Shown here: positions 1 through 63,210 of the stretch, piece by piece
Layout: each line of letters starts with the position of its first letter
Position numbering within the stretch: the stretch's first letter is position 1
DNA from: Candidatus Saccharimonadota bacterium
GTDB taxonomy: Bacteria > Patescibacteriota > Saccharimonadia > Saccharimonadales > UBA4665
DNA: 63,210 nucleotides
Assembly: GCA_020427965.1 (NCBI GenBank)
Contig: JAGQNT010000012.1
Span: forward strand, 1-63,210
Direction: 5' to 3'
The notes under the pieces: generated by a model
What the model saw: only the letters and a program-made list of their open reading frames with translations
Databases searched by the model: none
Told to the model about the DNA's origin: nothing
Position numbers and translations under genes: made by a program

Positions 1-1225
1 CGTCATGCTTGAGCTTCTCCAGCTCGCGTATGCCTTTGCGGATAGTCTGGCGGAAGGCTTTCTCCTCTTTGACAAGGACGTCGATGACCTTTTCACGATT
101 TTTCACAACCTCCGGGAAATCTTCGTGATACAGATCGGCAATGACTGGCACGATCTGTTCCATGAAGTTTTGCTCGACACCTAGCTCAAATGCGAACCGA
201 ATGGCACGACGCAGCAAGCGGCGCATCACATAGCCTTGCTCTTTGTTGCTTGGTGTCACTCCATCCACGGCCAGGAACGTAGCCGCTCGCAGGTGGTCGG
301 CAATCACACGCATGCTTTCGGTGTGGCTTTCGTACTTCTTGCCGCTGATTGCCTCAAGTTTGTTGAGAATAGGCAACATCAGGCTGATCTGGAAAATATC
401 CGGGTTGTCCAAGGCTGCTGCAGCGATACGCTCAAGGCCGGCGCCAAAATCAACGTTTTGCTTCGGCAATTTGGCAAAGCCCTGGCCGGTTTTGACGTAT
501 TCCATGAACACGCTGTTGCCAATCTCCATAAAGCGACCGCAGTCACAGTTAGGGTGGCAGTGCTCCCCGTAATCTTTGTTGTGCGGGATGTGGTCGAACT
601 CGTAAAAAACCTCACTGGTGGTACCACCGGGCTCGCCATTGGGCATATCACTGATCTTGTCGCCGCGCCACCACCAATTTTTGCTGGCGTCGTAGAAAAA
701 TATCCGAGCACCCGGCTTCATACCCTTGGCGGCTCCGTCAGCTTCGCTGCCGAGCTCTTGTGTTTCGGCGGTTATGCCTTTCTCTGCGAATAATTCCTGC
801 CAGATTTTGACACTTTCGTTGTCTTTGGGGATATCGTATTGTTTGTCACCAATAAAGCAGGTGACGTACAACTTGGCGGGCTCAAGCCCAACGATGGTGG
901 TCAAAAAATCAAAAAACCATGGTAATTGATCCTTTTTGAAGTAGTCACCCAGCGACCAGTTACCAAGCATCTCGAAGAAAGTTGTGTGGCGATTGTCACC
1001 GACTTCTTCGATGTCTTGGGCACGTAGGCATGTCTGACTGTCCACGAGCCGGACACCATCAGGATGCTCCTCGCCCAACAGATACGGTAGCAGCGGTTGC
1101 ATGCCGCTGCCGGTAAAGAGCGTGGTCGGGTCGTTTTGTGGGACTAATAGCGCACGCGGAATCACCACGTGCCCGTTTTGTTTCATAAAGTCCAGGTAAG
1201 CCTGGCGCACCTGCTGCGCATTCAT
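1..1225 (-). CDS. alaS: alanyl-tRNA synthetase, N-terminal part (cut by window edge)
   Basis: Class II synthetase that charges tRNA-Ala in the cytoplasm. About 408 residues are visible; the reading frame runs off the left edge, so the editing and C-terminal domains are not seen. It opens with MNAQQVRQAYLDFMK, the usual AlaS beginning, and continues with FFEMLGNWSLGDYF, RFMEIGNSVFMEY, GAGLERIA and GYVMRRLLRRAIRF, all standard AlaS catalytic-domain blocks in the expected order. The start is fixed by an extended -10 (TGTTAAAAT, 1233-1241) that leaves only 7 nt before the ATG and no Shine-Dalgarno, so the mRNA should be leaderless. Family call is secure; only completeness is unknown. Confidence 0.95.
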   Translation of the reverse strand, partial: MNAQQVRQAYLDFMKQNGHVVIPRALLVPQNDPTTLFTGSGMQPLLPYLLGEEHPDGVRLVDSQTCLRAQDIEEVGDNRHTTFFEMLGNWSLGDYFKKDQLPWFFDFLTTIVGLEPAKLYVTCFIGDKQYDIPKDNESVKIWQELFAEKGITAETQELGSEADGAAKGMKPGARIFFYDASKNWWWRGDKISDMPNGEPGGTTSEVFYEFDHIPHNKDYGEHCHPNCDCGRFMEIGNSVFMEYVKTGQGFAKLPKQNVDFGAGLERIAAAALDNPDIFQISLMLPILNKLEAISGKKYESHTESMRVIADHLRAATFLAVDGVTPSNKEQGYVMRRLLRRAIRFAFELGVEQNFMEQIVPVIADLYHEDFPEVVKNREKVIDVLVKEEKAFRQTIRKGIRELEKLKHD

Positions 1226-1253
1226 ACAGTCTATTTTAACAGAGGTACTAGGT

Positions 1254-1282
1254 TTGACAAATTTTGCCTACTATGATATTTT
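1254..1282 (+). promoter_or_regulatory. sigma70-type promoter of the first GC-rich islet
   Basis: TTGACA at 1254-1259, a 17-nt spacer and TATTTT at 1277-1282. It points toward the membrane protein gene at 1410 and would give a leader of about 120 nt containing a clear Shine-Dalgarno (AAGGAG, 1397-1402). This layout contrasts with the leaderless design of neighbouring genes. Confidence 0.55.
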
Positions 1283-1409
1283 TTAATTAGCTCGTCAAGA
1301 GAACTCAGGAGTACAAAAGGTGCTCAGCACATCTATGAACATGACGGACGGCTACTGACCATAATCGACCCGGGTCGCCAAAGACCCTTTGACCACAAGG
1401 AGTGGCAAC

Positions 1410-1904
1410 ATGGAAACCTTCGTGTACGGTGTGAACACGGTGCTGTCGATCGTGTGGAGCCTTTGGGTAACCACACAGATGGTGGTCGCGATCTCGGTGT
1501 TCCTTAACACCATGCAGAACCGCATGGACGACGTGATCTTCACCGAGGACAAGCGCACGCTGGTGCTGGGTGGGGCGAAAGTCGCCGGCTGGATCGCCAT
1601 GCCGATGCTGCTGATCTGGATCCCGTTCCTGGTTCCCGTCGGCATCGTGCAACTGCTCGGCTCGTCCCTGCTGTGGGGAACCTCGATCTGGTTCTCGTTC
1701 CGCGCCAACGCAGACATGGTCTACGACCCCTACGGCCAGCTGAACAAGCTGCTCGCCAGTCGGTTCCTGACCATCACAGCCGTGATCGGTCTGCTGATCG
1801 CGAGCGCCTGGATCCCCGGGCTGCGTGTCCCCGTCCTGGTGCTGCTGGTGCTGGGAGCCGCCTGGCTGCTCTACCGAGTCAGCGCACGTCTGCGCCACGC
1901 TTGA
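1410..1904 (+). CDS. GC-rich multi-pass membrane protein of unknown function
   Basis: Not recognised. The 164-residue product has about four hydrophobic spans (roughly residues 9-32, 56-83, 121-137 and 138-156), a polar stretch NRMDDVIFTEDKR between the first two and a basic C-terminus, so it should sit in the cytoplasmic membrane. I place the start at 1410 because AAGGAG lies 7 nt upstream; an upstream ATG at 1389 has no such site. Codons end overwhelmingly in G or C, unlike alaS and mnmA on either side, and the gene lies on the opposite strand with its own TTGACA promoter. This resembles the small gene at 2162 and pyrF/pyrE at 22 kb, suggesting transfer from a GC-rich donor. Confidence 0.72.
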   Translation: METFVYGVNTVLSIVWSLWVTTQMVVAISVFLNTMQNRMDDVIFTEDKRTLVLGGAKVAGWIAMPMLLIWIPFLVPVGIVQLLGSSLLWGTSIWFSFRANADMVYDPYGQLNKLLASRFLTITAVIGLLIASAWIPGLRVPVLVLLVLGAAWLLYRVSARLRHA

Positions 1905-2096
1905 ATGCACCTCCATCTTGATGAACTAAGCCCTCCTTACAGAGACTGTTCGGTCCCGTCCTGGGATATACGAACGAGGAGGCACGCCGCGTATGCGGGT
2001 TGAGACAGTTGTTGACCGATTAGTCAGCTCCTAGTTCTCCCCATACATATACGCGGCTTTTTCGTGTATTACAGAGGTGGGCGGTGCGTACAAAAA
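1905..2096 (+). terminator. gene-free stretch with possible long-loop terminator
   Basis: No convincing gene. GCCGCGTATG (1986-1995) can pair with CATATACGCGGC near 2046-2057, which is followed by TTTTT; the loop of about 50 nt is long for an intrinsic terminator, so an independent structured RNA is also possible. A 13-codon ORF starting at 1993 after GAGGAG is present but cannot be supported. Confidence 0.3.
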
Positions 2097-2126
2097 TTGA
2101 CAACACGTGCTCATAAACGTTATAAC
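2097..2126 (+). promoter_or_regulatory. sigma70-type promoter of the small exported-protein gene
   Basis: TTGACA at 2097-2102, 18-nt spacer, TATAAC at 2121-2126. The predicted start near 2133 gives a leader of about 30 nt with GAGAGGAGG just before the ATG at 2162. Confidence 0.6.
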
Positions 2127-2161
2127 TATATTGTTCTGTTGGACACCGAGAGGAGGCCATT

Positions 2162-2380
2162 ATGGCCGCAAAACCAATCCGAACGGTGACACAGTGGTCT
2201 CTGGCCTTGCTTCTGCTGGTTGTCGTGGTAACGGCAATTCAGAAGCCAGTTCAGGCGGCAGACTTCTTGACTGGCCTTGGCCAGCAGATCTGGGCTCTCG
2301 GCGTAGCCGTTGGCGACAGTCTGTTTCGCATGATGAGGCGAATGATCAGGAACATAGAGAAGTCAGCCAAGAGCAACTGA
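2162..2380 (+). CDS. small exported or membrane-anchored protein, unknown
   Basis: A 72-residue product, not recognised. Residues 1-10 are basic (MAAKPIRTVT), 12-26 are strongly hydrophobic (SLALLLLVVVVTAIQ) and VQA-AD around 30-33 fits a signal-peptidase site; the remaining 40 residues form a probable amphipathic helix rich in R, M and K (FRMMRRMIRNIEK). This could be a small secreted cationic peptide or a membrane-surface helix. Start choice is strong: GAGAGGAGG sits 6 nt before the ATG. Like the gene at 1410 it is GC-rich, plus-strand and preceded by TTGACA, so both probably arrived together. Function is open. Confidence 0.65.
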   Translation: MAAKPIRTVTQWSLALLLLVVVVTAIQKPVQAADFLTGLGQQIWALGVAVGDSLFRMMRRMIRNIEKSAKSN

Positions 2381-2505
2381 AGGCAACGACCGTGTCACCC
2401 CAACCGAACGCACCCCTGGGCGAAAGACGCTCGCAGGCATCGGCCTGTACTCGGGAGAGGTAGCTACGCTGCCATCTCGCTATCGAGAACCCGGGGGTGA
2501 AACTC

Positions 2506-2587
2506 GCTGCGGCGAAAGCCAATCGTGATGTGCGACAACTGTCGCTTTCCACTCCACCAACTTTCAGACCTCTTCGCCGCAGCTTTT
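2506..2587 (+). terminator. terminator closing the GC-rich islet
   Basis: GCTGCGGCGAA (2506-2516) pairs perfectly with TTCGCCGCAGC (2573-2583), followed by TTTT. The 56-nt loop is long. It lies between the plus-strand small gene and the stop of mnmA, where a bidirectional stop is expected. The 125 nt upstream of it are GC-rich and hold no gene I can support. Confidence 0.45.
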
Positions 2588-2599
2588 CCCAATCGAAAA

Positions 2600-3655
2600 C
2601 TAGACCACAATACCACCACCTAGGCATTGGTCACCATCGTAAATGACCGCAGACTGGCCTGGCGTGATAGCTCGCACCGGCTCATCCAGTACTACGAGAA
2701 GCCTATTTTCGCCCGATACAGGTCCGTCCTGTATTTGCAGTTTTGCCCCTGTTAAAGGTTGGCGATAGCGGGTACGAATGTAGTATGTTTTGTCTAAATT
2801 GGGTTGGCCGTTTATCCAATGGAGATTCGTCAACGAAAGTTCGGATTTCCACAGCCGACTATCGTCGATATCGGTCGTGACGTAGACTTCGTTTTTGGCC
2901 ATATCCTTGCCGACAACATAGTATGGCAAGCCGCCACCGACATTTAGACCATGTCGCTGGCCAATAGTGTAGAAAATCGCTCCGTCGTGCTGGCCAATGG
3001 TGACGCCATGTTGTTCGATGATTGGACCCGGCTCAGATTCGACGAATTGCTCCAAAAACTCTCGGATACCAACCTTGCCGACGAAACAAATGCCCTGGCT
3101 GTCCTTTTTCTCGGCTGTTGCTAAGTCAAACTCTTTGGCTAGTTTCCTCACCTCAGATTTTTGATACTCACCAATTGGCATCAGAGATTGACGCAGCGCC
3201 TCTTCAGTCACGCGATACAAGAAATAGGTCTGATCCTTATTACCATCCTTCGCCGTTAACAGCTGACCATCCTTCACTCTTGAGTAATGACCTGTCGCAA
3301 TCATGTCCGCTCCGTCGGCCAATGCCGTTTCCAGGAACAACTTGAACTTCACTTCTTGGTTGCACATAATATCGGGGTTTGGCGTAATGCCCTGTTTGTA
3401 GCCGTCGATCATATAATCGACCACACGGTGCCGATATTCGGTCTCAAAGTCGTACATCTTAAAATCTATGCCCAGCTGTACGGCAACACGTTTGGCATCC
3501 TGGAAATCTTCTTTCCACGGACATTCAAAGCCAGGTAGATCCTGGCTCCAGTTCTTCATGTAGACACCCGTGACGTCATAGCCCTGCTTTTTGAGCAGCG
3601 CAGCCGTAACAGATGAGTCGACACCTCCAGATAGGCCAACGAAGACTTTTTTCAT
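2600..3655 (-). CDS. mnmA: tRNA-specific 2-thiouridylase MnmA
   Basis: Makes 2-thiouridine at wobble position 34 of tRNA-Glu, -Gln and -Lys, using sulfur passed on from a cysteine desulfurase. The 351-residue protein starts with KKVFVGLSGGVDSSV, the PP-loop ATP-binding motif, has the catalytic cysteine in NPDIMCNQEVKF, a second cysteine in QGICFVGK, and the family blocks TGHYSR, KDQTYFLYR and YTIGQRHGL. Length and order match MnmA. The sulfur donor is probably the desulfurase at 16.3 kb. TAGAAT (3664-3669) is 8 nt upstream of the ATG within TGGTAGAAT, so translation is likely leaderless. Confidence 0.96.
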   Translation of the reverse strand: MKKVFVGLSGGVDSSVTAALLKKQGYDVTGVYMKNWSQDLPGFECPWKEDFQDAKRVAVQLGIDFKMYDFETEYRHRVVDYMIDGYKQGITPNPDIMCNQEVKFKLFLETALADGADMIATGHYSRVKDGQLLTAKDGNKDQTYFLYRVTEEALRQSLMPIGEYQKSEVRKLAKEFDLATAEKKDSQGICFVGKVGIREFLEQFVESEPGPIIEQHGVTIGQHDGAIFYTIGQRHGLNVGGGLPYYVVGKDMAKNEVYVTTDIDDSRLWKSELSLTNLHWINGQPNLDKTYYIRTRYRQPLTGAKLQIQDGPVSGENRLLVVLDEPVRAITPGQSAVIYDGDQCLGGGIVV

Positions 3656-3799
3656 AACACCTTATTCTACCAGATCTCACCCCTGTTGACCATCTGTGAG
3701 TATCGTGACCGAAGCCGTCATATACATAGCTAAGGTGCTAAAGCCCGTCCTAGGGCTCGTAGTGAGCCCACAGAGGCCTTCTAGCGGGGGTAGCTAAGA

Positions 3800-4735
3800 C
3801 TAGAGACTGCCAGCTTGCTGGCGGCTTTTCTCGATACGTTTACGGATGACGTACAGTTCGTGGCGACTGCCGAGCCAGAACGAGGCAATCATGAATGGGA
3901 ATAGCAGGATAAGGAGCGCCCACCCTAGCGTCCCAAACAAAGTGTCACCACTATTGCCGCCAGAGGAGGTCCCGGATGTCGTTGAGCCGCTGGTGGTGGT
4001 TGTTTTGGCTTCACCATTGGCGATACCGACCAATTGTAGGTAGGCGGTGGTGCCGTTTTTGTCCGTCGCCTTGACGATTATTGAGTACACACCCGCCGTA
4101 TCGTAAATATGCTTGATATTGATATTGCCCGGGAAGCTAACCGTGAAAAGACTGTCGGCCTTACCATCACCCCACTCGACACTGACAGCATAGGGGCCGC
4201 TACCACCGCTCAGCACGATTGGCCAGACCAGTTCAACTCCCGGGTTTGCACCTTTTCTGGCGTAGTTACTGGTGAGTGAGACACGAGAACCAAACTGGGC
4301 AAACTGTGCATCATTGAACGTCACCGAGACCACATTACTGTCGGGACCTTCCTGATCTAGCGAGTCATAGACTCTGGCGACCAGGTCGTTCTTGCCGCTA
4401 AACAAGTCTATTTTCAACGAATAGCTGCCTGATTTACAGACCGTGGAGCCGACAAAGACATTGTTGGCAAACAGCTTGATTAATAGGTCAGTTTTACAGA
4501 TACCCGCCACCGTAATAGGCGTTGCGGTAAATGTCTGCCCACTACGAGGTGTCGTGATTGTTGCCGCTTGGGTCGGCGGTGGTGATGGAATAGTGCCTTC
4601 AATACCGACGTTGCCGTTTTGTACAGGATCGGGTGAACCCAGGGCGTGCACGACAGCACTAGGGGAAACTGTCAGTACAACCAAGGCCAGCAGGGCTAGC
4701 AGTCGTTTAAAATGTTTTGTGTATGCACTAGCCAT
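3800..4735 (-). CDS. exported, C-terminally anchored PKD-like surface protein
   Basis: Predicted signal peptide (KRLLALLALVVLTVSPSAVVHA), an extracellular part and a C-terminal membrane helix (ALLILLFPFMIASFWL) followed by a basic tail (RKRIEKSRQQ). The first half has a short bacterial-Ig-like segment with paired cysteines (GICKT, STVCKSG); the second carries PKD-like signatures, WGDGKADS and IYDTAGVYSIIVKATD. I choose the ATG at 4735 because AAGG lies 8 nt upstream; an ORF start at 4771 would extend into the previous gene. It is the last gene of the surface operon 9010-3800, directly after the DUF916-like gene; a GGGCTC/GAGCCC hairpin at 3753-3769 follows. Specific function unknown. Confidence 0.8.
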   Translation of the reverse strand: MASAYTKHFKRLLALLALVVLTVSPSAVVHALGSPDPVQNGNVGIEGTIPSPPPTQAATITTPRSGQTFTATPITVAGICKTDLLIKLFANNVFVGSTVCKSGSYSLKIDLFSGKNDLVARVYDSLDQEGPDSNVVSVTFNDAQFAQFGSRVSLTSNYARKGANPGVELVWPIVLSGGSGPYAVSVEWGDGKADSLFTVSFPGNINIKHIYDTAGVYSIIVKATDKNGTTAYLQLVGIANGEAKTTTTSGSTTSGTSSGGNSGDTLFGTLGWALLILLFPFMIASFWLGSRHELYVIRKRIEKSRQQAGSL

Positions 4736-4779
4736 TACCATTACCTTAATTGAAACCACCCCTGTAGGCAAGCTAAATA

Positions 4780-5760
4780 TTAGCGACGAGCACTACGGAG
4801 GATACGCTTCTTGTAGTTCTTCATGTACAGCACAAGACCGACGATTACTGCGATCAACACGACTACAGCGATGATGATATACAGCGGGATGATGAAGAAC
4901 GTAGTTGAGGCAGTCAGCGCTTGGCTTCCACTACCGTAACCGAAGTTTCCGACCAAGGTGTATTTACCAAAACCTGAGACTTTGCCATTAAGATCTATTG
5001 TAAAACGACGGATACTATCAGGGAGAATATTACCCGGAGGAGTCGCATTATTAACATCGTACGTTCCGATTGTCTTGTCGCCTTTTTTGACTAGAATTTT
5101 TCCAAACGGTTGTTCTTGAACATTACCGGCATTACGGAATCGGACGATAGCTTGCAAACCGTTCCCGGAAGTAAAGAAGCTGCCAGCGTTATCGTTTTTG
5201 GCTGCAGAAAGGCTAGCAACCTGCAAGTTATCTACAATATCGCCTGGAACACGTACCAGTACTAGTGAGGCTACGCTGCCGGCAAGTGACACACTATCAC
5301 CTTGAGTATTTGTGTTATTAGCGTCAATGATTGGAATGAAACGTACCGCACCATAGTAACCACCACCAGCAACGTTTTCGGGCATTTTGATCGTCACACG
5401 AACTTCTTTCTGCTCACCTTTTGGCACGGTCACTGTTTCTGGGACGGTCATATATTCTTTAAGTCCGTGATTCGGGTCCGATTCGCCATTGAGCAAAAGC
5501 CCGGGTGCGCCAGACTCGTCATTAGCAGTAAAATCGTTAGTTACAACACGAAGCAATTCCTTGCCGCCTGTAACGTTCTTTACAAGGACTGTGATTGTTT
5601 TCGATTCGCCCGGCTTGAGGATAAGATCTGTTCTAACCGGCGCCACCTGCATGCCGTTACCCTTGTCTAAGCTTGCACCACTAACCGTGCCGCTCAAAGC
5701 GACCATTATGCTGGCGCAAACCACCACTATGGCGCCAAGGATTGATTGAAATCTTTTCAT
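4780..5760 (-). CDS. DUF916-like (WxL-partner type) membrane-anchored surface protein
   Basis: 326 residues: signal peptide (residues 1-29, ending VSGAS), an exported region, and a C-terminal helix (residues about 291-315, IPLYIIIAVVVLIAVIVGLVLY) with a basic tail. VAPVRTDLILKPGESKTITV followed later by VPKGEQKEVRVTIKMPENVA and GGGYYGAVRF is the pattern of the DUF916/WxL-interacting beta-sandwich, which in Firmicutes holds WxL proteins at the wall. AAAGGGAG stands before the ATG. It lies between the three secreted paralogues and the PKD-like anchored protein, so it may tether them. The domain call rests on motif resemblance, not a search. Confidence 0.72.
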   Translation of the reverse strand: MKRFQSILGAIVVVCASIMVALSGTVSGASLDKGNGMQVAPVRTDLILKPGESKTITVLVKNVTGGKELLRVVTNDFTANDESGAPGLLLNGESDPNHGLKEYMTVPETVTVPKGEQKEVRVTIKMPENVAGGGYYGAVRFIPIIDANNTNTQGDSVSLAGSVASLVLVRVPGDIVDNLQVASLSAAKNDNAGSFFTSGNGLQAIVRFRNAGNVQEQPFGKILVKKGDKTIGTYDVNNATPPGNILPDSIRRFTIDLNGKVSGFGKYTLVGNFGYGSGSQALTASTTFFIIPLYIIIAVVVLIAVIVGLVLYMKNYKKRILRSARR

Positions 5761-5831
5761 AACTCCCTTTTTGATTACCTAACGTATATGCTACATGGTA
5801 TCAAAATGGTTGCGCTTAACCAATACTGATT

Positions 5832-6890
5832 TTAAAATGTTGCTGTGCAAATGTATGTGAGCGTACTAACATAGGTGCCTGGCGCTTGAATATTTGAAAC
5901 ATTTACGAGGTAGCTAACGGTGTACAACTTATACTCGTCAGCACTCGTTGCGCGAGCAATTTGGTCACCATTCACAAAACGAAACCTGTCAGTGTCGTTA
6001 TAGTTGTTATTAACGCTACCACTTCCAGGTCCACTAGGATTAATTCCTACGTTTGGCGAACTGTTATTCACAAGGTTGATACCAAATTGACTCGTACCAG
6101 GCCGTGAAACATCCTGGGTTACGATAGCAGGTATGGTGTCTGTTCCGGAGGTCATTGTTGTACCGTTGATGGTTACATTGTAACCAAGGGCTGCGTTGGT
6201 AGCTACCAAGAAGCGGGTTTGAGCAGATTTTGTTGATCCACTACTGAGGGTGCCGAGGTCGATATAGTTACCGCTGGCAGTGCTACAATCGTAAGCCGAG
6301 ATAGTAATGCCACTACAAAAGAGTAGGTAGGGTGGGACGGTAGAATTAATGTTGACATTGGTATTCATCACAAAAGCAATGCCACCGAAGTCGGTATTGG
6401 GACCCGTGGCATCGGTTGTTGCAAATGTCTCGAACCGCGCGAAGTAGGTCCCGACAGTGTCGGGATTGGTGATACCGCTGATGGTATAACTGACACTCCC
6501 GGCACTGGATGCAGCGGGGGCACGTGTCAAAATAATATTATTCGCATCACTGAGACCGGAAACACTAAAACCCGTTTCACCACTTTCGTTTACGAGTCCT
6601 GTTGAGGAGACATTCATGCCAGAGGGTGGATTACAGGGATCCGGTTCTAGGGGTGAATTGTCACAAAACTGGAAGCGAATCGAGCCAAGTGCTCCAGGAG
6701 TGAGAATGTCGAATTTAAACCGATAGGTTGTTGTTACCGACACGACTGGTTCGCTGAGAGTAATCGAGCGATTGGGCAGTTGTGCTGCTGAGCTATGGAA
6801 TAGCAAGGGCCCCACTCCTACGACGAGGAGTGAGGCCAGTATGACTGCTATGAGTGCTTGCCGGATAGAGGGGGTCTTTGTAAACCGCAT
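5832..6890 (-). CDS. secreted beta-rich surface protein, paralogue 1
   Basis: 352 residues with an N-terminal hydrophobic signal (ALIAVILASLLVVGVGPLLF) and a Ser/Thr/Asn/Gly-rich body free of membrane helices. Four cysteine-containing segments (FQFCDNSP, PDPCNPP, LFCSGITISAYDC, YICTATF) could form disulfides. The C-terminus, ISNIQAPGTYVSTLTYIC then TATF, matches in layout the ends of the proteins at 6913 and 8174 (ISNL-PAGAY...VATATF; TTPAGVY...IATGTF), and RFRFVNGDQIA matches SYQYTNGDIIA in the 8174 protein. A short AAGGAT precedes the ATG. Probably a cell-surface or cell-cell contact protein; no enzymatic motif is seen. Confidence 0.78.
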   Translation of the reverse strand: MRFTKTPSIRQALIAVILASLLVVGVGPLLFHSSAAQLPNRSITLSEPVVSVTTTYRFKFDILTPGALGSIRFQFCDNSPLEPDPCNPPSGMNVSSTGLVNESGETGFSVSGLSDANNIILTRAPAASSAGSVSYTISGITNPDTVGTYFARFETFATTDATGPNTDFGGIAFVMNTNVNINSTVPPYLLFCSGITISAYDCSTASGNYIDLGTLSSGSTKSAQTRFLVATNAALGYNVTINGTTMTSGTDTIPAIVTQDVSRPGTSQFGINLVNNSSPNVGINPSGPGSGSVNNNYNDTDRFRFVNGDQIARATSADEYKLYTVSYLVNVSNIQAPGTYVSTLTYICTATF

Positions 6891-6912
6891 ATCCTTATTT
6901 TACGTGGTTGCT

Positions 6913-8067
6913 CTAGAACGTACCAGTAGCAATCAGGTCCATTGTTGCGGTATAGACACCAGCTGGGGTGGTCAGCGAGGCTGCGGCACCGAAGGTCAAG
7001 AGACTTTCTTGGTTGTTGACAGCACCAGCGCTGCTCAGGATAGTGTCACCGTAAGTAGTTGTAACGTTGTCACCACCAGTGGTTGTGTCCATGCCGTATT
7101 GACCACCGGTTGCGTAAGGAGCGGCTGCGGTCAGGGTACCGGCAGGGGTACAGCGGAGGCCGAATTCAGCTGTTCCGGCTGCAAGGGCTGCTGCCGTGTT
7201 ACCACCAGAGTTAACGGCTGGAATGTCACACGTTGAGCCACCGTCGCGGCTCAGGCCACCACAAGCGTTACTATTCTTCATGCGGATGATAACACCGCTT
7301 TGTGCGTTCGTGGATACCTGGATGTAGGCCGTGTCCGTGTCGACAGCTGTTTCGTCCAAGATCTGAGGTGAGCCATGTCCTAATGTCAGGTCGGGGGTAG
7401 ATGTACCAGTACAGTCAGCAGTTGGGTCAGCCTTGGAGACACAGAATTGTAGCTTTTCCTGGACGCGGGCGGTAATGTCGATAGCTTCTGCGGTGCTGAG
7501 TGCGATACCACCGAAGTCAACAACTGTACCTGGCGTCGCAACGGCCGTCCAGTCAGGGTCGTTACCACTGTAGGTGTAAATTCGAGCGTAGAAACTTCCA
7601 AGGGCACTTGGGTTAGTAATGAAGTGTGTGCCACCAAGAGTCAAAGTAATAGTCGTACTACCCGCTTCGCTCGTACCACCAATTTCAAGGTGTGAGGCAG
7701 AGGTTGCAGCATTAATGATATCCCAGTCGTTTGTAGTACCACCAGTCATAGTGACGTCACTTGCACCATTAACCAATGCCGACAGGTTCAAACCTGCGGG
7801 TGCGGTACATGCATCTGCGTACAATGGTGATGCGGAACAGAAATCAAGAGCTATTGATGCAGCAGCACTCGTCGTCGTAAAGACTACTTGATAGCTGACG
7901 CCCGTAGCACTTTGTTGAGAACTACTCATTTTTATAGCACGGTCGGTAACTTCGCCGTATGCCGAGGCAACGCCGGGCAACACAGCGGATGCGCTCAGGC
8001 CGAGCACCATCGCTAGTGCCGCGACAGCATACAACGGCCGCGCAAATTTTAAGGTTTTTATCTTCAT
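6913..8067 (-). CDS. secreted beta-rich surface protein, paralogue 2
   Basis: 384 residues: signal peptide (PLYAVAALAMVLGLSASAVLP, cleavage near ASAYG), then a Thr/Ala/Gly-rich beta-type region. It shares with paralogue 1 the order DFCSASPLYADACTAPAGLN (compare FCDNSPLEPDPC), YARIYTYSG (YARFETFA), VDFGGIALS (TDFGGIAFV), LQFCVSKADPTADC (LLFCSG...DC) and the final A-T-G-T-F. The AGGAG before the ATG is strong and the gene follows the 8174 gene by about 100 nt. The shared blocks show real paralogy. Position suggests it is an abundant wall or S-layer-like component, but that is inference. Confidence 0.78.
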   Translation of the reverse strand: MKIKTLKFARPLYAVAALAMVLGLSASAVLPGVASAYGEVTDRAIKMSSSQQSATGVSYQVVFTTTSAAASIALDFCSASPLYADACTAPAGLNLSALVNGASDVTMTGGTTNDWDIINAATSASHLEIGGTSEAGSTTITLTLGGTHFITNPSALGSFYARIYTYSGNDPDWTAVATPGTVVDFGGIALSTAEAIDITARVQEKLQFCVSKADPTADCTGTSTPDLTLGHGSPQILDETAVDTDTAYIQVSTNAQSGVIIRMKNSNACGGLSRDGGSTCDIPAVNSGGNTAAALAAGTAEFGLRCTPAGTLTAAAPYATGGQYGMDTTTGGDNVTTTYGDTILSSAGAVNNQESLLTFGAAASLTTPAGVYTATMDLIATGTF

Positions 8068-8173
8068 GGATTTCTCCTGTTTTTATTGTTTTTGTTAGCT
8101 TGTCGCTGATGGAATGCTATCACGCTTATGCTACCACTGCAAGTCTTTTTATAGTCAGTTTTCCACAGGTGAA

Positions 8174-9010
8174 CTAGAACGTAGCAGTGGCTACCAAGAC
8201 ATGGGTCATATGGTATGCGCCGGCAGGCGTCAGATTACTAATATTAAAGATGTACGAAATTGTAAAGTCTGTCTGTCCAGTGCTTTTGAGTGACTCGGCG
8301 ATAATGTCTCCATTGGTGTATTGGTATGAGTCGGCCGTATTGTAACCCGTGGCAACTTGGCCGTAACTAAAGCTGTTGTCCGGTACTTGGACGGGATCCG
8401 CGCCAAGCGTGCCACTACAACTACCGGCGCCTGAACCTGGCGCGGTGCCCGGACAAGTGTTGGCTACTAAATTAATACCAAACTGTTCGGTCCCAACCGC
8501 ACTAGCAGTTGGAGTGCCTGGCGTGGCGAAGGTATGGGATCCAGTGCCTGATGTCTTAGGTGGCGTGGCCTCTGTTGTTACCTGATATCCATCTGCCAGA
8601 TATGCTTTGACGGAGAACGTTGCCGTGCCGACATGCGTCTCGGAGGTATCGAGTATGCCAACATCAATAGAAGAGGTATTGACCACGAACTGTAGATATT
8701 CCTCTCGATTAACATTGAATCCAGCTCTGGCCTGATAGTCGGTACCCTGCGGATTACCAACGGTTAGTTCACCAGACGACTGCTTGGCACAGTAGTTACT
8801 TGAACAAGCGTTTAACTCACCGCCATTACCAAAGAATGCTTGGTCGATAGAGTAATTACTTGACGAGGATTGCGCTGCCCACACCACGGCAGGTGGCGCC
8901 AGCCAAACAGAGGCAAGTACCGCAATTACACTGATTATTCTTTTCCACGAAACCATAGTGGTCCTACATATATGTCTTTTTGAAGCAAACCGTTTACGCT
9001 TTTGCGTCAC
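8174..9010 (-). CDS. secreted beta-rich surface protein, paralogue 3 (first gene of surface operon)
   Basis: 278 residues with a signal sequence around residues 20-45 (RIISVIAVLASVWLAPPAVVWA), then a Ser/Thr/Gly-rich exported part with CSSNYCAK and CPGTAPGSGAGSC cysteine pairs. The last 30 residues (ISYIFNISNLTPAGAYHM, then VATATF) define the tail shared by all three paralogues. The reading frame opens with GTG at 9010; TATAAT (9019-9024) ends 8 nt earlier, so it is probably leaderless. An internal ATG (MVSWKRII) is the alternative start. The upstream 45 nt are shared with a divergent gene at 9055. Confidence 0.75.
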   Translation of the reverse strand: MTQKRKRFASKRHICRTTMVSWKRIISVIAVLASVWLAPPAVVWAAQSSSSNYSIDQAFFGNGGELNACSSNYCAKQSSGELTVGNPQGTDYQARAGFNVNREEYLQFVVNTSSIDVGILDTSETHVGTATFSVKAYLADGYQVTTEATPPKTSGTGSHTFATPGTPTASAVGTEQFGINLVANTCPGTAPGSGAGSCSGTLGADPVQVPDNSFSYGQVATGYNTADSYQYTNGDIIAESLKSTGQTDFTISYIFNISNLTPAGAYHMTHVLVATATF

Positions 9011-9054
9011 TAGCTGCTATTATAAACGTAAGCAGATAAAAAATACAGCACCCT

Positions 9055-10053
9055 ATGGAAGAGAAGCCTAAAGACGAGAACTCGGAACCAGAATCAGGTT
9101 CACTGGAAGACCAGACTACCGTTGTTGACCCAACAGGTAGTGCGCCTGCCAGTACTGATTCTGGGGCCACTCCGGCCGGCGACAAGCAACCAGAGATAGC
9201 TAAACCCAAGCGCACCTTCAAGGATCGACTGCTGCATCAGAATATATATTTACTTTTGTTCTTTGTGCTCATATTGTTGTCTGTTGTGTTTTCGGTGGCG
9301 GTCTATTTGCATGGTAAACGAGGTCAGGTCGACAGCAATGGCATATCTTCGCAATCTCTGTCCCCGGATAGTCTGACGCAACTCGCCAATAGCGACGTAA
9401 CTGTCGGCGACCCCAAACAAGTGCTTACTGTTCAGAGTAACGCTATCTTTGCTGGTAGCGTGCTAGTGCAGAAAGACCTAGAAATCGCTGGCAAGCTAAA
9501 GGTTGGCAGCAGCCTGTCGCTGACTGGTATTACAGTAGCCGGGCAGAGTATTTTTGATGATCTACAAGTTACCAAAAACCTGATTGTGGCAGGTGACCTA
9601 TCGGTACAAGGGAAGTTCAATACAAAATCTATCGGAGTTACCGGCGATGCAACTTTTGGTGGCACGGTAACCGCAACAAACATTGTTGCTAATGCGCTGA
9701 ACATTAGCGGTGACCTCAAGCTGACTCACCATATCGTTGCCGGTGGCGCCACACCAACTCGCAGCAACGGAAGCGCCCTGGGTAGTGGTGGCACGAGTTC
9801 GGTTAGTGGCTCTGACACTTCCGGGTCGATTACCATTAACACTGGTGGTAGCGCCGGCGCCGGTTGTTTTATTACTGTTAACTTCCGACAGAAGTTTAAC
9901 TCAACACCACAGGTGATCATTTCACCAGTCGGTTCGGGTGCAGCAGGCCTGAGCTACTACGCCACCCGAACCACGACTAGCTTCAAGGTTTGCACCGCTT
10001 CCAATCCCCCAGACAGCACGACGTTCGGCTTTGATTACATGGTCCTTGAATAG
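9055..10053 (+). CDS. membrane-anchored beta-repeat surface protein
   Basis: 332 residues: an acidic/Pro/Thr-rich N-terminal region of about 60 residues, one membrane helix (about 68-90, IYLLLFFVLILLSVVFSVAV), then an exported region of G/V/S-rich short beta repeats (for example VQKDLEIAGKLKVGSSLSL, KNLIVAGDLSVQG, GVTGDATFGGTVTATN, NALNISGDLKL) resembling a beta-helix or tail-fibre stalk, and a distinct C-terminal domain with CFITVNFRQKF and FDYMVLE. Polarity predicts cytoplasmic N-terminus and outside repeats. It is divergent from the surface operon and probably belongs to the same envelope system. No enzymatic motif is visible. Confidence 0.75.
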   Translation: MEEKPKDENSEPESGSLEDQTTVVDPTGSAPASTDSGATPAGDKQPEIAKPKRTFKDRLLHQNIYLLLFFVLILLSVVFSVAVYLHGKRGQVDSNGISSQSLSPDSLTQLANSDVTVGDPKQVLTVQSNAIFAGSVLVQKDLEIAGKLKVGSSLSLTGITVAGQSIFDDLQVTKNLIVAGDLSVQGKFNTKSIGVTGDATFGGTVTATNIVANALNISGDLKLTHHIVAGGATPTRSNGSALGSGGTSSVSGSDTSGSITINTGGSAGAGCFITVNFRQKFNSTPQVIISPVGSGAAGLSYYATRTTTSFKVCTASNPPDSTTFGFDYMVLE

Positions 10054-10135
10054 CAGTCGGTTACGTAGCATGTTACGTAGCACCACCTCTTTTAATATGC
10101 GTACGAGTTTTGCGAAACTGGGGCTTTTGACGTCG

Positions 10136-10524
10136 CTAGGCGTCGAGTAGGACGGTGGCCTTGTCGGCCTTGACGTGCATAACGCCTCCAGATATGCGGA
10201 TGCGCTTCTCGCCGTTAGGAGCCTGAATCACGAGTTCGCAGGGTTCTACGAGGCTAATAAAGTTATGGTGTTTAGGCAAAATATCAAACGGACCTGTCAA
10301 GGTAACCCCCGACAGACTAAATGCCCGTTCGTCAAAAAAGGTTTTGAATGGTGAATAGACCTTTACGTATAGGACCGGCTTGCCGTCGACCATCTCACCC
10401 TGACTGGCGGTCGCGGCCTCACCTTCTTTCTGGGGAGTTTCTTTGGGTGCTTGTTCGGGTTTGCCGTCATCAGCAGGCGGCTGCGCAACCTGATCCGGGG
10501 CCGGCTTCACGCCCTCGTCGGCCA

Positions 10525-10525
<1 letters not shown>
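10136..10525 (-). CDS. atpC: ATP synthase F1 epsilon subunit, short form
   Basis: Central-stalk subunit of F1. The beta-sandwich part is recognisable: YVKVYSPFKTFFDERAF, LTGPFDILPKHHNFISLV (the family's GxxGIxPxHxP block) and ISGGVMHVKADKATVLLD. Two oddities: about 45 residues of Pro/Glu/Lys-rich extension precede the domain, and the protein ends at residue 129 right after the sandwich, so the C-terminal two-helix domain that inhibits ATP hydrolysis is missing. The start codon overlaps the atpD stop, placing it last in the operon. Identity is strong from position plus motifs. Confidence 0.9.
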
Positions 10526-12686
<2,161 letters not shown>

Positions 12687-12687
12687 A

Positions 12688-14124
12688 TTATTTCTTTAAC
12701 TCCACTTGACTGGCCTGCAGGAGCGCCAGCTTGACCTGGTCGTACTCACTGTCATCGATATCGCGCGACTTGCCTGCCGTCTGTTCCTGAGCGGCCTGCT
12801 TGAGCTTTTTGATGTCAATAACTGTGTTTTCGTCGGCATTCAGAATAATGTCGAACATCAGCGTTTGTGCCAAGAAATTGTATGTCTCATCAGGCGCTTG
12901 ATTCATGAGCTCGTAGACCTGTTTACCCTTTGTCAGATCACGCTGAGCCTCCAGGGCCAATTCAGAACCGAAGTGGGCAAACTCCATAGCTTGGCGATAG
13001 CGATTGAGTAGTCCAGTCACTTGGCCTGCAATTTCTTTTTGGCGCTTGTTCTGGCCAACACCACCGATACGAGTAACGCTAAGGCCGGTATTGACCGCAG
13101 GTCGCATGGTATCACGGAAGATACTCATATCGAGCACCCATTGCCCGTCAGTAATCGACATGACGTTGGTTGGCAGATATTCAGTAATATCGCCACCGGC
13201 TGCAAAGACAATCGGTAACGCTGTCAGTGTCTTGTGGTTATTCTTGGTTTTGCCGGCACGCTCCAGCAAGCTTGAGTGGGCGTAGAACATGTCACCAGGA
13301 TAGCTATCGCGACCGGGACTAACACCGGCGAGCAGCGAAATTTCTCGATATGAGTAGGCGTGGCTGGTTAAGTCGTCGTAAATAATCAGCGCGTCTTGGT
13401 TGCATTCGTGCCACAGATATTCGGCAATGGCAGCACCGACATACGGTGCCAGGTAGCTCATGACTAACGAATCAAAAATGGTACTCACCACGACAATGGC
13501 TGATTTCATAGCATCGTTATCATTCAGGCGAGTCAGTAGCGCGTCGACGTCACTACGACGCTTGGCGATCAGCACGTACACCACAATCACGTCAGTGTCC
13601 TTCTGACTTAAAGCCATCTGCATGGCCAGCGTCGTTTTGCCTGACTTACCGTCGCCCAAGAGTGCCATACGCTGACCCCGCACGATTGGGAACAACTCGT
13701 CTAGCACCATCAGCCCTGTCTCTAGCTGCAAATCCAGGGCTTCACGCTCGAACAACATTGGTGCATCGTGAAAGACGGTCCCGACACCGTCGGCAGCAAT
13801 TGGACCTTTGCCATCCAGCGGCTCACCGCTGACAGAGATAACCCGGCCAATAAAATCTTTGCCGACTTTCGTAACCAACTCGTGGTGCTGCACCACAACG
13901 GTCATGCCGGGCGTTAGATCAGTCGTACCCATATGCAACACGACTACAAAATCCTCGTAAACATGGTGCACAAGACCTTTGGTACCGTCTTCGAACATAA
14001 CGAGGGCGTGGACATTAACTGGGTGTAGACCCGATATTTTGATCAGGAACTTATCGACACCAACGATCTCGCCAACTGGCTGACCTTTGGCAACCAGGCG
14101 ATCAAAGTGGCTATTGTCACTCAT
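12688..14124 (-). CDS. atpA: ATP synthase F1 alpha subunit
   Basis: Non-catalytic nucleotide-binding subunit. The Walker A reads GDGKSGKTT (usually GDRQTGKT), followed by [64 protein letters not shown] and [14 protein letters not shown] with the arginine finger in SVTRIGG. At 478 residues it lacks part of the usual N- and C-termini (about 510). It overlaps atpH by 4 nt and is followed by atpG after one base. Confidence 0.96.
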
Positions 14125-14708
14125 GTAGCTTGGCCTCCATCAGACTGAACGGGTATCGCCGTAGCTTCAGTGGTTGGTGTTGGTGTTGGTGCCGCTACCT
14201 GTGCTGGTTGCTGTCTGTGCTTCTCGAGCTGTTGGATCAGGATGTCTCGATGTTTCACAAAACTGGCTCGCAGACTCAAATCGAACTGCTTGTTGGTAGT
14301 ACGGAGCATGGCACCGGCCGCAATATTGGGTTGCAGGCCAATCTGCACTAACGCATGCGGGTGAATATTTTCTCGAATCCACGTGACTAAATTGGCCGCA
14401 AAAGCAGACGATGGATCAGCGCTTAGGCCAACGTGCAGCTGAGGTGCCCTTTTACTGAGGTAATTCAGGCCAGTCATGGCCGTTTCGTGGTCGGGTCGAT
14501 GCATCAGGTTTAGATTGTTAAGCTTGGCAAACTCCTCCAGCATACGACTGGTTTTGGGGAGTCGTAGTTGGTCAGCGGGCGTGTGTCGGAGCGCGGCTTG
14601 GTGTAAGTAATCTTGCAGATTCTCTAGCTCGCGTCGCAATCGAAGAATATCCGCTTGGCCGGTCAACACTGGTGGCAGAGACAGTTGCGGCGCCTGCTCA
14701 TGCTCCAC
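14121..14708 (-). CDS. atpH: ATP synthase delta subunit (divergent)
   Basis: Peripheral-stalk subunit joining F1 to subunit b. The C-terminal segment [25 protein letters not shown] follows the delta/OSCP pattern in which a strand-turn region ends with D-x-S-(I/L). The N-terminal helical half ([19 protein letters not shown]) is divergent and the last 30 residues form a Pro/Thr/Ala tail not usual for the family. The gene overlaps atpF by 11 nt and atpA by 4 nt, and lies exactly where atpH is expected, which carries much of the weight. Confidence 0.85.
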
Positions 14709-15321
14709 TGTTAATATCCTCGATTATAGCCTGCTTGTTGACTTCCATTTCACTCAGGATGAATTCCAACTGGTCGGACAGGTCAATCTGATCACCGACC
14801 GCCTGCAACACGTAGTGGTTGATAACATCTGCCATGTTTTGTTCGAAATGCTGGACAGCTCGAGCTTTTTCTTCGTTGATTTCTTTCTTGAGCTCTTCAC
14901 CAAGCAAGCGCCGCTGTTCGTCAATTGCAGTGTTGGTCTTTTCGATAGATTCAATGGCTAACTGTTTGGCATCCATAATGGATTGCTCGTACTTGGCAAA
15001 CTCCTCCTGGAGTTTTTTGGTGATCTCTGCCTTCATGTACTCATTCAGTTGTGAGGTAGTCAAACGTAAGTCCTGCTGCAAGAACATGGCATTTTCACCG
15101 ATGATCTTCTCAAAGTGAAGACGGCCACGGTTACGTAGCTCTTCGCGAAAACGGTCGTTAAAGATGTGGTCAACGTCTTCTTCTGCACCCTTCTGCAGCG
15201 ACTCGACTAGGTTTGCCTTGCTTCCCACGCCGGGTCGCCCTAGCCGAATGGCAACCCAAATAAAACCAAGGCCGGCCGCGGCCAAACAGCTCAGCGCTAC
15301 TGCAAGCCACCAAATTGTCAT
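14698..15321 (-). CDS. atpF: ATP synthase Fo subunit b
   Basis: Peripheral-stalk dimer subunit. One N-terminal membrane helix (IWWLAVALSCLAAAGLGFIWVAI, residues 3-25) is followed by a long charged coiled coil (residues about 40-190, rich in K/E/Q/A with heptad spacing), the standard b layout. It is the first gene of the F1 operon and the only Fo subunit visible: a and c are not upstream, where a foldback and an unrelated exported protein gene lie instead. The start at 15321 is preceded by GAGGTGGG 9 nt upstream, an acceptable ribosome site. Confidence 0.88.
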   Translation of the reverse strand: MTIWWLAVALSCLAAAGLGFIWVAIRLGRPGVGSKANLVESLQKGAEEDVDHIFNDRFREELRNRGRLHFEKIIGENAMFLQQDLRLTTSQLNEYMKAEITKKLQEEFAKYEQSIMDAKQLAIESIEKTNTAIDEQRRLLGEELKKEINEEKARAVQHFEQNMADVINHYVLQAVGDQIDLSDQLEFILSEMEVNKQAIIEDINSGA

Positions 15322-15362
15322 GTTATGTATCCCACCTCTGTTTCATCCCGTCTATTCTGTCG

Positions 15363-15430
15363 GCATTTCACAAAATCAGTGCAATCCGGATACGGTGTAT
15401 CCAACCCGGACAGCGCTCCTTTGTGAAAGT
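15363..15430. repeat. 68-bp foldback between atpF and the upstream membrane-protein gene
   Basis: ATTTCACAAAA at the left pairs with TTTGTGAAAGT at the right, and ATCCGG (15384-15389) with CCGGA (15406-15410), inside which GGATAC/GTATCC (15387-15400) forms a further small stem. It starts directly after the stop of the 288-aa gene. It may be a terminator without a U-tract separating that gene from the ATP synthase operon. Confidence 0.6.
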
Positions 15431-15431
15431 G

Positions 15432-16298
15432 CTAAAGCTTTAGTAGTAAATATACCCCAAAAACGCCCAAAACGAAAATAATTACACTACTCAGCACCAC
15501 CTGGAAAAGACCACGCATGATCGATACCTTGGCGAGCGGGTTACGACCGATGGACACGATAGCGCTACGCACGCCGCCAATCAGTACAAAACCACCAATG
15601 GCAGTCGTGAGCATCAAGATAAGTAGACTGATATAAACCCTGACTGGCTGCACCTCTTTGCCAGCAACACCGTTACTGATGCTCTGGAGAAAGGTAGCGA
15701 TACCCCAGACAGGACCATTTGATTGCAGCGGATTATGTGAAATGCCGATGTCTACCTTGATGCGACCAATCGAAACGTCTAGTTTTTTACCACTGTTATC
15801 CTTCAGTGTGGCGGTACTCTCAACATTAGTGGTACCGTCAAAGGCCGTAACTGCCTTACCTAAGACGACCTCCTGGCTGTCTCCAGTCTTCATGCCAACC
15901 CCATCAAGCGCTGAAATAGTGATGAGGTCACCCTCCTTAATCGCACCATTCTGGTTGCTGACCAGTACTGGATATCGACCATAGGTAGCAATAAACACTT
16001 GCCGCTTCGAAGAATCGCCTGTCAGTGTCAACGCGGCATCGTTAGCCGCAACGACGACACCGTGCATCTCTTTTGATTCATCGGCCTTTAGCGCGGCGAC
16101 TTTAGTTGAGTCTTTGGGGTCAAGCCGAACAATCATACCTTTTTGCACGACCGAAGAAGTGCCGTATGTTTGCGTTACGGATTGCGTGCTGTCTTGGGTT
16201 TTACTGTCGGCGGCTAGCACGGTCGTGGCTGGACTGGTCATGACCAAGACGAGCGCGAAGAAACTGGCTAGACGTCGAAACGGTTTGTGTTTGAGCAT
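15432..16298 (-). CDS. exported protein with C-terminal two-helix membrane hairpin
   Basis: 288 residues: signal peptide (FFALVLVMTSPATTVLA, cleavage near ADSK), an exported beta-rich domain with YPVLVSNQNGAIKEGDLITI and ALDGVGMKTGD, then two membrane helices (about 222-246 and 265-287) joined by a short polar loop GRNPLAK. The exported part resembles a domain common in CPR surface proteins (GDxxxxSxxxGxxMK). The hairpin with an R-N-P loop recalls ATP synthase subunit c, but no acidic residue stands in the second helix where c carries its proton-binding carboxylate. It lies just upstream of atpF. Function unknown; c-likeness is a hypothesis only. Confidence 0.75.
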   Translation of the reverse strand: MLKHKPFRRLASFFALVLVMTSPATTVLAADSKTQDSTQSVTQTYGTSSVVQKGMIVRLDPKDSTKVAALKADESKEMHGVVVAANDAALTLTGDSSKRQVFIATYGRYPVLVSNQNGAIKEGDLITISALDGVGMKTGDSQEVVLGKAVTAFDGTTNVESTATLKDNSGKKLDVSIGRIKVDIGISHNPLQSNGPVWGIATFLQSISNGVAGKEVQPVRVYISLLILMLTTAIGGFVLIGGVRSAIVSIGRNPLAKVSIMRGLFQVVLSSVIIFVLGVFGVYLLLKL

Positions 16299-16328
16299 CC
16301 TGCAGATAAGTATAACCGCTTTGGGCGC

Positions 16329-17474
16329 TTAGGCAAGAAGTTGTACCAAAGCGTCAACCACCATCGAGACCGCTTCTTTGCTGGTAGGCCGGCCCATCGT
16401 GAAGCGCAGCGAGCTCCGAGCCGCGACATCATCCAAGCCAATTGCCTTTAGCACGTGAGATGGCTCATCGCTACTGGCGCTACAAGCCGAGCCGGCAGCG
16501 GCCAGAATATTTACCTGCTCCAGTTGTAGTAACAGTCGTTCATTATCCTGACCGGGAAAGGTCAGATGTATGTTGTTGGGCAGGCGTGTATCCTTGGTGC
16601 CGTTGACCTCGACTGTCGAAAGTCGTGCAGCCACATCAGCGAAAAATTGTCGTTGGAGCGTCTGTAGACGCTTAGTTTCGTCTTGCCTCATGACTTGCGT
16701 AGACTCTAGCGCTGCGGCAAAACCTACCGCGGCTGCCACATTTTCAGTACCGCTTCGAAGACCGTGCTCCTGGCCGCCACCATACACGAGTGGCTCTAGT
16801 TTCAGCCCAGCTTTTATGAATAACGCGCCACTTTGTTTTGGTCCGTAGATTTTACCGCCATTGAGCGTCAGCAAATCGACACCCAACCGTGCCACATGCA
16901 AATCCAAATAATTGGCTGCTTGGGCGGCATCGGTGTGAAATAACAGTGGTGTTTGGTTGTCTTTTTGGCGCCGATCAGCCCGAATTGTATCCAGTAGATT
17001 GGCGATTTTGCGCAGCGGCTGCACCGTACCGATTTCGTTATTGGCGTACATGACACTGACGAGCACGGTGTTGTCATCAATCAAAGCCTCGAGTTTTTGG
17101 AGGTCAATCAGCCCATTTGGTGTGACCGGTGCCGGTTTGGAGTCGTATAGCTGGGCAGGCGCCAGAACGGATTCGTGCTCAACCGCGCTCACTACTAGGT
17201 TCTTGTCCGGATAGCGCCGCATTACCCCGTGGATAGCCAGGTTATTGGCTTCGCTGCCACCAGCGGTAAATGTAACTTCGACTGGGCGTACTCCCAGTAC
17301 TTTCGCCACTTGCTGACGAGCCACATTGAGTGCATCGCGGCTTTTTTTAGCCGCCAAGTAGGTAGCTGACGGATTATAAAACACCTCAGAAAAATACGGC
17401 TGCATTGCCGTAAGCACATCGTCCGCCATTGGCGTGGCGGCCGCGTAATCCATATAAACCTCTGTCTGGGCCAT
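16329..17474 (-). CDS. cysteine desulfurase (NifS/IscS family)
   Basis: PLP enzyme releasing sulfur from cysteine for tRNA thiolation and Fe-S clusters. Motifs in order: YMDYAAATPM at the start, TAGGSEANNLAIHG, SAVEHESVLAP with the PLP-stacking histidine, FHTDAAQAANYLDL, LNGGKIYGPKQSGALF with the Schiff-base lysine (usual SxHK, here NGGK), RSGTENVAA, and the mobile catalytic cysteine in AAGSACSASS. 381 residues, normal length. No iscU or other partner is adjacent, so the likely client in this window is MnmA at 2.6 kb. TAGACT ends 6 nt before the ATG: predicted leaderless. Confidence 0.95.
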   Translation of the reverse strand: MAQTEVYMDYAAATPMADDVLTAMQPYFSEVFYNPSATYLAAKKSRDALNVARQQVAKVLGVRPVEVTFTAGGSEANNLAIHGVMRRYPDKNLVVSAVEHESVLAPAQLYDSKPAPVTPNGLIDLQKLEALIDDNTVLVSVMYANNEIGTVQPLRKIANLLDTIRADRRQKDNQTPLLFHTDAAQAANYLDLHVARLGVDLLTLNGGKIYGPKQSGALFIKAGLKLEPLVYGGGQEHGLRSGTENVAAAVGFAAALESTQVMRQDETKRLQTLQRQFFADVAARLSTVEVNGTKDTRLPNNIHLTFPGQDNERLLLQLEQVNILAAAGSACSASSDEPSHVLKAIGLDDVAARSSLRFTMGRPTSKEAVSMVVDALVQLLA

Positions 17475-17494
17475 ACGCTTAGTCTATACGAATC

Positions 17495-17869
17495 TTAGGC
17501 GGCAGCCAGGCGCTGCAATTCGTGGCTGGCGCGTTGGTAGTAGATGTGAGTCGCGCGACGGAAGTTTCGCTCCTCTTGTGGTGACAGTGCCTGATACGCA
17601 TGTACCCCTTGAGATTTCAGGATGGCATTTGGCCGAATATCGTAGCGCGTAGTCATGGCTTGATGCTGACCGTTTTGGTCGTACCACTCCTCGTGCCAAA
17701 CCCACGTGTGTGGATCCAGGCAGAAAAACTCACGTCGCACACCCTGGGGGGTCGAACCAAAAACCGTGCCGCCAACCCGTGCGAGGTGACGGAGGATTGA
17801 ACGACGAGCGTTTGCCCGACGCTGGTCATCCGAGCGTCCAATGATACCTTTTAATAATTTGCGGGTCAT
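17495..17869 (-). CDS. conserved-looking small basic protein, unknown
   Basis: Not recognised. 124 residues, basic, with a mixed alpha/beta composition: RRANARRSILRHLARVGGTV, then an aromatic-rich middle (FFCLDPHTWVWHEEWYDQNG) and a helical C-terminus (LSPQEERNFRRATHIYYQRA). No signal or membrane helix, so cytoplasmic. It abuts the 61-residue gene upstream (stop and start adjacent) and is followed after 20 nt by the desulfurase start, suggesting co-transcription with tatD. The reading frame has no competitor of equal quality in the interval. Confidence 0.65.
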   Translation of the reverse strand: MTRKLLKGIIGRSDDQRRANARRSILRHLARVGGTVFGSTPQGVRREFFCLDPHTWVWHEEWYDQNGQHQAMTTRYDIRPNAILKSQGVHAYQALSPQEERNFRRATHIYYQRASHELQRLAAA

Positions 17870-18055
17870 TTAGGCAGCCCTCTGCTCGGTTTGTTCAGCC
17901 ACTGGGGTGGGCTCGACTGGCATTGGGCCCAGCAGTCGCATGGCCTCTTCCAGGTCAGCTTGTAGGGCGAGTGCCTCTTGGGGTACCAAACCGCCACTAA
18001 GCTCGGATGAAACACCCTCTCTACTGGTTCCAGGAATAACTTTGAATTGTGGCAT
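17870..18055 (-). CDS. small protein between tatD and the 124-aa gene
   Basis: 61 residues, not recognised: MPQFKVIPGTSREG, then a helix-forming acidic part (EALALQADLEEAMRLLG) and a Pro/Glu-rich end. It fits exactly between tatD (stop at 18068) and the 124-aa gene (start at 17869). A longer frame-shifted ORF on the same strand covers the interval but starts inside tatD and is less protein-like. Moderate confidence that it is expressed. Confidence 0.5.
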   Translation of the reverse strand: MPQFKVIPGTSREGVSSELSGGLVPQEALALQADLEEAMRLLGPMPVEPTPVAEQTEQRAA

Positions 18056-18067
18056 ACACTCGTTTGC

Positions 18068-18880
18068 TTATACGTTAAATAGCTTTTTGGCATTGGCGGT
18101 GGTCGCTGCGGCAAGCGCTTCTAGCGGCTCTTGGCGTAGTTCGGCCAAAAAGGCTGCGACCTCCCGTGTGTGTTTTGGCTCGTTTACCTTACCACGGAAA
18201 GGCACTGGCGTCAAGAACGGCGCATCGGTTTCTAACAGGAGTAAGTGTTGTGGAATTGTGCGGTACATCACACGTTTTTCTTCTTCTTTCGCAAAGGTGG
18301 CTATACCGTTTACGCCAATGAAAAGTCCGTATTCGGTGGCTTTTTGCATGTTTTCGACGCTATCAGTAAAACTATGCAAGACGCCCCTGATACCCTGATA
18401 GGACTCAAAAATTGGCCAAAAGTCGTCAAAAGCCTCTCGAACGTGAAATATCAGAGGTAGATCATGTTTCAGAGCCAGTTCAAGCTGGAATTTTAATACT
18501 GCAATTTGGGCCTCACGAGGGCTGTGTTCGTAGAAATAGTCCAGACCGCATTCACCCACTGCTACGACCTTTGGACGGCTCACAAGGCCTGCAAACGCGT
18601 CTAGCGCCTCTTTTTGGCCCGCATACCGCTGTGCTTCGTGGGGATGGAGGCCAATTGACGCATACAGTCCACCCCTGTTCTGCACCTGTTTGATGGCTAG
18701 TTTACTGTCTTCTAAATCGCAACCAACGCAGATCATCTGTTGTACTTTGTTATCCTGGGCGCTTTTGACGACCTGATCCAGGCTCAGTTCGGGCTTTTTG
18801 GCCCACAATTCTCTGGTCGAGCGCTCGCCTTCGCTTAGGCCTACCGATTGAATATGGCAGTGGGTATCAAACAAATCCAT
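18068..18880 (-). CDS. tatD: TatD-family metal-dependent DNase
   Basis: Cytoplasmic TIM-barrel hydrolase implicated in DNA degradation and 3'-end trimming. Metal ligands: DTHCH at residues 5-9, GECGLDY with the bridging glutamate, IFHVREAF, LHSFTDS, and ETDAPFLTPVPFRGKVNEP near residue 210. 270 residues, typical length. Extended -10 TGCTACACT ends 7 nt before the ATG, so leaderless. Divergent from the gene at 18939, with only about 58 nt between the two starts. Confidence 0.94.
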   Translation of the reverse strand: MDLFDTHCHIQSVGLSEGERSTRELWAKKPELSLDQVVKSAQDNKVQQMICVGCDLEDSKLAIKQVQNRGGLYASIGLHPHEAQRYAGQKEALDAFAGLVSRPKVVAVGECGLDYFYEHSPREAQIAVLKFQLELALKHDLPLIFHVREAFDDFWPIFESYQGIRGVLHSFTDSVENMQKATEYGLFIGVNGIATFAKEEEKRVMYRTIPQHLLLLETDAPFLTPVPFRGKVNEPKHTREVAAFLAELRQEPLEALAAATTANAKKLFNV

Positions 18881-18900
18881 GAAGATAAGTGTAGCACCTC

Positions 18901-18929
18901 TTGTGAGTGTATTGACTATATCCTATAAT
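18901..18929 (+). promoter_or_regulatory. promoter with TATAAT 9 nt before the start codon
   Basis: TTGTGA at 18901-18906, 17-nt spacer, perfect TATAAT at 18924-18929. The expected +1 near 18936 leaves at most 3 nt of leader before the ATG at 18939. Confidence 0.65.
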
Positions 18930-18938
18930 CATTACAAA

Positions 18939-19673
18939 ATGAGAAACCTTACACCACTCAGCAAGATGGACAATGTGCTTGTTGGCGGTGCACATTGGCT
19001 GGTAGATCTACCTGAGTATGCGCCAACTGAGCGAATCGGCATTGATGCAGTCGCCTTGGGCCGCTTGGCAAGATGGGGTGGTTTCGAACATTTGGACATC
19101 GCGACTTATGAAGGTGGCGTCGATCAATTATCCATTCTAACGGATGGTCCTAGTCAGGATGGCACAAGTACTGTCAGCACCGCTTCGAGCGTCACGGCTG
19201 CGCCAAGTGTTCGGATTGGCATCTGTAATCCCGGAGACAAGCATCCGCTGCAGCCGTTGTACAATCATGGTTCGATTGATATTAACACCTCTACTATTGC
19301 CGATCACCTGAGCCGGCAGTCTGGCGGTCAATTACGTGACCCAAAGGCCTGGGCACTTCAGCTCGACGACACCTTACGTCGAAGCCTGCGTTTTGCTACT
19401 AGAAGAAACTTGCTTGGCCCAATGCCAGCTGCCGCAACAGGATTGATGTACGGTGTCTTGCCACGATTGATGGATGTCGAATCAGTTGAAGATACCTTCC
19501 GTGCAATCTTGCTCATAGGTGGCGCCTCAGCAGTAGTCGTGAGTGGTTCGGCAATGCTTGATAAGATTCCCGGAGAGCTTGTTCGATATTCTGCGTTTGC
19601 CGGCATCCAACTGGATCGGCTGGCTGTCGTTCATGGGCAAACCGCTGTCAGAAAACTGATAAAGCCAATTTAG
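18939..19673 (+). CDS. unknown protein, 244 residues
   Basis: Not recognised. Begins MRNLTPLSKMDNVLVGGAHW; the start is set by the promoter at 18901-18929, which excludes the longer frame starting at 18879. The middle is hydrophilic (ILTDGPSQDGTSTVSTASS), followed by INTSTIADHLSRQSGG and a C-terminal part with two weakly hydrophobic stretches (AAATGLMYGVLPRL and AILLIGGASAVVVSGSAM) that might contact the membrane. No signal peptide. Its stop is 2 nt from the convergent metG stop. No motif lets me assign a role. Confidence 0.65.
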   Translation: MRNLTPLSKMDNVLVGGAHWLVDLPEYAPTERIGIDAVALGRLARWGGFEHLDIATYEGGVDQLSILTDGPSQDGTSTVSTASSVTAAPSVRIGICNPGDKHPLQPLYNHGSIDINTSTIADHLSRQSGGQLRDPKAWALQLDDTLRRSLRFATRRNLLGPMPAAATGLMYGVLPRLMDVESVEDTFRAILLIGGASAVVVSGSAMLDKIPGELVRYSAFAGIQLDRLAVVHGQTAVRKLIKPI

Positions 19674-19675
19674 GA

Positions 19676-21121
19676 CTATTCTTCGTCAGATTCTGCTTTG
19701 GGAAAGAGGGTGCTTTCTGTGGGGCGGATCATGCCTTCAGAGAAAATATTGCGAATCTTGACGGCCGTGTCGGGCATGAACGGCTCTAGTAGGTCAGCGA
19801 TTTGCAACAGATCACTGGCCTGTTGGGCGAGTACCTCCCGAAGGTGCTCCATGTCGCCATCCTTGGCAATAGCCCATGGCTTTTCCTCGTCGATGTACTG
19901 GTTTAAGCCACGGATGCGTTCCCATACCTGGTCTAGGGCACGGTCAAAGTGACAATCGGCCAGTGCTGATTGATACTGTGAAACATCGTGTTCACCTGGT
20001 GGAATGTCGCCAATTAGACCGTTTTGGAATTTCTTGATCATGACCACCGTACGCTGCACTGCGTTACCAAGCTCGTTGGCAAGCTCGTTGTTGTAGGCAT
20101 CTTCGAAAGCCTCCCAGCTAAAATCACCGTCTTCATAGCTTGGGATGTGCCGCAGGAAATAGTAGCGATACGGATCAACGCCGTACTTATCCAGTACTTC
20201 TTTAGGTGCAATGCCGTTGCCCAGTGACTTGCTCATAGCTTTGCCATCTCTGGTAATAAAACCGTGGACGTAGAGCATTTTTGGCAGTGGCAGATTCAAA
20301 GACAGCAGCATAGCTGGCCAAATGGCGGCGTGAAAACGACTGATGTCTTTACCGACAACCTGAACGTTGGCTGGCCAAAAGTGCTTGAAGTCGTCGTGTT
20401 CGGGGTAACCAAGCACGGTGATGTAGTTCATCAGCGCCTCAAACCAAACATACATGACCTGCTTGGCGTCACCAGGCACGGGAATGCCCCAGCTAAGCTT
20501 GTCTTTGGGTCGGCTGATGCTGATATCCTGCAGTCCCTCATTCAGCAGCGCCAGAACCTCGTTGCGGCGCGTCTTGGGCACCACGCGGAAGGTGCTGTCC
20601 TCGAGTACCTTCTTGATCTGGTCATTGTATTTGCTGAGTTTGAAAAAATAGTTTTCCTCTTCCAGCTTTTGGTAGGCCTGCGGATGATCGGGCTTCATGC
20701 GTTCGGGGTCGGCCTGACCTTCGGGAACAAATTCCTCTTGCTTGACGTCGTACCAGCCAGTGTATTTATCCTTGTAGATGTCATCTTTCATGGCTTTCCA
20801 GATGATTTGAGCGCGCTGCTCATGCGCTTTGTCGGTGGTACGAATAAAACGGTCGTTGCTAATGTTAAGATCTTTCATCAGATCGACAAAGGCCTTGCTG
20901 AATTTATCAGTGGTTTGCTGGGGTGTTTGCTTTAGCTCTTCGGCTTTTTGGGCAATTTTGGTGCCATGCTCGTCAGTTCCGGTGCTAAAAACAACTTCGT
21001 TACCCTGTTGCCGAGCGTACCGTGCCAGTACATCGGCCTCCAGGAGCTCCATTGCAAAACCGAGGTGTGGCTCGCCGTTGGCATAGGCAATAGAAGTGGT
21101 GACATAAAACTTATTACTCAT
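19676..21121 (-). CDS. metG: methionyl-tRNA synthetase, short form
   Basis: Class I synthetase charging tRNA-Met. SIAYANGEPHLGFAMELLEA carries the HIGH-equivalent (HLGF), FSTGTDEHGTKI follows, and AMSKSLGNGIAP holds the KMSKS-type loop; WFEALMNYITVL and SYEDGDFSWEAFEDAYN are also diagnostic. There are no zinc-knuckle cysteines in the CP insert. At 481 residues it stops after the anticodon-binding helical domain, lacking the C-terminal EMAP-like tRNA-binding domain, as in many compact genomes. TAAACT ends 8 nt before the ATG. Confidence 0.96.
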   Translation of the reverse strand: MSNKFYVTTSIAYANGEPHLGFAMELLEADVLARYARQQGNEVVFSTGTDEHGTKIAQKAEELKQTPQQTTDKFSKAFVDLMKDLNISNDRFIRTTDKAHEQRAQIIWKAMKDDIYKDKYTGWYDVKQEEFVPEGQADPERMKPDHPQAYQKLEEENYFFKLSKYNDQIKKVLEDSTFRVVPKTRRNEVLALLNEGLQDISISRPKDKLSWGIPVPGDAKQVMYVWFEALMNYITVLGYPEHDDFKHFWPANVQVVGKDISRFHAAIWPAMLLSLNLPLPKMLYVHGFITRDGKAMSKSLGNGIAPKEVLDKYGVDPYRYYFLRHIPSYEDGDFSWEAFEDAYNNELANELGNAVQRTVVMIKKFQNGLIGDIPPGEHDVSQYQSALADCHFDRALDQVWERIRGLNQYIDEEKPWAIAKDGDMEHLREVLAQQASDLLQIADLLEPFMPDTAVKIRNIFSEGMIRPTESTLFPKAESDEE

Positions 21122-21166
21122 ATGAGATTAGTTTACCTTATTTGTTCTCTGCTTGATACTACTGTC

Positions 21167-21187
21167 ATCCTGAACTTGTTTCAGGAT
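21167..21187. repeat. short palindrome ATCCTGAA...TTCAGGAT
   Basis: An 8-bp perfect stem with a 5-nt loop, 46 nt upstream of metG. Similar tcatcctgaa-type palindromes are widespread repeats in other bacteria (recalled, not checked). First of three foldbacks in the gene-free interval 21122-21456. Confidence 0.5.
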
Positions 21188-21239
21188 CCAAACAATCACA
21201 TTCAGACTTGATAACCACAGATTGGCCAGCGAGCCTCCA

Positions 21240-21267
21240 CTTACTTTTGGCATGATCCAAAAGTAAG
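21240..21267. repeat. 28-bp perfect inverted repeat
   Basis: CTTACTTTTGG (21240-21250) and CCAAAAGTAAG (21257-21267) are exact reverse complements around a 6-nt loop. It could act as a terminator-like hairpin or protein site; the sequence after it on the plus strand is A-rich, not T-rich. Confidence 0.6.
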
Positions 21268-21275
21268 CAAAAAAT

Positions 21276-21420
21276 CACGGGCTGCGTTTTACCGCGGGGT
21301 ACATTCGAAGCAAGCAATGGTTTAGTCAAAAAAACTCGGTCCAGTGGACCTCATACAATTTTTGACGAGCCAAGCACACCATTGCAGCATCGAATGTACT
21401 CCGGGTAAAGCCGATGCCCG
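21276..21420. repeat. 145-bp long imperfect foldback (MITE-like or structured RNA)
   Basis: The left arm from about 21278 to 21320 (key blocks CGGGC, TTTTACC, GGGGTACATTCGA, GCAATGG) is matched in reverse complement by the right arm 21378-21420 (CCATTGC, TCGAATGTACTCC, GGGTAAAG, GCCCG). Between them, GTCAAAAA and TTTTTGAC, and a central GGTCCAGTGGACC palindrome, extend the fold. No ORF is visible inside. This explains most of the gene-free stretch between metG and the HIT gene. Confidence 0.65.
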
Positions 21421-21456
21421 TAGAACCCCAAGTCAGTGGCAGCACACTACGCACAA

Positions 21457-21876
21457 CTAGTCATTTAGTAAATCTGCGACGGCTTTGGCTTCGGCGTCGT
21501 CCAGGTCGGCAAACAGCTGGGTTTCATACTGTTCAACCACTTTATACAGATAATCCTCAAGGGACCTGGGGTAAGCATGGAAGTGCACGTGGTCTACCTT
21601 CAGACGACTCTGTTTCATGAAAGGTCGGTAATTTTGACGTACATCGACGCCATCACCCAATTTGCCAATTATCTTTTTCTCAATGAAGAAGATTAACTCG
21701 AAAATATCGATTAGTTCCTCGTTCTTCAGTTCCCATGGCTTGGTAATGTGCCGTTTTGGAATGATTAGAAAGTGGCCGGGCACCTTGTGCGGATTGCTCA
21801 AAATAACTTGGGCGTGCTTGTTTTCCTTCAACACACGGTCAGTTGGGTCACAAAAAGGGCAGTCTGTTTTACTCAT
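21457..21876 (-). CDS. HIT-family nucleotide hydrolase/transferase
   Basis: 139 residues with the histidine triad as VDHVHFHAYPR (H-x-H-x-H) near residue 103, FCDPTDRVLKENKHAQVILS at the start and PHKVPGHFLIIPKRHITKPWE, the standard HIT fold blocks. CPFC at residues 6-9 may be half of a zinc site. HIT proteins cleave nucleoside-phosphate linkages such as AMP-NH2 or Ap4A; the substrate here cannot be told. TGCTAGAAT ends 8 nt before the ATG: leaderless. Divergent from pyrF with about 140 nt between. Confidence 0.9.
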   Translation of the reverse strand: MSKTDCPFCDPTDRVLKENKHAQVILSNPHKVPGHFLIIPKRHITKPWELKNEELIDIFELIFFIEKKIIGKLGDGVDVRQNYRPFMKQSRLKVDHVHFHAYPRSLEDYLYKVVEQYETQLFADLDDAEAKAVADLLND

Positions 21877-22017
21877 GTCTGCTTATTCTAGCAAACCATT
21901 CCGCTTAACGTTTTGTTTACTCCTGTTTTTCAGTACTATTTTGGGAGGATTTGAGACGACAATCCAAGGATGCGACCATCCCGGTCCTTCACAACCCAAC
22001 CGAGAGGAATCACCATC

Positions 22018-22758
22018 ATGCCCACTATCGAGGACATGTGCGACCGCATCATCTGGAGCGCCGACGTGGCCAACCTCCAGACGCTCGCCGTGGTGTTGGA
22101 CGAGATCAGCCACCCGATCTGGGTCAAGCTGGACCGACTGTTCACACGACAGCACGGTGATGAGGCCTTCACGATGGTGCGTCGCATGGGTCACCACACC
22201 TTCAACGACGCCAAGCTGATCGAGATCCCGTCGAAGCTAGAGGAGCTGGCCATGGTCGAGTGCACGCTCACCAAGCCGGACATGCTCAACTGCATGGCCG
22301 GCTGCGTGTCCAACGGCAACTACGACGACCTCGACAGGGAGCTGGACGGACTGAAGCGCTTCGCTGACATCTGCAACTACAGGGGCGTCGCGCCGTGTGC
22401 CGTCACCGTGTTGACCAGCAAGACCAACAGCGTGGTCAACGACGAGTTCGGCTGCAACAGCAACAACCAGGTGTTGTACTACGTCATGCAGCTGATCGAC
22501 GCCGGCTTCAGCGACGTGGTCTGCTCGCCGCTGGAAGCGGAGATGATCAGCCAGCACTTCGGCGGCCGGATCCGCATGAACACGCCCGGGATCCGCATGC
22601 CCGAGAACGCGGCCGACGACCAGGCCCGCGTCGACACCCCCGGCAACGCTGTCGCCAACGGCGTTCACCGCGTGGTCATCGGGCGTCCCATCACCAACAG
22701 CGACGACCCGCGTGCCACGGTCGAGGCCATCGCTGCCGACATGCTGTCGGCTGCCTGA
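22018..22758 (+). CDS. pyrF: orotidine 5'-phosphate decarboxylase
   Basis: Converts OMP to UMP. TIM-barrel active-site block FNDAKLIEIPSKLEE (the family's D-x-K-x-x-D-I-P with E for D), and the phosphate-binding end TPGIRMPENAADDQARVDTP plus HRVVIGRPITNSDDP are diagnostic. The start at 22018 is supported by GAGAGGAA 8 nt upstream; an in-frame ATG at 21970 is less likely. 246 residues. Codons are strongly G/C-ending, unlike the flanking HIT and trehalase genes on the other strand. It forms an operon with pyrE 13 nt downstream, together converting orotate to UMP. The rest of the pathway is absent from the window. Likely acquired from a GC-rich donor. Confidence 0.9.
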   Translation: MPTIEDMCDRIIWSADVANLQTLAVVLDEISHPIWVKLDRLFTRQHGDEAFTMVRRMGHHTFNDAKLIEIPSKLEELAMVECTLTKPDMLNCMAGCVSNGNYDDLDRELDGLKRFADICNYRGVAPCAVTVLTSKTNSVVNDEFGCNSNNQVLYYVMQLIDAGFSDVVCSPLEAEMISQHFGGRIRMNTPGIRMPENAADDQARVDTPGNAVANGVHRVVIGRPITNSDDPRATVEAIAADMLSAA

Positions 22759-22771
22759 GAGGAGCATCACC

Positions 22772-23455
22772 ATGAAGGTTGTCAAGCAGCTGGAGCGCTG
22801 GGGTGGCGTCGTGACCGATGGTCACTTCGTGTACACCAGCGACAAGCACGGTCCCGCCTACATCAACTTCGACGTCGGCTTCACCCACCCGAAGTTCTTG
22901 TGGCAGGTCTGCCGCGCGCTGATCAAGCCCTACAAGGGCAAGTTCGACGTCATCGTGGCCCCAGCAACGGGTGGCGTTGCGCTCGCGGCCATCACCTGGG
23001 TCTACGCCTGGATGTTCTGGGCCAAGAAGGTCAAGTTCGTCTGGGCCGACAAGGGCGACGACAAGCAGTTCGTGTTCGAACGGGCCGGCTTCGCCAAGAC
23101 GGTCAAGGGCAGACGCGTGCTGGTGGTCGACGACATCATGACCAACGCCAACCCCCAGGGCAGCGTCTACAAGCTCTGCCGACTGGTCGAGGCCAGCGGT
23201 GGCAAGGTCGTCGGCGTCAGCATCGTGGTCAACCGCTGCGGCGGCACCGCCGAGGACCTCGAGGTTCCCCGGCTGTCGCAGCTGGACACCGTGGACTCCA
23301 GCCTGTTCTACGCCCTCACCCCCTCGGAGTGCGACCACAACAAGGACGGCCTGTGCAAGCAGAACGTCCCGATCGTCGACGACGTCGGCCACGGCGCCGA
23401 GTACAAGGCAGGGCATCCCGACTACAAGGGTGGCTACGTCAGCCTGCTGAGCTGA
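22772..23455 (+). CDS. pyrE: orotate phosphoribosyltransferase
   Basis: Adds PRPP to orotate, giving OMP for PyrF. The PRPP-binding motif is RRVLVVDDIMTNANPQGS; VIVAPATGGVALAAI is the type-I PRTase substrate loop, and YTSDKHGPAYINFD near the N-terminus is the orotate-specific block. 227 residues; the last 60 (with CDHNKDGLCKQN) are unlike common PyrE C-termini. GAGAGGAG 7 nt before the ATG sets the start. Same GC-rich codon use as pyrF. Together the pair suggests uridylate made from scavenged orotate rather than de novo. Confidence 0.88.
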   Translation: MKVVKQLERWGGVVTDGHFVYTSDKHGPAYINFDVGFTHPKFLWQVCRALIKPYKGKFDVIVAPATGGVALAAITWVYAWMFWAKKVKFVWADKGDDKQFVFERAGFAKTVKGRRVLVVDDIMTNANPQGSVYKLCRLVEASGGKVVGVSIVVNRCGGTAEDLEVPRLSQLDTVDSSLFYALTPSECDHNKDGLCKQNVPIVDDVGHGAEYKAGHPDYKGGYVSLLS

Positions 23456-23471
23456 CACGTCTCATCCAAGG

Positions 23472-23489
23472 CGTACGATTTGTCGTACG
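23472..23489 (+). terminator. hairpin after pyrE
   Basis: CGTACGA (23472-23478) and TCGTACG (23483-23489) form a perfect 7-bp stem with a 4-nt loop, 17 nt after the pyrE stop. It lacks a T-run, so termination is uncertain. A second, looser GCCGGT/ACCGGC pairing spans about 23502-23542. Confidence 0.35.
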
Positions 23490-23562
23490 TCCACGCAGCT
23501 GCCGGTCTGCGTTCGCTTTTACAAGCGATACCAAAACCGGCACACCCAAGTTTTATTATCTG

Positions 23563-24879
23563 TTAGGATTTATCGATATAATCACGGCACAGGCGCTCGA
23601 ACACGCCATTCGTCCAGCCAAACCCAGTTTGCGATGGATAGACACCCTTCACCGGCGGCTTGTCCGGGCTCACCACGTTGTATTTTTCCAGGAACACACC
23701 GTAGTTGTTAAACCACTGCAAATTGCCCTTCAACCACTTGCTGGCGATGCGTTTGGCCTCTTTGTGATAGCCGTAACGCTCCAAAGCCTTGATGACCACA
23801 TACTGTAGCGGTGCCCAGCCGTTGGGGTAAGCCCACTGGGTTGGCATGCTGCCCAATACGTACTGCCCGATGGGTAACGCGTCAGTCGTAGCCATACCAC
23901 CCTTGTTTTCGAACTTACGGAGTGATTTGACCAAAGCAGCCGCCTGTTCATCGGTAACCATGCCGGCCCACATCGGGAAAAAGGCCGCTAGGCTGCTGAC
24001 ATTGCCGCGCTTTTGCCTCACAAAGTTGTAGTCGTAGTACAGGCCGCGGAGGTTATCCCACATCAGGTTATTCATGGTGCGTTTACGCGCCTCGGCAATC
24101 ACGTCCCACTGGGCGGCCTCTCGCTTCTCGCCAAAAATGCGAGCCGCTTTGGCGAAGTCAGTTTCGTATTTGTACAGCAGCGCGTTGAGATCGACTGGCA
24201 GGTAGTTGAGTGCTTTGCGGTTAAAGCGCGGCGTCATATCCCAGCCACTTTCAGCCTCGGCTAGGTCGTGCAGCATGTTGATGTCGTAGTAGCGGCTCAG
24301 GTCCTGGTAGACTTTGCGGTCATTGGGCTTTTTCACCCCTGTCCAGACCGTTTCGTATTCCTGCTTAGCAACTTCGATGGCGTCCTTCAGCCACTCATCA
24401 CTCAGGTTAAAGGCGTGATAACAATCAAATATGAACGTCGTTAGGAATGGCGGTTGACTGCGCCCCATCAGATAAGTTCGCGATGCATTAGGAATGACTT
24501 TGAAGCGTCGGAATAAATCCAGTAGGTTTTCTAAGATGCCAACCACGAGCACTTGATGATCTTCATCGAACATGCCCTGCACCATAAAGTAGCTATCCCA
24601 GTAGTACATTTCGTCGTAGTCAAAACTGGCGTTTTCGTCGTAACTGGGTACGAGATATGGGTTTGGCAAGCCTAGTAGGCTTTCATCGTCTTTTTGATGC
24701 AGACGCTCTAACTTTTGCCAATAATCGGCGATGTATTGGCGAGCCTCAGAAACGTCAGCGCCATTCAACGCACGATCTGTCGGAATACGGAGCAGTTTCT
24801 TGGTCTGCTTAGAAACCTTCTTGGCCTGCGTCTTGGCGACATTGCGAGCTTTGGTCTTGGCGGTGTTAATCTTGTCCAT
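23563..24879 (-). CDS. trehalase-like glycoside hydrolase (GH37)
   Basis: Hydrolyses trehalose to glucose if the family role holds. Key blocks: FDYDEMYYWDSYFM (the GRFxExYxWDxY signature), LAEAESGWDMTPRF with the catalytic Asp (family ESGWD-S-R), and PTQWAYPNGWAPLQYV, the second GH37 signature. Residues 1-30 are Lys/Thr/Ala-rich with no hydrophobic core, so there is no export signal; it is probably cytoplasmic. 438 residues, a little short of the usual 500-550. The stop lies near the pyrE islet end, and the GH5 gene follows upstream on the same strand, suggesting a small sugar-utilisation pair. Confidence 0.85.
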   Translation of the reverse strand: MDKINTAKTKARNVAKTQAKKVSKQTKKLLRIPTDRALNGADVSEARQYIADYWQKLERLHQKDDESLLGLPNPYLVPSYDENASFDYDEMYYWDSYFMVQGMFDEDHQVLVVGILENLLDLFRRFKVIPNASRTYLMGRSQPPFLTTFIFDCYHAFNLSDEWLKDAIEVAKQEYETVWTGVKKPNDRKVYQDLSRYYDINMLHDLAEAESGWDMTPRFNRKALNYLPVDLNALLYKYETDFAKAARIFGEKREAAQWDVIAEARKRTMNNLMWDNLRGLYYDYNFVRQKRGNVSSLAAFFPMWAGMVTDEQAAALVKSLRKFENKGGMATTDALPIGQYVLGSMPTQWAYPNGWAPLQYVVIKALERYGYHKEAKRIASKWLKGNLQWFNNYGVFLEKYNVVSPDKPPVKGVYPSQTGFGWTNGVFERLCRDYIDKS

Positions 24880-24924
24880 TACTTACCAGACTACGGCTTT
24901 TGGACGGAGGCAGCAAGGCAAAAA

Positions 24925-25944
24925 TTACTGGTTTTGGAAGTTTGCAGGCAGTAGACCGCGTGCGTAGGCATCACGAAAGCTCCACGGACCGCCACGTTCG
25001 GTCTTGTAGCTCCAATAAAACCAGCCCCGAACCGTCGCGTGAACCTGTAGTTGCAGGGCTATGTAATCTTGGTAAGCCTGCTGGATTTGCTGGTCGCTAA
25101 AGCCTGCAAAAGCCTTTGGCGGTAACATGGCACTCCATTCACCCACAATGACTGGGTGAGATCGTTGCAGACGATGAAGTACGCGCGGACGATGCTTGCG
25201 GACGCGCCTGATATGCTCTGTAAAATTACGACGACGATCTAGCCAGGTAGTTGACTGATACTGGTGCGTGTCAATGAGCACGTTTTGGAAGTCACCATGC
25301 AGATACTGCCGCCACCGTCGCGGACGGACAGCCTCAGGGATAATCACCGCAACATCCTGACCACAATGACGACGAATAATGTCATACGCCTCACGGTAAT
25401 ATTTCGCGACAATACGACGGCGAAGTCCTGTACTTGGCTCATTCAGTAGTTCTATACCCTTTAGTGGTGGCTTACCGGCATAACGTTCGGCTAGTTTACG
25501 GATCGTCCTGAGCGAGGCAGCCACATGCTCTGCGTGATCCCAGTCAATGTGACCCCTGCGACCACTGTGATCACGGCCATTTTGACTGCCTGGCGCACCG
25601 TGCAAATCAATAATGACAGCCAAACTATACCGCTCGGCCCACTGCATGGCTTGATCCAGATATTCAATGGCTCCGACATAGGGCTTCGCATGGCCAAAAA
25701 TCCAGTAACCCACGGGGATCCGAACTGCATTGAGACCGTGCGCTGCCATCCATCGAAAATCCGCCTCGGTGATGAAATTTTCGCGGTGAATTCGTAAAAT
25801 TTCAGATGCGTCTCGCCCTAGCTCTTTGCAAAAACTATACTCGTCACGTGCAACCAGCCCCGCAAACAAACTGGGTGTCATCCACTTTTCTAGCACTAGC
25901 CAGCCACCAAGGTTAACGCCTCTCCACTTGGAACCAATATTCAT
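24925..25944 (-). CDS. GH5-family glucanase (exo-beta-1,3-glucanase type)
   Basis: Starts NIGSKWRGVNLGGWLVLEKW, the hallmark of exo-1,3-beta-glucanase-like GH5 enzymes. Acid/base glutamate in GIELLNEPSTG, nucleophile in PVIVGEWSAM, plus AVRIPVGYW and IDLHGAPGSQNG. About 339 residues, no signal peptide, so it may act on imported oligosaccharides. I place the start at 25944 rather than the ORF start at 25959: TTGAGT, a 17-nt spacer and CATACT end 6 nt before this ATG, fitting the leaderless pattern of the region. It precedes the trehalase gene. Confidence 0.87.
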   Translation of the reverse strand: MNIGSKWRGVNLGGWLVLEKWMTPSLFAGLVARDEYSFCKELGRDASEILRIHRENFITEADFRWMAAHGLNAVRIPVGYWIFGHAKPYVGAIEYLDQAMQWAERYSLAVIIDLHGAPGSQNGRDHSGRRGHIDWDHAEHVAASLRTIRKLAERYAGKPPLKGIELLNEPSTGLRRRIVAKYYREAYDIIRRHCGQDVAVIIPEAVRPRRWRQYLHGDFQNVLIDTHQYQSTTWLDRRRNFTEHIRRVRKHRPRVLHRLQRSHPVIVGEWSAMLPPKAFAGFSDQQIQQAYQDYIALQLQVHATVRGWFYWSYKTERGGPWSFRDAYARGLLPANFQNQ

Positions 25945-26013
25945 AAATATAGTATGCAAGATTTTAGTAAAATACTCAATTTATTAACAGGGGTACGCAA
26001 GTTTAAATTGCTA

Positions 26014-26042
26014 TTGCTTTTTACACTAATTTTTGTTATAAT
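26014..26042 (+). promoter_or_regulatory. promoter of the DUF922-like gene
   Basis: TTGCTT at 26014-26019, 17-nt spacer, TATAAT at 26037-26042. The leader of about 35 nt ends with GGGAGGTG before the ATG at 26084, so this gene is a conventional, Shine-Dalgarno-led case. Confidence 0.65.
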
Positions 26043-26083
26043 ATGTAAAACTCCGCCAATAACACTTTACCGGGAGGTGCTAC

Positions 26084-26902
26084 ATGCATCTGTTACAGCC
26101 CCGTCCAGCGGAGATAAATGTGTATTCACGGACCAGCCGCAGTACATGGTTAGCGCTGCTGTTGTCTATAAACGTGTTTTTGGCGGCAACCGTGATCATG
26201 CTGGCACTATCTCGTTCTGCCATCGCGCTACCGAGCACCACAGAAACGCCCACAACCACCGTCACAACCTCTCAGGATGAAGATAGTAGTGACACTAGAG
26301 TGGTACCTACAAAACCAGCGGCCATCATTATTCCCTCCTGTAAGGTAACAACTTACTCATTGCCTGCTGGCTTACCAGTTTCGGACTACGATGATGGTGT
26401 CCACGCTGTAATCGATACACCACGCACTTATGCAGTCTATGGCAACTCCGTAAACGCCATTTGGCAACAGATCGCTCGCTGCAGCCCGGTACGTACTGCT
26501 GAGGGCCGTTTTGCTGCCAACACTGGTTATAATCTGAGCAGCTACTACGGATATACAACGAATGGCGACGGCACTTGCTCGATGACTCAAGTTGCAATTG
26601 GCCTTCATGTTAACCAGGTATACCCCGATTGGATCAATGTTACTGGCAATGACAAGCTAGCTCGCACATGGCAACGGTTCATCACTAACCTGCAAACGCA
26701 CGAAAACGGTCATGCTGCTTTGGATAAGCAGTATGCCAACCTACTGTACGCTCGTCTGAAAGCCATACAACAGGTGGATTGCAGCAGCATACGTAGCGTC
26801 ATCAGCCAAACGGTAAAACAAGTAACCACTGCACTAGACCAGGCCAATACCAACTACGATCACAAAACAAATCACGGCGCCACTCAGGGCGCCGTGATGT
26901 AA
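26084..26902 (+). CDS. exported DUF922-type putative metalloprotease
   Basis: 272 residues: signal anchor at about 23-45 (WLALLLSINVFLAATVIML), a Thr/Ser/Asp linker, then a domain with YSLPAGLPVSDY, TYAVYGNSVNAIWQQI and the zinc-type motif THENGHAALDKQYA near residue 207. H-E-N-G-H is an HExxH variant typical of DUF922 secreted proteases. Cysteines in PSCKVT, IARCSPV, GTCSMT and VDCSS could form two disulfides. GGGAGG precedes the ATG. Probably acts outside the membrane; the substrate is unknown. Confidence 0.78.
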   Translation: MHLLQPRPAEINVYSRTSRSTWLALLLSINVFLAATVIMLALSRSAIALPSTTETPTTTVTTSQDEDSSDTRVVPTKPAAIIIPSCKVTTYSLPAGLPVSDYDDGVHAVIDTPRTYAVYGNSVNAIWQQIARCSPVRTAEGRFAANTGYNLSSYYGYTTNGDGTCSMTQVAIGLHVNQVYPDWINVTGNDKLARTWQRFITNLQTHENGHAALDKQYANLLYARLKAIQQVDCSSIRSVISQTVKQVTTALDQANTNYDHKTNHGATQGAVM

Positions 26903-26918
26903 GCAGAATAATCAGTGA

Positions 26919-27170
26919 TTATTCGCGAGGACGGGCTTCGCTAACGTTAACAGCGCGACCTTCCAGGTCTTTGCCGTTCAGCATGTCGATAGCTTTTGCA
27001 GCTTCTTCGTCGCTGCTCATCTCGACAAAACCAAAGCCTTTGCTGCGGCCGCTTTCGCGGTCAACAATAACCTTGGCTGATGCAACAGTACCAGCCTGTG
27101 CAAAAAACTCTGCGAGAGAGTCGTCGTTTACTGCCCACGCCAGTGAGCCTACAAATAGTTTGTTTGCCAT
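26919..27170 (-). CDS. RRM-type RNA-binding protein
   Basis: An 83-residue single RRM: RNP2 as KLFVGSLAW, RNP1 as KGFGFVEM, and the C-terminal GRAVNVSEARPRE. Similar one-domain RRM proteins in bacteria bind RNA and are often cold-regulated. The start is at 27170 (MANKLFVG): AAGGAG lies 10 nt upstream, and the frame extending to 27221 reads through the structured leader. The stop is 17 nt from the convergent DUF922 gene, with a hairpin (AATAATCA/TGATTATT) between. Confidence 0.93.
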   Translation of the reverse strand: MANKLFVGSLAWAVNDDSLAEFFAQAGTVASAKVIVDRESGRSKGFGFVEMSSDEEAAKAIDMLNGKDLEGRAVNVSEARPRE

Positions 27171-27177
27171 ATAAAAT

Positions 27178-27210
27178 GGTCTCCTTATCGCTGAGGGTAC
27201 CTGGGAGACC
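27178..27210 (-). promoter_or_regulatory. leader hairpin overlapping the RRM gene ribosome-binding site
   Basis: On the minus-strand RNA, GGTCTCC (from 27210-27204) pairs perfectly with GGAGACC (27184-27178), which contains most of the AAGGAG ribosome site. The promoter is placed at TTGGTA (27319-27314), 17-nt spacer, TACAGT (27296-27291), giving a leader of about 115 nt. Sequestration implies translational control, for example by temperature or by the protein itself. Confidence 0.6.
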
Positions 27211-27354
27211 AGTCGCTGCACCTCAAGACACTTTACTTATTACCTAGAACCTTCACCTTTAGCGGGGACTGCAGCATCTCTAGTGCGACCACTGTATCAC
27301 ATCTGTTGCAAACTACCAACTACATTTTGTACTAGACTTTTGATTTGTCACATT

Positions 27355-27545
27355 TATAATAAGCATTAGCAAGTTAAAAATAGAGAGGAGGTAATCTTTT
27401 GGGAAGTCCTAGATCTACCGGGCCGAGCCAACGTAACGGTGTTAGCGAGGTACTGACGCGTTAGCCTTCTTTCTATGCAACTCGAGCCTAAGTAGGCCGA
27501 ATACCTTACCAGTCCTTCATCTCGGAGGGCTGGTTTCTTTTTATG
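27355..27545 (+). ncRNA. candidate small RNA or leader-peptide gene with terminator
   Basis: A TATAAT at about 27355 on the plus strand is followed by about 180 nt without a long ORF, ending in a clear intrinsic terminator (CCAGTCC and GGAGGGCTGG, 27509-27532, then TTTCTTTTT). GAGAGGAGG at 27383-27391 precedes a TTG codon at 27399 that opens a 21-codon frame, LGSPRSTGPSQRNGVSEVLTR; whether it is translated is unclear. The sequence does not match tmRNA, SRP RNA or RNase P signatures I know. Confidence 0.45.
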
Positions 27546-27550
27546 TCGAG

Positions 27551-27961
27551 TTACTGCCGTGCGGCGTCGATAACCATTGCTGCCAGTGCGCGGGGATCTC
27601 GTGTGCTTGGATCCGATTCCAAAACTGAATCCAGCGTACCCTCAGCCGCCCAAGTAGCAACATTCGGCAGGACGCTCACAACTCCAACCAATCTCATCGT
27701 GTCGGTACCTAGGTAATCAATGGTTACGCCAGTATCAAGCCCTGTGATAGTATATCCAGCCCGCAAATCACCCGTTTCGTCATCACGTAAGCCAAGGATA
27801 TCTGTGAGTGTATCGACATCAACTGGAGCGCCGGTGTATTCGGCTGTCAGACGAGTACCCAGACGACCTGGCACACAAGCAACGCGCCAATCGCCGCGTT
27901 TAACAGTCGATGCAACTTTCTCGAGTAATTGGAGTGGTGTGAGTGGTCTTGATTCTGGCAT
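27551..27961 (-). CDS. small unknown protein, 136 residues
   Basis: Not recognised. Soluble, slightly acidic: MPESRPLTPLQLLEKVASTV, then a beta-rich middle (TITGLDTGVTIDYLGTDTMR) and a helical end (PRALAAMVIDAARQ). No signal or membrane segment. A promoter TTGACA - 17 nt - TACCAT and an AAAGG ribosome site precede the ATG. Divergent from the P-loop gene at 28070 and converging on the terminator of the candidate RNA at 27355-27545. Confidence 0.6.
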   Translation of the reverse strand: MPESRPLTPLQLLEKVASTVKRGDWRVACVPGRLGTRLTAEYTGAPVDVDTLTDILGLRDDETGDLRAGYTITGLDTGVTIDYLGTDTMRLVGVVSVLPNVATWAAEGTLDSVLESDPSTRDPRALAAMVIDAARQ

Positions 27962-28069
27962 TCGGTGCCTTTCTGAATCATGTCATGGTAAAGTGCTACC
28001 TGTTTTTTGTCAAACTCCCCCACAAAGTTGCGCTAAGAGACAGCAGTATGTATTACTAATAAAGACATA

Positions 28070-28627
28070 ATGCAACCAATACTTTTCTACACCATTGGCT
28101 ACCCAGGTGCAGGCAAAACCAGTTTTGCAGGACATCTGGCGGGCTGGTTTGGCACCGAGCATGTTCGTGCCGACCAAATTGGCCTCAATCTGTTTCCACG
28201 ACCAACCTTTTCACCCGCCGAACGCAAAGCCACCTATCAGATGATGGACTACCAGTCTCGGGAACTTATGAATAAAGGCAAGATAGTATTGTATGATGGG
28301 ACGCTCAATACCGTCGCCGAACGACAGCATTTAGCTGAACTCGCCATTCAATGTGGTGGGCAAGCTATTGGACTTTGGATGACTGTGCCGACAAGCACCG
28401 CCAAAGAACGTGCTGCTCGCCTGCGTGATGTAGGCGTTGGTGGAGGCGGCGGCCGTGTCGTGCCACCAGAAATTTTTGATAGACATGTGGCAAGTTTCGA
28501 ACAACCAACCACCGGTGAGTCGTACATCGAGATTGACGGCCTGCAACCTTTTGGGTACCAATATCGGTTTCTTCAGCACGCGCTGGCACAACACGGCATC
28601 AAACTAGCGAGGATGATCGAGCTCTAG
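28070..28627 (+). CDS. P-loop ATPase/kinase (zeta-toxin/AAA_33 type)
   Basis: 185 residues with Walker A GYPGAGKTSFAG at residues 10-21, a DQIG block after it, YDGTLN as the probable Walker B/acceptor region, and arginines in KERAARLRD that may form a lid. Such proteins phosphorylate small molecules, nucleotides or RNA ends; the substrate cannot be read. Cytoplasmic. The last bases overlap the convergent 53-residue gene by 4 nt. No antitoxin-like partner is adjacent, so a toxin role is not supported. Confidence 0.78.
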   Translation: MQPILFYTIGYPGAGKTSFAGHLAGWFGTEHVRADQIGLNLFPRPTFSPAERKATYQMMDYQSRELMNKGKIVLYDGTLNTVAERQHLAELAIQCGGQAIGLWMTVPTSTAKERAARLRDVGVGGGGGRVVPPEIFDRHVASFEQPTTGESYIEIDGLQPFGYQYRFLQHALAQHGIKLARMIEL

Positions 28628-28785
28628 GCTGACGCTAAATGCCACAAACCACAGTGGCGGCAATGGTACGGCTTTAGTTTTAGGCCACGCTGATACTCGG
28701 CAACGGTGGCGGCTGTTTGAGCCTGTTTCTGGGTGTCAAAGGCTAATTTTTCGGCGCATGGCAGTGCGTCGGCGTTTTCTTCCAT
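28624..28785 (-). CDS. 53-residue zinc-ribbon-like protein
   Basis: A short gene: MEENADALPCAEKLAFDTQK, a helical AQTAATVAEYQRGLKLK, then YHCRHCGLWHLASA. The single C-x-x-C followed by G-x-W-H is typical of tiny zinc-binding proteins of unknown role in Actinobacteria and CPR (recalled, not searched). It starts 2 nt downstream of the MFS stop codon on the same strand, indicating translational coupling, and ends overlapping the convergent P-loop gene. Confidence 0.65.
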   Translation of the reverse strand: MEENADALPCAEKLAFDTQKQAQTAATVAEYQRGLKLKPYHCRHCGLWHLASA

Positions 28786-28787
28786 TT

Positions 28788-30242
28788 CTACAAAGCTGCT
28801 GGGACGTCAGATTCCTTGATGTCATAGACCTTGATGAATCGAGCCGCGACGGTGGCGGTGATCAGTGGGAACAGGGCGCCGACCAACAATGCGTTGTGGT
28901 AACCGTGGACTTGTGCGGCCATGGCAGATGCGTGAATACTTGACGCATCAGATGCGTGTGCAGCGGCATAGCTTAATGCGGTAGAGGTGGCAATACCCGA
29001 CAAAATAGCGAGGCCGAGTGCACCACCGATTTGCTGCGACGTGTTAAGTAGTCCGGACGCCAAACCCGACTCATGGTGTGGCACACCAGAGGTTGCAGCG
29101 ATGGTCACCGAGATAAAGATCTGTCCCATACCCAAAGCGGTGATGACGAGTCCTGGGAAAACATGTGTCCAGTAACTGCCGTCAACGGTGATGTGTGACA
29201 TGTAGAACAAGCCAGCCGATACGAATAGCGCGCCCGTCACGATTGGGATTTTGTAGCCAATTTTGCCAACGATTTTGGCCATGTTGGTGGCTACGATACC
29301 GATGACAAACGGCACTGGTAGGAAACTGAGACCAGTTTTAACTGGTGAGTAACCCAAGATCTGCTGAACATACAACGAGATAAAGAAGAACATCGCAAAC
29401 ATGGCAGCCACCATCGGCAGCTGAGCCACATTGGCGGGGGCCACATTGCCAACCTTGAAGATTCGTAGCGGCATCAACGCGTGTTTGCTGCGTGCCTCAT
29501 TCCAGATGAAGAAGGCAAGTAGTACGATTGCAAGTCCAAAGAACAGCAGCGTCTCACTACCAGTCCAACCCTTGCTTGGAGCTTGTGTAATGGCGTATAC
29601 CAGCGACATGAGACCCACGGTCACACTGACGGCACCAGGTAGGTCAAGTTGGTTGTGGTCCAGGTCTGCCTTACTTTCAGGAACATAGTGCCATGCCATG
29701 AAGAACACCGCTATTCCAACAGGTACGTTGACGAAGAAGTTCCAGCGCCAGTCCAGATACTGGGTCAGGATACCGCCCAGCAACACGCCAACCGCAGCAC
29801 CACTCGCCGCTACTGCACCCCAAACGCTCAGCGCCTTAGCCCGCTCTTTACCCTCTTTGAAAGTTGTCAGAATAATCGATAGTGCCGCTGGTGACATGAA
29901 AGCCGCCGTTAGACCTTGTAGGGCACGTGTTGCGTTTAACATCGTCGGATTCTGCGCAACACCGCACAGGAAGGACAATATCGTAAACATCGTCACAGCA
30001 GCCAGGAACATTCGCTTGCGACCAAACAGGTCAGCTGCACGACCGCCCAGCAGCAAAAATCCACCAAAGGCCAGTGTGTACGCTGTGACAATCCACTGCA
30101 AGCTACTAGCACTTGTGTACTGCAGACTCTTATAAATTGATGGTAAGGCAACATTGACGATAGATGTGTCCAGCACAACCATAAACTGCGCAATTGCCAC
30201 AATGAGCAATATATAATTTTTGTGCACCACTTTTTTCACCAT
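28788..30242 (-). CDS. MFS drug exporter, DHA2 (EmrB/QacA) family
   Basis: 484 residues with about 14 membrane helices. LDTSIVNVALPSI in helix 1 (the DHA2 motif D1), LGGRAADLFGRKRMF (motif A), and GAAVGVLLGGILTQYLDWRW (motif C) are diagnostic. It should expel organic compounds by proton antiport. GAGGAGG stands before the ATG and the promoter region carries a small TATAC-TTT-GTATA palindrome (30277-30289) that could bind a repressor. Divergent from the FNR gene at 30386. Confidence 0.93.
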   Translation of the reverse strand: MVKKVVHKNYILLIVAIAQFMVVLDTSIVNVALPSIYKSLQYTSASSLQWIVTAYTLAFGGFLLLGGRAADLFGRKRMFLAAVTMFTILSFLCGVAQNPTMLNATRALQGLTAAFMSPAALSIILTTFKEGKERAKALSVWGAVAASGAAVGVLLGGILTQYLDWRWNFFVNVPVGIAVFFMAWHYVPESKADLDHNQLDLPGAVSVTVGLMSLVYAITQAPSKGWTGSETLLFFGLAIVLLAFFIWNEARSKHALMPLRIFKVGNVAPANVAQLPMVAAMFAMFFFISLYVQQILGYSPVKTGLSFLPVPFVIGIVATNMAKIVGKIGYKIPIVTGALFVSAGLFYMSHITVDGSYWTHVFPGLVITALGMGQIFISVTIAATSGVPHHESGLASGLLNTSQQIGGALGLAILSGIATSTALSYAAAHASDASSIHASAMAAQVHGYHNALLVGALFPLITATVAARFIKVYDIKESDVPAAL

Positions 30243-30276
30243 GTCGGCACCTCCTCGGTCTCTGGGGTTTTTATAC

Positions 30277-30289
30277 TATACTTTGTATA
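30277..30289. promoter_or_regulatory. palindrome in the MFS promoter region
   Basis: TATAC-TTT-GTATA, 5-bp arms around 3 nt, embedded in AT-rich promoter sequence. The same core with much longer arms occurs at 43674-43700. Possible repressor site. Confidence 0.4.
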
Positions 30290-30385
30290 ATTTTAGCCCT
30301 CCCATTTTGAAAAGTCCATTCGTTTTTTTCGTATTTTTAGAAAATGCGGAAGTCTAAGCATACTCTAAGCACGTAGACGTACTCT

Positions 30386-31426
30386 ATGAGCATGTTTAAA
30401 TACACTGTCGATACAATCAAGAATGTTAGTCCTAGCACCGTTCTGCTGACACTGCGGAGCGCGGATGACAAAACGTTTGTTTTTCAGCCCGGGCAATACG
30501 CTGCCATCCAATTTACTAATGGCGGTCGCCCGTCAGCAGCTCGCTGCTTTTCGATTGTGAGCTCACCCAACGACCGCAACAAACTACAATTTGCGTTTAA
30601 GGTAACCGGGAATTATTCGTATCGCCTCAGCCAGCTACGGACCGACGATACGGTATACGTTCAGGGGCCCTTTGGTGAATTCGTGATTGATCCGCAGCAC
30701 GACCGCGAGCTTGTCTTCTTGGCTGCGGGTATTGGCGTGACGCCATTTGTCAGCATGGTACGAGCTCTGTCGACACAGACGAACATGCCACGCACCACAC
30801 TGCTCTATGCCAATCGCAGCGCGGCCGATATTCCATTTGGCCACGAGTTAACTGATCTATCTGCACAACTGCCCAACTTTCGCATGTTGCTTCTTGCGGA
30901 AGGTGACAGCAGCGACCTTGCAACGCAGCCGGGCCGCATCAATGAGCAGCTGCTCAGCAAAATTAACAGTGTTGATGCAACATACTTTGTCTGTGGGCCG
31001 CCTAAGTTTATGGACACCATGGAACACATGCTGCTGGACATGGGAATTTCGCCGGATCGCATTGTGTTAGAGGCTTTTGGTCAACGAGCTTGGGCATCAA
31101 CCCGTCACCATCAGCTCTTCAATCCTCGACCAGTCTACGCTACCGTTGGGCTAGCACTGTTTCTGCTCACGGGTGGCTTTGTAGCAAAAAATCTAGTCGA
31201 AGCTTCGCAGGCACACGCCTCGACGACTACTTCAACAACGGAATCGACCGCCAACGACACCACCACGACCGACGACACTGCGACCGATACCACTGACGAT
31301 ACCAGTACAGACAACTCTACCGACACCACGACCAACTCCAGTTCATCATCAACGAGCAATAGCAATAACTACACCGATTATCAATATCAGTCCGACTATC
31401 AACAACCTGTCTCAGGAGTATCATGA
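30386..31426 (+). CDS. FNR-type flavin oxidoreductase fused to a membrane anchor and Thr/Ser-rich tail
   Basis: 346 residues. Residues 1-100 form an FAD-binding barrel (FQPGQYAAIQF, RCFSIVSSPND); 110-235 an NAD(P)-binding domain (FLAAGIGVTPFVSMVRAL, YFVCGPPKFMDTME). A membrane helix follows at about 252-272 (VYATVGLALFLLTGGFVAKN), then a 70-residue tail almost entirely Thr, Asp, Ser and Asn, presumably outside. The protein would take electrons from NAD(P)H to the membrane. It overlaps apbE by 4 nt. The second ATG at 30392 is an alternative start, 6 nt after TACTCT. A flavinylation motif (D-x-x-G-A-T/S) is not seen in the tail. Confidence 0.85.
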   Translation: MSMFKYTVDTIKNVSPSTVLLTLRSADDKTFVFQPGQYAAIQFTNGGRPSAARCFSIVSSPNDRNKLQFAFKVTGNYSYRLSQLRTDDTVYVQGPFGEFVIDPQHDRELVFLAAGIGVTPFVSMVRALSTQTNMPRTTLLYANRSAADIPFGHELTDLSAQLPNFRMLLLAEGDSSDLATQPGRINEQLLSKINSVDATYFVCGPPKFMDTMEHMLLDMGISPDRIVLEAFGQRAWASTRHHQLFNPRPVYATVGLALFLLTGGFVAKNLVEASQAHASTTTSTTESTANDTTTTDDTATDTTDDTSTDNSTDTTTNSSSSSTSNSNNYTDYQYQSDYQQPVSGVS

Positions 31427-32382
31427 TCCCCTATCAGGAGAAGCGCTTCGTACTTGGCTCCGATGCAGTCTTAACCATTGTGCACCCGTCCCCAAAAGCC
31501 GCTCGACGCTTACTAGCAGACCTTTGGCGACAGATCGACGAGTTTGATGCCCGCTTCAGCCGCTTTCGACCAGATAGTGAGCTATCAAAACTCAATGCAT
31601 ACGCCGGACACACCATTACCGTGAGCCCGGCCATGCTCCGTTTTTTACAGATATCCAAGGACTATGCTGCTGAAACAAACGGACTCTTTAATCCGCTCGT
31701 TTTACCAAGTTTGCAGCAAGCCGGGTATGTTGGTGCATGGTGTGACAACAAAACGGTCACGGGCGACCCGTCTTTGGATTATTCAGACCGACGTCTGCAC
31801 AAAATCGCCGCCCTGCACATTTGCGGTGACCGGGTCGGCTTGCCGGCTGACGCTGCTATCGATAGCGGTGGCATCGGCAAGGGATATTTACTGGATGAAT
31901 TGGCTGACTTTATCGATGGCAAATGCGAGGGCTATTGGTTATCACTGGGTGGCGATATTATTTGTGGCGGACACGATCATCATGGCAAGCCCTGGACGCT
32001 TGGCGTCCAGGCTGCCGAGCACCCGATGGTGATCGCCTATGCCAGACAAACCCCTGGCCAACGCCTTGCGGTTGCCACGTCGGGTGTGACGAAACGCCAC
32101 GGCAAGAAAGGTCAACGCGAGTGGCATCACTTGATTGATCCGCGCACCGGTTTTTCTAGCGACAGTGACATTTTGACCGCATCAGTTGCCGCCGACACTG
32201 CAACCACGGCCGACATTTACGCTAGTTGTGCAGTTATCGTCGGTAGTCAGAAGGCTGGTGAGCTATTAGAAAGCAGGGGCCTGGACGGCTTACTGCAGAC
32301 ACACTACACTACCAAGCATAGCCAACCACTTGTCTCCATTGGCCATCAATTTACCACCCCCAAAGAAACCCTACCCGTATGA
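31423..32382 (+). CDS. apbE: ApbE-family FMN transferase
   Basis: 319 residues. FGARFS-like opening as FDARFSRFRPDSELSKLN, AIDSGGIGKGYLLDEL, YWLSLGGDIICGG, WHHLIDPRTGFSSDSD and the C-terminal VAADTATTADIYASCAVIVG match ApbE, which attaches FMN from FAD to Ser/Thr of target redox proteins. No signal peptide or lipobox is visible, so it may work inside. It overlaps both neighbours by 4 nt (ATGA), so FNR, ApbE and the membrane protein should be made together. The flavinylated target is not obvious in the window. Confidence 0.9.
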   Translation: MIPYQEKRFVLGSDAVLTIVHPSPKAARRLLADLWRQIDEFDARFSRFRPDSELSKLNAYAGHTITVSPAMLRFLQISKDYAAETNGLFNPLVLPSLQQAGYVGAWCDNKTVTGDPSLDYSDRRLHKIAALHICGDRVGLPADAAIDSGGIGKGYLLDELADFIDGKCEGYWLSLGGDIICGGHDHHGKPWTLGVQAAEHPMVIAYARQTPGQRLAVATSGVTKRHGKKGQREWHHLIDPRTGFSSDSDILTASVAADTATTADIYASCAVIVGSQKAGELLESRGLDGLLQTHYTTKHSQPLVSIGHQFTTPKETLPV

Positions 32383-32984
32383 TCTTCCACCTCGCCGTAA
32401 CCTCACTCAGCGTCAGCTGGCCTTGGTATGTGGTGCGAGCCGGCGGCCTAACGGCCATGGTTCTACTGATGCTCATCATCGCTTCCGGTATTGGCATGGT
32501 GACAGGTTTAACGTACCGATTCATGGAACCACTCAAGGCCTGGGCCCTGCACCGCGCTCTGTCTATCGCCATGATTGGCGCTATGTTGGTTCACATTCTG
32601 TTTCTATTGGTAGATAAGTTTGTTAGTTTTAGTTTGGTGGATATCTTGGTACCGTTTTCGGTCAATTATGAAAACAGCACTCTGTTCGGCATCCAGGTAG
32701 GCTCACTATGGAATGCACTGGGAATCATCAGTGCGTATCTGTTAGTTATTGTGACGGTCAGTTCACTATTAATTATCGAGTCTCAGAAACGAACCTGGCG
32801 ATGGTTACACTGGCTCAGTTACCCCCTGGCAGTGATGCTTTATTTCCACGTGTTGTTCCTGGGCACAGAATTTAAGGACGGAATCCTGCGCCTCGCCTGG
32901 CTCGCCGTTGGTGCTGTATTGTTTGTCGGCATATTGGCACGCCTACGCCGCAGCAACCCATCAACCAGTACTGCTGATGCATAA
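32379..32984 (+). CDS. ferric-reductase-like heme membrane protein
   Basis: 201 residues with about five membrane helices. Histidines placed inside helices (WALHRALSIAM, AMLVHILFLL, WRWLHWLSYPLAVMLYFHVLF) are arranged like the two bis-His heme sites of ferric reductase/NOX-type transmembrane domains. It would carry electrons across the membrane from the FNR protein to an outside acceptor. Overlaps apbE by 4 nt; ends in a basic/Ser/Thr tail. Heme binding is inferred from the histidine pattern. Confidence 0.75.
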   Translation: MIFHLAVTSLSVSWPWYVVRAGGLTAMVLLMLIIASGIGMVTGLTYRFMEPLKAWALHRALSIAMIGAMLVHILFLLVDKFVSFSLVDILVPFSVNYENSTLFGIQVGSLWNALGIISAYLLVIVTVSSLLIIESQKRTWRWLHWLSYPLAVMLYFHVLFLGTEFKDGILRLAWLAVGAVLFVGILARLRRSNPSTSTADA

Positions 32985-33000
32985 GTGAAAATGTTACTTG

Positions 33001-33028
33001 TGGAAATCCGCTTTAAAGCGGATTTCCA
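33001..33028. repeat. 28-bp perfect palindrome, copy 1
   Basis: Fully symmetric around TTTAAA (begins TGGAAATCCGC, ends GCGGATTTCCA). It sits in the 55 nt between convergent genes ending at 32984 and 33040. The same palindrome, two bases longer, lies at 36254-36283. No T-run follows on either strand. Confidence 0.85.
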
Positions 33029-33039
33029 AATTATCTCTG

Positions 33040-34767
33040 TTATCCGCCAAACGTGAAAGCGTTGACGCTGGCGCCCTTTGGCACCGTAATATCTAGTATC
33101 TGCCCTGTCTGAAAAGTCGGTAGTTTGACCAGTTTATACAAGCGCGGTCCATCCAACATCACTCGCCCTTGACTATCGACGTCTGCACCACCATTACTGC
33201 TGGCTGTAACCTTTTTGCCATTCAAGCTCAGTGTTACTGGCCTGTCGTGCGGTCCATCCATCACCAAATAGACTTCCTGGGCTGCAAAGTTGATACGCAT
33301 TACGCTGCCGTCACCAGTGGCGGTCGACTGCCAGGCACTAAGCTTCCACTGGCCGCCAAGCGACCAGTTTTGAGGCGTCAACTGCTGCGCCAAATGGTAA
33401 TTAACCGACACATCAGCCTTGAATTCGGATTCATTGGCAAAGCGCTCGCCCCGCTGGTAACCCAAATACGTTTCGGGTGTTTGGCCGACATGCTGCTGTG
33501 CTCCATCAACCCTGGTGATTGTATTGTTCACGGACTGACCCGTCTCCTTCAACAGATCTTGGATGATGCCTTCCGTTTCGTCGTACGCACCTTCACCAAA
33601 GTGTGTGTATCGGACCTGTCCGTCCTTGTCTATTAGGTATTTGGCCGGCCAATATTGGTTCTCGTACGCTCGCCAAGTAGCAAAGTTATTATCCATAGCC
33701 ACCGGATACTTAATGCCTTCTTCTTTGACGGCATTGGCCACATTGGCTTTGACTTTTTCAAAGGCAAACTCCGGCGCGTGCACCCCGATAATTACAAAAC
33801 CTTTGTCGTGGTATCGGTCATACCACTTGTTTAGATACGGCTGGGTACGCTGACAGTTGATGCAGCTATAGGTCCAGAAATCGATCAACACAACCTTGCC
33901 GCGTAGCTCCTGTAGTGTCAGCGGATCGGTGTTTATCCAGTCAACAATACCGGTCAGTTCTGGTGCGTCGTATGGGTTGACATTGTAGTGCTGCTTGTCT
34001 GACGACGCACTCGACGACGATTGAGTCGAACTATTATTGCTAGCCGGGATTAGCTTTTCCTCCAGCTGCAACAGGTTTAAGACGTCTTTATCGACCAACC
34101 ATGTCTGTACCTTCTTGTCCCAGCCGGTAATGATGAACAGTCCGACCAGAATAAACAGGACGGCGATAGCGCGCTGAAACCAGCCCTTCGGGTTTGTTGC
34201 CCATTTGGCGTTCTCCAACAGTCTGCGTCCGAGGAGTGCCACCGCCAGCAGGGCAATTGCCAATCCCAGGCAGTAGATTGCAAGGTAAATAACACCGAGT
34301 GCTGCGTTGGTTGGCAGTACCGTCGCCAACACCCAGGCATAGGTCGGGCTACAGCTACTAAACACCGGGCCCAGAGCGGCCCCCGTTAAAATTGCCGATA
34401 CCGTCTGATTTTTGTTTTGGTAGGCCTTGCCGAGTAGCTTTTGTGATCGATGTTCGATGCCAAGTCGGCCAATCACCTGTGCCCACGCATCTGGGAACAG
34501 CATAAAAATTCCCAGCGCAATCACCAGTCCGCCTGAAAAGTACACCCACACCATCGGATTGACGCCAATCAACACGGTCGACGCTTTTAGAAGAATCGTG
34601 AACAAGATCAACGAGGCGACCAAGCTGGCAATGATAATGTATGGCCGACGTTTGTCCCGGGCGCTCGGATCCAGGCTACCGCCAAGAATCACCGGCAACA
34701 GTGGGAGAACACACGGTGCAAACGCCGTTAACAAACCAGCCAAAAACGAAAGTACTGCAGTTACCAT
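33040..34767 (-). CDS. DipZ-like CcdA-thioredoxin fusion
   Basis: 575 residues in three parts: a CcdA/DsbD-type membrane domain (about 1-215, with FLAGLLTAFAPCVLPLLP and LGPVFSSCSPTYAWV holding the redox cysteines), a redoxin domain outside (about 285-430, LIDFWTYSCINCQRTQPYL with CxxC), and a C-terminal beta domain (YHLAQQLTPQNWSLGGQW onward) as in mycobacterial DipZ. It carries reducing power across the membrane to exported thiols. I start at 34767, one base after the stop of the thioredoxin gene, because the membrane domain begins there; the longer frame to 34842 overlaps that gene. Confidence 0.92.
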   Translation of the reverse strand: MVTAVLSFLAGLLTAFAPCVLPLLPVILGGSLDPSARDKRRPYIIIASLVASLILFTILLKASTVLIGVNPMVWVYFSGGLVIALGIFMLFPDAWAQVIGRLGIEHRSQKLLGKAYQNKNQTVSAILTGAALGPVFSSCSPTYAWVLATVLPTNAALGVIYLAIYCLGLAIALLAVALLGRRLLENAKWATNPKGWFQRAIAVLFILVGLFIITGWDKKVQTWLVDKDVLNLLQLEEKLIPASNNSSTQSSSSASSDKQHYNVNPYDAPELTGIVDWINTDPLTLQELRGKVVLIDFWTYSCINCQRTQPYLNKWYDRYHDKGFVIIGVHAPEFAFEKVKANVANAVKEEGIKYPVAMDNNFATWRAYENQYWPAKYLIDKDGQVRYTHFGEGAYDETEGIIQDLLKETGQSVNNTITRVDGAQQHVGQTPETYLGYQRGERFANESEFKADVSVNYHLAQQLTPQNWSLGGQWKLSAWQSTATGDGSVMRINFAAQEVYLVMDGPHDRPVTLSLNGKKVTASSNGGADVDSQGRVMLDGPRLYKLVKLPTFQTGQILDITVPKGASVNAFTFGG

Positions 34768-34768
34768 A

Positions 34769-35266
34769 CTAACCCTGTACGCCCGCCAAAACAGCCTCCA
34801 GGTTGCTGGCAGTCCACTTTGCGACTTTGTTGCCCTTGTCATCTACCTGCACGAATGTATATTGGTACGTCACGCCGTACTTTTGCCTCAGTGCAGTTTG
34901 TGTATCAAAGTCTGTTTTGATGATGGTTACCCCGGCCGGAATCCTGGATGGATCATTAGTGATCTCCCGATCAATGCCCTGGCAGGTTGGACACCAGCTG
35001 GCGTGGAAAAAGTACACCTTTTTGCTGTCGGCATACTTGTCTGGATTGGCATTGTAGTCGGCTAAGGTTACATAGCGGCCGCTTTTTGCCATGGCATCTT
35101 CGCTGTTGGCCGAGGTGTCCGTAGCCTCATCCTTTGTCATCGCGTCATGTGATTCCGTAGCTGACATAGCGTCACTACTCTTGTCGCGCGTCAGGGCAAA
35201 TGTTACGCCCCCCAACAATGCGAGTCCCACTATGGTTGCAATTAATATTTTGGCTGTCTTGCCCAT
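34769..35266 (-). CDS. membrane-anchored thioredoxin-like protein
   Basis: 165 residues: an N-terminal signal anchor (ILIATIVGLALLGGVTFAL), an acidic linker with repeats DAMSATESHDAMTKDEATD, then a thioredoxin domain with VYFFHASWCPTCQGID (CPTC) and YQYTFVQVDD, where the usual cis-proline appears replaced (TYQYTF). It acts outside the membrane, probably as partner of DipZ encoded next to it. Between 35279 gene and DipZ in one operon. The M-x-K-D linker repeats echo the neighbouring 90-residue protein. Confidence 0.88.
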   Translation of the reverse strand: MGKTAKILIATIVGLALLGGVTFALTRDKSSDAMSATESHDAMTKDEATDTSANSEDAMAKSGRYVTLADYNANPDKYADSKKVYFFHASWCPTCQGIDREITNDPSRIPAGVTIIKTDFDTQTALRQKYGVTYQYTFVQVDDKGNKVAKWTASNLEAVLAGVQG

Positions 35267-35278
35267 TTTTCCCTCCCT

Positions 35279-35551
35279 TTACTGTGCTGTGTCGTGCGTC
35301 ATCGTGTCAGTCGTACTATCGGATGTGGCGTCATCTTTCATCATGGTGTCAGTGGATGAATCATCCTTCATCATGGCAGCATCTTCTTGTGCTTTTTGGA
35401 GTTGAGTTTTAGTGTCTTTGAGCATCATGGCGTTACTTTCAGCTGTTTTTTGCGCCTGTTCTTTGTCATTTTTTTGCACCAAACCATAAGCCACACCGCC
35501 GACACCTAGCAATACTGCTACCACTACGACGATAATTACATTTCTACTCAT
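35279..35551 (-). CDS. anchored Met/Lys/Asp-repeat protein
   Basis: 90 residues: a membrane helix (NVIIVVVVAVLLGVGGVAYGL) followed by a helical, Q/K/A-rich stretch and a tail of MMKDD-, TDTMM- and DAT-type repeats. The tail resembles the pentapeptide M-x-K-D-x repeat proteins found near redox and metal genes. Methionines could serve as oxidisable or copper-binding groups, but this is a guess. GGAGGG precedes the ATG; the promoter is at 35582-35611. First gene of the thioredoxin-DipZ operon. Confidence 0.7.
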   Translation of the reverse strand: MSRNVIIVVVVAVLLGVGGVAYGLVQKNDKEQAQKTAESNAMMLKDTKTQLQKAQEDAAMMKDDSSTDTMMKDDATSDSTTDTMTHDTAQ

Positions 35552-35581
35552 CTTGATACCCTCCAGTTTGTTAATGACTCT

Positions 35582-35622
35582 AGTCTAAGATGGGCTTCCC
35601 TGATGTGTCAAGTTAACTTTAC
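35582..35622 (-). promoter_or_regulatory. promoter and palindromic operator of the thioredoxin-DipZ operon
   Basis: On the minus strand TTGACA (35611-35606), 18-nt spacer, TAGACT (35587-35582). The -35 box overlaps a near-palindrome GTCAAGTTAACTTTAC (35607-35622). Almost the same sequence, GTAAAGCTAACTTTAC, overlaps the start of the XRE regulator gene at 36202-36217, suggesting a shared repressor site. Confidence 0.6.
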
Positions 35623-35626
35623 ATTT

Positions 35627-35989
35627 CTATCTGTTAAGATATTTGCCAATAAGCTTGGCTAAGATCATCACACTTAGGATCGTAGCTAGGAGTGCGGTAG
35701 ATTCGTGACGGAATGTTTCGATTACCAGAAATACCGTAATGGTCACCGCCCCGGCCAGAAAACCGAATCGATCACTACCTAGTAGTATCTGCGCCTCTCG
35801 TTCGTCTCGGGGGTTTTCGCGCCAGATTAGCACGGCAAATAGGGCAAAAGCAGCCACAAACAAACCTATCAGAATCATCGCCAGTTGGCTGGGCATAAAG
35901 TGACCAAACAGGTTGGAGCCTAGCAGCAAGCTGGCGACGGCCACCAAGCCAATCAAGATATCGCGATGGTTGTCTTTGACGAATTTCAT
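35627..35989 (-). CDS. four-helix membrane protein partner of the XRE regulator (DUF2178-like)
   Basis: 120 residues, about four membrane helices (ILIGLVAVASLLLGSNLF, LAMILIGLFVAAFALFAVLI, FGFLAGAVTITVFLVI, ALLATILSVMILAKLI) with a conserved-looking cytoplasmic loop RENPRDEREAQILLGSDR. Proteins with this E-R-D-E-R loop commonly sit beside a small XRE regulator, as here, where the start overlaps the regulator stop by 4 nt. It may sense a membrane state and modulate the regulator; that is inference. Confidence 0.72.
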   Translation of the reverse strand: MKFVKDNHRDILIGLVAVASLLLGSNLFGHFMPSQLAMILIGLFVAAFALFAVLIWRENPRDEREAQILLGSDRFGFLAGAVTITVFLVIETFRHESTALLATILSVMILAKLIGKYLNR

Positions 35990-36198
35990 ATCCAGAACAG
36001 CTCCTCTACCGATTTACCGAGTGTCTTAGCTAATTTTAATGCAAGCAGCACACTAGGGGTGTAATTACCCTTTTCGATTGCAATAATTGTTTGCCGCGTT
36101 ACACCAACCGCATTGGCTAATTCTGCCTGCGTCAGTTTACGTGCCTTGCGAGCTACGGCGACCGCATTCTCTGGTACCTCTTGCTGCTTGTAGAACAT
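35986..36198 (-). CDS. XRE-family transcriptional regulator
   Basis: 70-residue helix-turn-helix protein: ARKARKLTQAELANAVGVTR forms helices 1-3, QTIIAIEKGNYTPSVLLALK the recognition helix and next helix, then KTLGKSVEELFWI. This short type binds DNA as a dimer. A palindrome GTAAAGCTAACTTTAC (36202-36217) overlaps its promoter/start, and a near copy controls the thioredoxin-DipZ operon, so autoregulation and control of that operon are likely. Coupled to the membrane protein by a 4-nt overlap. Confidence 0.9.
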   Translation of the reverse strand: MFYKQQEVPENAVAVARKARKLTQAELANAVGVTRQTIIAIEKGNYTPSVLLALKLAKTLGKSVEELFWI

Positions 36199-36201
36199 AA
36201 T

Positions 36202-36217
36202 GTAAAGCTAACTTTAC
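36202..36217. promoter_or_regulatory. palindromic operator in front of the XRE gene
   Basis: GTAAAGCTAACTTTAC, symmetric except for the central two pairs, ends 4 nt upstream of the ATG. See the matching site at 35607-35622. Confidence 0.55.
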
Positions 36218-36253
36218 TCTAAGTGCTTGGCGAGGTCAACGTATGTTCTGTAT

Positions 36254-36283
36254 TTGGAAATCCGCTTTAAAGCGGATTTCCAA
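36254..36283. repeat. 30-bp perfect palindrome, copy 2
   Basis: Same sequence as 33001-33028 plus one base pair at each end (TTGGAAATCC...GGATTTCCAA). It lies between the XRE gene and the end of the Crp/Fnr gene, so the two copies bracket the DipZ-thioredoxin-XRE block. Confidence 0.85.
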
Positions 36284-36293
36284 GTACCTTCAC

Positions 36294-36941
36294 TCAAATA
36301 GCTGTGCCAAGCGCTTGTTTTAGCTGTTGGCAGTCTAGGACACGAATTTTTTTGCCAACAACATCCACCCAACCCTCTTTCTTCATGCGACCCATTTCGC
36401 GACTGACTGTTTCGCGAGACAGACCTGAGCGCGCAGCCAAATCTACCTCTGTTAAATCCAACAAACATTTGCCTGCGGTTTGTTTTTCACCAATACGACG
36501 GCACTCAATGATAAGTTCGTATATTAAACGACTCCGAGCGGTGCCAGACATGAGATGCACCACGCGGCCGAGTAAGCCGTCAGTACCGCGGTACACTCTG
36601 CTAAGTAGATCATAGGTAACGTCTGGGTTGTCCCTTAGGAACGCCACCGCGTCGTCCGGTGGCACTACATGTAGCTCTGTTTCCACTTCGGTTTTTGCAA
36701 AATAGCGATTCGGTGTCCGGTTGATGGCCCATGACATGGGGAAAAAGGCACCCTGCTTAAATACATTGAGTACGATCTCATCGCCACGATACGAAACATC
36801 ATACTGTCGCACTCTGCCTTTGGTAATGTAGAAGATATGCTCCGGATCCTCATTAGCGAATACCAAAATCTGCCCCTTCGGATAGGTGTGCTTAGGATAT
36901 TTTGAGAAAAAGTCGTGAATCTTATCTGTCACATCGGCCAT
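36294..36941 (-). CDS. Crp/Fnr-family transcriptional regulator
   Basis: 215 residues: an N-terminal cyclic-nucleotide-type beta barrel (KGQILVFANEDPEHIFYITK, GAFFPMSWAINRT) and a C-terminal winged helix (LDLTEVDLAARSGLSRETVS, then REMGRMKKEGWVDVVGKKIR). No cysteine cluster for an Fe-S centre is present, and the phosphate-binding cassette of true CRP is not evident, so the ligand is unknown. Its setting beside redox genes suggests a redox or energy signal. GGAGAG lies 10 nt before the ATG. Confidence 0.9.
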   Translation of the reverse strand: MADVTDKIHDFFSKYPKHTYPKGQILVFANEDPEHIFYITKGRVRQYDVSYRGDEIVLNVFKQGAFFPMSWAINRTPNRYFAKTEVETELHVVPPDDAVAFLRDNPDVTYDLLSRVYRGTDGLLGRVVHLMSGTARSRLIYELIIECRRIGEKQTAGKCLLDLTEVDLAARSGLSRETVSREMGRMKKEGWVDVVGKKIRVLDCQQLKQALGTAI

Positions 36942-37004
36942 TAGTCTACTCTCCTATCAGTAACTATACCCCTGTTGAGGTAAACAAAAAAGCACCAGCG
37001 ATTA

Positions 37005-37651
37005 CTATTTAAGAAGAGTTCGATACACTAAAGCGGCAACCTTGGCATGTTCTTTAGAATCGATATGTATTCCATCGACGCCAGGCTTAATATCACCCAG
37101 AGACACAAAGCCAATGTCTAATATTGTAGAGAGCTGTTTGTATGCTTCAGTGAGTTCTTTGGATTTTTGTGTTGCCCCAAGATACTTGTCACCCTCACGA
37201 CAGTAATCGGTATCTTCGTTTATTATTGGTGGCGCTAACAGTATAATATCGGGCTTAGTATCCTTAAACTGGGATGGTCTTTTTTTACCAAAGTCAAAAG
37301 ATTACGCATACTCTCAGCAACCTGGCTCGCTGACATGTCCATATCATGCTTTAGTTCATTTGTCCCCAGAAGGACAACCACAACATCTAGTGGATCGTGT
37401 GTATCGAGTGCGGCTTCAATATAGTCTAATGCCCGTCTACCCTCTTTACCTGGACGCGGATCGCCATTCTCAATACCTCTAGAATTAAGATTCTCTTCTA
37501 TTACCTCATACCCATTACCGAGCAGCACTTGAAGTCGTCCAGGCCAGCGGGTTTGAACATCATACCTCAGGTGTTTAGTTCCAGGCTGGTAGCCCCACGA
37601 TAAGGAATCGCCAAATACCATAATTCGCGTTGCTTTTGGATTCACATTCAT
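37005..37651 (-). pseudogene. SGNH/GDSL hydrolase, interrupted by a frameshift in an A7 run
   Basis: The first part reads MNVNPKATRIMVFGDSLSWG (block I, GDS-L), then LGTNELKHDMD (block III, G-x-N). At 37281-37287 (minus-strand A7) the frame breaks and would stop at 37235; in the -1 frame it continues with KPDIILLAPPIIN, YCREGDKYLGATQKSK and ends with GVDGIHIDSKEHAKVAALVY, which holds the catalytic D-x-x-H. A -1 slip on A-AAA-AAA would make one full enzyme of about 215 residues. Programmed slippage, a real mutation or a sequencing error in the homopolymer are all possible. TATACT ends 6 nt before the ATG: leaderless. Confidence 0.8.
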
Positions 37652-37668
37652 AGTAGGAGTATACCAAA

Positions 37669-37702
37669 ACAAAAGCACTCTGCTTTTCAGCAAAGTGCTT
37701 TT
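37669..37702 (-). terminator. terminator after the duplicated tmRNA 3' end
   Basis: AAAAGCACT...AGTGCTTTT with an inner GCTGAAAAGC stem; on the minus strand it is followed by GTTTT. It directly follows the second copy of the tmRNA acceptor end. Confidence 0.6.
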
Positions 37703-37720
37703 GGTGGAGCTGCCGGGTAC
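37700..37720. repeat. 21-bp direct repeat of the tmRNA 3' end (partner 37881-37901)
   Basis: The 21 bases ending in GGTAC at 37720 are identical to 37881-37901, the CCA-proximal end of tmRNA. Between the two copies lie about 160 nt with a terminator hairpin and two palindromes, GCAAAC-CA-GTTTGC (37757-37770) and GGATTGCCA-C-TGGCAATCC (37791-37809). Such duplications usually mark a past integration at tmRNA. Confidence 0.75.
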
Positions 37721-37845
37721 CCGTTCGCTTCGCTCACTTGTTTAGAGCTTACACGATTGCAAACCAGTTTGCATCGGTAAACTCTCTTGCGGATTGCCAC
37801 TGGCAATCCTCACCCTCACGGGGCATTACCCGAAATAGTTGCATG

Positions 37846-37883
37846 AAAGAAAACACTCCACCAAATGGTGGAGTGTTTTCTTT
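37846..37883 (-). terminator. tmRNA terminator
   Basis: AAAGAAAACACTCCACCA pairs with TGGTGGAGTGTTTTCTTT, an 18-bp near-perfect stem abutting the encoded CCA end, with a T-rich 3' arm on the minus strand. Confidence 0.75.
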
Positions 37884-38255
37884 GGTGGAGCTGCCGGGTA
37901 CTGCCCCCGGGTCCGCCGGTTTATCTTGGTTAGTCGTCTACAGGCTTAGTCCGTTTTAGAATCTTAGCGCTCGGGTATCGAAGCGGACAAACATTCCGAA
38001 CGAGCAATCCTAATCTTAGCAATCACTACGGATGGGAGTGACTGGGCATCCAGAAAATATGAAACGCCTTTCAGCTATCTGGTGTCGTATCAGGCGTTGC
38101 GGTAGCAACTTAGGCTACTGCGAATGCGCGCTGCGGGAATAATGCCGTAGCGACGCGGTTCCAAACTTTTGCAGTTATGGATTGTGTCTATGCGCTGACA
38201 AGCGACCTGCGAATCTAACCGATAAAGTCCAACGTCGAGCTTAAAATTCAGCCCC
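37883..38255 (-). ncRNA. ssrA: transfer-messenger RNA
   Basis: Rescues stalled ribosomes by adding a degradation tag. The 5' end GGGGCTG (38255-38249) pairs with CAGCTCC before the encoded ACCA (ending 37883), including the G-U pair typical of tmRNA. The tag frame, 38172-38110, reads AKVWNRVATALFPQRAFAVA then TAA, starting after the usual ACTGCAAA context and ending in a hydrophobic A-V-A. The 3' T-arm has stem CCGGG/CCCGG with loop GGCAGTA instead of the standard TTCGAxT. Total about 373 nt. One-piece form. A -10 box lies about 200 nt upstream (38458-38466). Confidence 0.92.
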
Positions 38256-38457
38256 CCAAATAACTGTACCGCGTCAGAAATGTCGAAATGAATTCGCCAT
38301 TCTCTGCCGCTTGTAGACGCATTGCTGCGTTGAAAGCTGTGTTGCTCCCTCGCCGTACTCAAGTACGGCTCAGTCCGCTACTCGCTCTCGCCTTGCACTG
38401 CATCCACATACAGTGATTTGGGCAACTGAGTTTGGTTGCTAACGTGCTAAAAGCACA

Positions 38458-38466
38458 TTATACCAT
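38458..38466 (-). promoter_or_regulatory. extended -10 upstream of tmRNA, with a 200-nt leader
   Basis: TGGTATAAT on the minus strand. The next RNA feature is the tmRNA 5' end at 38255, so the primary transcript would carry about 200 nt of leader (38256-38450) containing a GCCGTACTTGAGTACGGC hairpin and no supported gene. Confidence 0.55.
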
Positions 38467-38479
38467 AAATATAAGCGTT

Positions 38480-39280
38480 TTAGCTAGTACTCTTATAGAT
38501 GCTGTGCCAGTCAGCCAGAGATAGTGCTTGGGCGCGGGTTTGTGGTGAGACATTGGCTTTTTCCAGCAAACTTCTCGCTTCTTCTTTGCTCATGTGCAAT
38601 CCTCCACTCAGCGAATTCTCGAGAGTTTTACGCTTTTGGCCAAAACCAGCTTTTACCAAACGGAAGAATTGCTTCGTATCGACACTGTCAAATAGTGGCT
38701 TTTGGCGGTAGTGCATGACCAGTATTTGCGAATCAACCTTGGGCGCGGGCTCGAACAGATCGGCCGGTACAACCCGATCAAGACTAACCTCCCAGAAATA
38801 CTGTGCGGTCACGGATAGAATTGACATGTTGCCGGGCTCGGCACAAACCCGTTCGGCGACCTCTTTTTGCATCAGCAACACTGCAATTTCTGGTGGGTTG
38901 GATGATTCACTGAGCACCCGGATAAGGTTGCTGGTAAGGTAATATGGGATGTTCGCGACAACTTTGTAGGGCGCCGGCACGGACGTCAAATCAAAGCTCA
39001 AAATATCCTGCTGCACCACTGTTAATTTGTCATTAATAGGTCCGTCCTCTAAATGAAGATTTGACTGTAGATTGGTGGCCAAAGTAGCATCAAATTCGAC
39101 AGCGATTACCTGTGCCGCCCGCTGTAGTAAATGCTTCGTGAGCGTACCAAGACCAGGGCCAATTTCTAGCACGGTATCGTCGTGCGCAACGTCTGCAGCC
39201 TGCAACATTGCCCCAAGGGCATCTTCATCCCGGAGCCAATGCTGGCCCAATGATTTCTTCGGTACTACTCTGTCAGTCAT
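38480..39280 (-). CDS. rsmA: 16S rRNA dimethyladenosine transferase
   Basis: KsgA-type enzyme that dimethylates two adjacent adenines near the 3' end of 16S rRNA. PKKSLGQHWLRDEDAL at the start, SAM motif VLEIGPGLGTLTKHLL, AVEFDATLA, and the catalytic VANIPYYLTSNLI (N-I-P-Y-Y). C-terminal helical domain ends with SLADWHSIYKS. 266 residues, normal. TATAGT ends 8 nt before the ATG within TGCTATAGT: leaderless. Confidence 0.95.
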   Translation of the reverse strand: MTDRVVPKKSLGQHWLRDEDALGAMLQAADVAHDDTVLEIGPGLGTLTKHLLQRAAQVIAVEFDATLATNLQSNLHLEDGPINDKLTVVQQDILSFDLTSVPAPYKVVANIPYYLTSNLIRVLSESSNPPEIAVLLMQKEVAERVCAEPGNMSILSVTAQYFWEVSLDRVVPADLFEPAPKVDSQILVMHYRQKPLFDSVDTKQFFRLVKAGFGQKRKTLENSLSGGLHMSKEEARSLLEKANVSPQTRAQALSLADWHSIYKSTS

Positions 39281-39314
39281 CTGACAATACTATAGCAGCG
39301 TCACTTGTCTACGA

Positions 39315-40028
39315 CTATTTCGCTGTGACGAATACAGACAGCCCACTATCGTACGTCTGACCATTAACGACTGCGATTGTGCGGTAGAAATAGCCTTTGC
39401 CAGGTTTGAGATCACTAGCCTTTAGCGTCCACGTATGAACGTTGTACTGCAAGGTTGCATTGTCGGCTTTTGGCTGTATGACGATTGTGTCGGTTTGCTG
39501 ATCAAGTTTATTGGCATTGATGCCGTACTCTAAGGTAAGCTCCATTTTCTGACTTCCCGGCAAATAGTAGGATTGTACGACAACTTCGCCATTTAGCTCG
39601 CCCAAACTAGCCTGACCATTCGCAACTAGCTCAGGTGCGTTAGCTGTATTTGTGTCGTCATTAACACCCGTTGTAGAGCTGGCAGACTGCTGTGTCTCCC
39701 CTGTTGTCTGACCAGTTAAAACGGCTTGGCGGGCTTGTAAGTCGTCCATTCGTTTCTGCTGCCAGTAGTACACGCCTGCGCCAGCACCGCCAATCAAGAG
39801 TAAAACCAATGCGACGACGAGGGATTTTTGCAGGACCGAGCTCTTGGGCTCTTGGTAATATCCGTGATGCTCTGGCTGCATCATCTGTGGCTCTGGCTGA
39901 TGATATTGTGGCTGTTGGTAGTGATTGTTGTGCTGTGGTGATTCTGTAGGTTGGGGTCGCGGTGAATGCGCAGGCGAAGCTCGGTGATTTTGAGGTTGAA
40001 TATCGTGATAACGTTGCCGCCCATCCAT
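39315..40028 (-). CDS. anchored protein with Gln/His/Pro-rich cytoplasmic head and Fn3-like outer domain
   Basis: Not recognised as a named family. The first 65 residues are rich in Q, H, P and Y (for example QPEPQMMQPEHHGYYQEP), then a membrane helix (KSLVVALVLLLIGGAGAGVYYW) and an outside part of about 140 residues ending in a beta domain (TLQYNVHTWTLKASDLKPGK, YFYRTIAVVNGQTYDSG) of fibronectin-III-like character. I choose the second ATG (40028): TACACT ends exactly 6 nt before it. Downstream of the RpfB-like gene on the same strand; may be envelope-related. Confidence 0.7.
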   Translation of the reverse strand: MDGRQRYHDIQPQNHRASPAHSPRPQPTESPQHNNHYQQPQYHQPEPQMMQPEHHGYYQEPKSSVLQKSLVVALVLLLIGGAGAGVYYWQQKRMDDLQARQAVLTGQTTGETQQSASSTTGVNDDTNTANAPELVANGQASLGELNGEVVVQSYYLPGSQKMELTLEYGINANKLDQQTDTIVIQPKADNATLQYNVHTWTLKASDLKPGKGYFYRTIAVVNGQTYDSGLSVFVTAK

Positions 40029-40055
40029 TGCCATAGTGTAGCATGTCGCTTACGT

Positions 40056-41321
40056 TTACCAGTAGTGGTGGGAGAGCCAGAAGCTGTAGGCGCCAGCCCA
40101 ACTGCCAAAACGACCGACTGCATAGCCATCACACCAGCGTAGTTGTGTGACTGGGTTAGTGCGCCAATCAGCCCCTGCGCTGGCCATTTTACTACCCGGC
40201 AGCGCCTGACAGATACCGTAGGCGCCACTGCCGGAGTAATTATATTTCGTTACGCCATTCCAGCCGCCTTCATGGCTGACAATGTAATCAACATAACCGT
40301 AATCCGACGATCGAATCCCGGCCGCCCGCATGATGCCAACTTTGTCTTTTGGAATATTGACGTTAGTACCAACGGCCACGATTTGCTTGACTGGCTTCTC
40401 TATAGTGACTCGCTGGATAATCGTCTTGCTAATGACCTTCTTGGTCTTGGGGTCACGCTTGACTTGATACGTAACCAATTCCTTGCCCGGGCTGCCATAC
40501 TGACGAATGGCTCTTGCACCGAGCGTGAGGTCTTTGTCCTTGATAGTTTTGACCGGCATGGCGATTACACGAGTCTTGCTCGTAATAGAAACCCCCTTGG
40601 CTAAAATAAATACCTGCATATTACTTTTGATTTTGGTGGTTAGCTTTGGTTGCACGGTTGCGCCAGGTCCAAGCGTAATGCCTTTTTCAGTTAGCAGTCC
40701 TGCAACTGTCTTAGCAAGTGTTCTGGTTGGTGCGGCCGTACCATACAGATTTAAATTAACAGGGGTAGAACGGCGCACAATCACCTGCTCGCCAATAGCG
40801 CCTTGCTTCAAAAAGTTCGTAACGGGCTCGGTCTTAACCGAGTCTTCGGCATAGACTTTCACGCCAGCCTGCCGCGCAACACTGCGTGGTGTTGTAGCAG
40901 CGCTGTAGGCAAACGTCGAACTGCCGTCATCGGCAATGACATTGACCGGCACCGCGCGGTAGATGTTAATTCGGAAGTTATCCTGGACGATGCGTGTGTC
41001 AGCCTCGGGCTCAACAACATCGCCGGGATTAAGTGGGATATTGAGTTTTCGTAGTAATGATGCGACTGTTTGCGGCTCTGCCGGTACATAGCGGGTTTGT
41101 TTGTCGTACGAAACGATGACAATATGCGTATCCCGATTTTCAGCCTCCTGAACCGTTTTGTGAAAGACAAATACGTAGGCCATGACACTCAACAGCGCCA
41201 AAACGACAAACGTAATAATTGGCACCGCGAAATGGTGCCGGCTTAGAATTTTGAGTTTTCGAACACCTCTGCGACGCTGTGTCGCTAGCTTGTTCTTGCG
41301 TCGAATAAATTTCTGCTGCAT
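40056..41321 (-). CDS. RpfB-like cell-wall protein (DUF348 x3, G5, lytic transglycosylase-like)
   Basis: 421 residues. A membrane helix (about 34-54, FAVPIITFVVLALLSVMAYV) is followed by three DUF348 repeats (YDKQTRYVPAEPQTVASLLR; ADDGSSTFAYSAATTPRSVA; GTAAPTRTLAKTVAGLLTEK), a G5 domain (RAIRQYGSPGKELVTYQVKR) and a C-terminal lysozyme-like domain (YIVSHEGGWNG, SGAYGICQALPGSKMASAG) with the catalytic glutamate in SHEGG. It should remodel peptidoglycan outside the membrane, like resuscitation-promoting factors. The architecture is typical of Actinobacteria and Saccharibacteria. Confidence 0.9.
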   Translation of the reverse strand: MQQKFIRRKNKLATQRRRGVRKLKILSRHHFAVPIITFVVLALLSVMAYVFVFHKTVQEAENRDTHIVIVSYDKQTRYVPAEPQTVASLLRKLNIPLNPGDVVEPEADTRIVQDNFRINIYRAVPVNVIADDGSSTFAYSAATTPRSVARQAGVKVYAEDSVKTEPVTNFLKQGAIGEQVIVRRSTPVNLNLYGTAAPTRTLAKTVAGLLTEKGITLGPGATVQPKLTTKIKSNMQVFILAKGVSITSKTRVIAMPVKTIKDKDLTLGARAIRQYGSPGKELVTYQVKRDPKTKKVISKTIIQRVTIEKPVKQIVAVGTNVNIPKDKVGIMRAAGIRSSDYGYVDYIVSHEGGWNGVTKYNYSGSGAYGICQALPGSKMASAGADWRTNPVTQLRWCDGYAVGRFGSWAGAYSFWLSHHYW

Positions 41322-41410
41322 ACCCTTGGTGGCCAGGGGCGTCAGGCTACCTCAAACCCACGGATGGCCGATCTATATTGTATCAAATTACCTCTGGTAG
41401 AACCACGCTG

Positions 41411-43558
41411 CTAGATTTTTTCGAGTGGGGCGAAGCTGACATTCAGCTTGCGAACAGCACCATTGCCGAATCTGACGGCAACATTGTCCCCGCTAACTTC
41501 GGTGACGGTTCCGGTGCCGAATTGTTTGTGACGCACGCCATCGCCTGGATTGAGATCGGGTATGTAGCGCGGTTCGTCTGCAGTAGTTGGTTGTGGGCCA
41601 CCGAGCATGCCGTATTCAAAACCAGCGTCGGTCTGGACATTGCCATCAATTTCGCTTAGAAAACGTGAGGGCGGATTATGCTGCACGCCACCGTACAGCA
41701 ACCGACCGGTCGCGTGTAACATGTACAATTCTTGGCGGGCGCGCGTCATGCCAACATAACAGAGGCGACGCTCTTCCTCCATTTCACTTTGATCATACAG
41801 TGCCCGACTGTGAGGGAAGATGGTTTCCTCTAAGCCAGTCATGAATACCACCGGGAATTCCAGTCCTTTGGCAGCGTGAAGCGTCATCAGCGTTACTGCG
41901 TCGCCCTCGAAGTTGGCGGTGTCCAGATCACTCACCAAGGCAACTTCTTCCAGGAAACCTGCTAGGCCAACGTCTTGGTATTCCTGTGCCACACTCAGCA
42001 ATTCTTTGACGTTTTCCTGACGGGCTTCGCCCTGCGGTGTGCCGTCGTCCAAAAATTGTAGATAGTTAATGCGCCGAAGCAGCGAGTCAATTACACCGCC
42101 AACACTGGCATTATCGACCAGCGCACGAATGGCATCGAGCAATTCACCGAGCTCAAACATAGCCTTGCGCGCCTTGGGTGTGATGTCCGTACACTCATTT
42201 ACCTCAAGAAGCGCGGTCTGTAACGACAGGCTGTTAGCTGCCCGCCAATCAGCAAATGAAGCCAGTGACTTTGCCCCAACGCCACGGGCCGGCACATTCA
42301 CAATGCGTTCAAAACTGACGCGATCTTCTGGTTGAAAAATTAGGCGTAAATACGCCATAAGGTCTTTAATTTCTTTGCGGTCATAAAACCGAACACCGCC
42401 AACAACGCGGTAGGGTATGCCGTAGTGGACAAACGCTTCTTCGACACTTCGACTCTGGGCGTTTGTGCGATACAAGACAGCGTAATCACGAAAATGTCGG
42501 GTGCCCCCATCTATTCCCTGGCGAATGCGGCGAATGATGGTCTCGCCCTCGGCTCGCTCGTTGCTTACCTGCAATACTTGTACGGGCATGCCGTCACCAG
42601 CATCAGTCCAGAGTTTCTTGTCACTGCGCTGTTGATTCTTGGTAATAATGCCGTGAGCCGCCTCCAGGATGCGCTTGGTACTGCGATAGTTTTGCTCTAA
42701 TTTTATGACTGTACACGGTTTGTAGTCGCTCTCGAACTTCAGGATGTTGCGAAAATCGGCACCGCGCCAGCTGTAAATGCTCTGCCAATCATCACCAACT
42801 ACGGCAATGTTGTTGTGTTCGTTCGTTAACAGTCTCACGAGTCGGTACTGGGCCTCGTTGGTGTCCTGGTATTCGTCGATCATGATGTATTTGAATTGGC
42901 AACGCCACTTATCCCGAATTTCAGGATTTGATTTCAGGAGTTGCACGGCCTTGGCAATCAAGTCGTCAAAATCGAGCGCGCCCGCCTCTTTGAGTGCCTT
43001 TTCGTAGAGCGGAAAGACTTGAGCGGCCGCTTTTTGACTGGGGCTGTAGGCATTGCTGGCGTAGTCTTGTGGTGTGACGAGCTCATTCTTGGCGCTACTA
43101 ATCAGGCCAGAAAGCTGACGGGCAGGAAATGATTTTTCGTCAAGCATCAGTTGTTTGCTGGCCTGTTTCACGGCAGCCTGACGATCAGACTCGTCAAAAA
43201 TAACGAATGAATGAGGCAGTCCGATATATTCACCGTCTTGTCGGAGTAGCCGAACACAGATGGAATGGAACGTACCCATAAATGGCATGAAGGCACGATC
43301 TTCGGCATTTTCACCGAGTAGCAGAGCCACTCGTGCACGCATCTCTTTGGCCGCCTTATTCGTAAATGTCACAGCTAAAATGTTAAATGGCGTCGCTCGG
43401 TTGGACGCAATTAAGTACGCGATACGATGGGTGAGGGTCTTAGTTTTGCCACTACCGGCACCAGCCTGGATAAGCAAAGGTCCCTCAGTCGTTTCGACCG
43501 CTCGGCGCTGCTCTGGGTTTAGGCCCGTCAATAAATGCTCTACCTCTGTATTTTGCAC
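41411..43558 (-). CDS. UvrD/PcrA-type DNA helicase
   Basis: Superfamily 1A 3'-5' helicase for repair and replication restart. QRRAVETTEGPLLIQAGAGS with Walker A AGAGSGKTKTL, LAVTFTNKAAKEM, DEYQDTNEAQ (motif II), VVGDDWQSIYSWRGAD (motif III), LEQNYRST (motif IV), VTLMTLHAAKGLEF (motif V) and RLCYVGMTRARQEL (motif VI) are all present. 715 residues. The C-terminus GVRHKQFGTGTV...FAPLEKI is the PcrA-type tail. GTG start: TAGAAT ends 6 nt before it, a clear leaderless case. Confidence 0.95.
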   Translation of the reverse strand: MQNTEVEHLLTGLNPEQRRAVETTEGPLLIQAGAGSGKTKTLTHRIAYLIASNRATPFNILAVTFTNKAAKEMRARVALLLGENAEDRAFMPFMGTFHSICVRLLRQDGEYIGLPHSFVIFDESDRQAAVKQASKQLMLDEKSFPARQLSGLISSAKNELVTPQDYASNAYSPSQKAAAQVFPLYEKALKEAGALDFDDLIAKAVQLLKSNPEIRDKWRCQFKYIMIDEYQDTNEAQYRLVRLLTNEHNNIAVVGDDWQSIYSWRGADFRNILKFESDYKPCTVIKLEQNYRSTKRILEAAHGIITKNQQRSDKKLWTDAGDGMPVQVLQVSNERAEGETIIRRIRQGIDGGTRHFRDYAVLYRTNAQSRSVEEAFVHYGIPYRVVGGVRFYDRKEIKDLMAYLRLIFQPEDRVSFERIVNVPARGVGAKSLASFADWRAANSLSLQTALLEVNECTDITPKARKAMFELGELLDAIRALVDNASVGGVIDSLLRRINYLQFLDDGTPQGEARQENVKELLSVAQEYQDVGLAGFLEEVALVSDLDTANFEGDAVTLMTLHAAKGLEFPVVFMTGLEETIFPHSRALYDQSEMEEERRLCYVGMTRARQELYMLHATGRLLYGGVQHNPPSRFLSEIDGNVQTDAGFEYGMLGGPQPTTADEPRYIPDLNPGDGVRHKQFGTGTVTEVSGDNVAVRFGNGAVRKLNVSFAPLEKI

Positions 43559-43673
43559 CCTACCATTCTACCAAAAGCACAACCGCGAAACTGTCGTAGT
43601 ATTTACCTACGATCCCTCTTAATAGGACGGACCTATTAAAAGAATAATGACAAGAATCAACGAGGTTGATTTT

Positions 43674-43700
43674 CCATTACTATACAAAGTATAGTAATGG
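43674..43700. repeat. 27-bp perfect palindrome with TATAC-AAA-GTATA core
   Basis: CCATTACTATAC, AAA, GTATAGTAATGG: 12-bp perfect arms. It lies 1 nt after the stop of the 287-aa gene and about 115 nt upstream of the uvrD start. The core matches the MFS promoter palindrome. Could be a terminator hairpin or operator. Confidence 0.65.
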
Positions 43701-43701
43701 A

Positions 43702-44565
43702 TTAGCGATCAGGAAAGAAGTCAGTAACGGGATCAACACCGTCGATCGTAAGGAGTTGTGCGTCGAGGGCAAGATCAATCCAGGCAATTCCAAGTAGAAG
43801 CAGTACAATAACCGCAATGAGCGCGACCCGACGAACGCGCCGTTTTTCAACCGCATTGATTGGCAATGCATAAGTACCTGCGTCGGCCATTTTCTGCAGC
43901 GCCATCTGTTTTTCGGCAGCTTTACGCGCCTCTTCGGCGGCTTTTGGATCCTGATCTTTGTCGTCAGCATCGTCTGTTTTTAGTACTTCCTCTGCTGCCT
44001 TGCTACTGTCAGCGGCATCGGCCGCAGGCTCTTCGGTCTTATCCTGGGTGGGTTTATCCTCGGCAGCGTCACTCGTCGATTCTTCTGGCTCTACTGTGGT
44101 ATCATCGGTCGATTCGGGTTCCACTGCTGGCTCAGCCTCGGGCGCTGTTGGCTTCTCTTCCGTAGCCTTAGCTTCTGATTTGTTATCTGTTGTCTTGGCG
44201 TCAGTTTCGGCCGCTTTTTCAGCGACGGTTTTTTCATCTTCGGCCTTGGCGTCTTCTTTCTTGTCGGATTTGGTACTCGTGGCGTCGTGATCAATCGGCT
44301 GGATTTTTACCTGTTTGGCATGATCCATCAGAGCCGAGGCTTCGTCTTTGGAAGTGTCTGTTTTGACCTCCACCTTTTCCTCTTCCTTGACCATAGGATC
44401 CTTGAGGATTGGGCGATTGGTCACAATAACTGGCTTACCGGCAGCTTCGGCGGGCGCTTTCCCGGGATGGCTGACATCGATGATAGTATATGGCTTCTTC
44501 TCTTCTGTCTGCTCTGTTTTTGCCGATTTGTCGGCACTGTCTGACTTACTCGATTTGGTAGCCAT
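43702..44565 (-). CDS. low-complexity Glu/Lys/Asp/Ala protein with a C-terminal membrane helix
   Basis: 287 residues, not recognised. Residues 1-220 are charged repeats (AEDEKTVAEKAAETDAKTTD, DADDKDQDPKAAEEARKAAE), likely disordered to helical, followed by a basic segment and one helix (RVALIAVIVLLLLGIAWIDLAL) near the end; the last 20 residues (TIDGVDPVTDFFPDR) should be outside. Tail-anchored topology puts the charged part in the cytoplasm. Its start overlaps the end region of tpiA, so it belongs to the pgk-tpiA operon. Function unknown. Confidence 0.7.
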   Translation of the reverse strand: MATKSSKSDSADKSAKTEQTEEKKPYTIIDVSHPGKAPAEAAGKPVIVTNRPILKDPMVKEEEKVEVKTDTSKDEASALMDHAKQVKIQPIDHDATSTKSDKKEDAKAEDEKTVAEKAAETDAKTTDNKSEAKATEEKPTAPEAEPAVEPESTDDTTVEPEESTSDAAEDKPTQDKTEEPAADAADSSKAAEEVLKTDDADDKDQDPKAAEEARKAAEKQMALQKMADAGTYALPINAVEKRRVRRVALIAVIVLLLLGIAWIDLALDAQLLTIDGVDPVTDFFPDR

Positions 44566-44568
44566 GTT

Positions 44569-45363
44569 CTAGCCCTCTTTTACCTTGTGGTGGAGCCGAT
44601 ATGCGGCATCAATTATTGCTGAAAACTTGTGATAATTTAGGCTGGCTGCCCCGACCAACGCGCCGTTGATGCCGGGTACTTCCAGGTAGCCACTGATTGT
44701 GTGGTCATCAACACTGCCACCATACAGAACGCGGACACTTGCAGCGACCCGTTCGCCGTACAGTTCACGAATTTGACTCCGTATCAGATCAACTGCCTCA
44801 GAAATTTGTGATGGTTTAGCCAACTCGCCGCCAAACGTACTGATGGCCCAGACCGGCTCGTACGCAATCACGACGTTTTCGACTTCTTCAGTTGTTAAGT
44901 TTGAAAGTGCCGTCACGAGTTGGTCGTGTAGGACTTGTTTGGTTTCGCCATTTTTGCGCTCGACATGGGTCTCGCCGACACACAGAATGGGAGTGATTTT
45001 GTTGCGCACAGCGGCTGCAACCTTATCACGGACAACTTCGAAAGTTTCGTGGAAATAAATGCGTCGTTCACTGTGCCCGATGATGACGTAGTGCACGAGA
45101 TCGTGCAGCATCGTAAAGCTCACCTCTCCAGTGAAGGCACCCTGGTCGTGTTCGTTTGCTGTCTGGGCGGCCAGCCGGAACTTGCGGCGATCAATTTGTA
45201 GACTGAGTGGTTGGAGGCTCAGCATGCTGGGCGCCAAGACGACCTCGACATCACGATGAATTTTAATACGGTCGTCCAACCGATGCACAAGTAAACTCGC
45301 CTCATGTGCATTGAGGTGCATTTTCCAGTTGGCGACGATCATCGTCTTATTCATATTGCTCAT
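44569..45363 (-). CDS. tpiA: triosephosphate isomerase
   Basis: Glycolytic interconversion of DHAP and GAP. IVANWKMHLNAHEAS (catalytic N and K), YVIIGHSERRIYF (catalytic H), VIAYEPVWAISTF (catalytic E) and RVLYGGSVDDHTI are all present. 264 residues. Follows pgk by 2 nt, so co-transcribed. The codon just upstream overlaps the pgk stop; TACAAT 4 nt upstream is probably coincidence inside pgk. Confidence 0.97.
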   Translation of the reverse strand: MSNMNKTMIVANWKMHLNAHEASLLVHRLDDRIKIHRDVEVVLAPSMLSLQPLSLQIDRRKFRLAAQTANEHDQGAFTGEVSFTMLHDLVHYVIIGHSERRIYFHETFEVVRDKVAAAVRNKITPILCVGETHVERKNGETKQVLHDQLVTALSNLTTEEVENVVIAYEPVWAISTFGGELAKPSQISEAVDLIRSQIRELYGERVAASVRVLYGGSVDDHTISGYLEVPGINGALVGAASLNYHKFSAIIDAAYRLHHKVKEG

Positions 45364-45365
45364 GG

Positions 45366-46670
45366 TTATTGTACCACCTCTGACTTCTTATCGAGCAGCG
45401 CCTCAACACCCGGTAGCTTTTTGCCAGCCATCAATTCTAGGCTAGCACCACCGCCGGTTGAGACATGGTTGAAGAGCTCTGTCATTTTACGGTTCTCGAT
45501 GTAGCTAACAGTATCACCACCTCCAACTACACTGAATGGCTTGTGGCCATATTGGCCGATAATAGCCTCGATCACGAGCTCCGTGCCATGCGCAGTAGGA
45601 CCGACTGGACCATGAACTGCAGGCGTTTCCGCCACGCCCATAGAACCATTCCATACAACAGTCTGAGCGAGCTGCAACGAACCGGCGATAAATGACGCCG
45701 AGAAAGGGCCGATGTCCAAAATCATTTCGTGTTCTTTGATGCGCGTGTCGCCAATAGGTGGTCGTTTGGGATAGTTTTCGATATCGGCGATGACGTGTGC
45801 GCTCCAGTCAACAATTCGGGTTGGTGCCGTCTTATCCACTTTGTGCGCCACCACACCATCTTGTGGCAAATAAAATACAAAGTCCTGTTGCTGTGACTTT
45901 GCCTTAGCCTTCTCGATGATATCTTTGGCAACTTGGACATCTTGCTTTTCGATCAGACTGTCACCTACCTCAATCCCCTGAGCATACAGAAAAGTGTTGG
46001 CCATGGCGCCGCCGACTGCGACAACATCGGCGAGATCAATGAATTTGTTGAGAATATCGATTTTGTCGGATATTTTGGCGCCGCCGATAACAGCCACTAG
46101 TGGCCGCTTGGGGTTCTGCATGACATTGGTGATGGTATCGACCTCTTTTTCAAGTAAAAACCCGGCTACGCTCGGCAAATAATGTGCTACACCTTCGGTG
46201 CTGGCGTGTGCCCGATGCACCACACCAAACCCATCTTCGACGAATAGTTCGGCTAGACTGGCCAACTGCTTGGCAAATTCGGCACTGTTCTTCTCTTCTT
46301 CAGCGTGATAGCGGACATTTTCCAGTAGCAGCACCTTACCGTGTTCGAGTTGCTCGGCAGCTCGTTCGGCCTCTGGACCGATACAGTCTTTGGCGAAAGA
46401 AACACGATCTTTGCCAAGTATTTCGCCCAGTCTTTTGGCAACCGGCCAAAGGCTACAGTCGGCATCATCAGGCGATTTTGGACGCCCCAGGTGAGACATG
46501 ATAATCAGACGAGTATTTTGTTCCAACAAGTAGTTAATGGTCGGCATCGCCTGGGTAATCCGGTAGTCATCCTCGATCTTGCCATCCTTGATGGGCACAT
46601 TAAAATCCGCTCGCAGTAGAACAGTTTTACTGTGTAGATCAATATCCCTGATTGTCTGTTTGGTAAACAT
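45366..46670 (-). CDS. pgk: phosphoglycerate kinase
   Basis: Transfers phosphate from 1,3-bisphosphoglycerate to ADP. TVLLRADFNVPIKDGKIEDD, IIMSHLGRPKSP, VLLLENVRYHAEEE, VVHRAHASTEGV (where most enzymes have A-H-R-A-H), AVIGGAKISDKI, and the C-terminal SVVGGGDTVSYI with STGGGASLE. About 434 residues, slightly longer than usual because of an insert around TAPTRIVDWSAH. I use the ATG at 46670 with AAAGGTGGGG just upstream; a GTG 6 nt earlier is possible. First gene of pgk-tpiA. Confidence 0.97.
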   Translation of the reverse strand: MFTKQTIRDIDLHSKTVLLRADFNVPIKDGKIEDDYRITQAMPTINYLLEQNTRLIIMSHLGRPKSPDDADCSLWPVAKRLGEILGKDRVSFAKDCIGPEAERAAEQLEHGKVLLLENVRYHAEEEKNSAEFAKQLASLAELFVEDGFGVVHRAHASTEGVAHYLPSVAGFLLEKEVDTITNVMQNPKRPLVAVIGGAKISDKIDILNKFIDLADVVAVGGAMANTFLYAQGIEVGDSLIEKQDVQVAKDIIEKAKAKSQQQDFVFYLPQDGVVAHKVDKTAPTRIVDWSAHVIADIENYPKRPPIGDTRIKEHEMILDIGPFSASFIAGSLQLAQTVVWNGSMGVAETPAVHGPVGPTAHGTELVIEAIIGQYGHKPFSVVGGGDTVSYIENRKMTELFNHVSTGGGASLELMAGKKLPGVEALLDKKSEVVQ

Positions 46671-46744
46671 CCCCACCTTTTGACCAAGTTATACCTAGTC
46701 GATTTTATACCAACTACTATACCGTATTAAACGCTTACGCTAAA

Positions 46745-47128
46745 CTATTTCTGGCTTTTTGGAGTAAACACTGCCCAGAGGTGCCGTAACACGCCGCCAA
46801 AGGTTGGAAATGGTTGTTTGTTCTCTTCTCTATCGGCCAGCAAGACGGTAGCAATAGCGATCGGCAACGCAGTGAGGGCCGAAAACAGATACGTCTCTAA
46901 CTCCGCCCCAAAAATACGAATGTCTAAAATGTGGGCAGTATTATATCCCCAGGCTTGCCATTGCAGCGCAAAGCGCTCGGTCACAGCTACTACCGCCGCG
47001 ATTCCTGTCACTATCCAGATAGCTAGCCACTGTCCTCGTAGTTTGCGCCCAGCCAACATGAGCTCAATAGCAATCGTTAGGCCGCAAAAAAGCAATATCG
47101 TACCGAGATACCAAAGTATTTCAGGCAT
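46745..47128 (-). CDS. lycopene-cyclase-domain membrane protein, second subunit (CrtYd-like)
   Basis: 127 residues with three or four membrane helices (ILWYLGTILLFCGLTIAIEL, LAIWIVTGIAAVVAVTE, TYLFSALTALPIAIATVLL). WGYNTAHILDIRIFGAELET followed by the YLF helix resembles the CrtY c/d domain, where W-x-Y, I-x-G-x-P-x-E-E and F-F are typical; here the acidic pair reads ELE. Overlaps the 102-aa gene by 8 nt. Heterodimeric carotenoid cyclases are encoded as two such ~100-aa proteins. Substrate could be lycopene or another isoprenoid. Confidence 0.68.
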   Translation of the reverse strand: MPEILWYLGTILLFCGLTIAIELMLAGRKLRGQWLAIWIVTGIAAVVAVTERFALQWQAWGYNTAHILDIRIFGAELETYLFSALTALPIAIATVLLADREENKQPFPTFGGVLRHLWAVFTPKSQK

Positions 47129-47429
47129 GACGTTTTACCCATCTTCTGATTAACAGCGTCGCGGTAGCCACGTAGACCGAAACCGTAAGGATATAGAGAT
47201 ACTCCTCTATTGGTAGGCCGAGGAGCCAGATGCCTAGGTGGTGTCCATCAAAGTAATGCCAAATATCCGACTGGACCGCTAGGATATCCCACGGGATGGC
47301 GATGATGAGGCTAGCAATAACAACGAATCGAAAGGTTCGGACGTAGTGTTTCAGATAGTTGAAGTGACGGAGCCAAAGCACCCCCAGTGGAATCCACACC
47401 ACGAGCAACAACCAGACGACATAATCCAT
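47121..47429 (-). CDS. lycopene-cyclase-domain membrane protein, first subunit (CrtYc-like)
   Basis: 102 residues with three membrane helices (VVWLLLVVWIPLGVLWL, FRFVVIASLIIAIPWDILAV, YLYILTVSVYVATATLL). IPWDILAVQSDIWHYFDGHH followed by GIWLLGLPIEEYLYIL carries the P-x-E-E signature of the CrtYc/YcD lycopene cyclase domain. Forms an overlapping pair with the next gene. No other carotenoid gene (crtB, crtI, crtE) is in the window, so substrate supply must come from elsewhere in the genome or from a host. Confidence 0.72.
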   Translation of the reverse strand: MDYVVWLLLVVWIPLGVLWLRHFNYLKHYVRTFRFVVIASLIIAIPWDILAVQSDIWHYFDGHHLGIWLLGLPIEEYLYILTVSVYVATATLLIRRWVKRHA

Positions 47430-47453
47430 GGTGCTAGCTTAGCGAAGCAATTT

Positions 47454-48866
47454 CTAGTTGCCAAGCTGGCGCACACGAATCGTGTCGGTTGCGCCCTTGA
47501 GTCCGGGTTGCCTGCCACTGACTACAACGACGGTCGCGTTTGGCTTCAGAAAGCCATTCTTCTCTAGCTCTTTAGCTAATTCTATGCCTGCGCGATCTCC
47601 GTCGGGTTTCAGAAAAGTTTTATTAGCATACAGTAGCGACAGTTGATTCGCGACACGAGGGTCACTGGTGACTGACACAATTGGCCGGACGGGGCGGTTA
47701 GCCGCGATGTGCATCGCCGTGGCACCAGACTTTGTTTCGGCGACAATGGCGTCAGCGTGCAGCTGCTTTGCCAGCTTGACCGCGGCAGCACTAATAGCAA
47801 CAGAGTGTGCTTCAGAACTAATGGGTTCATCGATCGGCCGAACTTGGACGTGCTCCTGGGTGTATAAGATGGTGCGTTTCATACTGGCGATAGCCTCGAG
47901 TGGGTACTTGCCGTTGGCGGTTTCGTCACTCAGCATCAGGCAGTCAGCACCAACAATTGTCGCGTTAGCAATGTCGCTGACTTCTGCGCGAGTTGGTTCG
48001 GGGTTATCGACCATACTGGCCATCATTTGGGTGGCGACGATGCTCAGTTTGGCATGTTTTTGACACAATCCGATGATGCGGCGCTGGATAAGTGGCACAA
48101 TTTCGGCACCAACCTCAACTGCCAAATCACCCCTCGCAACCATGACACCGTCACTGGCCTCAACGATTTTCTCTAGCTCGTTGTCTTCGATGGCGGCTTT
48201 GGTTTCAATTTTGGCCACAACCATCGCAGACGACCCGTGTTCGGCCAAGAAACCACGTACTGCATCAATATCAGCAGCCGACTGAATGAAACTGACTGCC
48301 ACGTAATCTATGTCGTGGCTCGCGCCATATTCCAGGTCGGCAAAGTCTTTCTTGGTCAGAATGTCACCACCAAAATCCGTATCAGGCAGGTTTAGGCCTT
48401 TGCGGCTCATCAGCTCACCGTCGTTCTCAACCTCAACTTCGATCTGCTTCGAGTTAGTACTGATAACCTTGGTTTTTATCTTGCCATCAAACAGGTAGAT
48501 GCGCTCGCCTTTTTTAACCTTGGCAGACAAATCGTACTGCACGGGAATAGTTAGGTTATCGTGTGTTCCGTTATACACCAGGGTCAGGGTGTCGCCCTTT
48601 TTTACCGCCTGATGGTTGTCATTGAGGTCACCCAAACGGATTTTAGGACCCTGAATGTCTTGCAAGATTGCTACTGGCTTACCCACCTCTGCTGCTGCCT
48701 GGCGAATCCAACCTATCCATCGGTCTTTTTGATCATGGTCACCGTGGCTAAAATTGAGTCGAAAACCGTTACAACCAGCCCGAACCATATCTTCGATCGC
48801 CTCATAGCTATCGGTAGCTGGCCCAACCGTAGCTAGAATTTTGGCACGTTTATAGATGACTTCCAT
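47454..48866 (-). CDS. pyk: pyruvate kinase
   Basis: Last step of glycolysis, making ATP and pyruvate. RAKILATVGPATDSYEAIED, FRLNFSHGDHDQK, ILQDIQGPKIRLGDL, VMVARGDLAVEVGAE, VATQMMASMVDNPEPTRAEV and LSDETANGKYP are all typical. 470 residues, full A, B and C domains. TACACT within TGTTACACT ends 7 nt before the ATG: leaderless. Separate transcription unit from the cyclase pair downstream. Confidence 0.97.
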   Translation of the reverse strand: MEVIYKRAKILATVGPATDSYEAIEDMVRAGCNGFRLNFSHGDHDQKDRWIGWIRQAAAEVGKPVAILQDIQGPKIRLGDLNDNHQAVKKGDTLTLVYNGTHDNLTIPVQYDLSAKVKKGERIYLFDGKIKTKVISTNSKQIEVEVENDGELMSRKGLNLPDTDFGGDILTKKDFADLEYGASHDIDYVAVSFIQSAADIDAVRGFLAEHGSSAMVVAKIETKAAIEDNELEKIVEASDGVMVARGDLAVEVGAEIVPLIQRRIIGLCQKHAKLSIVATQMMASMVDNPEPTRAEVSDIANATIVGADCLMLSDETANGKYPLEAIASMKRTILYTQEHVQVRPIDEPISSEAHSVAISAAAVKLAKQLHADAIVAETKSGATAMHIAANRPVRPIVSVTSDPRVANQLSLLYANKTFLKPDGDRAGIELAKELEKNGFLKPNATVVVVSGRQPGLKGATDTIRVRQLGN

Positions 48867-48929
48867 TTCCTACAGTGTAACAGAAGATTCTTCACTATGC
48901 CGAGGGTTCGCACTTTGGAGCATGTCGCA

Positions 48930-49454
48930 TTAAGTAATGGTTGGTTCGTCATGTGAACGATGCCCAAAGAATGCAAACGGCCTAACCCCAAATTTTGGAT
49001 CAGGTGGAGAAACTCTATGTAATTTCGGGATGCCGTAGGCGGGCAGCACTACTACTGTGTTTGCTCGACAACGAAGTTCTAGTTGGCCCACATTTAAATC
49101 AATGACTGACAATGTCGCAAATCCTCCGAGACTACACAGCACTAACCAACCGTCATATTCCTCTGGGTCGCTGTGAAAGTCAAAAGCACCACTTGGCTCA
49201 TCAAAACCATATCGCTTCACAACTAGTGTGTTGATTGCTCTTACGGATGTGTGGTCTAGTACGAGTCGTGCGGCAGCTGGAAACGGATCAGGAAAGGGAT
49301 CGCCGGACAACGTATCGTGAGTAACTTTGCGTTCTTCTTGGGTGAGCGCAGCATCTGCCATACCCGCCAGCATGTCAGCCGGAAAGAAATCGGTATACAT
49401 CGTTATGCCGCTTTCCCACACCAGCCCCGCGGGTAAGACCTGGTTCATAGTCAA
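48930..49454 (-). CDS. 2-oxoglutarate/Fe(II) oxygenase-like protein
   Basis: 174 residues. FDFHSDPEEYDGWLVLCSLG carries a possible H-x-D iron pair, KLHRVSPP the distal histidine, and GVRPFAFFGHRSH the arginine for the 2-oxoglutarate carboxylate, with a jelly-roll-like beta pattern between. This layout resembles AlkB/prolyl-hydroxylase-type enzymes; the substrate is unknown. No export signal. Last minus-strand gene before the tRNA-Glu island. The call rests on the spacing of the three ligands. Confidence 0.6.
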   Translation of the reverse strand: MTMNQVLPAGLVWESGITMYTDFFPADMLAGMADAALTQEERKVTHDTLSGDPFPDPFPAAARLVLDHTSVRAINTLVVKRYGFDEPSGAFDFHSDPEEYDGWLVLCSLGGFATLSVIDLNVGQLELRCRANTVVVLPAYGIPKLHRVSPPDPKFGVRPFAFFGHRSHDEPTIT

Positions 49455-49570
49455 GATAATACCGGAATACTAGCTTTTTTGTCACGCTAACTTGTTGCGC
49501 GACAGTGGTGTTGGGGAAAGCTACTCAATCTACAAATGTCATCTCTGACTCACCCTGGACTATCTACCCC

Positions 49571-49579
49571 TGTTATGAT
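49571..49579 (+). promoter_or_regulatory. extended -10 upstream of the tRNA-Glu locus
   Basis: TGTTATGAT pointing toward the two tRNA-Glu sequences; the nearest RNA start is 49704. The rest of the 250-nt gap 49455-49703 shows nothing I can support. Confidence 0.4.
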
Positions 49580-49703
49580 ATGATCTTTAGGTTGATTTAC
49601 TGATGGTAATTTTGACCCATATGGATCCTTGAGGCCATATGCGCCCAAATTCTCGCGAAATAGAAAAATATGTAAACACATTTTTCTGCATCGCTCCGAA
49701 TTT

Positions 49704-49905
49704 GGTCCCATCGTCTAGCGGTTAGGACACCGGGTACCTCCACCCCACAAAACAGGTTTTGCGGGGACCCCGATTCATCCCGGCAACAGGGCGAGAACTG
49801 CCAGTGGCAGTTCGCAGGGCGATCTTCCGGTGGCAACTGGCTTGCCAATCGCGAAGTCGCGGGCCTGCCGAAGGTAGGTCGATTCCGAATCGAACCCCTA
49901 TCATT
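49704..49905 (+). pseudogene. degenerate tRNA-Glu copy interrupted by palindromic inserts
   Basis: Bases 49704-49735 equal the 5' half of the intact tRNA-Glu (49923-49954). Then 38 nt are inserted in the anticodon loop, forming CCCC-x-CAAAAC-AG-GTTTTG-x-GGGG. The tRNA resumes with TTCATCCCGGCAACAGGG (49774-49791), is broken again in the T-stem by about 85 nt holding GAACTGCCA-G-TGGCAGTTC, and shows GTCGATTCC before a reverse-complement T-arm piece (GAATCGAACCCC, near 49887-49898). No 3' acceptor strand exists. Probably scar of repeated integration events at this tRNA. Confidence 0.7.
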
Positions 49906-49922
49906 TACAATTCAACTTAGAC

Positions 49923-51652
<1,730 letters not shown>

Positions 51653-51669
<17 letters not shown>

Positions 51670-51787
51670 TTATGCGCTCCTCTTCGAGTGTTTCAAGTAG
51701 AAGCTTTGCAAGTATCTCCAGACGCTCCTCTAAGGTGAGCTCTGGCTCCACTTTTGGCTTATTGGTTGACCCTTTGTTTCTACCCAT
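51653..51787 (-). CDS. 44-residue protein overlapping the recombinase start
   Basis: MGRNKGSTNKPKVEPELTLE then a charged helix (ERLEILAKLLLETLEEERIN). Its stop lies 14 nt inside the recombinase gene, a typical coupled overlap. The basic N-terminus plus acidic helix suggests a small DNA- or partner-binding helper, for instance an excision factor, but no motif proves this. TTGAAA - 17 nt - TAAACT lies upstream, with the palindrome CTATACATATATAG. Confidence 0.6.
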
Positions 51788-51956
51788 TTTACCCTCTAGT
51801 AACCTACCTATATATGTATAGTTTACTACCTCTATAATACTGTTTCAAGTAAATAATGTTGTATTATTTTTCTAATTACGAAATTAGACTATTTTCTATA
51901 TATTGTATCTGTTATGCTTTTTAATTTACTTTTTCTCTTTTATACTTACGTATAGT

Positions 51957-52652
51957 ATGAGCGACAGAAAACTAACTACCAAACAAATCAACACACTACT
52001 CATTACTTATAGGTTCAGATTTATAACGACTAATAACCTAGCAAGACATAAACAAATTACACATAACTCAGCATATAATGCCTTAGAAATACTGACGAAT
52101 AATGGCTATTTGGGACGGAAACACAATAAAAGTTACAGGCTACAAAATAAGCCTGCAAGCTATTACTTAAAGCCTCAGGCGGTAATATATCTAAACAAGT
52201 CAGACCTGAATGTAGATAAAGAAGTTCTTAAAAGTCGATATCGAGAGCAGACGAAATCATCTGAGTTTGTAGATCGGCAAGTCGCTATTCATTACGCATA
52301 CTTAGACATCAAACAAAAGCTAGGCGATTCAGCAGAGGTCCTAACTGGAACTGAAATGGCTGGCATTGAGGGCATGATAAAGCCCGTACCGTCACTATTT
52401 ATAAAACCAAAGAAAGGCAAAAGATATTTTGCTGAACTTACGGACAGCCAGCACCTATTTATCGTCAAGAAGCGGATTAGAAAATATATTGATCATTATG
52501 AATCCGACGATTGGGAATTTGAACAGTATCCAGATGTGCACATCTACCGCACCTCAAAAGCTGACCAGCGAAAGCTGAAAGAGTATATCGAAGAAAAAAT
52601 GGATGATGCGTATCTAGATGACGAAGATTTCAATTTCATCATTAAACCTTAA
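51957..52652 (+). CDS. replication-relaxation-like winged-helix protein
   Basis: 231 residues. The N-terminal 70 form a winged helix (TKQINTLLITYRFRFITTNN, NSAYNALEILTNNGYLGRKH), followed by an alpha/beta part with SEFVDRQVAIHYAYLDIKQK and RYFAELTDSQHLFIVKKRIR, as in replication-relaxation family proteins of plasmids and integrated elements, which load or control replication. Strongly charged and AT-rich. The ATG at 51957 follows TATACT closely (10 nt), so it is nearly leaderless. Divergent from the recombinase. Confidence 0.7.
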   Translation: MSDRKLTTKQINTLLITYRFRFITTNNLARHKQITHNSAYNALEILTNNGYLGRKHNKSYRLQNKPASYYLKPQAVIYLNKSDLNVDKEVLKSRYREQTKSSEFVDRQVAIHYAYLDIKQKLGDSAEVLTGTEMAGIEGMIKPVPSLFIKPKKGKRYFAELTDSQHLFIVKKRIRKYIDHYESDDWEFEQYPDVHIYRTSKADQRKLKEYIEEKMDDAYLDDEDFNFIIKP

Positions 52653-52654
52653 AT

Positions 52655-52682
52655 GAGTAGTTTTAAGTCTTGCTCAGGACTT
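52655..52682. repeat. 28-nt repeat with AAGTC...GACTT hairpin, copy 1
   Basis: Begins GAGTAGTTTTAAGTCTTGCT and ends CAGGACTT; 26 of 28 bases match 53175-53202. It lies at the 3' end of the 102-aa gene. On the plus strand it is followed by TGTTTTTA and may also terminate the replication-relaxation gene. Confidence 0.75.
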
Positions 52683-52687
52683 TGTTT

Positions 52688-52996
52688 TTATAAACCAGGA
52701 TAAGAATCCGGACGACCCACAACGTCTTCGTTGAACTCGTCAACCAGCTCTCTAAGTTCTAGTTGCTCGCAATAGTAATTACGTAGCTCAGACGCCAACG
52801 ATACCAACGAATCATCATTGTACCAGTCTGTAATAGTGCAGCTATTATTGATTGACCCACGCATACCACCTCCAAGATAGTTCTGATAGGCGCTCATGAA
52901 TTCACCTTCGTATCCATAAGAACTTAGCTCTATTTCACAGCCACCTCCACGACAGCTATATTTTTCTTTTGTAATTAGTTCTGCGATATTTTCCAT
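52688..52996 (-). CDS. accessory protein, 102 residues, unknown
   Basis: Not recognised. Acidic and tyrosine-rich: IAELITKEKYSCRGGGCEIE, YGYEGEFMSAYQNYLGGGMR, then an acidic helix (LASELRNYYCEQLELRELVD). Three cysteines but no clear metal site. AAGGAAAGG lies before the ATG. It is flanked 5' by the conserved hairpin (53064-53108) and 3' by the 28-nt repeat, the same arrangement as the two-gene unit upstream. Probably a phage/plasmid accessory gene. Confidence 0.6.
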   Translation of the reverse strand: MENIAELITKEKYSCRGGGCEIELSSYGYEGEFMSAYQNYLGGGMRGSINNSCTITDWYNDDSLVSLASELRNYYCEQLELRELVDEFNEDVVGRPDSYPGL

Positions 52997-53063
52997 AGCG
53001 CAATACCTTTCCTTGTTACTGAGAGGGCTTTCTGCCTCTCTGTCGGTGGATATCGGGTAGGCG

Positions 53064-53108
53064 CCAGGAATGTAAAGGTGGAGACTTGTACTACCTTTAT
53101 ATTTCTGG
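53064..53108 (+). other. conserved-loop hairpin, copy 1
   Basis: A 16-bp stem (53064-53079 with 53093-53108) closes the 13-nt loop GGAGACTTGTACT. The identical loop with a different but equally long stem occurs at 53848-53892. Base changes between copies preserve pairing, and the odd pairs are G-T on the plus strand, which favours RNA made from that strand. Confidence 0.7.
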
Positions 53109-53174
53109 TGTCCCCGTATAATGCAAAGGACAGAAGAAGAAAACCACTTACATTTTATCTTCTTACTTTAGGTA

Positions 53175-53202
53175 GAGCAGTTTTTAGTCTTGCTCAGGAC
53201 TT
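53175..53202. repeat. 28-nt repeat with hairpin, copy 2
   Basis: Begins GAGCAGTTTTTAGTCTTGCT and ends CAGGACTT; lies 5 nt from the stop of the 99-aa gene. Partner of 52655-52682. Confidence 0.75.
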
Positions 53203-53207
53203 GAAGC

Positions 53208-53507
53208 TTAAGACCTTTTCAGATCTTTAAACTTTGTAGGTTCGAAGTATCGATCTTTTTCGATTCTCAGGCCTGCTGGACCTATAACTTTGGCCAGTTC
53301 TCTGAGGCAGAAGTAGCCAAGCTCGTCTTCTTGACCTTCGACGAATCCAAAGCAGTAATGCGACCCATCGGATTCCATCGCATACCATGTCCAGCTCGTC
53401 CAAGGCGTGAAGAACTTAAAATAGACGATTTTGTCGTCTAGTTCCACATCTTCTTGGGTGTAGATTAGTGGCATTTTAGCTAATTCTGATTTTGTTAATA
53501 GACTCAT
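53208..53507 (-). CDS. accessory protein, 99 residues, unknown
   Basis: Not recognised. Aromatic-rich, probably beta: IVYFKFFTPWTSWTWYAMES, HYCFGFVEGQEDELGYF, then an amphipathic end (LREL..VIGPAGLRIEKD). The pattern recalls small single-domain DUF2958-type proteins of plasmids (TPWxxWTWY...FGLVxGxExELGYF), an assignment from memory. Follows the 92-aa gene by 10 nt with AAGGAG before its ATG. Its 3' end carries the 28-nt repeat. Confidence 0.65.
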   Translation of the reverse strand: MSLLTKSELAKMPLIYTQEDVELDDKIVYFKFFTPWTSWTWYAMESDGSHYCFGFVEGQEDELGYFCLRELAKVIGPAGLRIEKDRYFEPTKFKDLKRS

Positions 53508-53517
53508 AATATTCTCC

Positions 53518-53796
53518 TTAAATTAATTCTTCGTTGTTATCGATAATTTCTTCCCAGCTAACACATCTGAACGCGTGCACTAGTAAATCCTTCCAGATGC
53601 TTGGGCCGGAGATCTCTCTATTTAGCTGCTCTTCAAGAAAATCTCGAAGCCACTCAGCTTTTCTCCACGCCGGTACATCCAGCTTTAGAGCCTCCAAGAA
53701 AACACTGTAGTTTCCTTGATCGTTTGTAAGCCAAAGAAACGCTAACCACGTTTCACGGTTGCTCCAGCCGTTATAGTTTTGTTCTGTTGATGACAT
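53518..53796 (-). CDS. DUF7249-like phage/plasmid accessory protein
   Basis: 92 residues. YNGWSNRETWLAFLWLTNDQ is the signature of a small family common on phages and plasmids, usually located near antirestriction or single-strand-binding genes. The rest is acidic and helical (AEWLRDFLEEQLNREISGPS). AGGAGG lies 7 nt before the ATG. Co-transcribed with the 99-aa gene. It sits 100 nt from the left direct repeat that bounds the metal module. Confidence 0.7.
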   Translation of the reverse strand: MSSTEQNYNGWSNRETWLAFLWLTNDQGNYSVFLEALKLDVPAWRKAEWLRDFLEEQLNREISGPSIWKDLLVHAFRCVSWEEIIDNNEELI

Positions 53797-53847
53797 TGTT
53801 GTCCTCCTTTACTTTTTGTAACGGAGGTTAATACGCGGAGCCGCATG

Positions 53848-53892
53848 GCAAGGTTGTCAAGGTGGAGACTTGTACTACCTTGACTGCCTTGC
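53848..53892 (+). other. conserved-loop hairpin, copy 2
   Basis: Stem 53848-53863 with 53877-53892 (one T-T mismatch, one T-G pair) around the same 13-nt loop as at 53080-53092. It is 52 nt from the start codon of the 92-aa gene, close to the 68 nt seen for copy 1. Confidence 0.7.
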
Positions 53893-53895
53893 TCG

Positions 53896-53929
53896 GCTCG
53901 TACACTGAGAAACCTACGGAAAGTAAAGG
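53896..53929. repeat. 34-bp direct repeat, left boundary of the metal module
   Basis: Begins GCTCGTACACTGAGAAACCT and ends GTAAAGG. Identical over 34 bases to 61214-61247. Everything between them (about 7.28 kb) forms the CsoR-to-CDF gene set. Confidence 0.9.
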
Positions 53930-53950
53930 ATACATTTTGTATTTGCATTA

Positions 53951-53967
53951 ATACCCCTAGGGGGTAT
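53951..53967. promoter_or_regulatory. CsoR-type operator
   Basis: ATACCCCTAGGGGGTAT, a G-tract palindrome placed between TTGCAT (53943-53948) and TATACA (53965-53970). This is the classic position and shape for CsoR/RcnR-type repressors, so the repressor and ATPase genes should be derepressed by metal. Confidence 0.8.
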
Positions 53968-53978
53968 ACACTATGTGT

Positions 53979-54266
53979 ATGATTCAAGATATTAAAAAAC
54001 GCGCAACACACAGGTCAAAAATAATTGAGGGGCAATTCAAAGGGCTGGTTAAGGCTATTGAGGAGGAAAAATACTGTATTGATATCCTTACACAGAGCCT
54101 CGCAATTCAACAGTCGTTGAAGTCGCTCAACAAACTCATTTTAGAAAATCACCTAAAAACTCACGTCAAAGACGGCATGGGGGCTAGCAATGATGATACA
54201 CAAGAAGCGCTCATTAAAGAGTTATTAGAACTCTACGAGCTAACATCTGTGAGGGGTTCAAAATGA
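53979..54266 (+). CDS. CsoR/FrmR-family metal-sensing repressor
   Basis: 95 residues, all helical: KKRATHRSKIIEGQFKGLVK, then EEEKYCIDILTQSLAIQQSL and ILENHLKTHVKDGM. In copper-sensing CsoR the ligands are C-H-C; here the cysteine (KYC) and the first histidine (NHL) are kept, but the last cysteine position is histidine (HLKTH), giving C-H-H. The operator upstream is of CsoR type. I use the ATG at 53979, just after the expected transcript start; 53973 is an alternative. Overlaps the ATPase gene by 4 nt. Confidence 0.88.
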   Translation: MIQDIKKRATHRSKIIEGQFKGLVKAIEEEKYCIDILTQSLAIQQSLKSLNKLILENHLKTHVKDGMGASNDDTQEALIKELLELYELTSVRGSK

Positions 54267-56365
54267 GTACGCACGATGACGTCGTATACACATGTCCAAT
54301 GCACCCAGAGGTTACCCAGGGGGAAAAAGGTTCTTGCCCGAAGTGTCACATGGCGCTAGAAAAAACTAAAAAACATCAAGTGAGCCACGAGGATCATAGT
54401 GCGCATAATCATGACAAGCATGCAGGTCATAACCCTAACATGTTCAAAACAAAGTTCTGGCTGTCACTTCTTTTTACGATACCGGTTCTGTATTTCTCCG
54501 CTACCATCCAAGATTTACTTAATTTCTCATCGCCTTCTTTCCCTGGAAGTGAATACATCCCAGCTATTTTTGGAGTAGTTATTTTCTTTTACGGAGGACT
54601 CGTATTCCTAAAGAGTGGACGTGCCGAGATAGCTAATCGTCAACCTGGCATGATGACACTAATCTCATTGGCAATCAGTGTCGCGTTTGTGTATAGCTCG
54701 CTCATTACACTCAATATTGTTGATGGTATGGACTTCTGGTGGGAGCTAGCTACATTAGTCACCATTATGCTACTTGGCCACTGGTTAGAGATGGCTTCAA
54801 TTATGAATGCCCAGGGAGCGCTAAAGGAACTTGCCAAACTCCTTCCTGATGAAGCTGAACTTGTCACTAAATCTGGTACAAAAACAGTGGCGGTATCCGA
54901 GCTAAAAGCAGGAGACAAAGTGCTCATACGACCTGGGTCACAGATTCCAGTCGATGGATTTGTTATTAAAGGTGAGTCAAAAGTAAATGAATCAATGCTG
55001 ACTGGTGAATCAAAGCCAGTAGATAAATCTAAAGACAGTGAGCTCGTTGCAGGCACGGTGAATGGTAGCGGATCTCTCACCATGAAAGTTACTAAAACGG
55101 GAGATGACACCGCACTAGCAGGTATTATGAAGCTTGTCTCTGATGCACAAAATAGTAAATCCAAAACACAAATACTAGCTGACCGTGCTGCGGCGTATCT
55201 CTTCTATGTTGCCCTCGTTGCTGCATTTATTACCGCTATCGGGTGGTCAATTGCTGGCGAAACAGGCGGCTATACATTAGAGCGTGTTGTCGCGGTGTTG
55301 ATTATCGCTTGTCCGCATGCACTAGGCCTCGCCATACCGCTCGTTACAGCTATTTCTACGAGTAAAGCCGCGAGTGCTGGCGTACTTGTGCGCGAGCGAA
55401 GCGCGCTAGAACTAGCCCGTAATGTTGATGTAGTGCTATTCGATAAAACAGGCACCCTGACCACAGGACAACAAGGTGTGGTAGATATAGTTGCAGACGA
55501 TAAAAATGATCTGCTAGCCATCGCTGCAGGGATTGAGGAAGAATCCGAACACCCAATAGCCAGAGCAATCGTGAACAAGGCTAAGGACGAGAAAGTAAAA
55601 GTAAAGTCTGCAGATAGCTTTAGTGCGCTTGAGGGGCGTGGCGCGAAAGCTAAGATTGGTAAATCCGTCTACTATATCGGTGGTCCGAGATTGCTAGAAG
55701 AACAAAAAGCTACACTTAACAGTCAAATGCAAAAAGTAACAGACCAAGCTCATAACAATGGTCAAACGGTTGTGTATGTCTTAAGCGGAAAGACTGTGCT
55801 CGGCGCAATAATGATTGCCGATACAATTCGCAGTGAATCAAAAGAGGCTATTAAAGTACTACAGAGCGCTGGTAAGAAAGTGGCGATTGTCACCGGTGAT
55901 TCAAAAGGAGTTGCCAAGTGGGTGGCAACTGAACTACGCATAGATGAGTACCATGCTGAGGTGTTACCAGAAAACAAGTCTGATGTTGTTAAGAAACTAC
56001 AAGCTGATGGCTCAAAGGTTGCCTTCGTCGGCGATGGAGTGAATGATGCACCAGCGCTCACGCAAGCAGATGTCGGTATTGCGATTGGAGCAGGTACAGA
56101 CGTGGCTATCGAATCAGCAGGGATTGTGCTGGCAAGCAGTGACCCACAGGGCGTATCTCGCATCATTAATCTGTCAAAAGCTACTTACCGCAAAATGCAG
56201 CAAAACCTCGTCTGGGCTACCGGCTATAACGTCGTGGCTATCCCACTTGCCGCTGGTGCGTTGGCAAGTTTTGGATTCGTACTGTCTCCAGCTATCGGTG
56301 CCGTTTTAATGTCACTCTCAACTATTATCGTTGCTGCTAATGCGCAGCTCCTAAGAAACACTTAA
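54263..56365 (+). CDS. CopB-type heavy-metal P1B-ATPase (CPH)
   Basis: 700 residues. N-terminal metal-binding region YTCPMHPEVTQGEKGSCPKC plus a His-rich stretch (HEDHSAHNHDKHAGH); then P1B topology with the membrane motif IIACPHALGLAIPL (CPH, typical of the CopB group), actuator TGESKP, phosphorylation DKTGTLTTG, HP motif EESEHPIARAI and GDGVNDAPAL. It should export copper (or silver) using ATP. Regulated with the CsoR-like gene. Only GC near 45 percent and A/T-rich codons; fits an acquired resistance module. Confidence 0.95.
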   Translation: MSTHDDVVYTCPMHPEVTQGEKGSCPKCHMALEKTKKHQVSHEDHSAHNHDKHAGHNPNMFKTKFWLSLLFTIPVLYFSATIQDLLNFSSPSFPGSEYIPAIFGVVIFFYGGLVFLKSGRAEIANRQPGMMTLISLAISVAFVYSSLITLNIVDGMDFWWELATLVTIMLLGHWLEMASIMNAQGALKELAKLLPDEAELVTKSGTKTVAVSELKAGDKVLIRPGSQIPVDGFVIKGESKVNESMLTGESKPVDKSKDSELVAGTVNGSGSLTMKVTKTGDDTALAGIMKLVSDAQNSKSKTQILADRAAAYLFYVALVAAFITAIGWSIAGETGGYTLERVVAVLIIACPHALGLAIPLVTAISTSKAASAGVLVRERSALELARNVDVVLFDKTGTLTTGQQGVVDIVADDKNDLLAIAAGIEEESEHPIARAIVNKAKDEKVKVKSADSFSALEGRGAKAKIGKSVYYIGGPRLLEEQKATLNSQMQKVTDQAHNNGQTVVYVLSGKTVLGAIMIADTIRSESKEAIKVLQSAGKKVAIVTGDSKGVAKWVATELRIDEYHAEVLPENKSDVVKKLQADGSKVAFVGDGVNDAPALTQADVGIAIGAGTDVAIESAGIVLASSDPQGVSRIINLSKATYRKMQQNLVWATGYNVVAIPLAAGALASFGFVLSPAIGAVLMSLSTIIVAANAQLLRNT

Positions 56366-56397
56366 TTGTAAATGATATAATTTTAAGCGTTAAACTT

Positions 56398-57288
56398 ATG
56401 TTTAAACACCCCGAAAGGCAAAAGAAAATCATGGAAAAAGACACCTCAATTATTGATGAAAGAGATCTAAAAAAAGAACCCCAGGCCAGCAAGGGGCTTT
56501 TCGGTGGTAAAAAACTAAAGCTGGCGATGCTAGCGATCGCGCTTATTATACTCGCTCCTCTGAGCTATGCCGGATATATTTACGCAGCTTCACCATCGGC
56601 TATCCGCAATCCACTACTTGAACACTATCATTTCCGCATGCAAGTTGTGGTGGACGGTCAAGCCGAAAATTTTGCAGAAGATAGGTATCAAGAAGATTAC
56701 GCAAAAAACCAATGTAACGGCAATTTGACCGAACAACCTATCCACTTCCATGATGGCGTTGATCAATTCACTCATATCCACTGGGAAGGTATGACGGGTG
56801 GTATGGTCATGAAATATTACGGCTGGAATTACATCGGTGGCATCAACAATGCACTTGGTTACAAGCTAGATGATTTAAGCGATATTCAGAAGGTAAACAC
56901 TCATGGCAACTTCCTTCCTGAAATTTCTGAAGACAACAACTTTTACATTTACACTGGCGATGCTGACAACTACCAAGAAAAGAGCTTTGATGATTGGGTA
57001 AATAAAGACCTTGAAGAATTCTTTGAAACAACCAGTAATTTTCCAGCACATCAGCTAAACAAGCAGTCCAGTTTCCTTGATAAACTTTTCCCGAAAGCCT
57101 ATGCTCACGGTGAAGTCGAAGATGACCACAGCAATGCTGATGAGTCCGAGGAAGAAAGACTAACAAGAATCAATAACTTGATCGGCAATGTCGTGATATT
57201 CGTGCAAGCAGAACCGCCATCTAATGAAGAAATAACTGAACGCTTTAACAATCTTGCACCATTAACCGACAGTACGTGCGGAGGGTAA
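56398..57288 (+). CDS. membrane-anchored His-rich protein of the metal module
   Basis: Up to 296 residues (ATG at 56431 is an alternative start). Basic N-terminus, one helix (KLAMLAIALIILAPLSYAGYI), then an outside domain with HYHFRMQVVVDG, QPIHFHDGVDQFTHIHWEGM and GGMVMKYYGWNY, and a conserved pair of cysteines (NQCNGN, STCGG). H-x-H and Met clusters suggest copper binding. TGATATAAT at 56373-56381 shows it also has its own promoter. No named family known to me; domains of this type recur beside copper ATPases in CPR and archaea (recalled). Confidence 0.72.
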   Translation: MFKHPERQKKIMEKDTSIIDERDLKKEPQASKGLFGGKKLKLAMLAIALIILAPLSYAGYIYAASPSAIRNPLLEHYHFRMQVVVDGQAENFAEDRYQEDYAKNQCNGNLTEQPIHFHDGVDQFTHIHWEGMTGGMVMKYYGWNYIGGINNALGYKLDDLSDIQKVNTHGNFLPEISEDNNFYIYTGDADNYQEKSFDDWVNKDLEEFFETTSNFPAHQLNKQSSFLDKLFPKAYAHGEVEDDHSNADESEEERLTRINNLIGNVVIFVQAEPPSNEEITERFNNLAPLTDSTCGG

Positions 57289-57355
57289 AAACGCTTGGCT
57301 ATCTCACTTCAAAACACTTATGCTCATTTACCCTAAAATGGTATAATTTATACTT

Positions 57356-58378
57356 GTGAGGACTAAACATTATCGGATAAATGAACGAGTCAATTCTAGG
57401 CGGATCTGGCACAAATTACTGCTTGCGCCGCTTGTTGCTGTTGCATTACTGCTTGCTAGCTACACAAAGTTTCCCATTAACAATAAGAACGTAGAACAAC
57501 CGTTAAATCAGAATACCTTCCAACAATCAGTCACAAAGATCGAAGATGTAACTGAGGAAGATAAGCCAAGAGAAATTAGTCTTCCGATTAACTGGCCCGA
57601 ATATGGACATGCCGCTTATGCTGTTCCGGAAGAAAAAATGATATCGGTTCACGACGCAGACGATGAAGCCGTACCAATCGCAAGCCTTTCTAAATTAATA
57701 ACCGCTCTGGCTGTTCTTGATAAGTACCCCCTAGAAGTCGGGGATGAAGGTCCTCTCATCCGTATGAGCGAGGCAGACGCAGCTTTAGTTGGCTATTACG
57801 CACAGAAAAGTGGAACCACCACGTTGGTATTGGCAGGGCAAGAGATAAGCCAGTATCAAGCATTGCAGTCGATTCTTATGGTTTCGTCAAATAACATGGC
57901 AGATAGTTTGGCTATTTGGTCATTTGGCTCTATTGAGGAGTATGTAGATTATGCAAATGAGATGTTACGAGAGCTAGGGCTTGAAGATACTATTGTTGCC
58001 GACGATGCGAGCGGCTATTCTCCTAACACAATTAGTACGGCAAGCAACATGACAAAAATTGGATACTTATTCATGACAAATCCAGTATTACGACAAATCA
58101 CGCAACAAAAGTCAGCTAAAATTCCAGTTGCTGGCACCATCTACAATTATAACGACTATTTCAACGATGAAGGAATTTATGGAATTAAGTTTGGGAATAC
58201 AGACGAGGCCGGAAAGTGCTTTATCGTTGCAAGTATTCGTGAAACAATCGATAAAAAGGAAGAGCTATCTATCTCGGTCGTATTAGGAGCCAACTCCTAC
58301 GATTCAGTAGCAAAAGACGCTAAATCTGTCTTGTTGGCTGGTAATCAAGCGCACGATACACTGAAAGAGAACCCCTGA
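57356..58378 (+). CDS. D-alanyl-D-alanine carboxypeptidase (PBP, S11 type)
   Basis: 340 residues with an N-terminal helix (LLLAPLVAVALLLASYT) and a serine-peptidase domain outside: active-site S-x-x-K in PIASLSKLITALAVL, S-x-N in MVSSNNMADSL, and a third motif KFGNTDEAGKC where K-T-G is expected. It trims peptidoglycan peptides. GTG start: TGGTATAAT (57339-57347) ends 8 nt before it, a leaderless case. Unusual within a metal-resistance module; may adapt the wall to the exported proteins around it. Confidence 0.85.
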   Translation: MRTKHYRINERVNSRRIWHKLLLAPLVAVALLLASYTKFPINNKNVEQPLNQNTFQQSVTKIEDVTEEDKPREISLPINWPEYGHAAYAVPEEKMISVHDADDEAVPIASLSKLITALAVLDKYPLEVGDEGPLIRMSEADAALVGYYAQKSGTTTLVLAGQEISQYQALQSILMVSSNNMADSLAIWSFGSIEEYVDYANEMLRELGLEDTIVADDASGYSPNTISTASNMTKIGYLFMTNPVLRQITQQKSAKIPVAGTIYNYNDYFNDEGIYGIKFGNTDEAGKCFIVASIRETIDKKEELSISVVLGANSYDSVAKDAKSVLLAGNQAHDTLKENP

Positions 58379-58386
58379 GGACAGAT

Positions 58387-58809
58387 ATGACATTCACGAT
58401 ATCTCCCAAAAAAATAAACCGCTTTCATAATCTCCTAAATAAAACGTATGGCATCATAAATACGATCGGCCGGCGTATTATTACAGGCCTGCCTGTTACT
58501 TTTCTAACAATTCTGATGGTAAGCATTCTTATTATTGTTTGTTCTGTAAGCGTGTTGTCAGACCATAAGCAAGAATTGAGTCATGTACAATCCAACTGTG
58601 CCGCATCCTGTCATTCCCACGGTCAAGCACTGGCCAGTGGCACGTTCAGCACCAATCATAAAGAAGACGAGAAAGAGCCGGTGCCTCCAACCTTCTCTTG
58701 GCCGCAGGTACCTTTTGATTTAACCCTCCTTTATTCACTGCCTTTTTTGTCCCTGATCTTTGTTTTTAATAATCGTAAAACACTACTGACAACTCACTTG
58801 TTATTTTAG
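58387..58809 (+). CDS. two-helix membrane protein with C-x-x-x-C-H-S-H motif
   Basis: 140 residues, not recognised. Two hydrophobic spans (TFLTILMVSILIIVCSVSVL and FDLTLLYSLPFLSLIFVF) bracket an outside loop with NCAASCHSHGQALASG and a charged stretch. The C-x3-C-H-x-H group could bind metal or form a redox pair. Lies 8 nt after the carboxypeptidase gene and before the DsbA-like gene, so probably one operon. Confidence 0.6.
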   Translation: MTFTISPKKINRFHNLLNKTYGIINTIGRRIITGLPVTFLTILMVSILIIVCSVSVLSDHKQELSHVQSNCAASCHSHGQALASGTFSTNHKEDEKEPVPPTFSWPQVPFDLTLLYSLPFLSLIFVFNNRKTLLTTHLLF

Positions 58810-58854
58810 ACCATACATCACTTTTATAGTAACTAAATAACTAAAAGGATGTAT

Positions 58855-59490
58855 ATGAAAGATAATAAATTTTTAATAGTAATGGCAGTACTCGTGGTGG
58901 GGGTTTTAGCGGCGGCAATTTTCTTAAAGCCAGATAACGCTGATCGTGCAGGTGCTGAAGGTTCACAGAACTTCTACGGAAACGAGTCGAGCAACGTAAC
59001 TGTTACTGAATTCGTTGATTTTCAGTGTGAAGCCTGTTATGCCTATTACCCCGGCGTCAAAGAAGTTAAAGAAAAATACAAAGATCGAGTGCAGTTTCAA
59101 GTAAGGAACTTCCCGATTGTGTCAGGACACCAATTTGCATTTCAGGCGGCTAGATCTGCAGAAGCAGCTGCTCGGCAAGGTAAATTCTGGGAGATGCACG
59201 ATAAAATATTTGAAGGACAAAAAATTTGGGAACAAACCCAGAACCCAGAAAGCTATTTTGATCAGTACGCAGAGGAGATTGGTCTAGACATGGAACAGTA
59301 CAGAACAGACAGAGATAGTGGTGACGTAAGTGCGGTCATAACTGCAGATCTAAATGCCGTTAAAGAGCTTGGTGGTACTGGCACGCCAACTTTTGCAATA
59401 AATGGTGAGAAAGTGGAAAATCCAGGACCGTCAGTCGAGGCACTCTCACAAATGATTGACGATGCACTCGCTAAAGCAGAAAGTAACTAG
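58855..59490 (+). CDS. DsbA-like membrane-anchored thiol oxidoreductase
   Basis: 211 residues: signal anchor (KFLIVMAVLVVGVLAAAIFL), then a DsbA/DSBA-type thioredoxin fold with VDFQCEACYAYYPGVKEVKE (CEAC active site) and the cis-Pro loop GGTGTPTFAINGE. It forms or repairs disulfides in exported proteins, perhaps those of the same module. I use the ATG at 58855, 6 nt after AAAGG; a start at 58849 adds two residues. Compare the VKNFP/VRNFPI block typical of the family. Confidence 0.92.
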   Translation: MKDNKFLIVMAVLVVGVLAAAIFLKPDNADRAGAEGSQNFYGNESSNVTVTEFVDFQCEACYAYYPGVKEVKEKYKDRVQFQVRNFPIVSGHQFAFQAARSAEAAARQGKFWEMHDKIFEGQKIWEQTQNPESYFDQYAEEIGLDMEQYRTDRDSGDVSAVITADLNAVKELGGTGTPTFAINGEKVENPGPSVEALSQMIDDALAKAESN

Positions 59491-59504
59491 GATATACTTG
59501 TACT

Positions 59505-59834
59505 ATGTTGTCTATATTTGCACACGCTGGAGAAAACCACGAGGCAGTTACAACTGCTGTCTCGCACTCCTTGCTTGATACATGGTATATCAGCCTGCTG
59601 TTATTTATTGTTGCTATAAGTCTCGCAACATATCTGGTGTATTTAGTAAGCAATAGGTCATTTTCGGTGACCTACAATGCACTACTTGCCATGTTTTTTA
59701 TCTCCGGTGTTTTGGGCTATACGATGTCGCCACCTATTAGTGTTTTATCGTTAAGCATTGGATTCGCTATGGCTTTGCTGCAAGTTCTAACTGGATTAAC
59801 TTCAAGCTCGCATCAGAAAGGCGGTAAAAAATGA
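59505..59834 (+). CDS. small membrane protein, three helices
   Basis: 109 residues, not recognised. FAHAGENHEAVTTAVSHSLL outside, then three spans (ISLLLFIVAISLATYLVYLV, YNALLAMFFISGVLGYTM, ISVLSLSIGFAMALLQVLTG). The N-terminal His/Glu group could be a metal contact. Starts 12 nt after the DsbA-like gene and overlaps the cupredoxin-like gene by 4 nt. Confidence 0.65.
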   Translation: MLSIFAHAGENHEAVTTAVSHSLLDTWYISLLLFIVAISLATYLVYLVSNRSFSVTYNALLAMFFISGVLGYTMSPPISVLSLSIGFAMALLQVLTGLTSSSHQKGGKK

Positions 59835-60250
59835 CAAAGTCCAATTTATTCGAGGCCCTCACTATAGTAGTAGCGGTAGTCGTCGTTGGCGCTGGAGCGG
59901 TAGGCGGCACGCTACTTCTCACCAGAAATAGTGGAGATGGTGACACAAATGACGTCCAGTCATCGGTTGCAGAACGGGAGCCGCAAATTCAAAAAGTAGT
60001 ACTAAACGTCGATGACCAAGCACCAATCACGGTTCAGGTTCGACAAGGCGACTATATACAGTTTGAGCCGACCGATGATTCGAAGCATCAAATCATTTCG
60101 GTTGGTAGTGGAGAGCATGCCGAAGACGGCTTCGATTCAGGGATCTTTGAATCAACACAAAGCTACAGAATGCAGGTTAAAGACATCGGAACATTTGAGC
60201 TGCAAGATACATTCAATCCTGATCAAAAAATAACCATCCAAGCAACCTAA
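59831..60250 (+). CDS. anchored cupredoxin-like protein without the copper cysteine
   Basis: 139 residues: membrane anchor (LFEALTIVVAVVVVGAGAVG), linker, then a cupredoxin-type beta fold (TVQVRQGDYIQFEPTDDSKH, DGFDSGIFESTQSYRMQVKD, GTFELQDTFNPDQKITIQ). The pattern G-D-x-I-x-F-x-N-x-D-x-x-x-H and G-x-F-E-L-x-D-x-F-N-P is kept, but no cysteine occurs in the domain, so a type-1 copper site cannot form; it could hold Cu(II) by histidines or be structural. Overlaps neighbours closely. Confidence 0.72.
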   Translation: MTKSNLFEALTIVVAVVVVGAGAVGGTLLLTRNSGDGDTNDVQSSVAEREPQIQKVVLNVDDQAPITVQVRQGDYIQFEPTDDSKHQIISVGSGEHAEDGFDSGIFESTQSYRMQVKDIGTFELQDTFNPDQKITIQAT

Positions 60251-61138
60251 ATGAGCCATTCCCACAATACTGAAGACACGAGGGGACTAAAAATCGGCAT
60301 AGTCTTAAACGGCTTGTATGCAGTTGTTGGGCTTGTTGCAGGTCTCCTTACAGGATCGCTCACGCTCATCACAGACGCCATCCATAATCTAACAGATAAT
60401 TTCACTCTTTCTGTATCCTACGCGGCCAACCGCATTGCAAAACGACAAGCTGACTCAGACAGAACTTTTGGCTACGGCAGAGCAACTATTCTGGCTGCGT
60501 TAATCAACGCCAGCTTCATGATAGCTGTCGCCCTTTTCGTTGCTGTTGAAGCTATTCAACGCCTCAGCGACCCTGTGGCCGTTGAAGGCGGTGTAGTAGC
60601 ACTTGTGGCTAGCATAGGAATTTTCGTAAACGTATTTATTGCATATTCACTCTCAAAGAATCGTAAAGATTTGAATATGCGTAGCGCCTATATAGACCAG
60701 CTATTTGATGCGCTCTCGTCGTTCGGTGCCGTTTCAGCTGGACTACTCATCTACTTTACAGATATACAGTACATCGACAGCATATTTGCACTGCTCATTG
60801 TTGGGCTTTTGCTTTATAACACTATAAAAATTCTGAAAGAAGCGGTTCATATATTACTGGAAGGAACCCCAAAAGATACAGATATTGAAACGATAGTAAA
60901 AATAATTGAAGCCCATCCAAAAGTTATTCAGACGGACGATCTGCATGTGTGGGCGATTCGATCAGGATACAACGCTGTAAGTTGTCATATTGTCATTGCA
61001 CAGTCAAAACTCTCAGAAAGTCGCAGCATCGTTGAAGCGGTAAAAAAATCCTTGCAAACCAACTGTAATATCCATCACTCAACAATTGAAGTTGAATTCG
61101 AGGAGTCCACTAAAAACAAAGCTCATGAAAATCACTAA
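60251..61138 (+). CDS. CDF-family cation exporter
   Basis: 295 residues, six membrane helices, start directly after the preceding stop. LITDAIHNLTDNFTL holds the first metal pair (H-x-x-x-D and D), RTFGYGRATILAALINA follows; the second site in helix 5 reads DQLFDALSS, so D replaces the usual histidine. C-terminal cytoplasmic domain with DLHVWAI and HIVIAQS. Exports divalent metals such as Zn, Co, Fe or Mn by proton exchange. Last gene of the module, 76 nt before the right repeat. Confidence 0.92.
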   Translation: MSHSHNTEDTRGLKIGIVLNGLYAVVGLVAGLLTGSLTLITDAIHNLTDNFTLSVSYAANRIAKRQADSDRTFGYGRATILAALINASFMIAVALFVAVEAIQRLSDPVAVEGGVVALVASIGIFVNVFIAYSLSKNRKDLNMRSAYIDQLFDALSSFGAVSAGLLIYFTDIQYIDSIFALLIVGLLLYNTIKILKEAVHILLEGTPKDTDIETIVKIIEAHPKVIQTDDLHVWAIRSGYNAVSCHIVIAQSKLSESRSIVEAVKKSLQTNCNIHHSTIEVEFEESTKNKAHENH

Positions 61139-61213
61139 CTCTCTCGGCGTATTAGTTTCTTGGCCTTTTCTAAAAACTAACAAGATGCACAGTAACTTTT
61201 ATCACCTCATTTA

Positions 61214-61247
61214 GCTCGTACACTGAGAAACCTACGGAAAGTAAAGG
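61214..61247. repeat. 34-bp direct repeat, right boundary of the metal module
   Basis: Identical to 53896-53929. TATAAT (61250-61255) right after it drives the next gene, whose ATG is at 61267. Without the insert, the 92-aa gene and this gene would be divergent neighbours. Confidence 0.9.
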
Positions 61248-61266
61248 TGTATAATAACTACAAATT

Positions 61267-61662
61267 ATGGCCGCTAGAGATACATGCATAAGAATGTTGG
61301 ATACTGAATACCCACGATGTGAGGGTTGTTTAGGAGATCCCGTTTCGTTCGGTAATGATTTAGTTGAACGCCCAGGAGTTAATCCAGATTGTGCTAACAA
61401 TCGTCGCAAGCGAACAGATAGTGGTCTAAGCACAGAAGCATGTGGTCTAATCCTTGCACAATATTCTATTGATCTTAGTAGCGAAGCAGTTATTGGTGGT
61501 GGTTACGTTACGACAGGACACAGACAAGTATTGAGCAGAATTGATGTTATGCCCGTAGAAGGTATCGCTGGCATTTACGATGCCGCAAGTTCTGGTGGAA
61601 CACACCCTACAGTGATTGATCTAGAGCATGAAGTAGAGTTTCCTCAACCACTTCAAATGTAA
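61267..61662 (+). CDS. accessory protein, 131 residues, unknown
   Basis: Not recognised. The first 50 residues hold cysteines in CIRMLDTEYPRCEGCLGDPV and PDCANNRRKR that may form a small zinc site; the rest is soluble and mixed (GLSTEACGLILAQYSIDLSS, VTTGHRQVLSRIDVMPVEG). No signal peptide. TATAAT ends 11 nt before the ATG, so a very short leader. Belongs to the accessory island. Confidence 0.6.
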   Translation: MAARDTCIRMLDTEYPRCEGCLGDPVSFGNDLVERPGVNPDCANNRRKRTDSGLSTEACGLILAQYSIDLSSEAVIGGGYVTTGHRQVLSRIDVMPVEGIAGIYDAASSGGTHPTVIDLEHEVEFPQPLQM

Positions 61663-61725
61663 AAGAAGGCCTCAAGTTACCTCGCAGAGGACTCCAGACC
61701 TTCAACTCCAGTATATAATGAATTC

Positions 61726-62169
61726 ATGTCAGGAGATACTGAAACCAAACCAACACTTTATTTAGATATTGATGGTGTATTGCTTGCAAACGAATCAAAT
61801 CTAGCTGAAGGCGCTAAGGAATTCATTAAATATGCCGCTGATAACTTCGACGTTTATTGGCTCACGACACATTGCATGGACGGAGACCCAAATCATGCAG
61901 TTGAATATCTGAATCGAGGCGACCCTGAAGACCTCACGCCTTGGCTTAATAAGTTCAAACCCACCACTTGGAGTCTCAAGAAAACCGATGCGATAGATTT
62001 CTCAAAGCCATTTCTATGGTTTGATGACGACTGTTTCACCGAAGAGCAACGAGTGCTTCGCGAACACGGTGTCTTCAATTCCTGGATTGAAGTAGACCTT
62101 AGGAAATACCCGGATCAAATGAGTCATGAGTTGAAGTTATTAAAATCAATCGTGGAAGGCAGTGATTAA
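61726..62169 (+). CDS. HAD-superfamily phosphatase-like protein
   Basis: 147 residues. PTLYLDIDGVLLANESNLAE carries the nucleophile motif D-x-D-G, YWLTTHC the second motif (T), a lysine lies in LKKTDAIDFSK and KPFLWFDDDCFTEEQ the acidic motif. A compact HAD core without a cap domain. Substrate unknown. TATAAT (61714-61719) ends exactly 6 nt before the ATG: a textbook leaderless start. Confidence 0.82.
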   Translation: MSGDTETKPTLYLDIDGVLLANESNLAEGAKEFIKYAADNFDVYWLTTHCMDGDPNHAVEYLNRGDPEDLTPWLNKFKPTTWSLKKTDAIDFSKPFLWFDDDCFTEEQRVLREHGVFNSWIEVDLRKYPDQMSHELKLLKSIVEGSD

Positions 62170-62175
62170 ATGTGG

Positions 62176-62253
62176 TATAATAACAGTGTAGGACAGCGGC
62201 CAATAATGGCGTCCAGTGCGGCTACGAATTAACAATAATTCGGGCCGTTTTTT
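62176..62253 (+). promoter_or_regulatory. promoter and attenuator-like hairpin in front of the 97-aa gene
   Basis: TATAAT at 62176-62181 within TGGTATAAT. The leader holds an 8-codon frame, MASSAATN (62206-62232), and CGGCTACGAATT/AATTCGGGCCG (62219-62247) followed by TTTTTT, an intrinsic terminator 20 nt before the gene. GCGGCC at 62196-62201 could pair with GGCCG copies downstream and undo it. Suggests attenuation, or termination of a short RNA. Confidence 0.6.
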
Positions 62254-62274
62254 ATTTCGGCCGAGGAGGAAAAA

Positions 62275-62568
62275 ATGACAAAACTAGAATATCCAGTACA
62301 AACCCTGCCGGATGGCGACAAAAGATATCAGAGTCTAGAAATCGATGACAAAGGCGACTTGATCTTTGAGACAACTGACATCGGTGAAGGTACGGCTAAA
62401 GTTGCTCCTAATGGTGGAGATTTAGATTATGAGTATTCATACACCGTTGCTGCTAAAGACGTAGAGAGATTACTGCTAGAGCTAATCAAAGATAACTTCG
62501 ATGATTCGGAGAAATTCAAACAATGGTTAGACTCCAAACAAATTCAATCTGAGTTCTGGTCTTACTAA
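62275..62568 (+). CDS. small acidic protein, unknown
   Basis: 97 residues, not recognised: KLEYPVQTLPDGDKRYQSLE, a beta-rich middle and an acidic helix (VERLLLELIKDNFDDSEKFK). Cytoplasmic. GAGGAGG precedes the ATG. The attenuator-like leader makes conditional expression likely. Similar small acidic proteins are frequent on mobile elements. Confidence 0.6.
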   Translation: MTKLEYPVQTLPDGDKRYQSLEIDDKGDLIFETTDIGEGTAKVAPNGGDLDYEYSYTVAAKDVERLLLELIKDNFDDSEKFKQWLDSKQIQSEFWSY

Positions 62569-62634
62569 ACATGTATTGATTTTTTCTATAGGGTTTAAAA
62601 ACAGAGGTAATCATTCTATACTAGATATTAAGTT

Positions 62635-63210
62635 ATGGCATTTGCAAAAGTATTAAAGAAATATAGAGAATTATCATTTTCCGAAAGAGACAAAGGAAAT
62701 CGATTTGAACGCTTAATTCAGGCATATTTATATACCGATCCAAAATATAAACACCTAGAAAAAATTTGGCTATGGAACGAATTCCCCTATCGTAATTCTC
62801 TCGGTGGTGGCGATACGGGGATTGACCTTGTAGCGCAAACTGTCGAAGGTGACTATTGGGCGATTCAGTGTAAGTGTTATCAGGATGATGCTCGCATAAG
62901 TAAAGAAGAAGTCGATACGTTCTTGTCTACATCTGGTAGGAGTTTTGAGGATTCATCCAGTAATCGAGTAAAGTTCAGTAATCGATTATGGGTTTCTACT
63001 ACTAACAAGTGGACTTCTACAGCAAATGACACTTTGAGACACCAAGATCCTCCAGTTACCCGTATCAACCTAACGGACCTGGAAGAAGCACCGGTCGATT
63101 GGCTAAAAATTGACGAAGGTATTTATGGAGAAAAAGCCAGAACAGCAAAGAAACAATTACGTTTTCACCAAAAAGATGCGCTTGAAAAAACTAAGACCTA
63201 TTTCGACTTA
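62635..63210 (+). CDS. restriction-type nuclease-helicase, N-terminal part (cut by window edge)
   Basis: 192 residues visible, no stop before the right edge. The first domain is a PD-(D/E)xK nuclease: LGGGDTGIDLVAQTVEGDYW and AIQCKCYQDD give D ... Q-x-K. After IDEGIYGEKARTAKKQL the sequence RFHQKDALEKT looks like the Q-motif of a DEAD/DEAH helicase. This order (Mrr-like nuclease then helicase) is that of single-chain Type ISP or related restriction enzymes; a methylase domain would be expected further on. TATACT lies 12 nt before the ATG. Confidence 0.78.
   Translation, partial: MAFAKVLKKYRELSFSERDKGNRFERLIQAYLYTDPKYKHLEKIWLWNEFPYRNSLGGGDTGIDLVAQTVEGDYWAIQCKCYQDDARISKEEVDTFLSTSGRSFEDSSSNRVKFSNRLWVSTTNKWTSTANDTLRHQDPPVTRINLTDLEEAPVDWLKIDEGIYGEKARTAKKQLRFHQKDALEKTKTYFDL

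Follow-up and report, generated by a model that had tools for sequence, protein, structure and literature searches.

The window, the whole 63,210-nt stretch of Saccharimonadota DNA analysed here, contains two hairpins with identical GGAGACTTGTACT loops. They stand upstream of small minus-strand genes within what looks like an integrated element, with a serine recombinase at a tRNA-Glu gene and a replication-relaxation-like homologue, whose family name rests on another locus, L022 (PF13814) (Table 1). The hairpins had been predicted from the sequence with a 13-nt loop and a distance of 50-70 nt to the start codon. The loop is indeed the same in both, but two more closing pairs (G-T and G-C) shorten it to the 9-nt AGACTTGTA, and the distances are about 65 nt to the ATG at 52996 and about 45 nt to the ATG at 53796. 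Two minus-strand units are likewise present, although the one at 53175-53899 holds two genes (DUF7249 and DUF2958) and not one.

Table 1. Features of the hairpin units and the surrounding element (window positions).
Feature	Position	Strand	Remarks
Large serine recombinase of the element	49957-51669	-	At tRNA-Glu 49923-49997
Replication-relaxation-like homologue	51957-52652	+	31% over 218 aa to L033:3468-4235 (another Saccharibacteria element)
28-nt repeat, copy 1	52655-52682		At 3' end of hairpin 1 unit
102-aa protein of no recognised family	52688-52996	-	Gene under hairpin 1
Outer stem, hairpin 1	53039-53044 with 53129-53134	+	TCTGTC with GACAGA; short
Hairpin 1	53060-53115	+ (structured strand)	Arms 53060-53081 and 53091-53115
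Loop, hairpin 1	53082-53090	+	9 nt; invariant 19-nt apex 53077-53095
-35-like TTTATA, hairpin 1	53096-53101	+	Within 3' arm
-10-like TATAAT, hairpin 1	53117-53122	+	6/6; spacer 15; directly outside stem; predicted bubble
28-nt repeat, copy 2	53175-53202		At 3' end of hairpin 2 unit
DUF2958	53208-53507	-	PF11171, 3e-11; second gene under hairpin 2
DUF7249	53518-53796	-	PF23907, 4e-10; first gene under hairpin 2
Outer stem, hairpin 2	53806-53815 with 53920-53929	+	CCTTTACTTT with AAAGTAAAGG
Additional outer pairing, hairpin 2	53825-53829 with 53911-53915	+	AGGTT with AACCT
Hairpin 2	53838-53899	+	Arms 53838-53865 and 53875-53899
Loop, hairpin 2	53866-53874	+	Invariant apex 53861-53879
-35-like TTGACT, hairpin 2	53880-53885	+	Within 3' arm
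-10-like TACACT, hairpin 2	53901-53906	+	4/6; spacer 15; predicted bubble

The 28-nt repeat has the 26/28 identity first noted for it but lies outside the conserved module. It has no stable fold (z -0.2), no further copies were found in the same genome or in the hairpin loci compared with it, and it is particular to the element in the window. A separate 34-nt exact direct repeat (GCTCGTACACTGAGAAACCTACGGAAAGTAAAGG, at 53896-53929 and 61214-61247) takes in the -10 region of hairpin 2 together with its outer stem. Genes for a CsoR-like regulator and a copper-type P-ATPase, with related genes, lie between its two copies, as if copper cargo had been inserted at the edge of hairpin 2 with duplication. 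The 34-nt repeat was considered as a third hairpin and rejected.

Folded as single-stranded DNA (ssDNA), the plus strand reaches -13.3 kcal/mol (z -4.3) at hairpin 1 and -21.4 kcal/mol (z -6.0) at hairpin 2, with none of 200 shuffles equally stable in either case; the minus strand gives z values of -0.95 and -3.9, respectively. The 13-mer alone, with two mismatches allowed, is not significant within the window, and the significance of the hairpin comes from exact 19- and 21-mers with preserved stems in other phyla. The hairpin observation is confirmed, and its spread goes far beyond the two window copies. The 19-nt apex GGTGGAGACTTGTACTACC occurs exactly in 37 stretches of the GTDB species genomes (257 Gb, in which we estimate one or two such 19-mers by chance), and IMG/VR gave 11 exact matches to the 21-nt apex AGGTGGAGACTTGTACTACCT. 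The GTDB carriers belong to Saccharibacteria, Falkowbacteria, Bacillota, Bacteroidota, Planctomycetota, Campylobacterota and Paramagnetospirillum, and at finer resolution to Erysipelotrichales, Thomasclavelia, Clostridiales, Lachnospiraceae, Gallibacter, Saprospiraceae and Sulfurimonas/Arcobacter. No clear mobile context surrounds L021, L024, L032, L046, L055, L053 and L023, and L023 and L053 may be chance 19-mers.

Among 99 relatives scanned with three mismatches allowed, there were seven exact apex matches (two of them in the window), no single-mismatch match, and no two- or three-mismatch match that folds. Four relaxed-loop scans of IMG/VR gave seven extra loci, none folding, and an earlier relaxed scan gave L058, likewise without a hairpin. 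Since these mismatch-tolerant scans add only non-folding loci, the invariance of the apex is not only a search artefact. The element is patchy, since no apex copy besides those in the window was found in 240 sampled Patescibacteria genomes. Short-query BLAST, which has limited sensitivity, returned no real match to the hairpin core among 72,556 plasmid records (PLSDB) or 50,697 phage records (INPHARED), and the apex sequence was not found in the literature searched.

Comparing 38 non-redundant hairpins (near-copies and the non-folding L058 left out), we found that the stems vary while pairing is kept, with a covariation score of 0.441 versus 0.125 in shuffled stems. Over 17 pairs, 87.2% of cells are paired, versus 68.8% when shuffled and 35-48% when partners are slid. 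Eleven of these pairs change on both sides, and the six closest to the apex are invariant. Such numerous independent compensatory changes bear out the predicted selection on structure. The structured strand is the plus strand, as had been proposed from G-T wobble pairs: the arms alone are more stable there in 33 copies and less stable in four (p 1e-5), in a test with DNA energies, 30-nt arms and a replaced loop that stands in for a count of G-T against A-C pairs. Because of this 33 to 4 split with the loop replaced, the wobble pairs in the arms favour the GGAGACTTGTACT strand; the plain tally of G-T over A-C is not significant alone (p 0.11) and leaves the wobble bias suggestive. With the native loop, 37-38 of the 38 copies are more stable on the GGAGACTTGTACT-bearing strand than on the complement, which counts against the hairpin being a structured leader within the downstream gene's mRNA. 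Such a leader would fit the position of the hairpins, 45-100 nt upstream of start codons, but we hold it to be exceedingly improbable: a search of the coding strand directly upstream of both gene units in the window gave no sigma-70-like site, promoter-like elements lie on the other strand, and an Rfam search of the window returned only tmRNA and tRNA at gathering score.

An ORF of at least 60 aa begins 30-220 nt off on the opposite strand in 33 of the 38 hairpins (31 with ATG, 21 with SD), at a median distance of 76 nt, so that the hairpin strand is the template strand of the small gene; an ORF lies on the other side of the hairpin in 15 of 38. First or nearby genes include those for ArdcN, DUF7249, DUF2958, DUF3768, RadC, ParA, C5 methylase, SSB and ART-PolyVal. 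The downstream small gene is often of leading-region type (ArdC N-domain, DUF7249, DUF2958, RadC, ParA or C5 methylase). ArdcN (PF08401) scores over the cut-off in L008 and L047 and slightly under it in L013. Up to four hairpins occur per 8 kb, all on the same strand and each preceding a gene.

This arrangement bears on two other roles for a folded strand. The hairpin could mainly be a single-strand origin, where a polymerase or primase makes the primer for copying the incoming strand and gene proximity is incidental. Inoviruses require a minus-strand origin, and F and many rolling-circle plasmids make use of RNA polymerase acting on a folded single strand (PMC4595007). The M13 minus-strand origin and the sso of rolling-circle plasmids and ICEBs1, of which sso1 is described as three stem-loops, are likewise folded strands recognised by RNA polymerase, but they make a primer (PMC4595007). 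We consider an origin unlikely, because it would need one copy and no gene, whereas the present elements have several copies, each directly upstream of an ORF and many of these with SD. An invariant loop on a variable stem, as read by a loop-binding protein, would also suit a site where an HUH enzyme nicks or a recombinase acts, and the CTTG/TAC of the loop is reminiscent of HUH nick sites. That role is nevertheless highly improbable, given up to four copies in 8 kb on one strand, each before a gene, and relaxases and Reps that differ among carriers. Cassette recombination, also raised in the original prediction, was not supported: what is conserved is the loop rather than the arms or ends, and the conserved module does not include the 28-nt element. 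Similarly, an attC site of an integron cassette was rejected, as an invariant loop with variable arms and base is the reverse of conserved outer R boxes with a variable loop.

The hairpin strand has a promoter-like anatomy. Its 3' arm starts with TTGA or TTGAC near the apex, and a TATAAT-like hexamer follows 15-16 nt after this element, a spacer below the 17-nt optimum, in a predicted bubble directly outside the stem. The TATAAT match 17-26 nt past the apex averages 4.39/6, versus 3.39 (sd 0.12) in 500 shuffles with a maximum mean of 3.74, and 3.05 on the coding strand; 22 copies with less than 55% identity give 4.27 versus 3.38 (sd 0.16). The -10 and the following 6 nt are predicted to be unpaired at 0.51 and 0.50, with flanks at 0.16 before and 0.33 after, and the outer stem scores 30.6 versus 21.8 (sd 0.84) for permuted flanks. 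A stable hairpin on the template strand of the downstream genes is joined to a -35/-10 pair rebuilt by the fold on the non-template arm, the -10 match being weak in L004, L015, L023, L036, L053 and Thomasclavelia. The -10-like element also speaks against transcription of the hairpin strand into an antisense or other RNA, a possibility that the original prediction had allowed for in the form of a structured RNA opposite to the genes. This strand does pair better, and it doubles as the sense strand for Zot and Rep in inoviruses, but a transcript from the -10-like element, which sits 3' of the hairpin, would exclude the hairpin; the multi-copy Bacillota elements L030 and L051 have essentially no genes, and none of note, on that strand; and Rfam gave no match. 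We rate such an RNA as no more probable than the leader.

Read as duplex, the -35/-10 pair points away from the genes, and only when the strand folds back does its 5' flank, antisense to the genes, become the template. This reverse geometry is the strongest argument for an ssDNA promoter and is hard to account for otherwise. We conclude, with a probability of roughly 0.8, that each hairpin is a promoter that would be confined to the single-stranded state of the element. In a newly entered cell, the incoming strand (on this reading, plus in the window) would fold back, with the inner stem providing a double-stranded -35 region near the apex and the 3' flank a -10 hexamer in a ready-made bubble, closed on its downstream side by the outer stem. 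Host RNA polymerase would then read the strand's own 5' flank as template, transcribing the small protective genes that lie next to it on the other strand. Second-strand synthesis would abolish the hairpin and leave the duplex -35/-10 facing away, silencing the genes; the RNA may additionally prime second-strand synthesis, as reported for Frpo. The hairpin class most likely lets a mobile element switch on protective genes while its DNA is single-stranded on entry; initiation by RNA polymerase at the hairpin, its timing and an anti-restriction role of the uncharacterised genes are what we infer.

In some carriers, the gene layout is consistent with the hairpin strand being the one that enters. 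Erysipelotrichales and Clostridiales carriers have a PF03432 relaxase with NikA/MobC, and in two relaxase-bearing Bacillota elements the hairpins lie on the transferred strand predicted from the relaxase-NikA layout. In RP4/R64 the nick is upstream of nikA; if the same holds here, the hairpin strand would be the transferred strand in relaxase carriers. In six distinct inoviruses (L008/L028, L052, L006, L047, L013 and L056), the hairpin strand carries the Zot-type morphogenesis gene and the opposite strand an ArdcN-like gene. G2P is on the hairpin strand too in five of them, and the 4-kb stretch of L056 showed no G2P. Filamentous phages package the sense strand in the virion, so the hairpin strand of these inoviruses would be virion-sense. 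Together with the promoter anatomy and gene geometry, these phage and relaxase strand assignments support the earlier suggestion that the hairpin acts as ssDNA in transfer. Copies were also found in a marine tailed-phage lineage (L003/L007, L004/L009/L011) and on one gut-type IMG/VR contig that has tailed-phage genes (L005/L010/L012). Neither would be expected to carry an ssDNA promoter, because tailed phages inject double-stranded DNA.

Single-stranded promoters of the Frpo/ssi type are known from F and ColIb-P9 (Masai and Arai 1997; PMC9849209; PMC11541004). In Frpo of F, the folded single strand rebuilds -35/-10, and recipients no longer show early expression once Frpo is deleted (PMC9849209). 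The present hairpins are similar in lying on the putative incoming strand upstream of leading-region genes, in a fold-rebuilt -35/-10 and in gene types, but differ in having a fixed 19-nt apex across phyla and in occurring also in filamentous phages. In a 19.5-kb stretch of the F plasmid (NC_002483), the site upstream of ssb has a predicted inner hairpin, bubble and outer stem without the apex, and the apex cores GGAGACTTGTA and AGACTTGTACT are absent. Because the F site lacks the apex, we file the hairpin as one that would work like Frpo without being a member of the Frpo sequence family. In phage N4, too, a hairpin on the template strand is the promoter; those promoters have short stems and 3-nt loops and use the phage virion RNA polymerase, whereas the present sites resemble host -35/-10 elements. 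EGeRS1 of pLS20 is similar in being a repeated structured sequence before establishment genes such as ardC but is several hundred nt long, and its authors rated an ssDNA promoter as highly unlikely on the grounds that the non-template strand is the one transferred (PMC8708921).

The invariant loop is not accounted for by a host-promoter model, which counts against that model. Because the loop is so widespread, it suggests that a conserved host factor reads it or that it has a DNA fold of its own. We give slightly better than even odds to one sequence-defined class of ssDNA promoters, its invariant apical loop read by a host factor of most bacteria (or folding intrinsically), common to conjugative elements of CPR bacteria, Bacillota and others and to filamentous phages, in which the infecting virion strand would give rise to an ArdC-type anti-restriction protein ahead of the double-stranded stage. 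Such early expression of anti-restriction from the infecting strand would, to our knowledge, add a new stage to filamentous phage infection. Experimentally documented ssDNA promoters come from a few enterobacterial plasmids, and a searchable 19-nt signature would extend them to elements of the candidate phyla radiation, conjugative elements of Bacillota and filamentous phages. Looking downstream of the apex would offer a route to new anti-defence genes, and the invariant loop poses a clear biochemical question.

Several carriers have further features of their own. In the Saccharibacteria loci L022, L025, L033 and L037, a serine recombinase, a replication-relaxation-like gene and a hairpin with its small gene (in many cases DUF7249-like) form a common compact module, and no other relaxase was recognised near it. 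In the marine tailed phages, the hairpin lies in a divergent intergenic region (L003:4155, L004:2705 and L011:5862, with Terminase_6 and, in L003, an SU10-type portal). On the gut-type contig L005/L010/L012, three hairpins precede genes that also occur in relaxase-bearing elements of Erysipelotrichales. ORFs resembling terminase, portal and capsid genes come after these, and the contig is possibly a hybrid of a conjugative element and a prophage. In the copies L024:4018, L021:84 and L030:110, the stems are long and finish in runs of A and T (AAAAAGGCAAGGT...ACCTTGCCTTTTT), and these copies resemble bidirectional terminators with the same loop.
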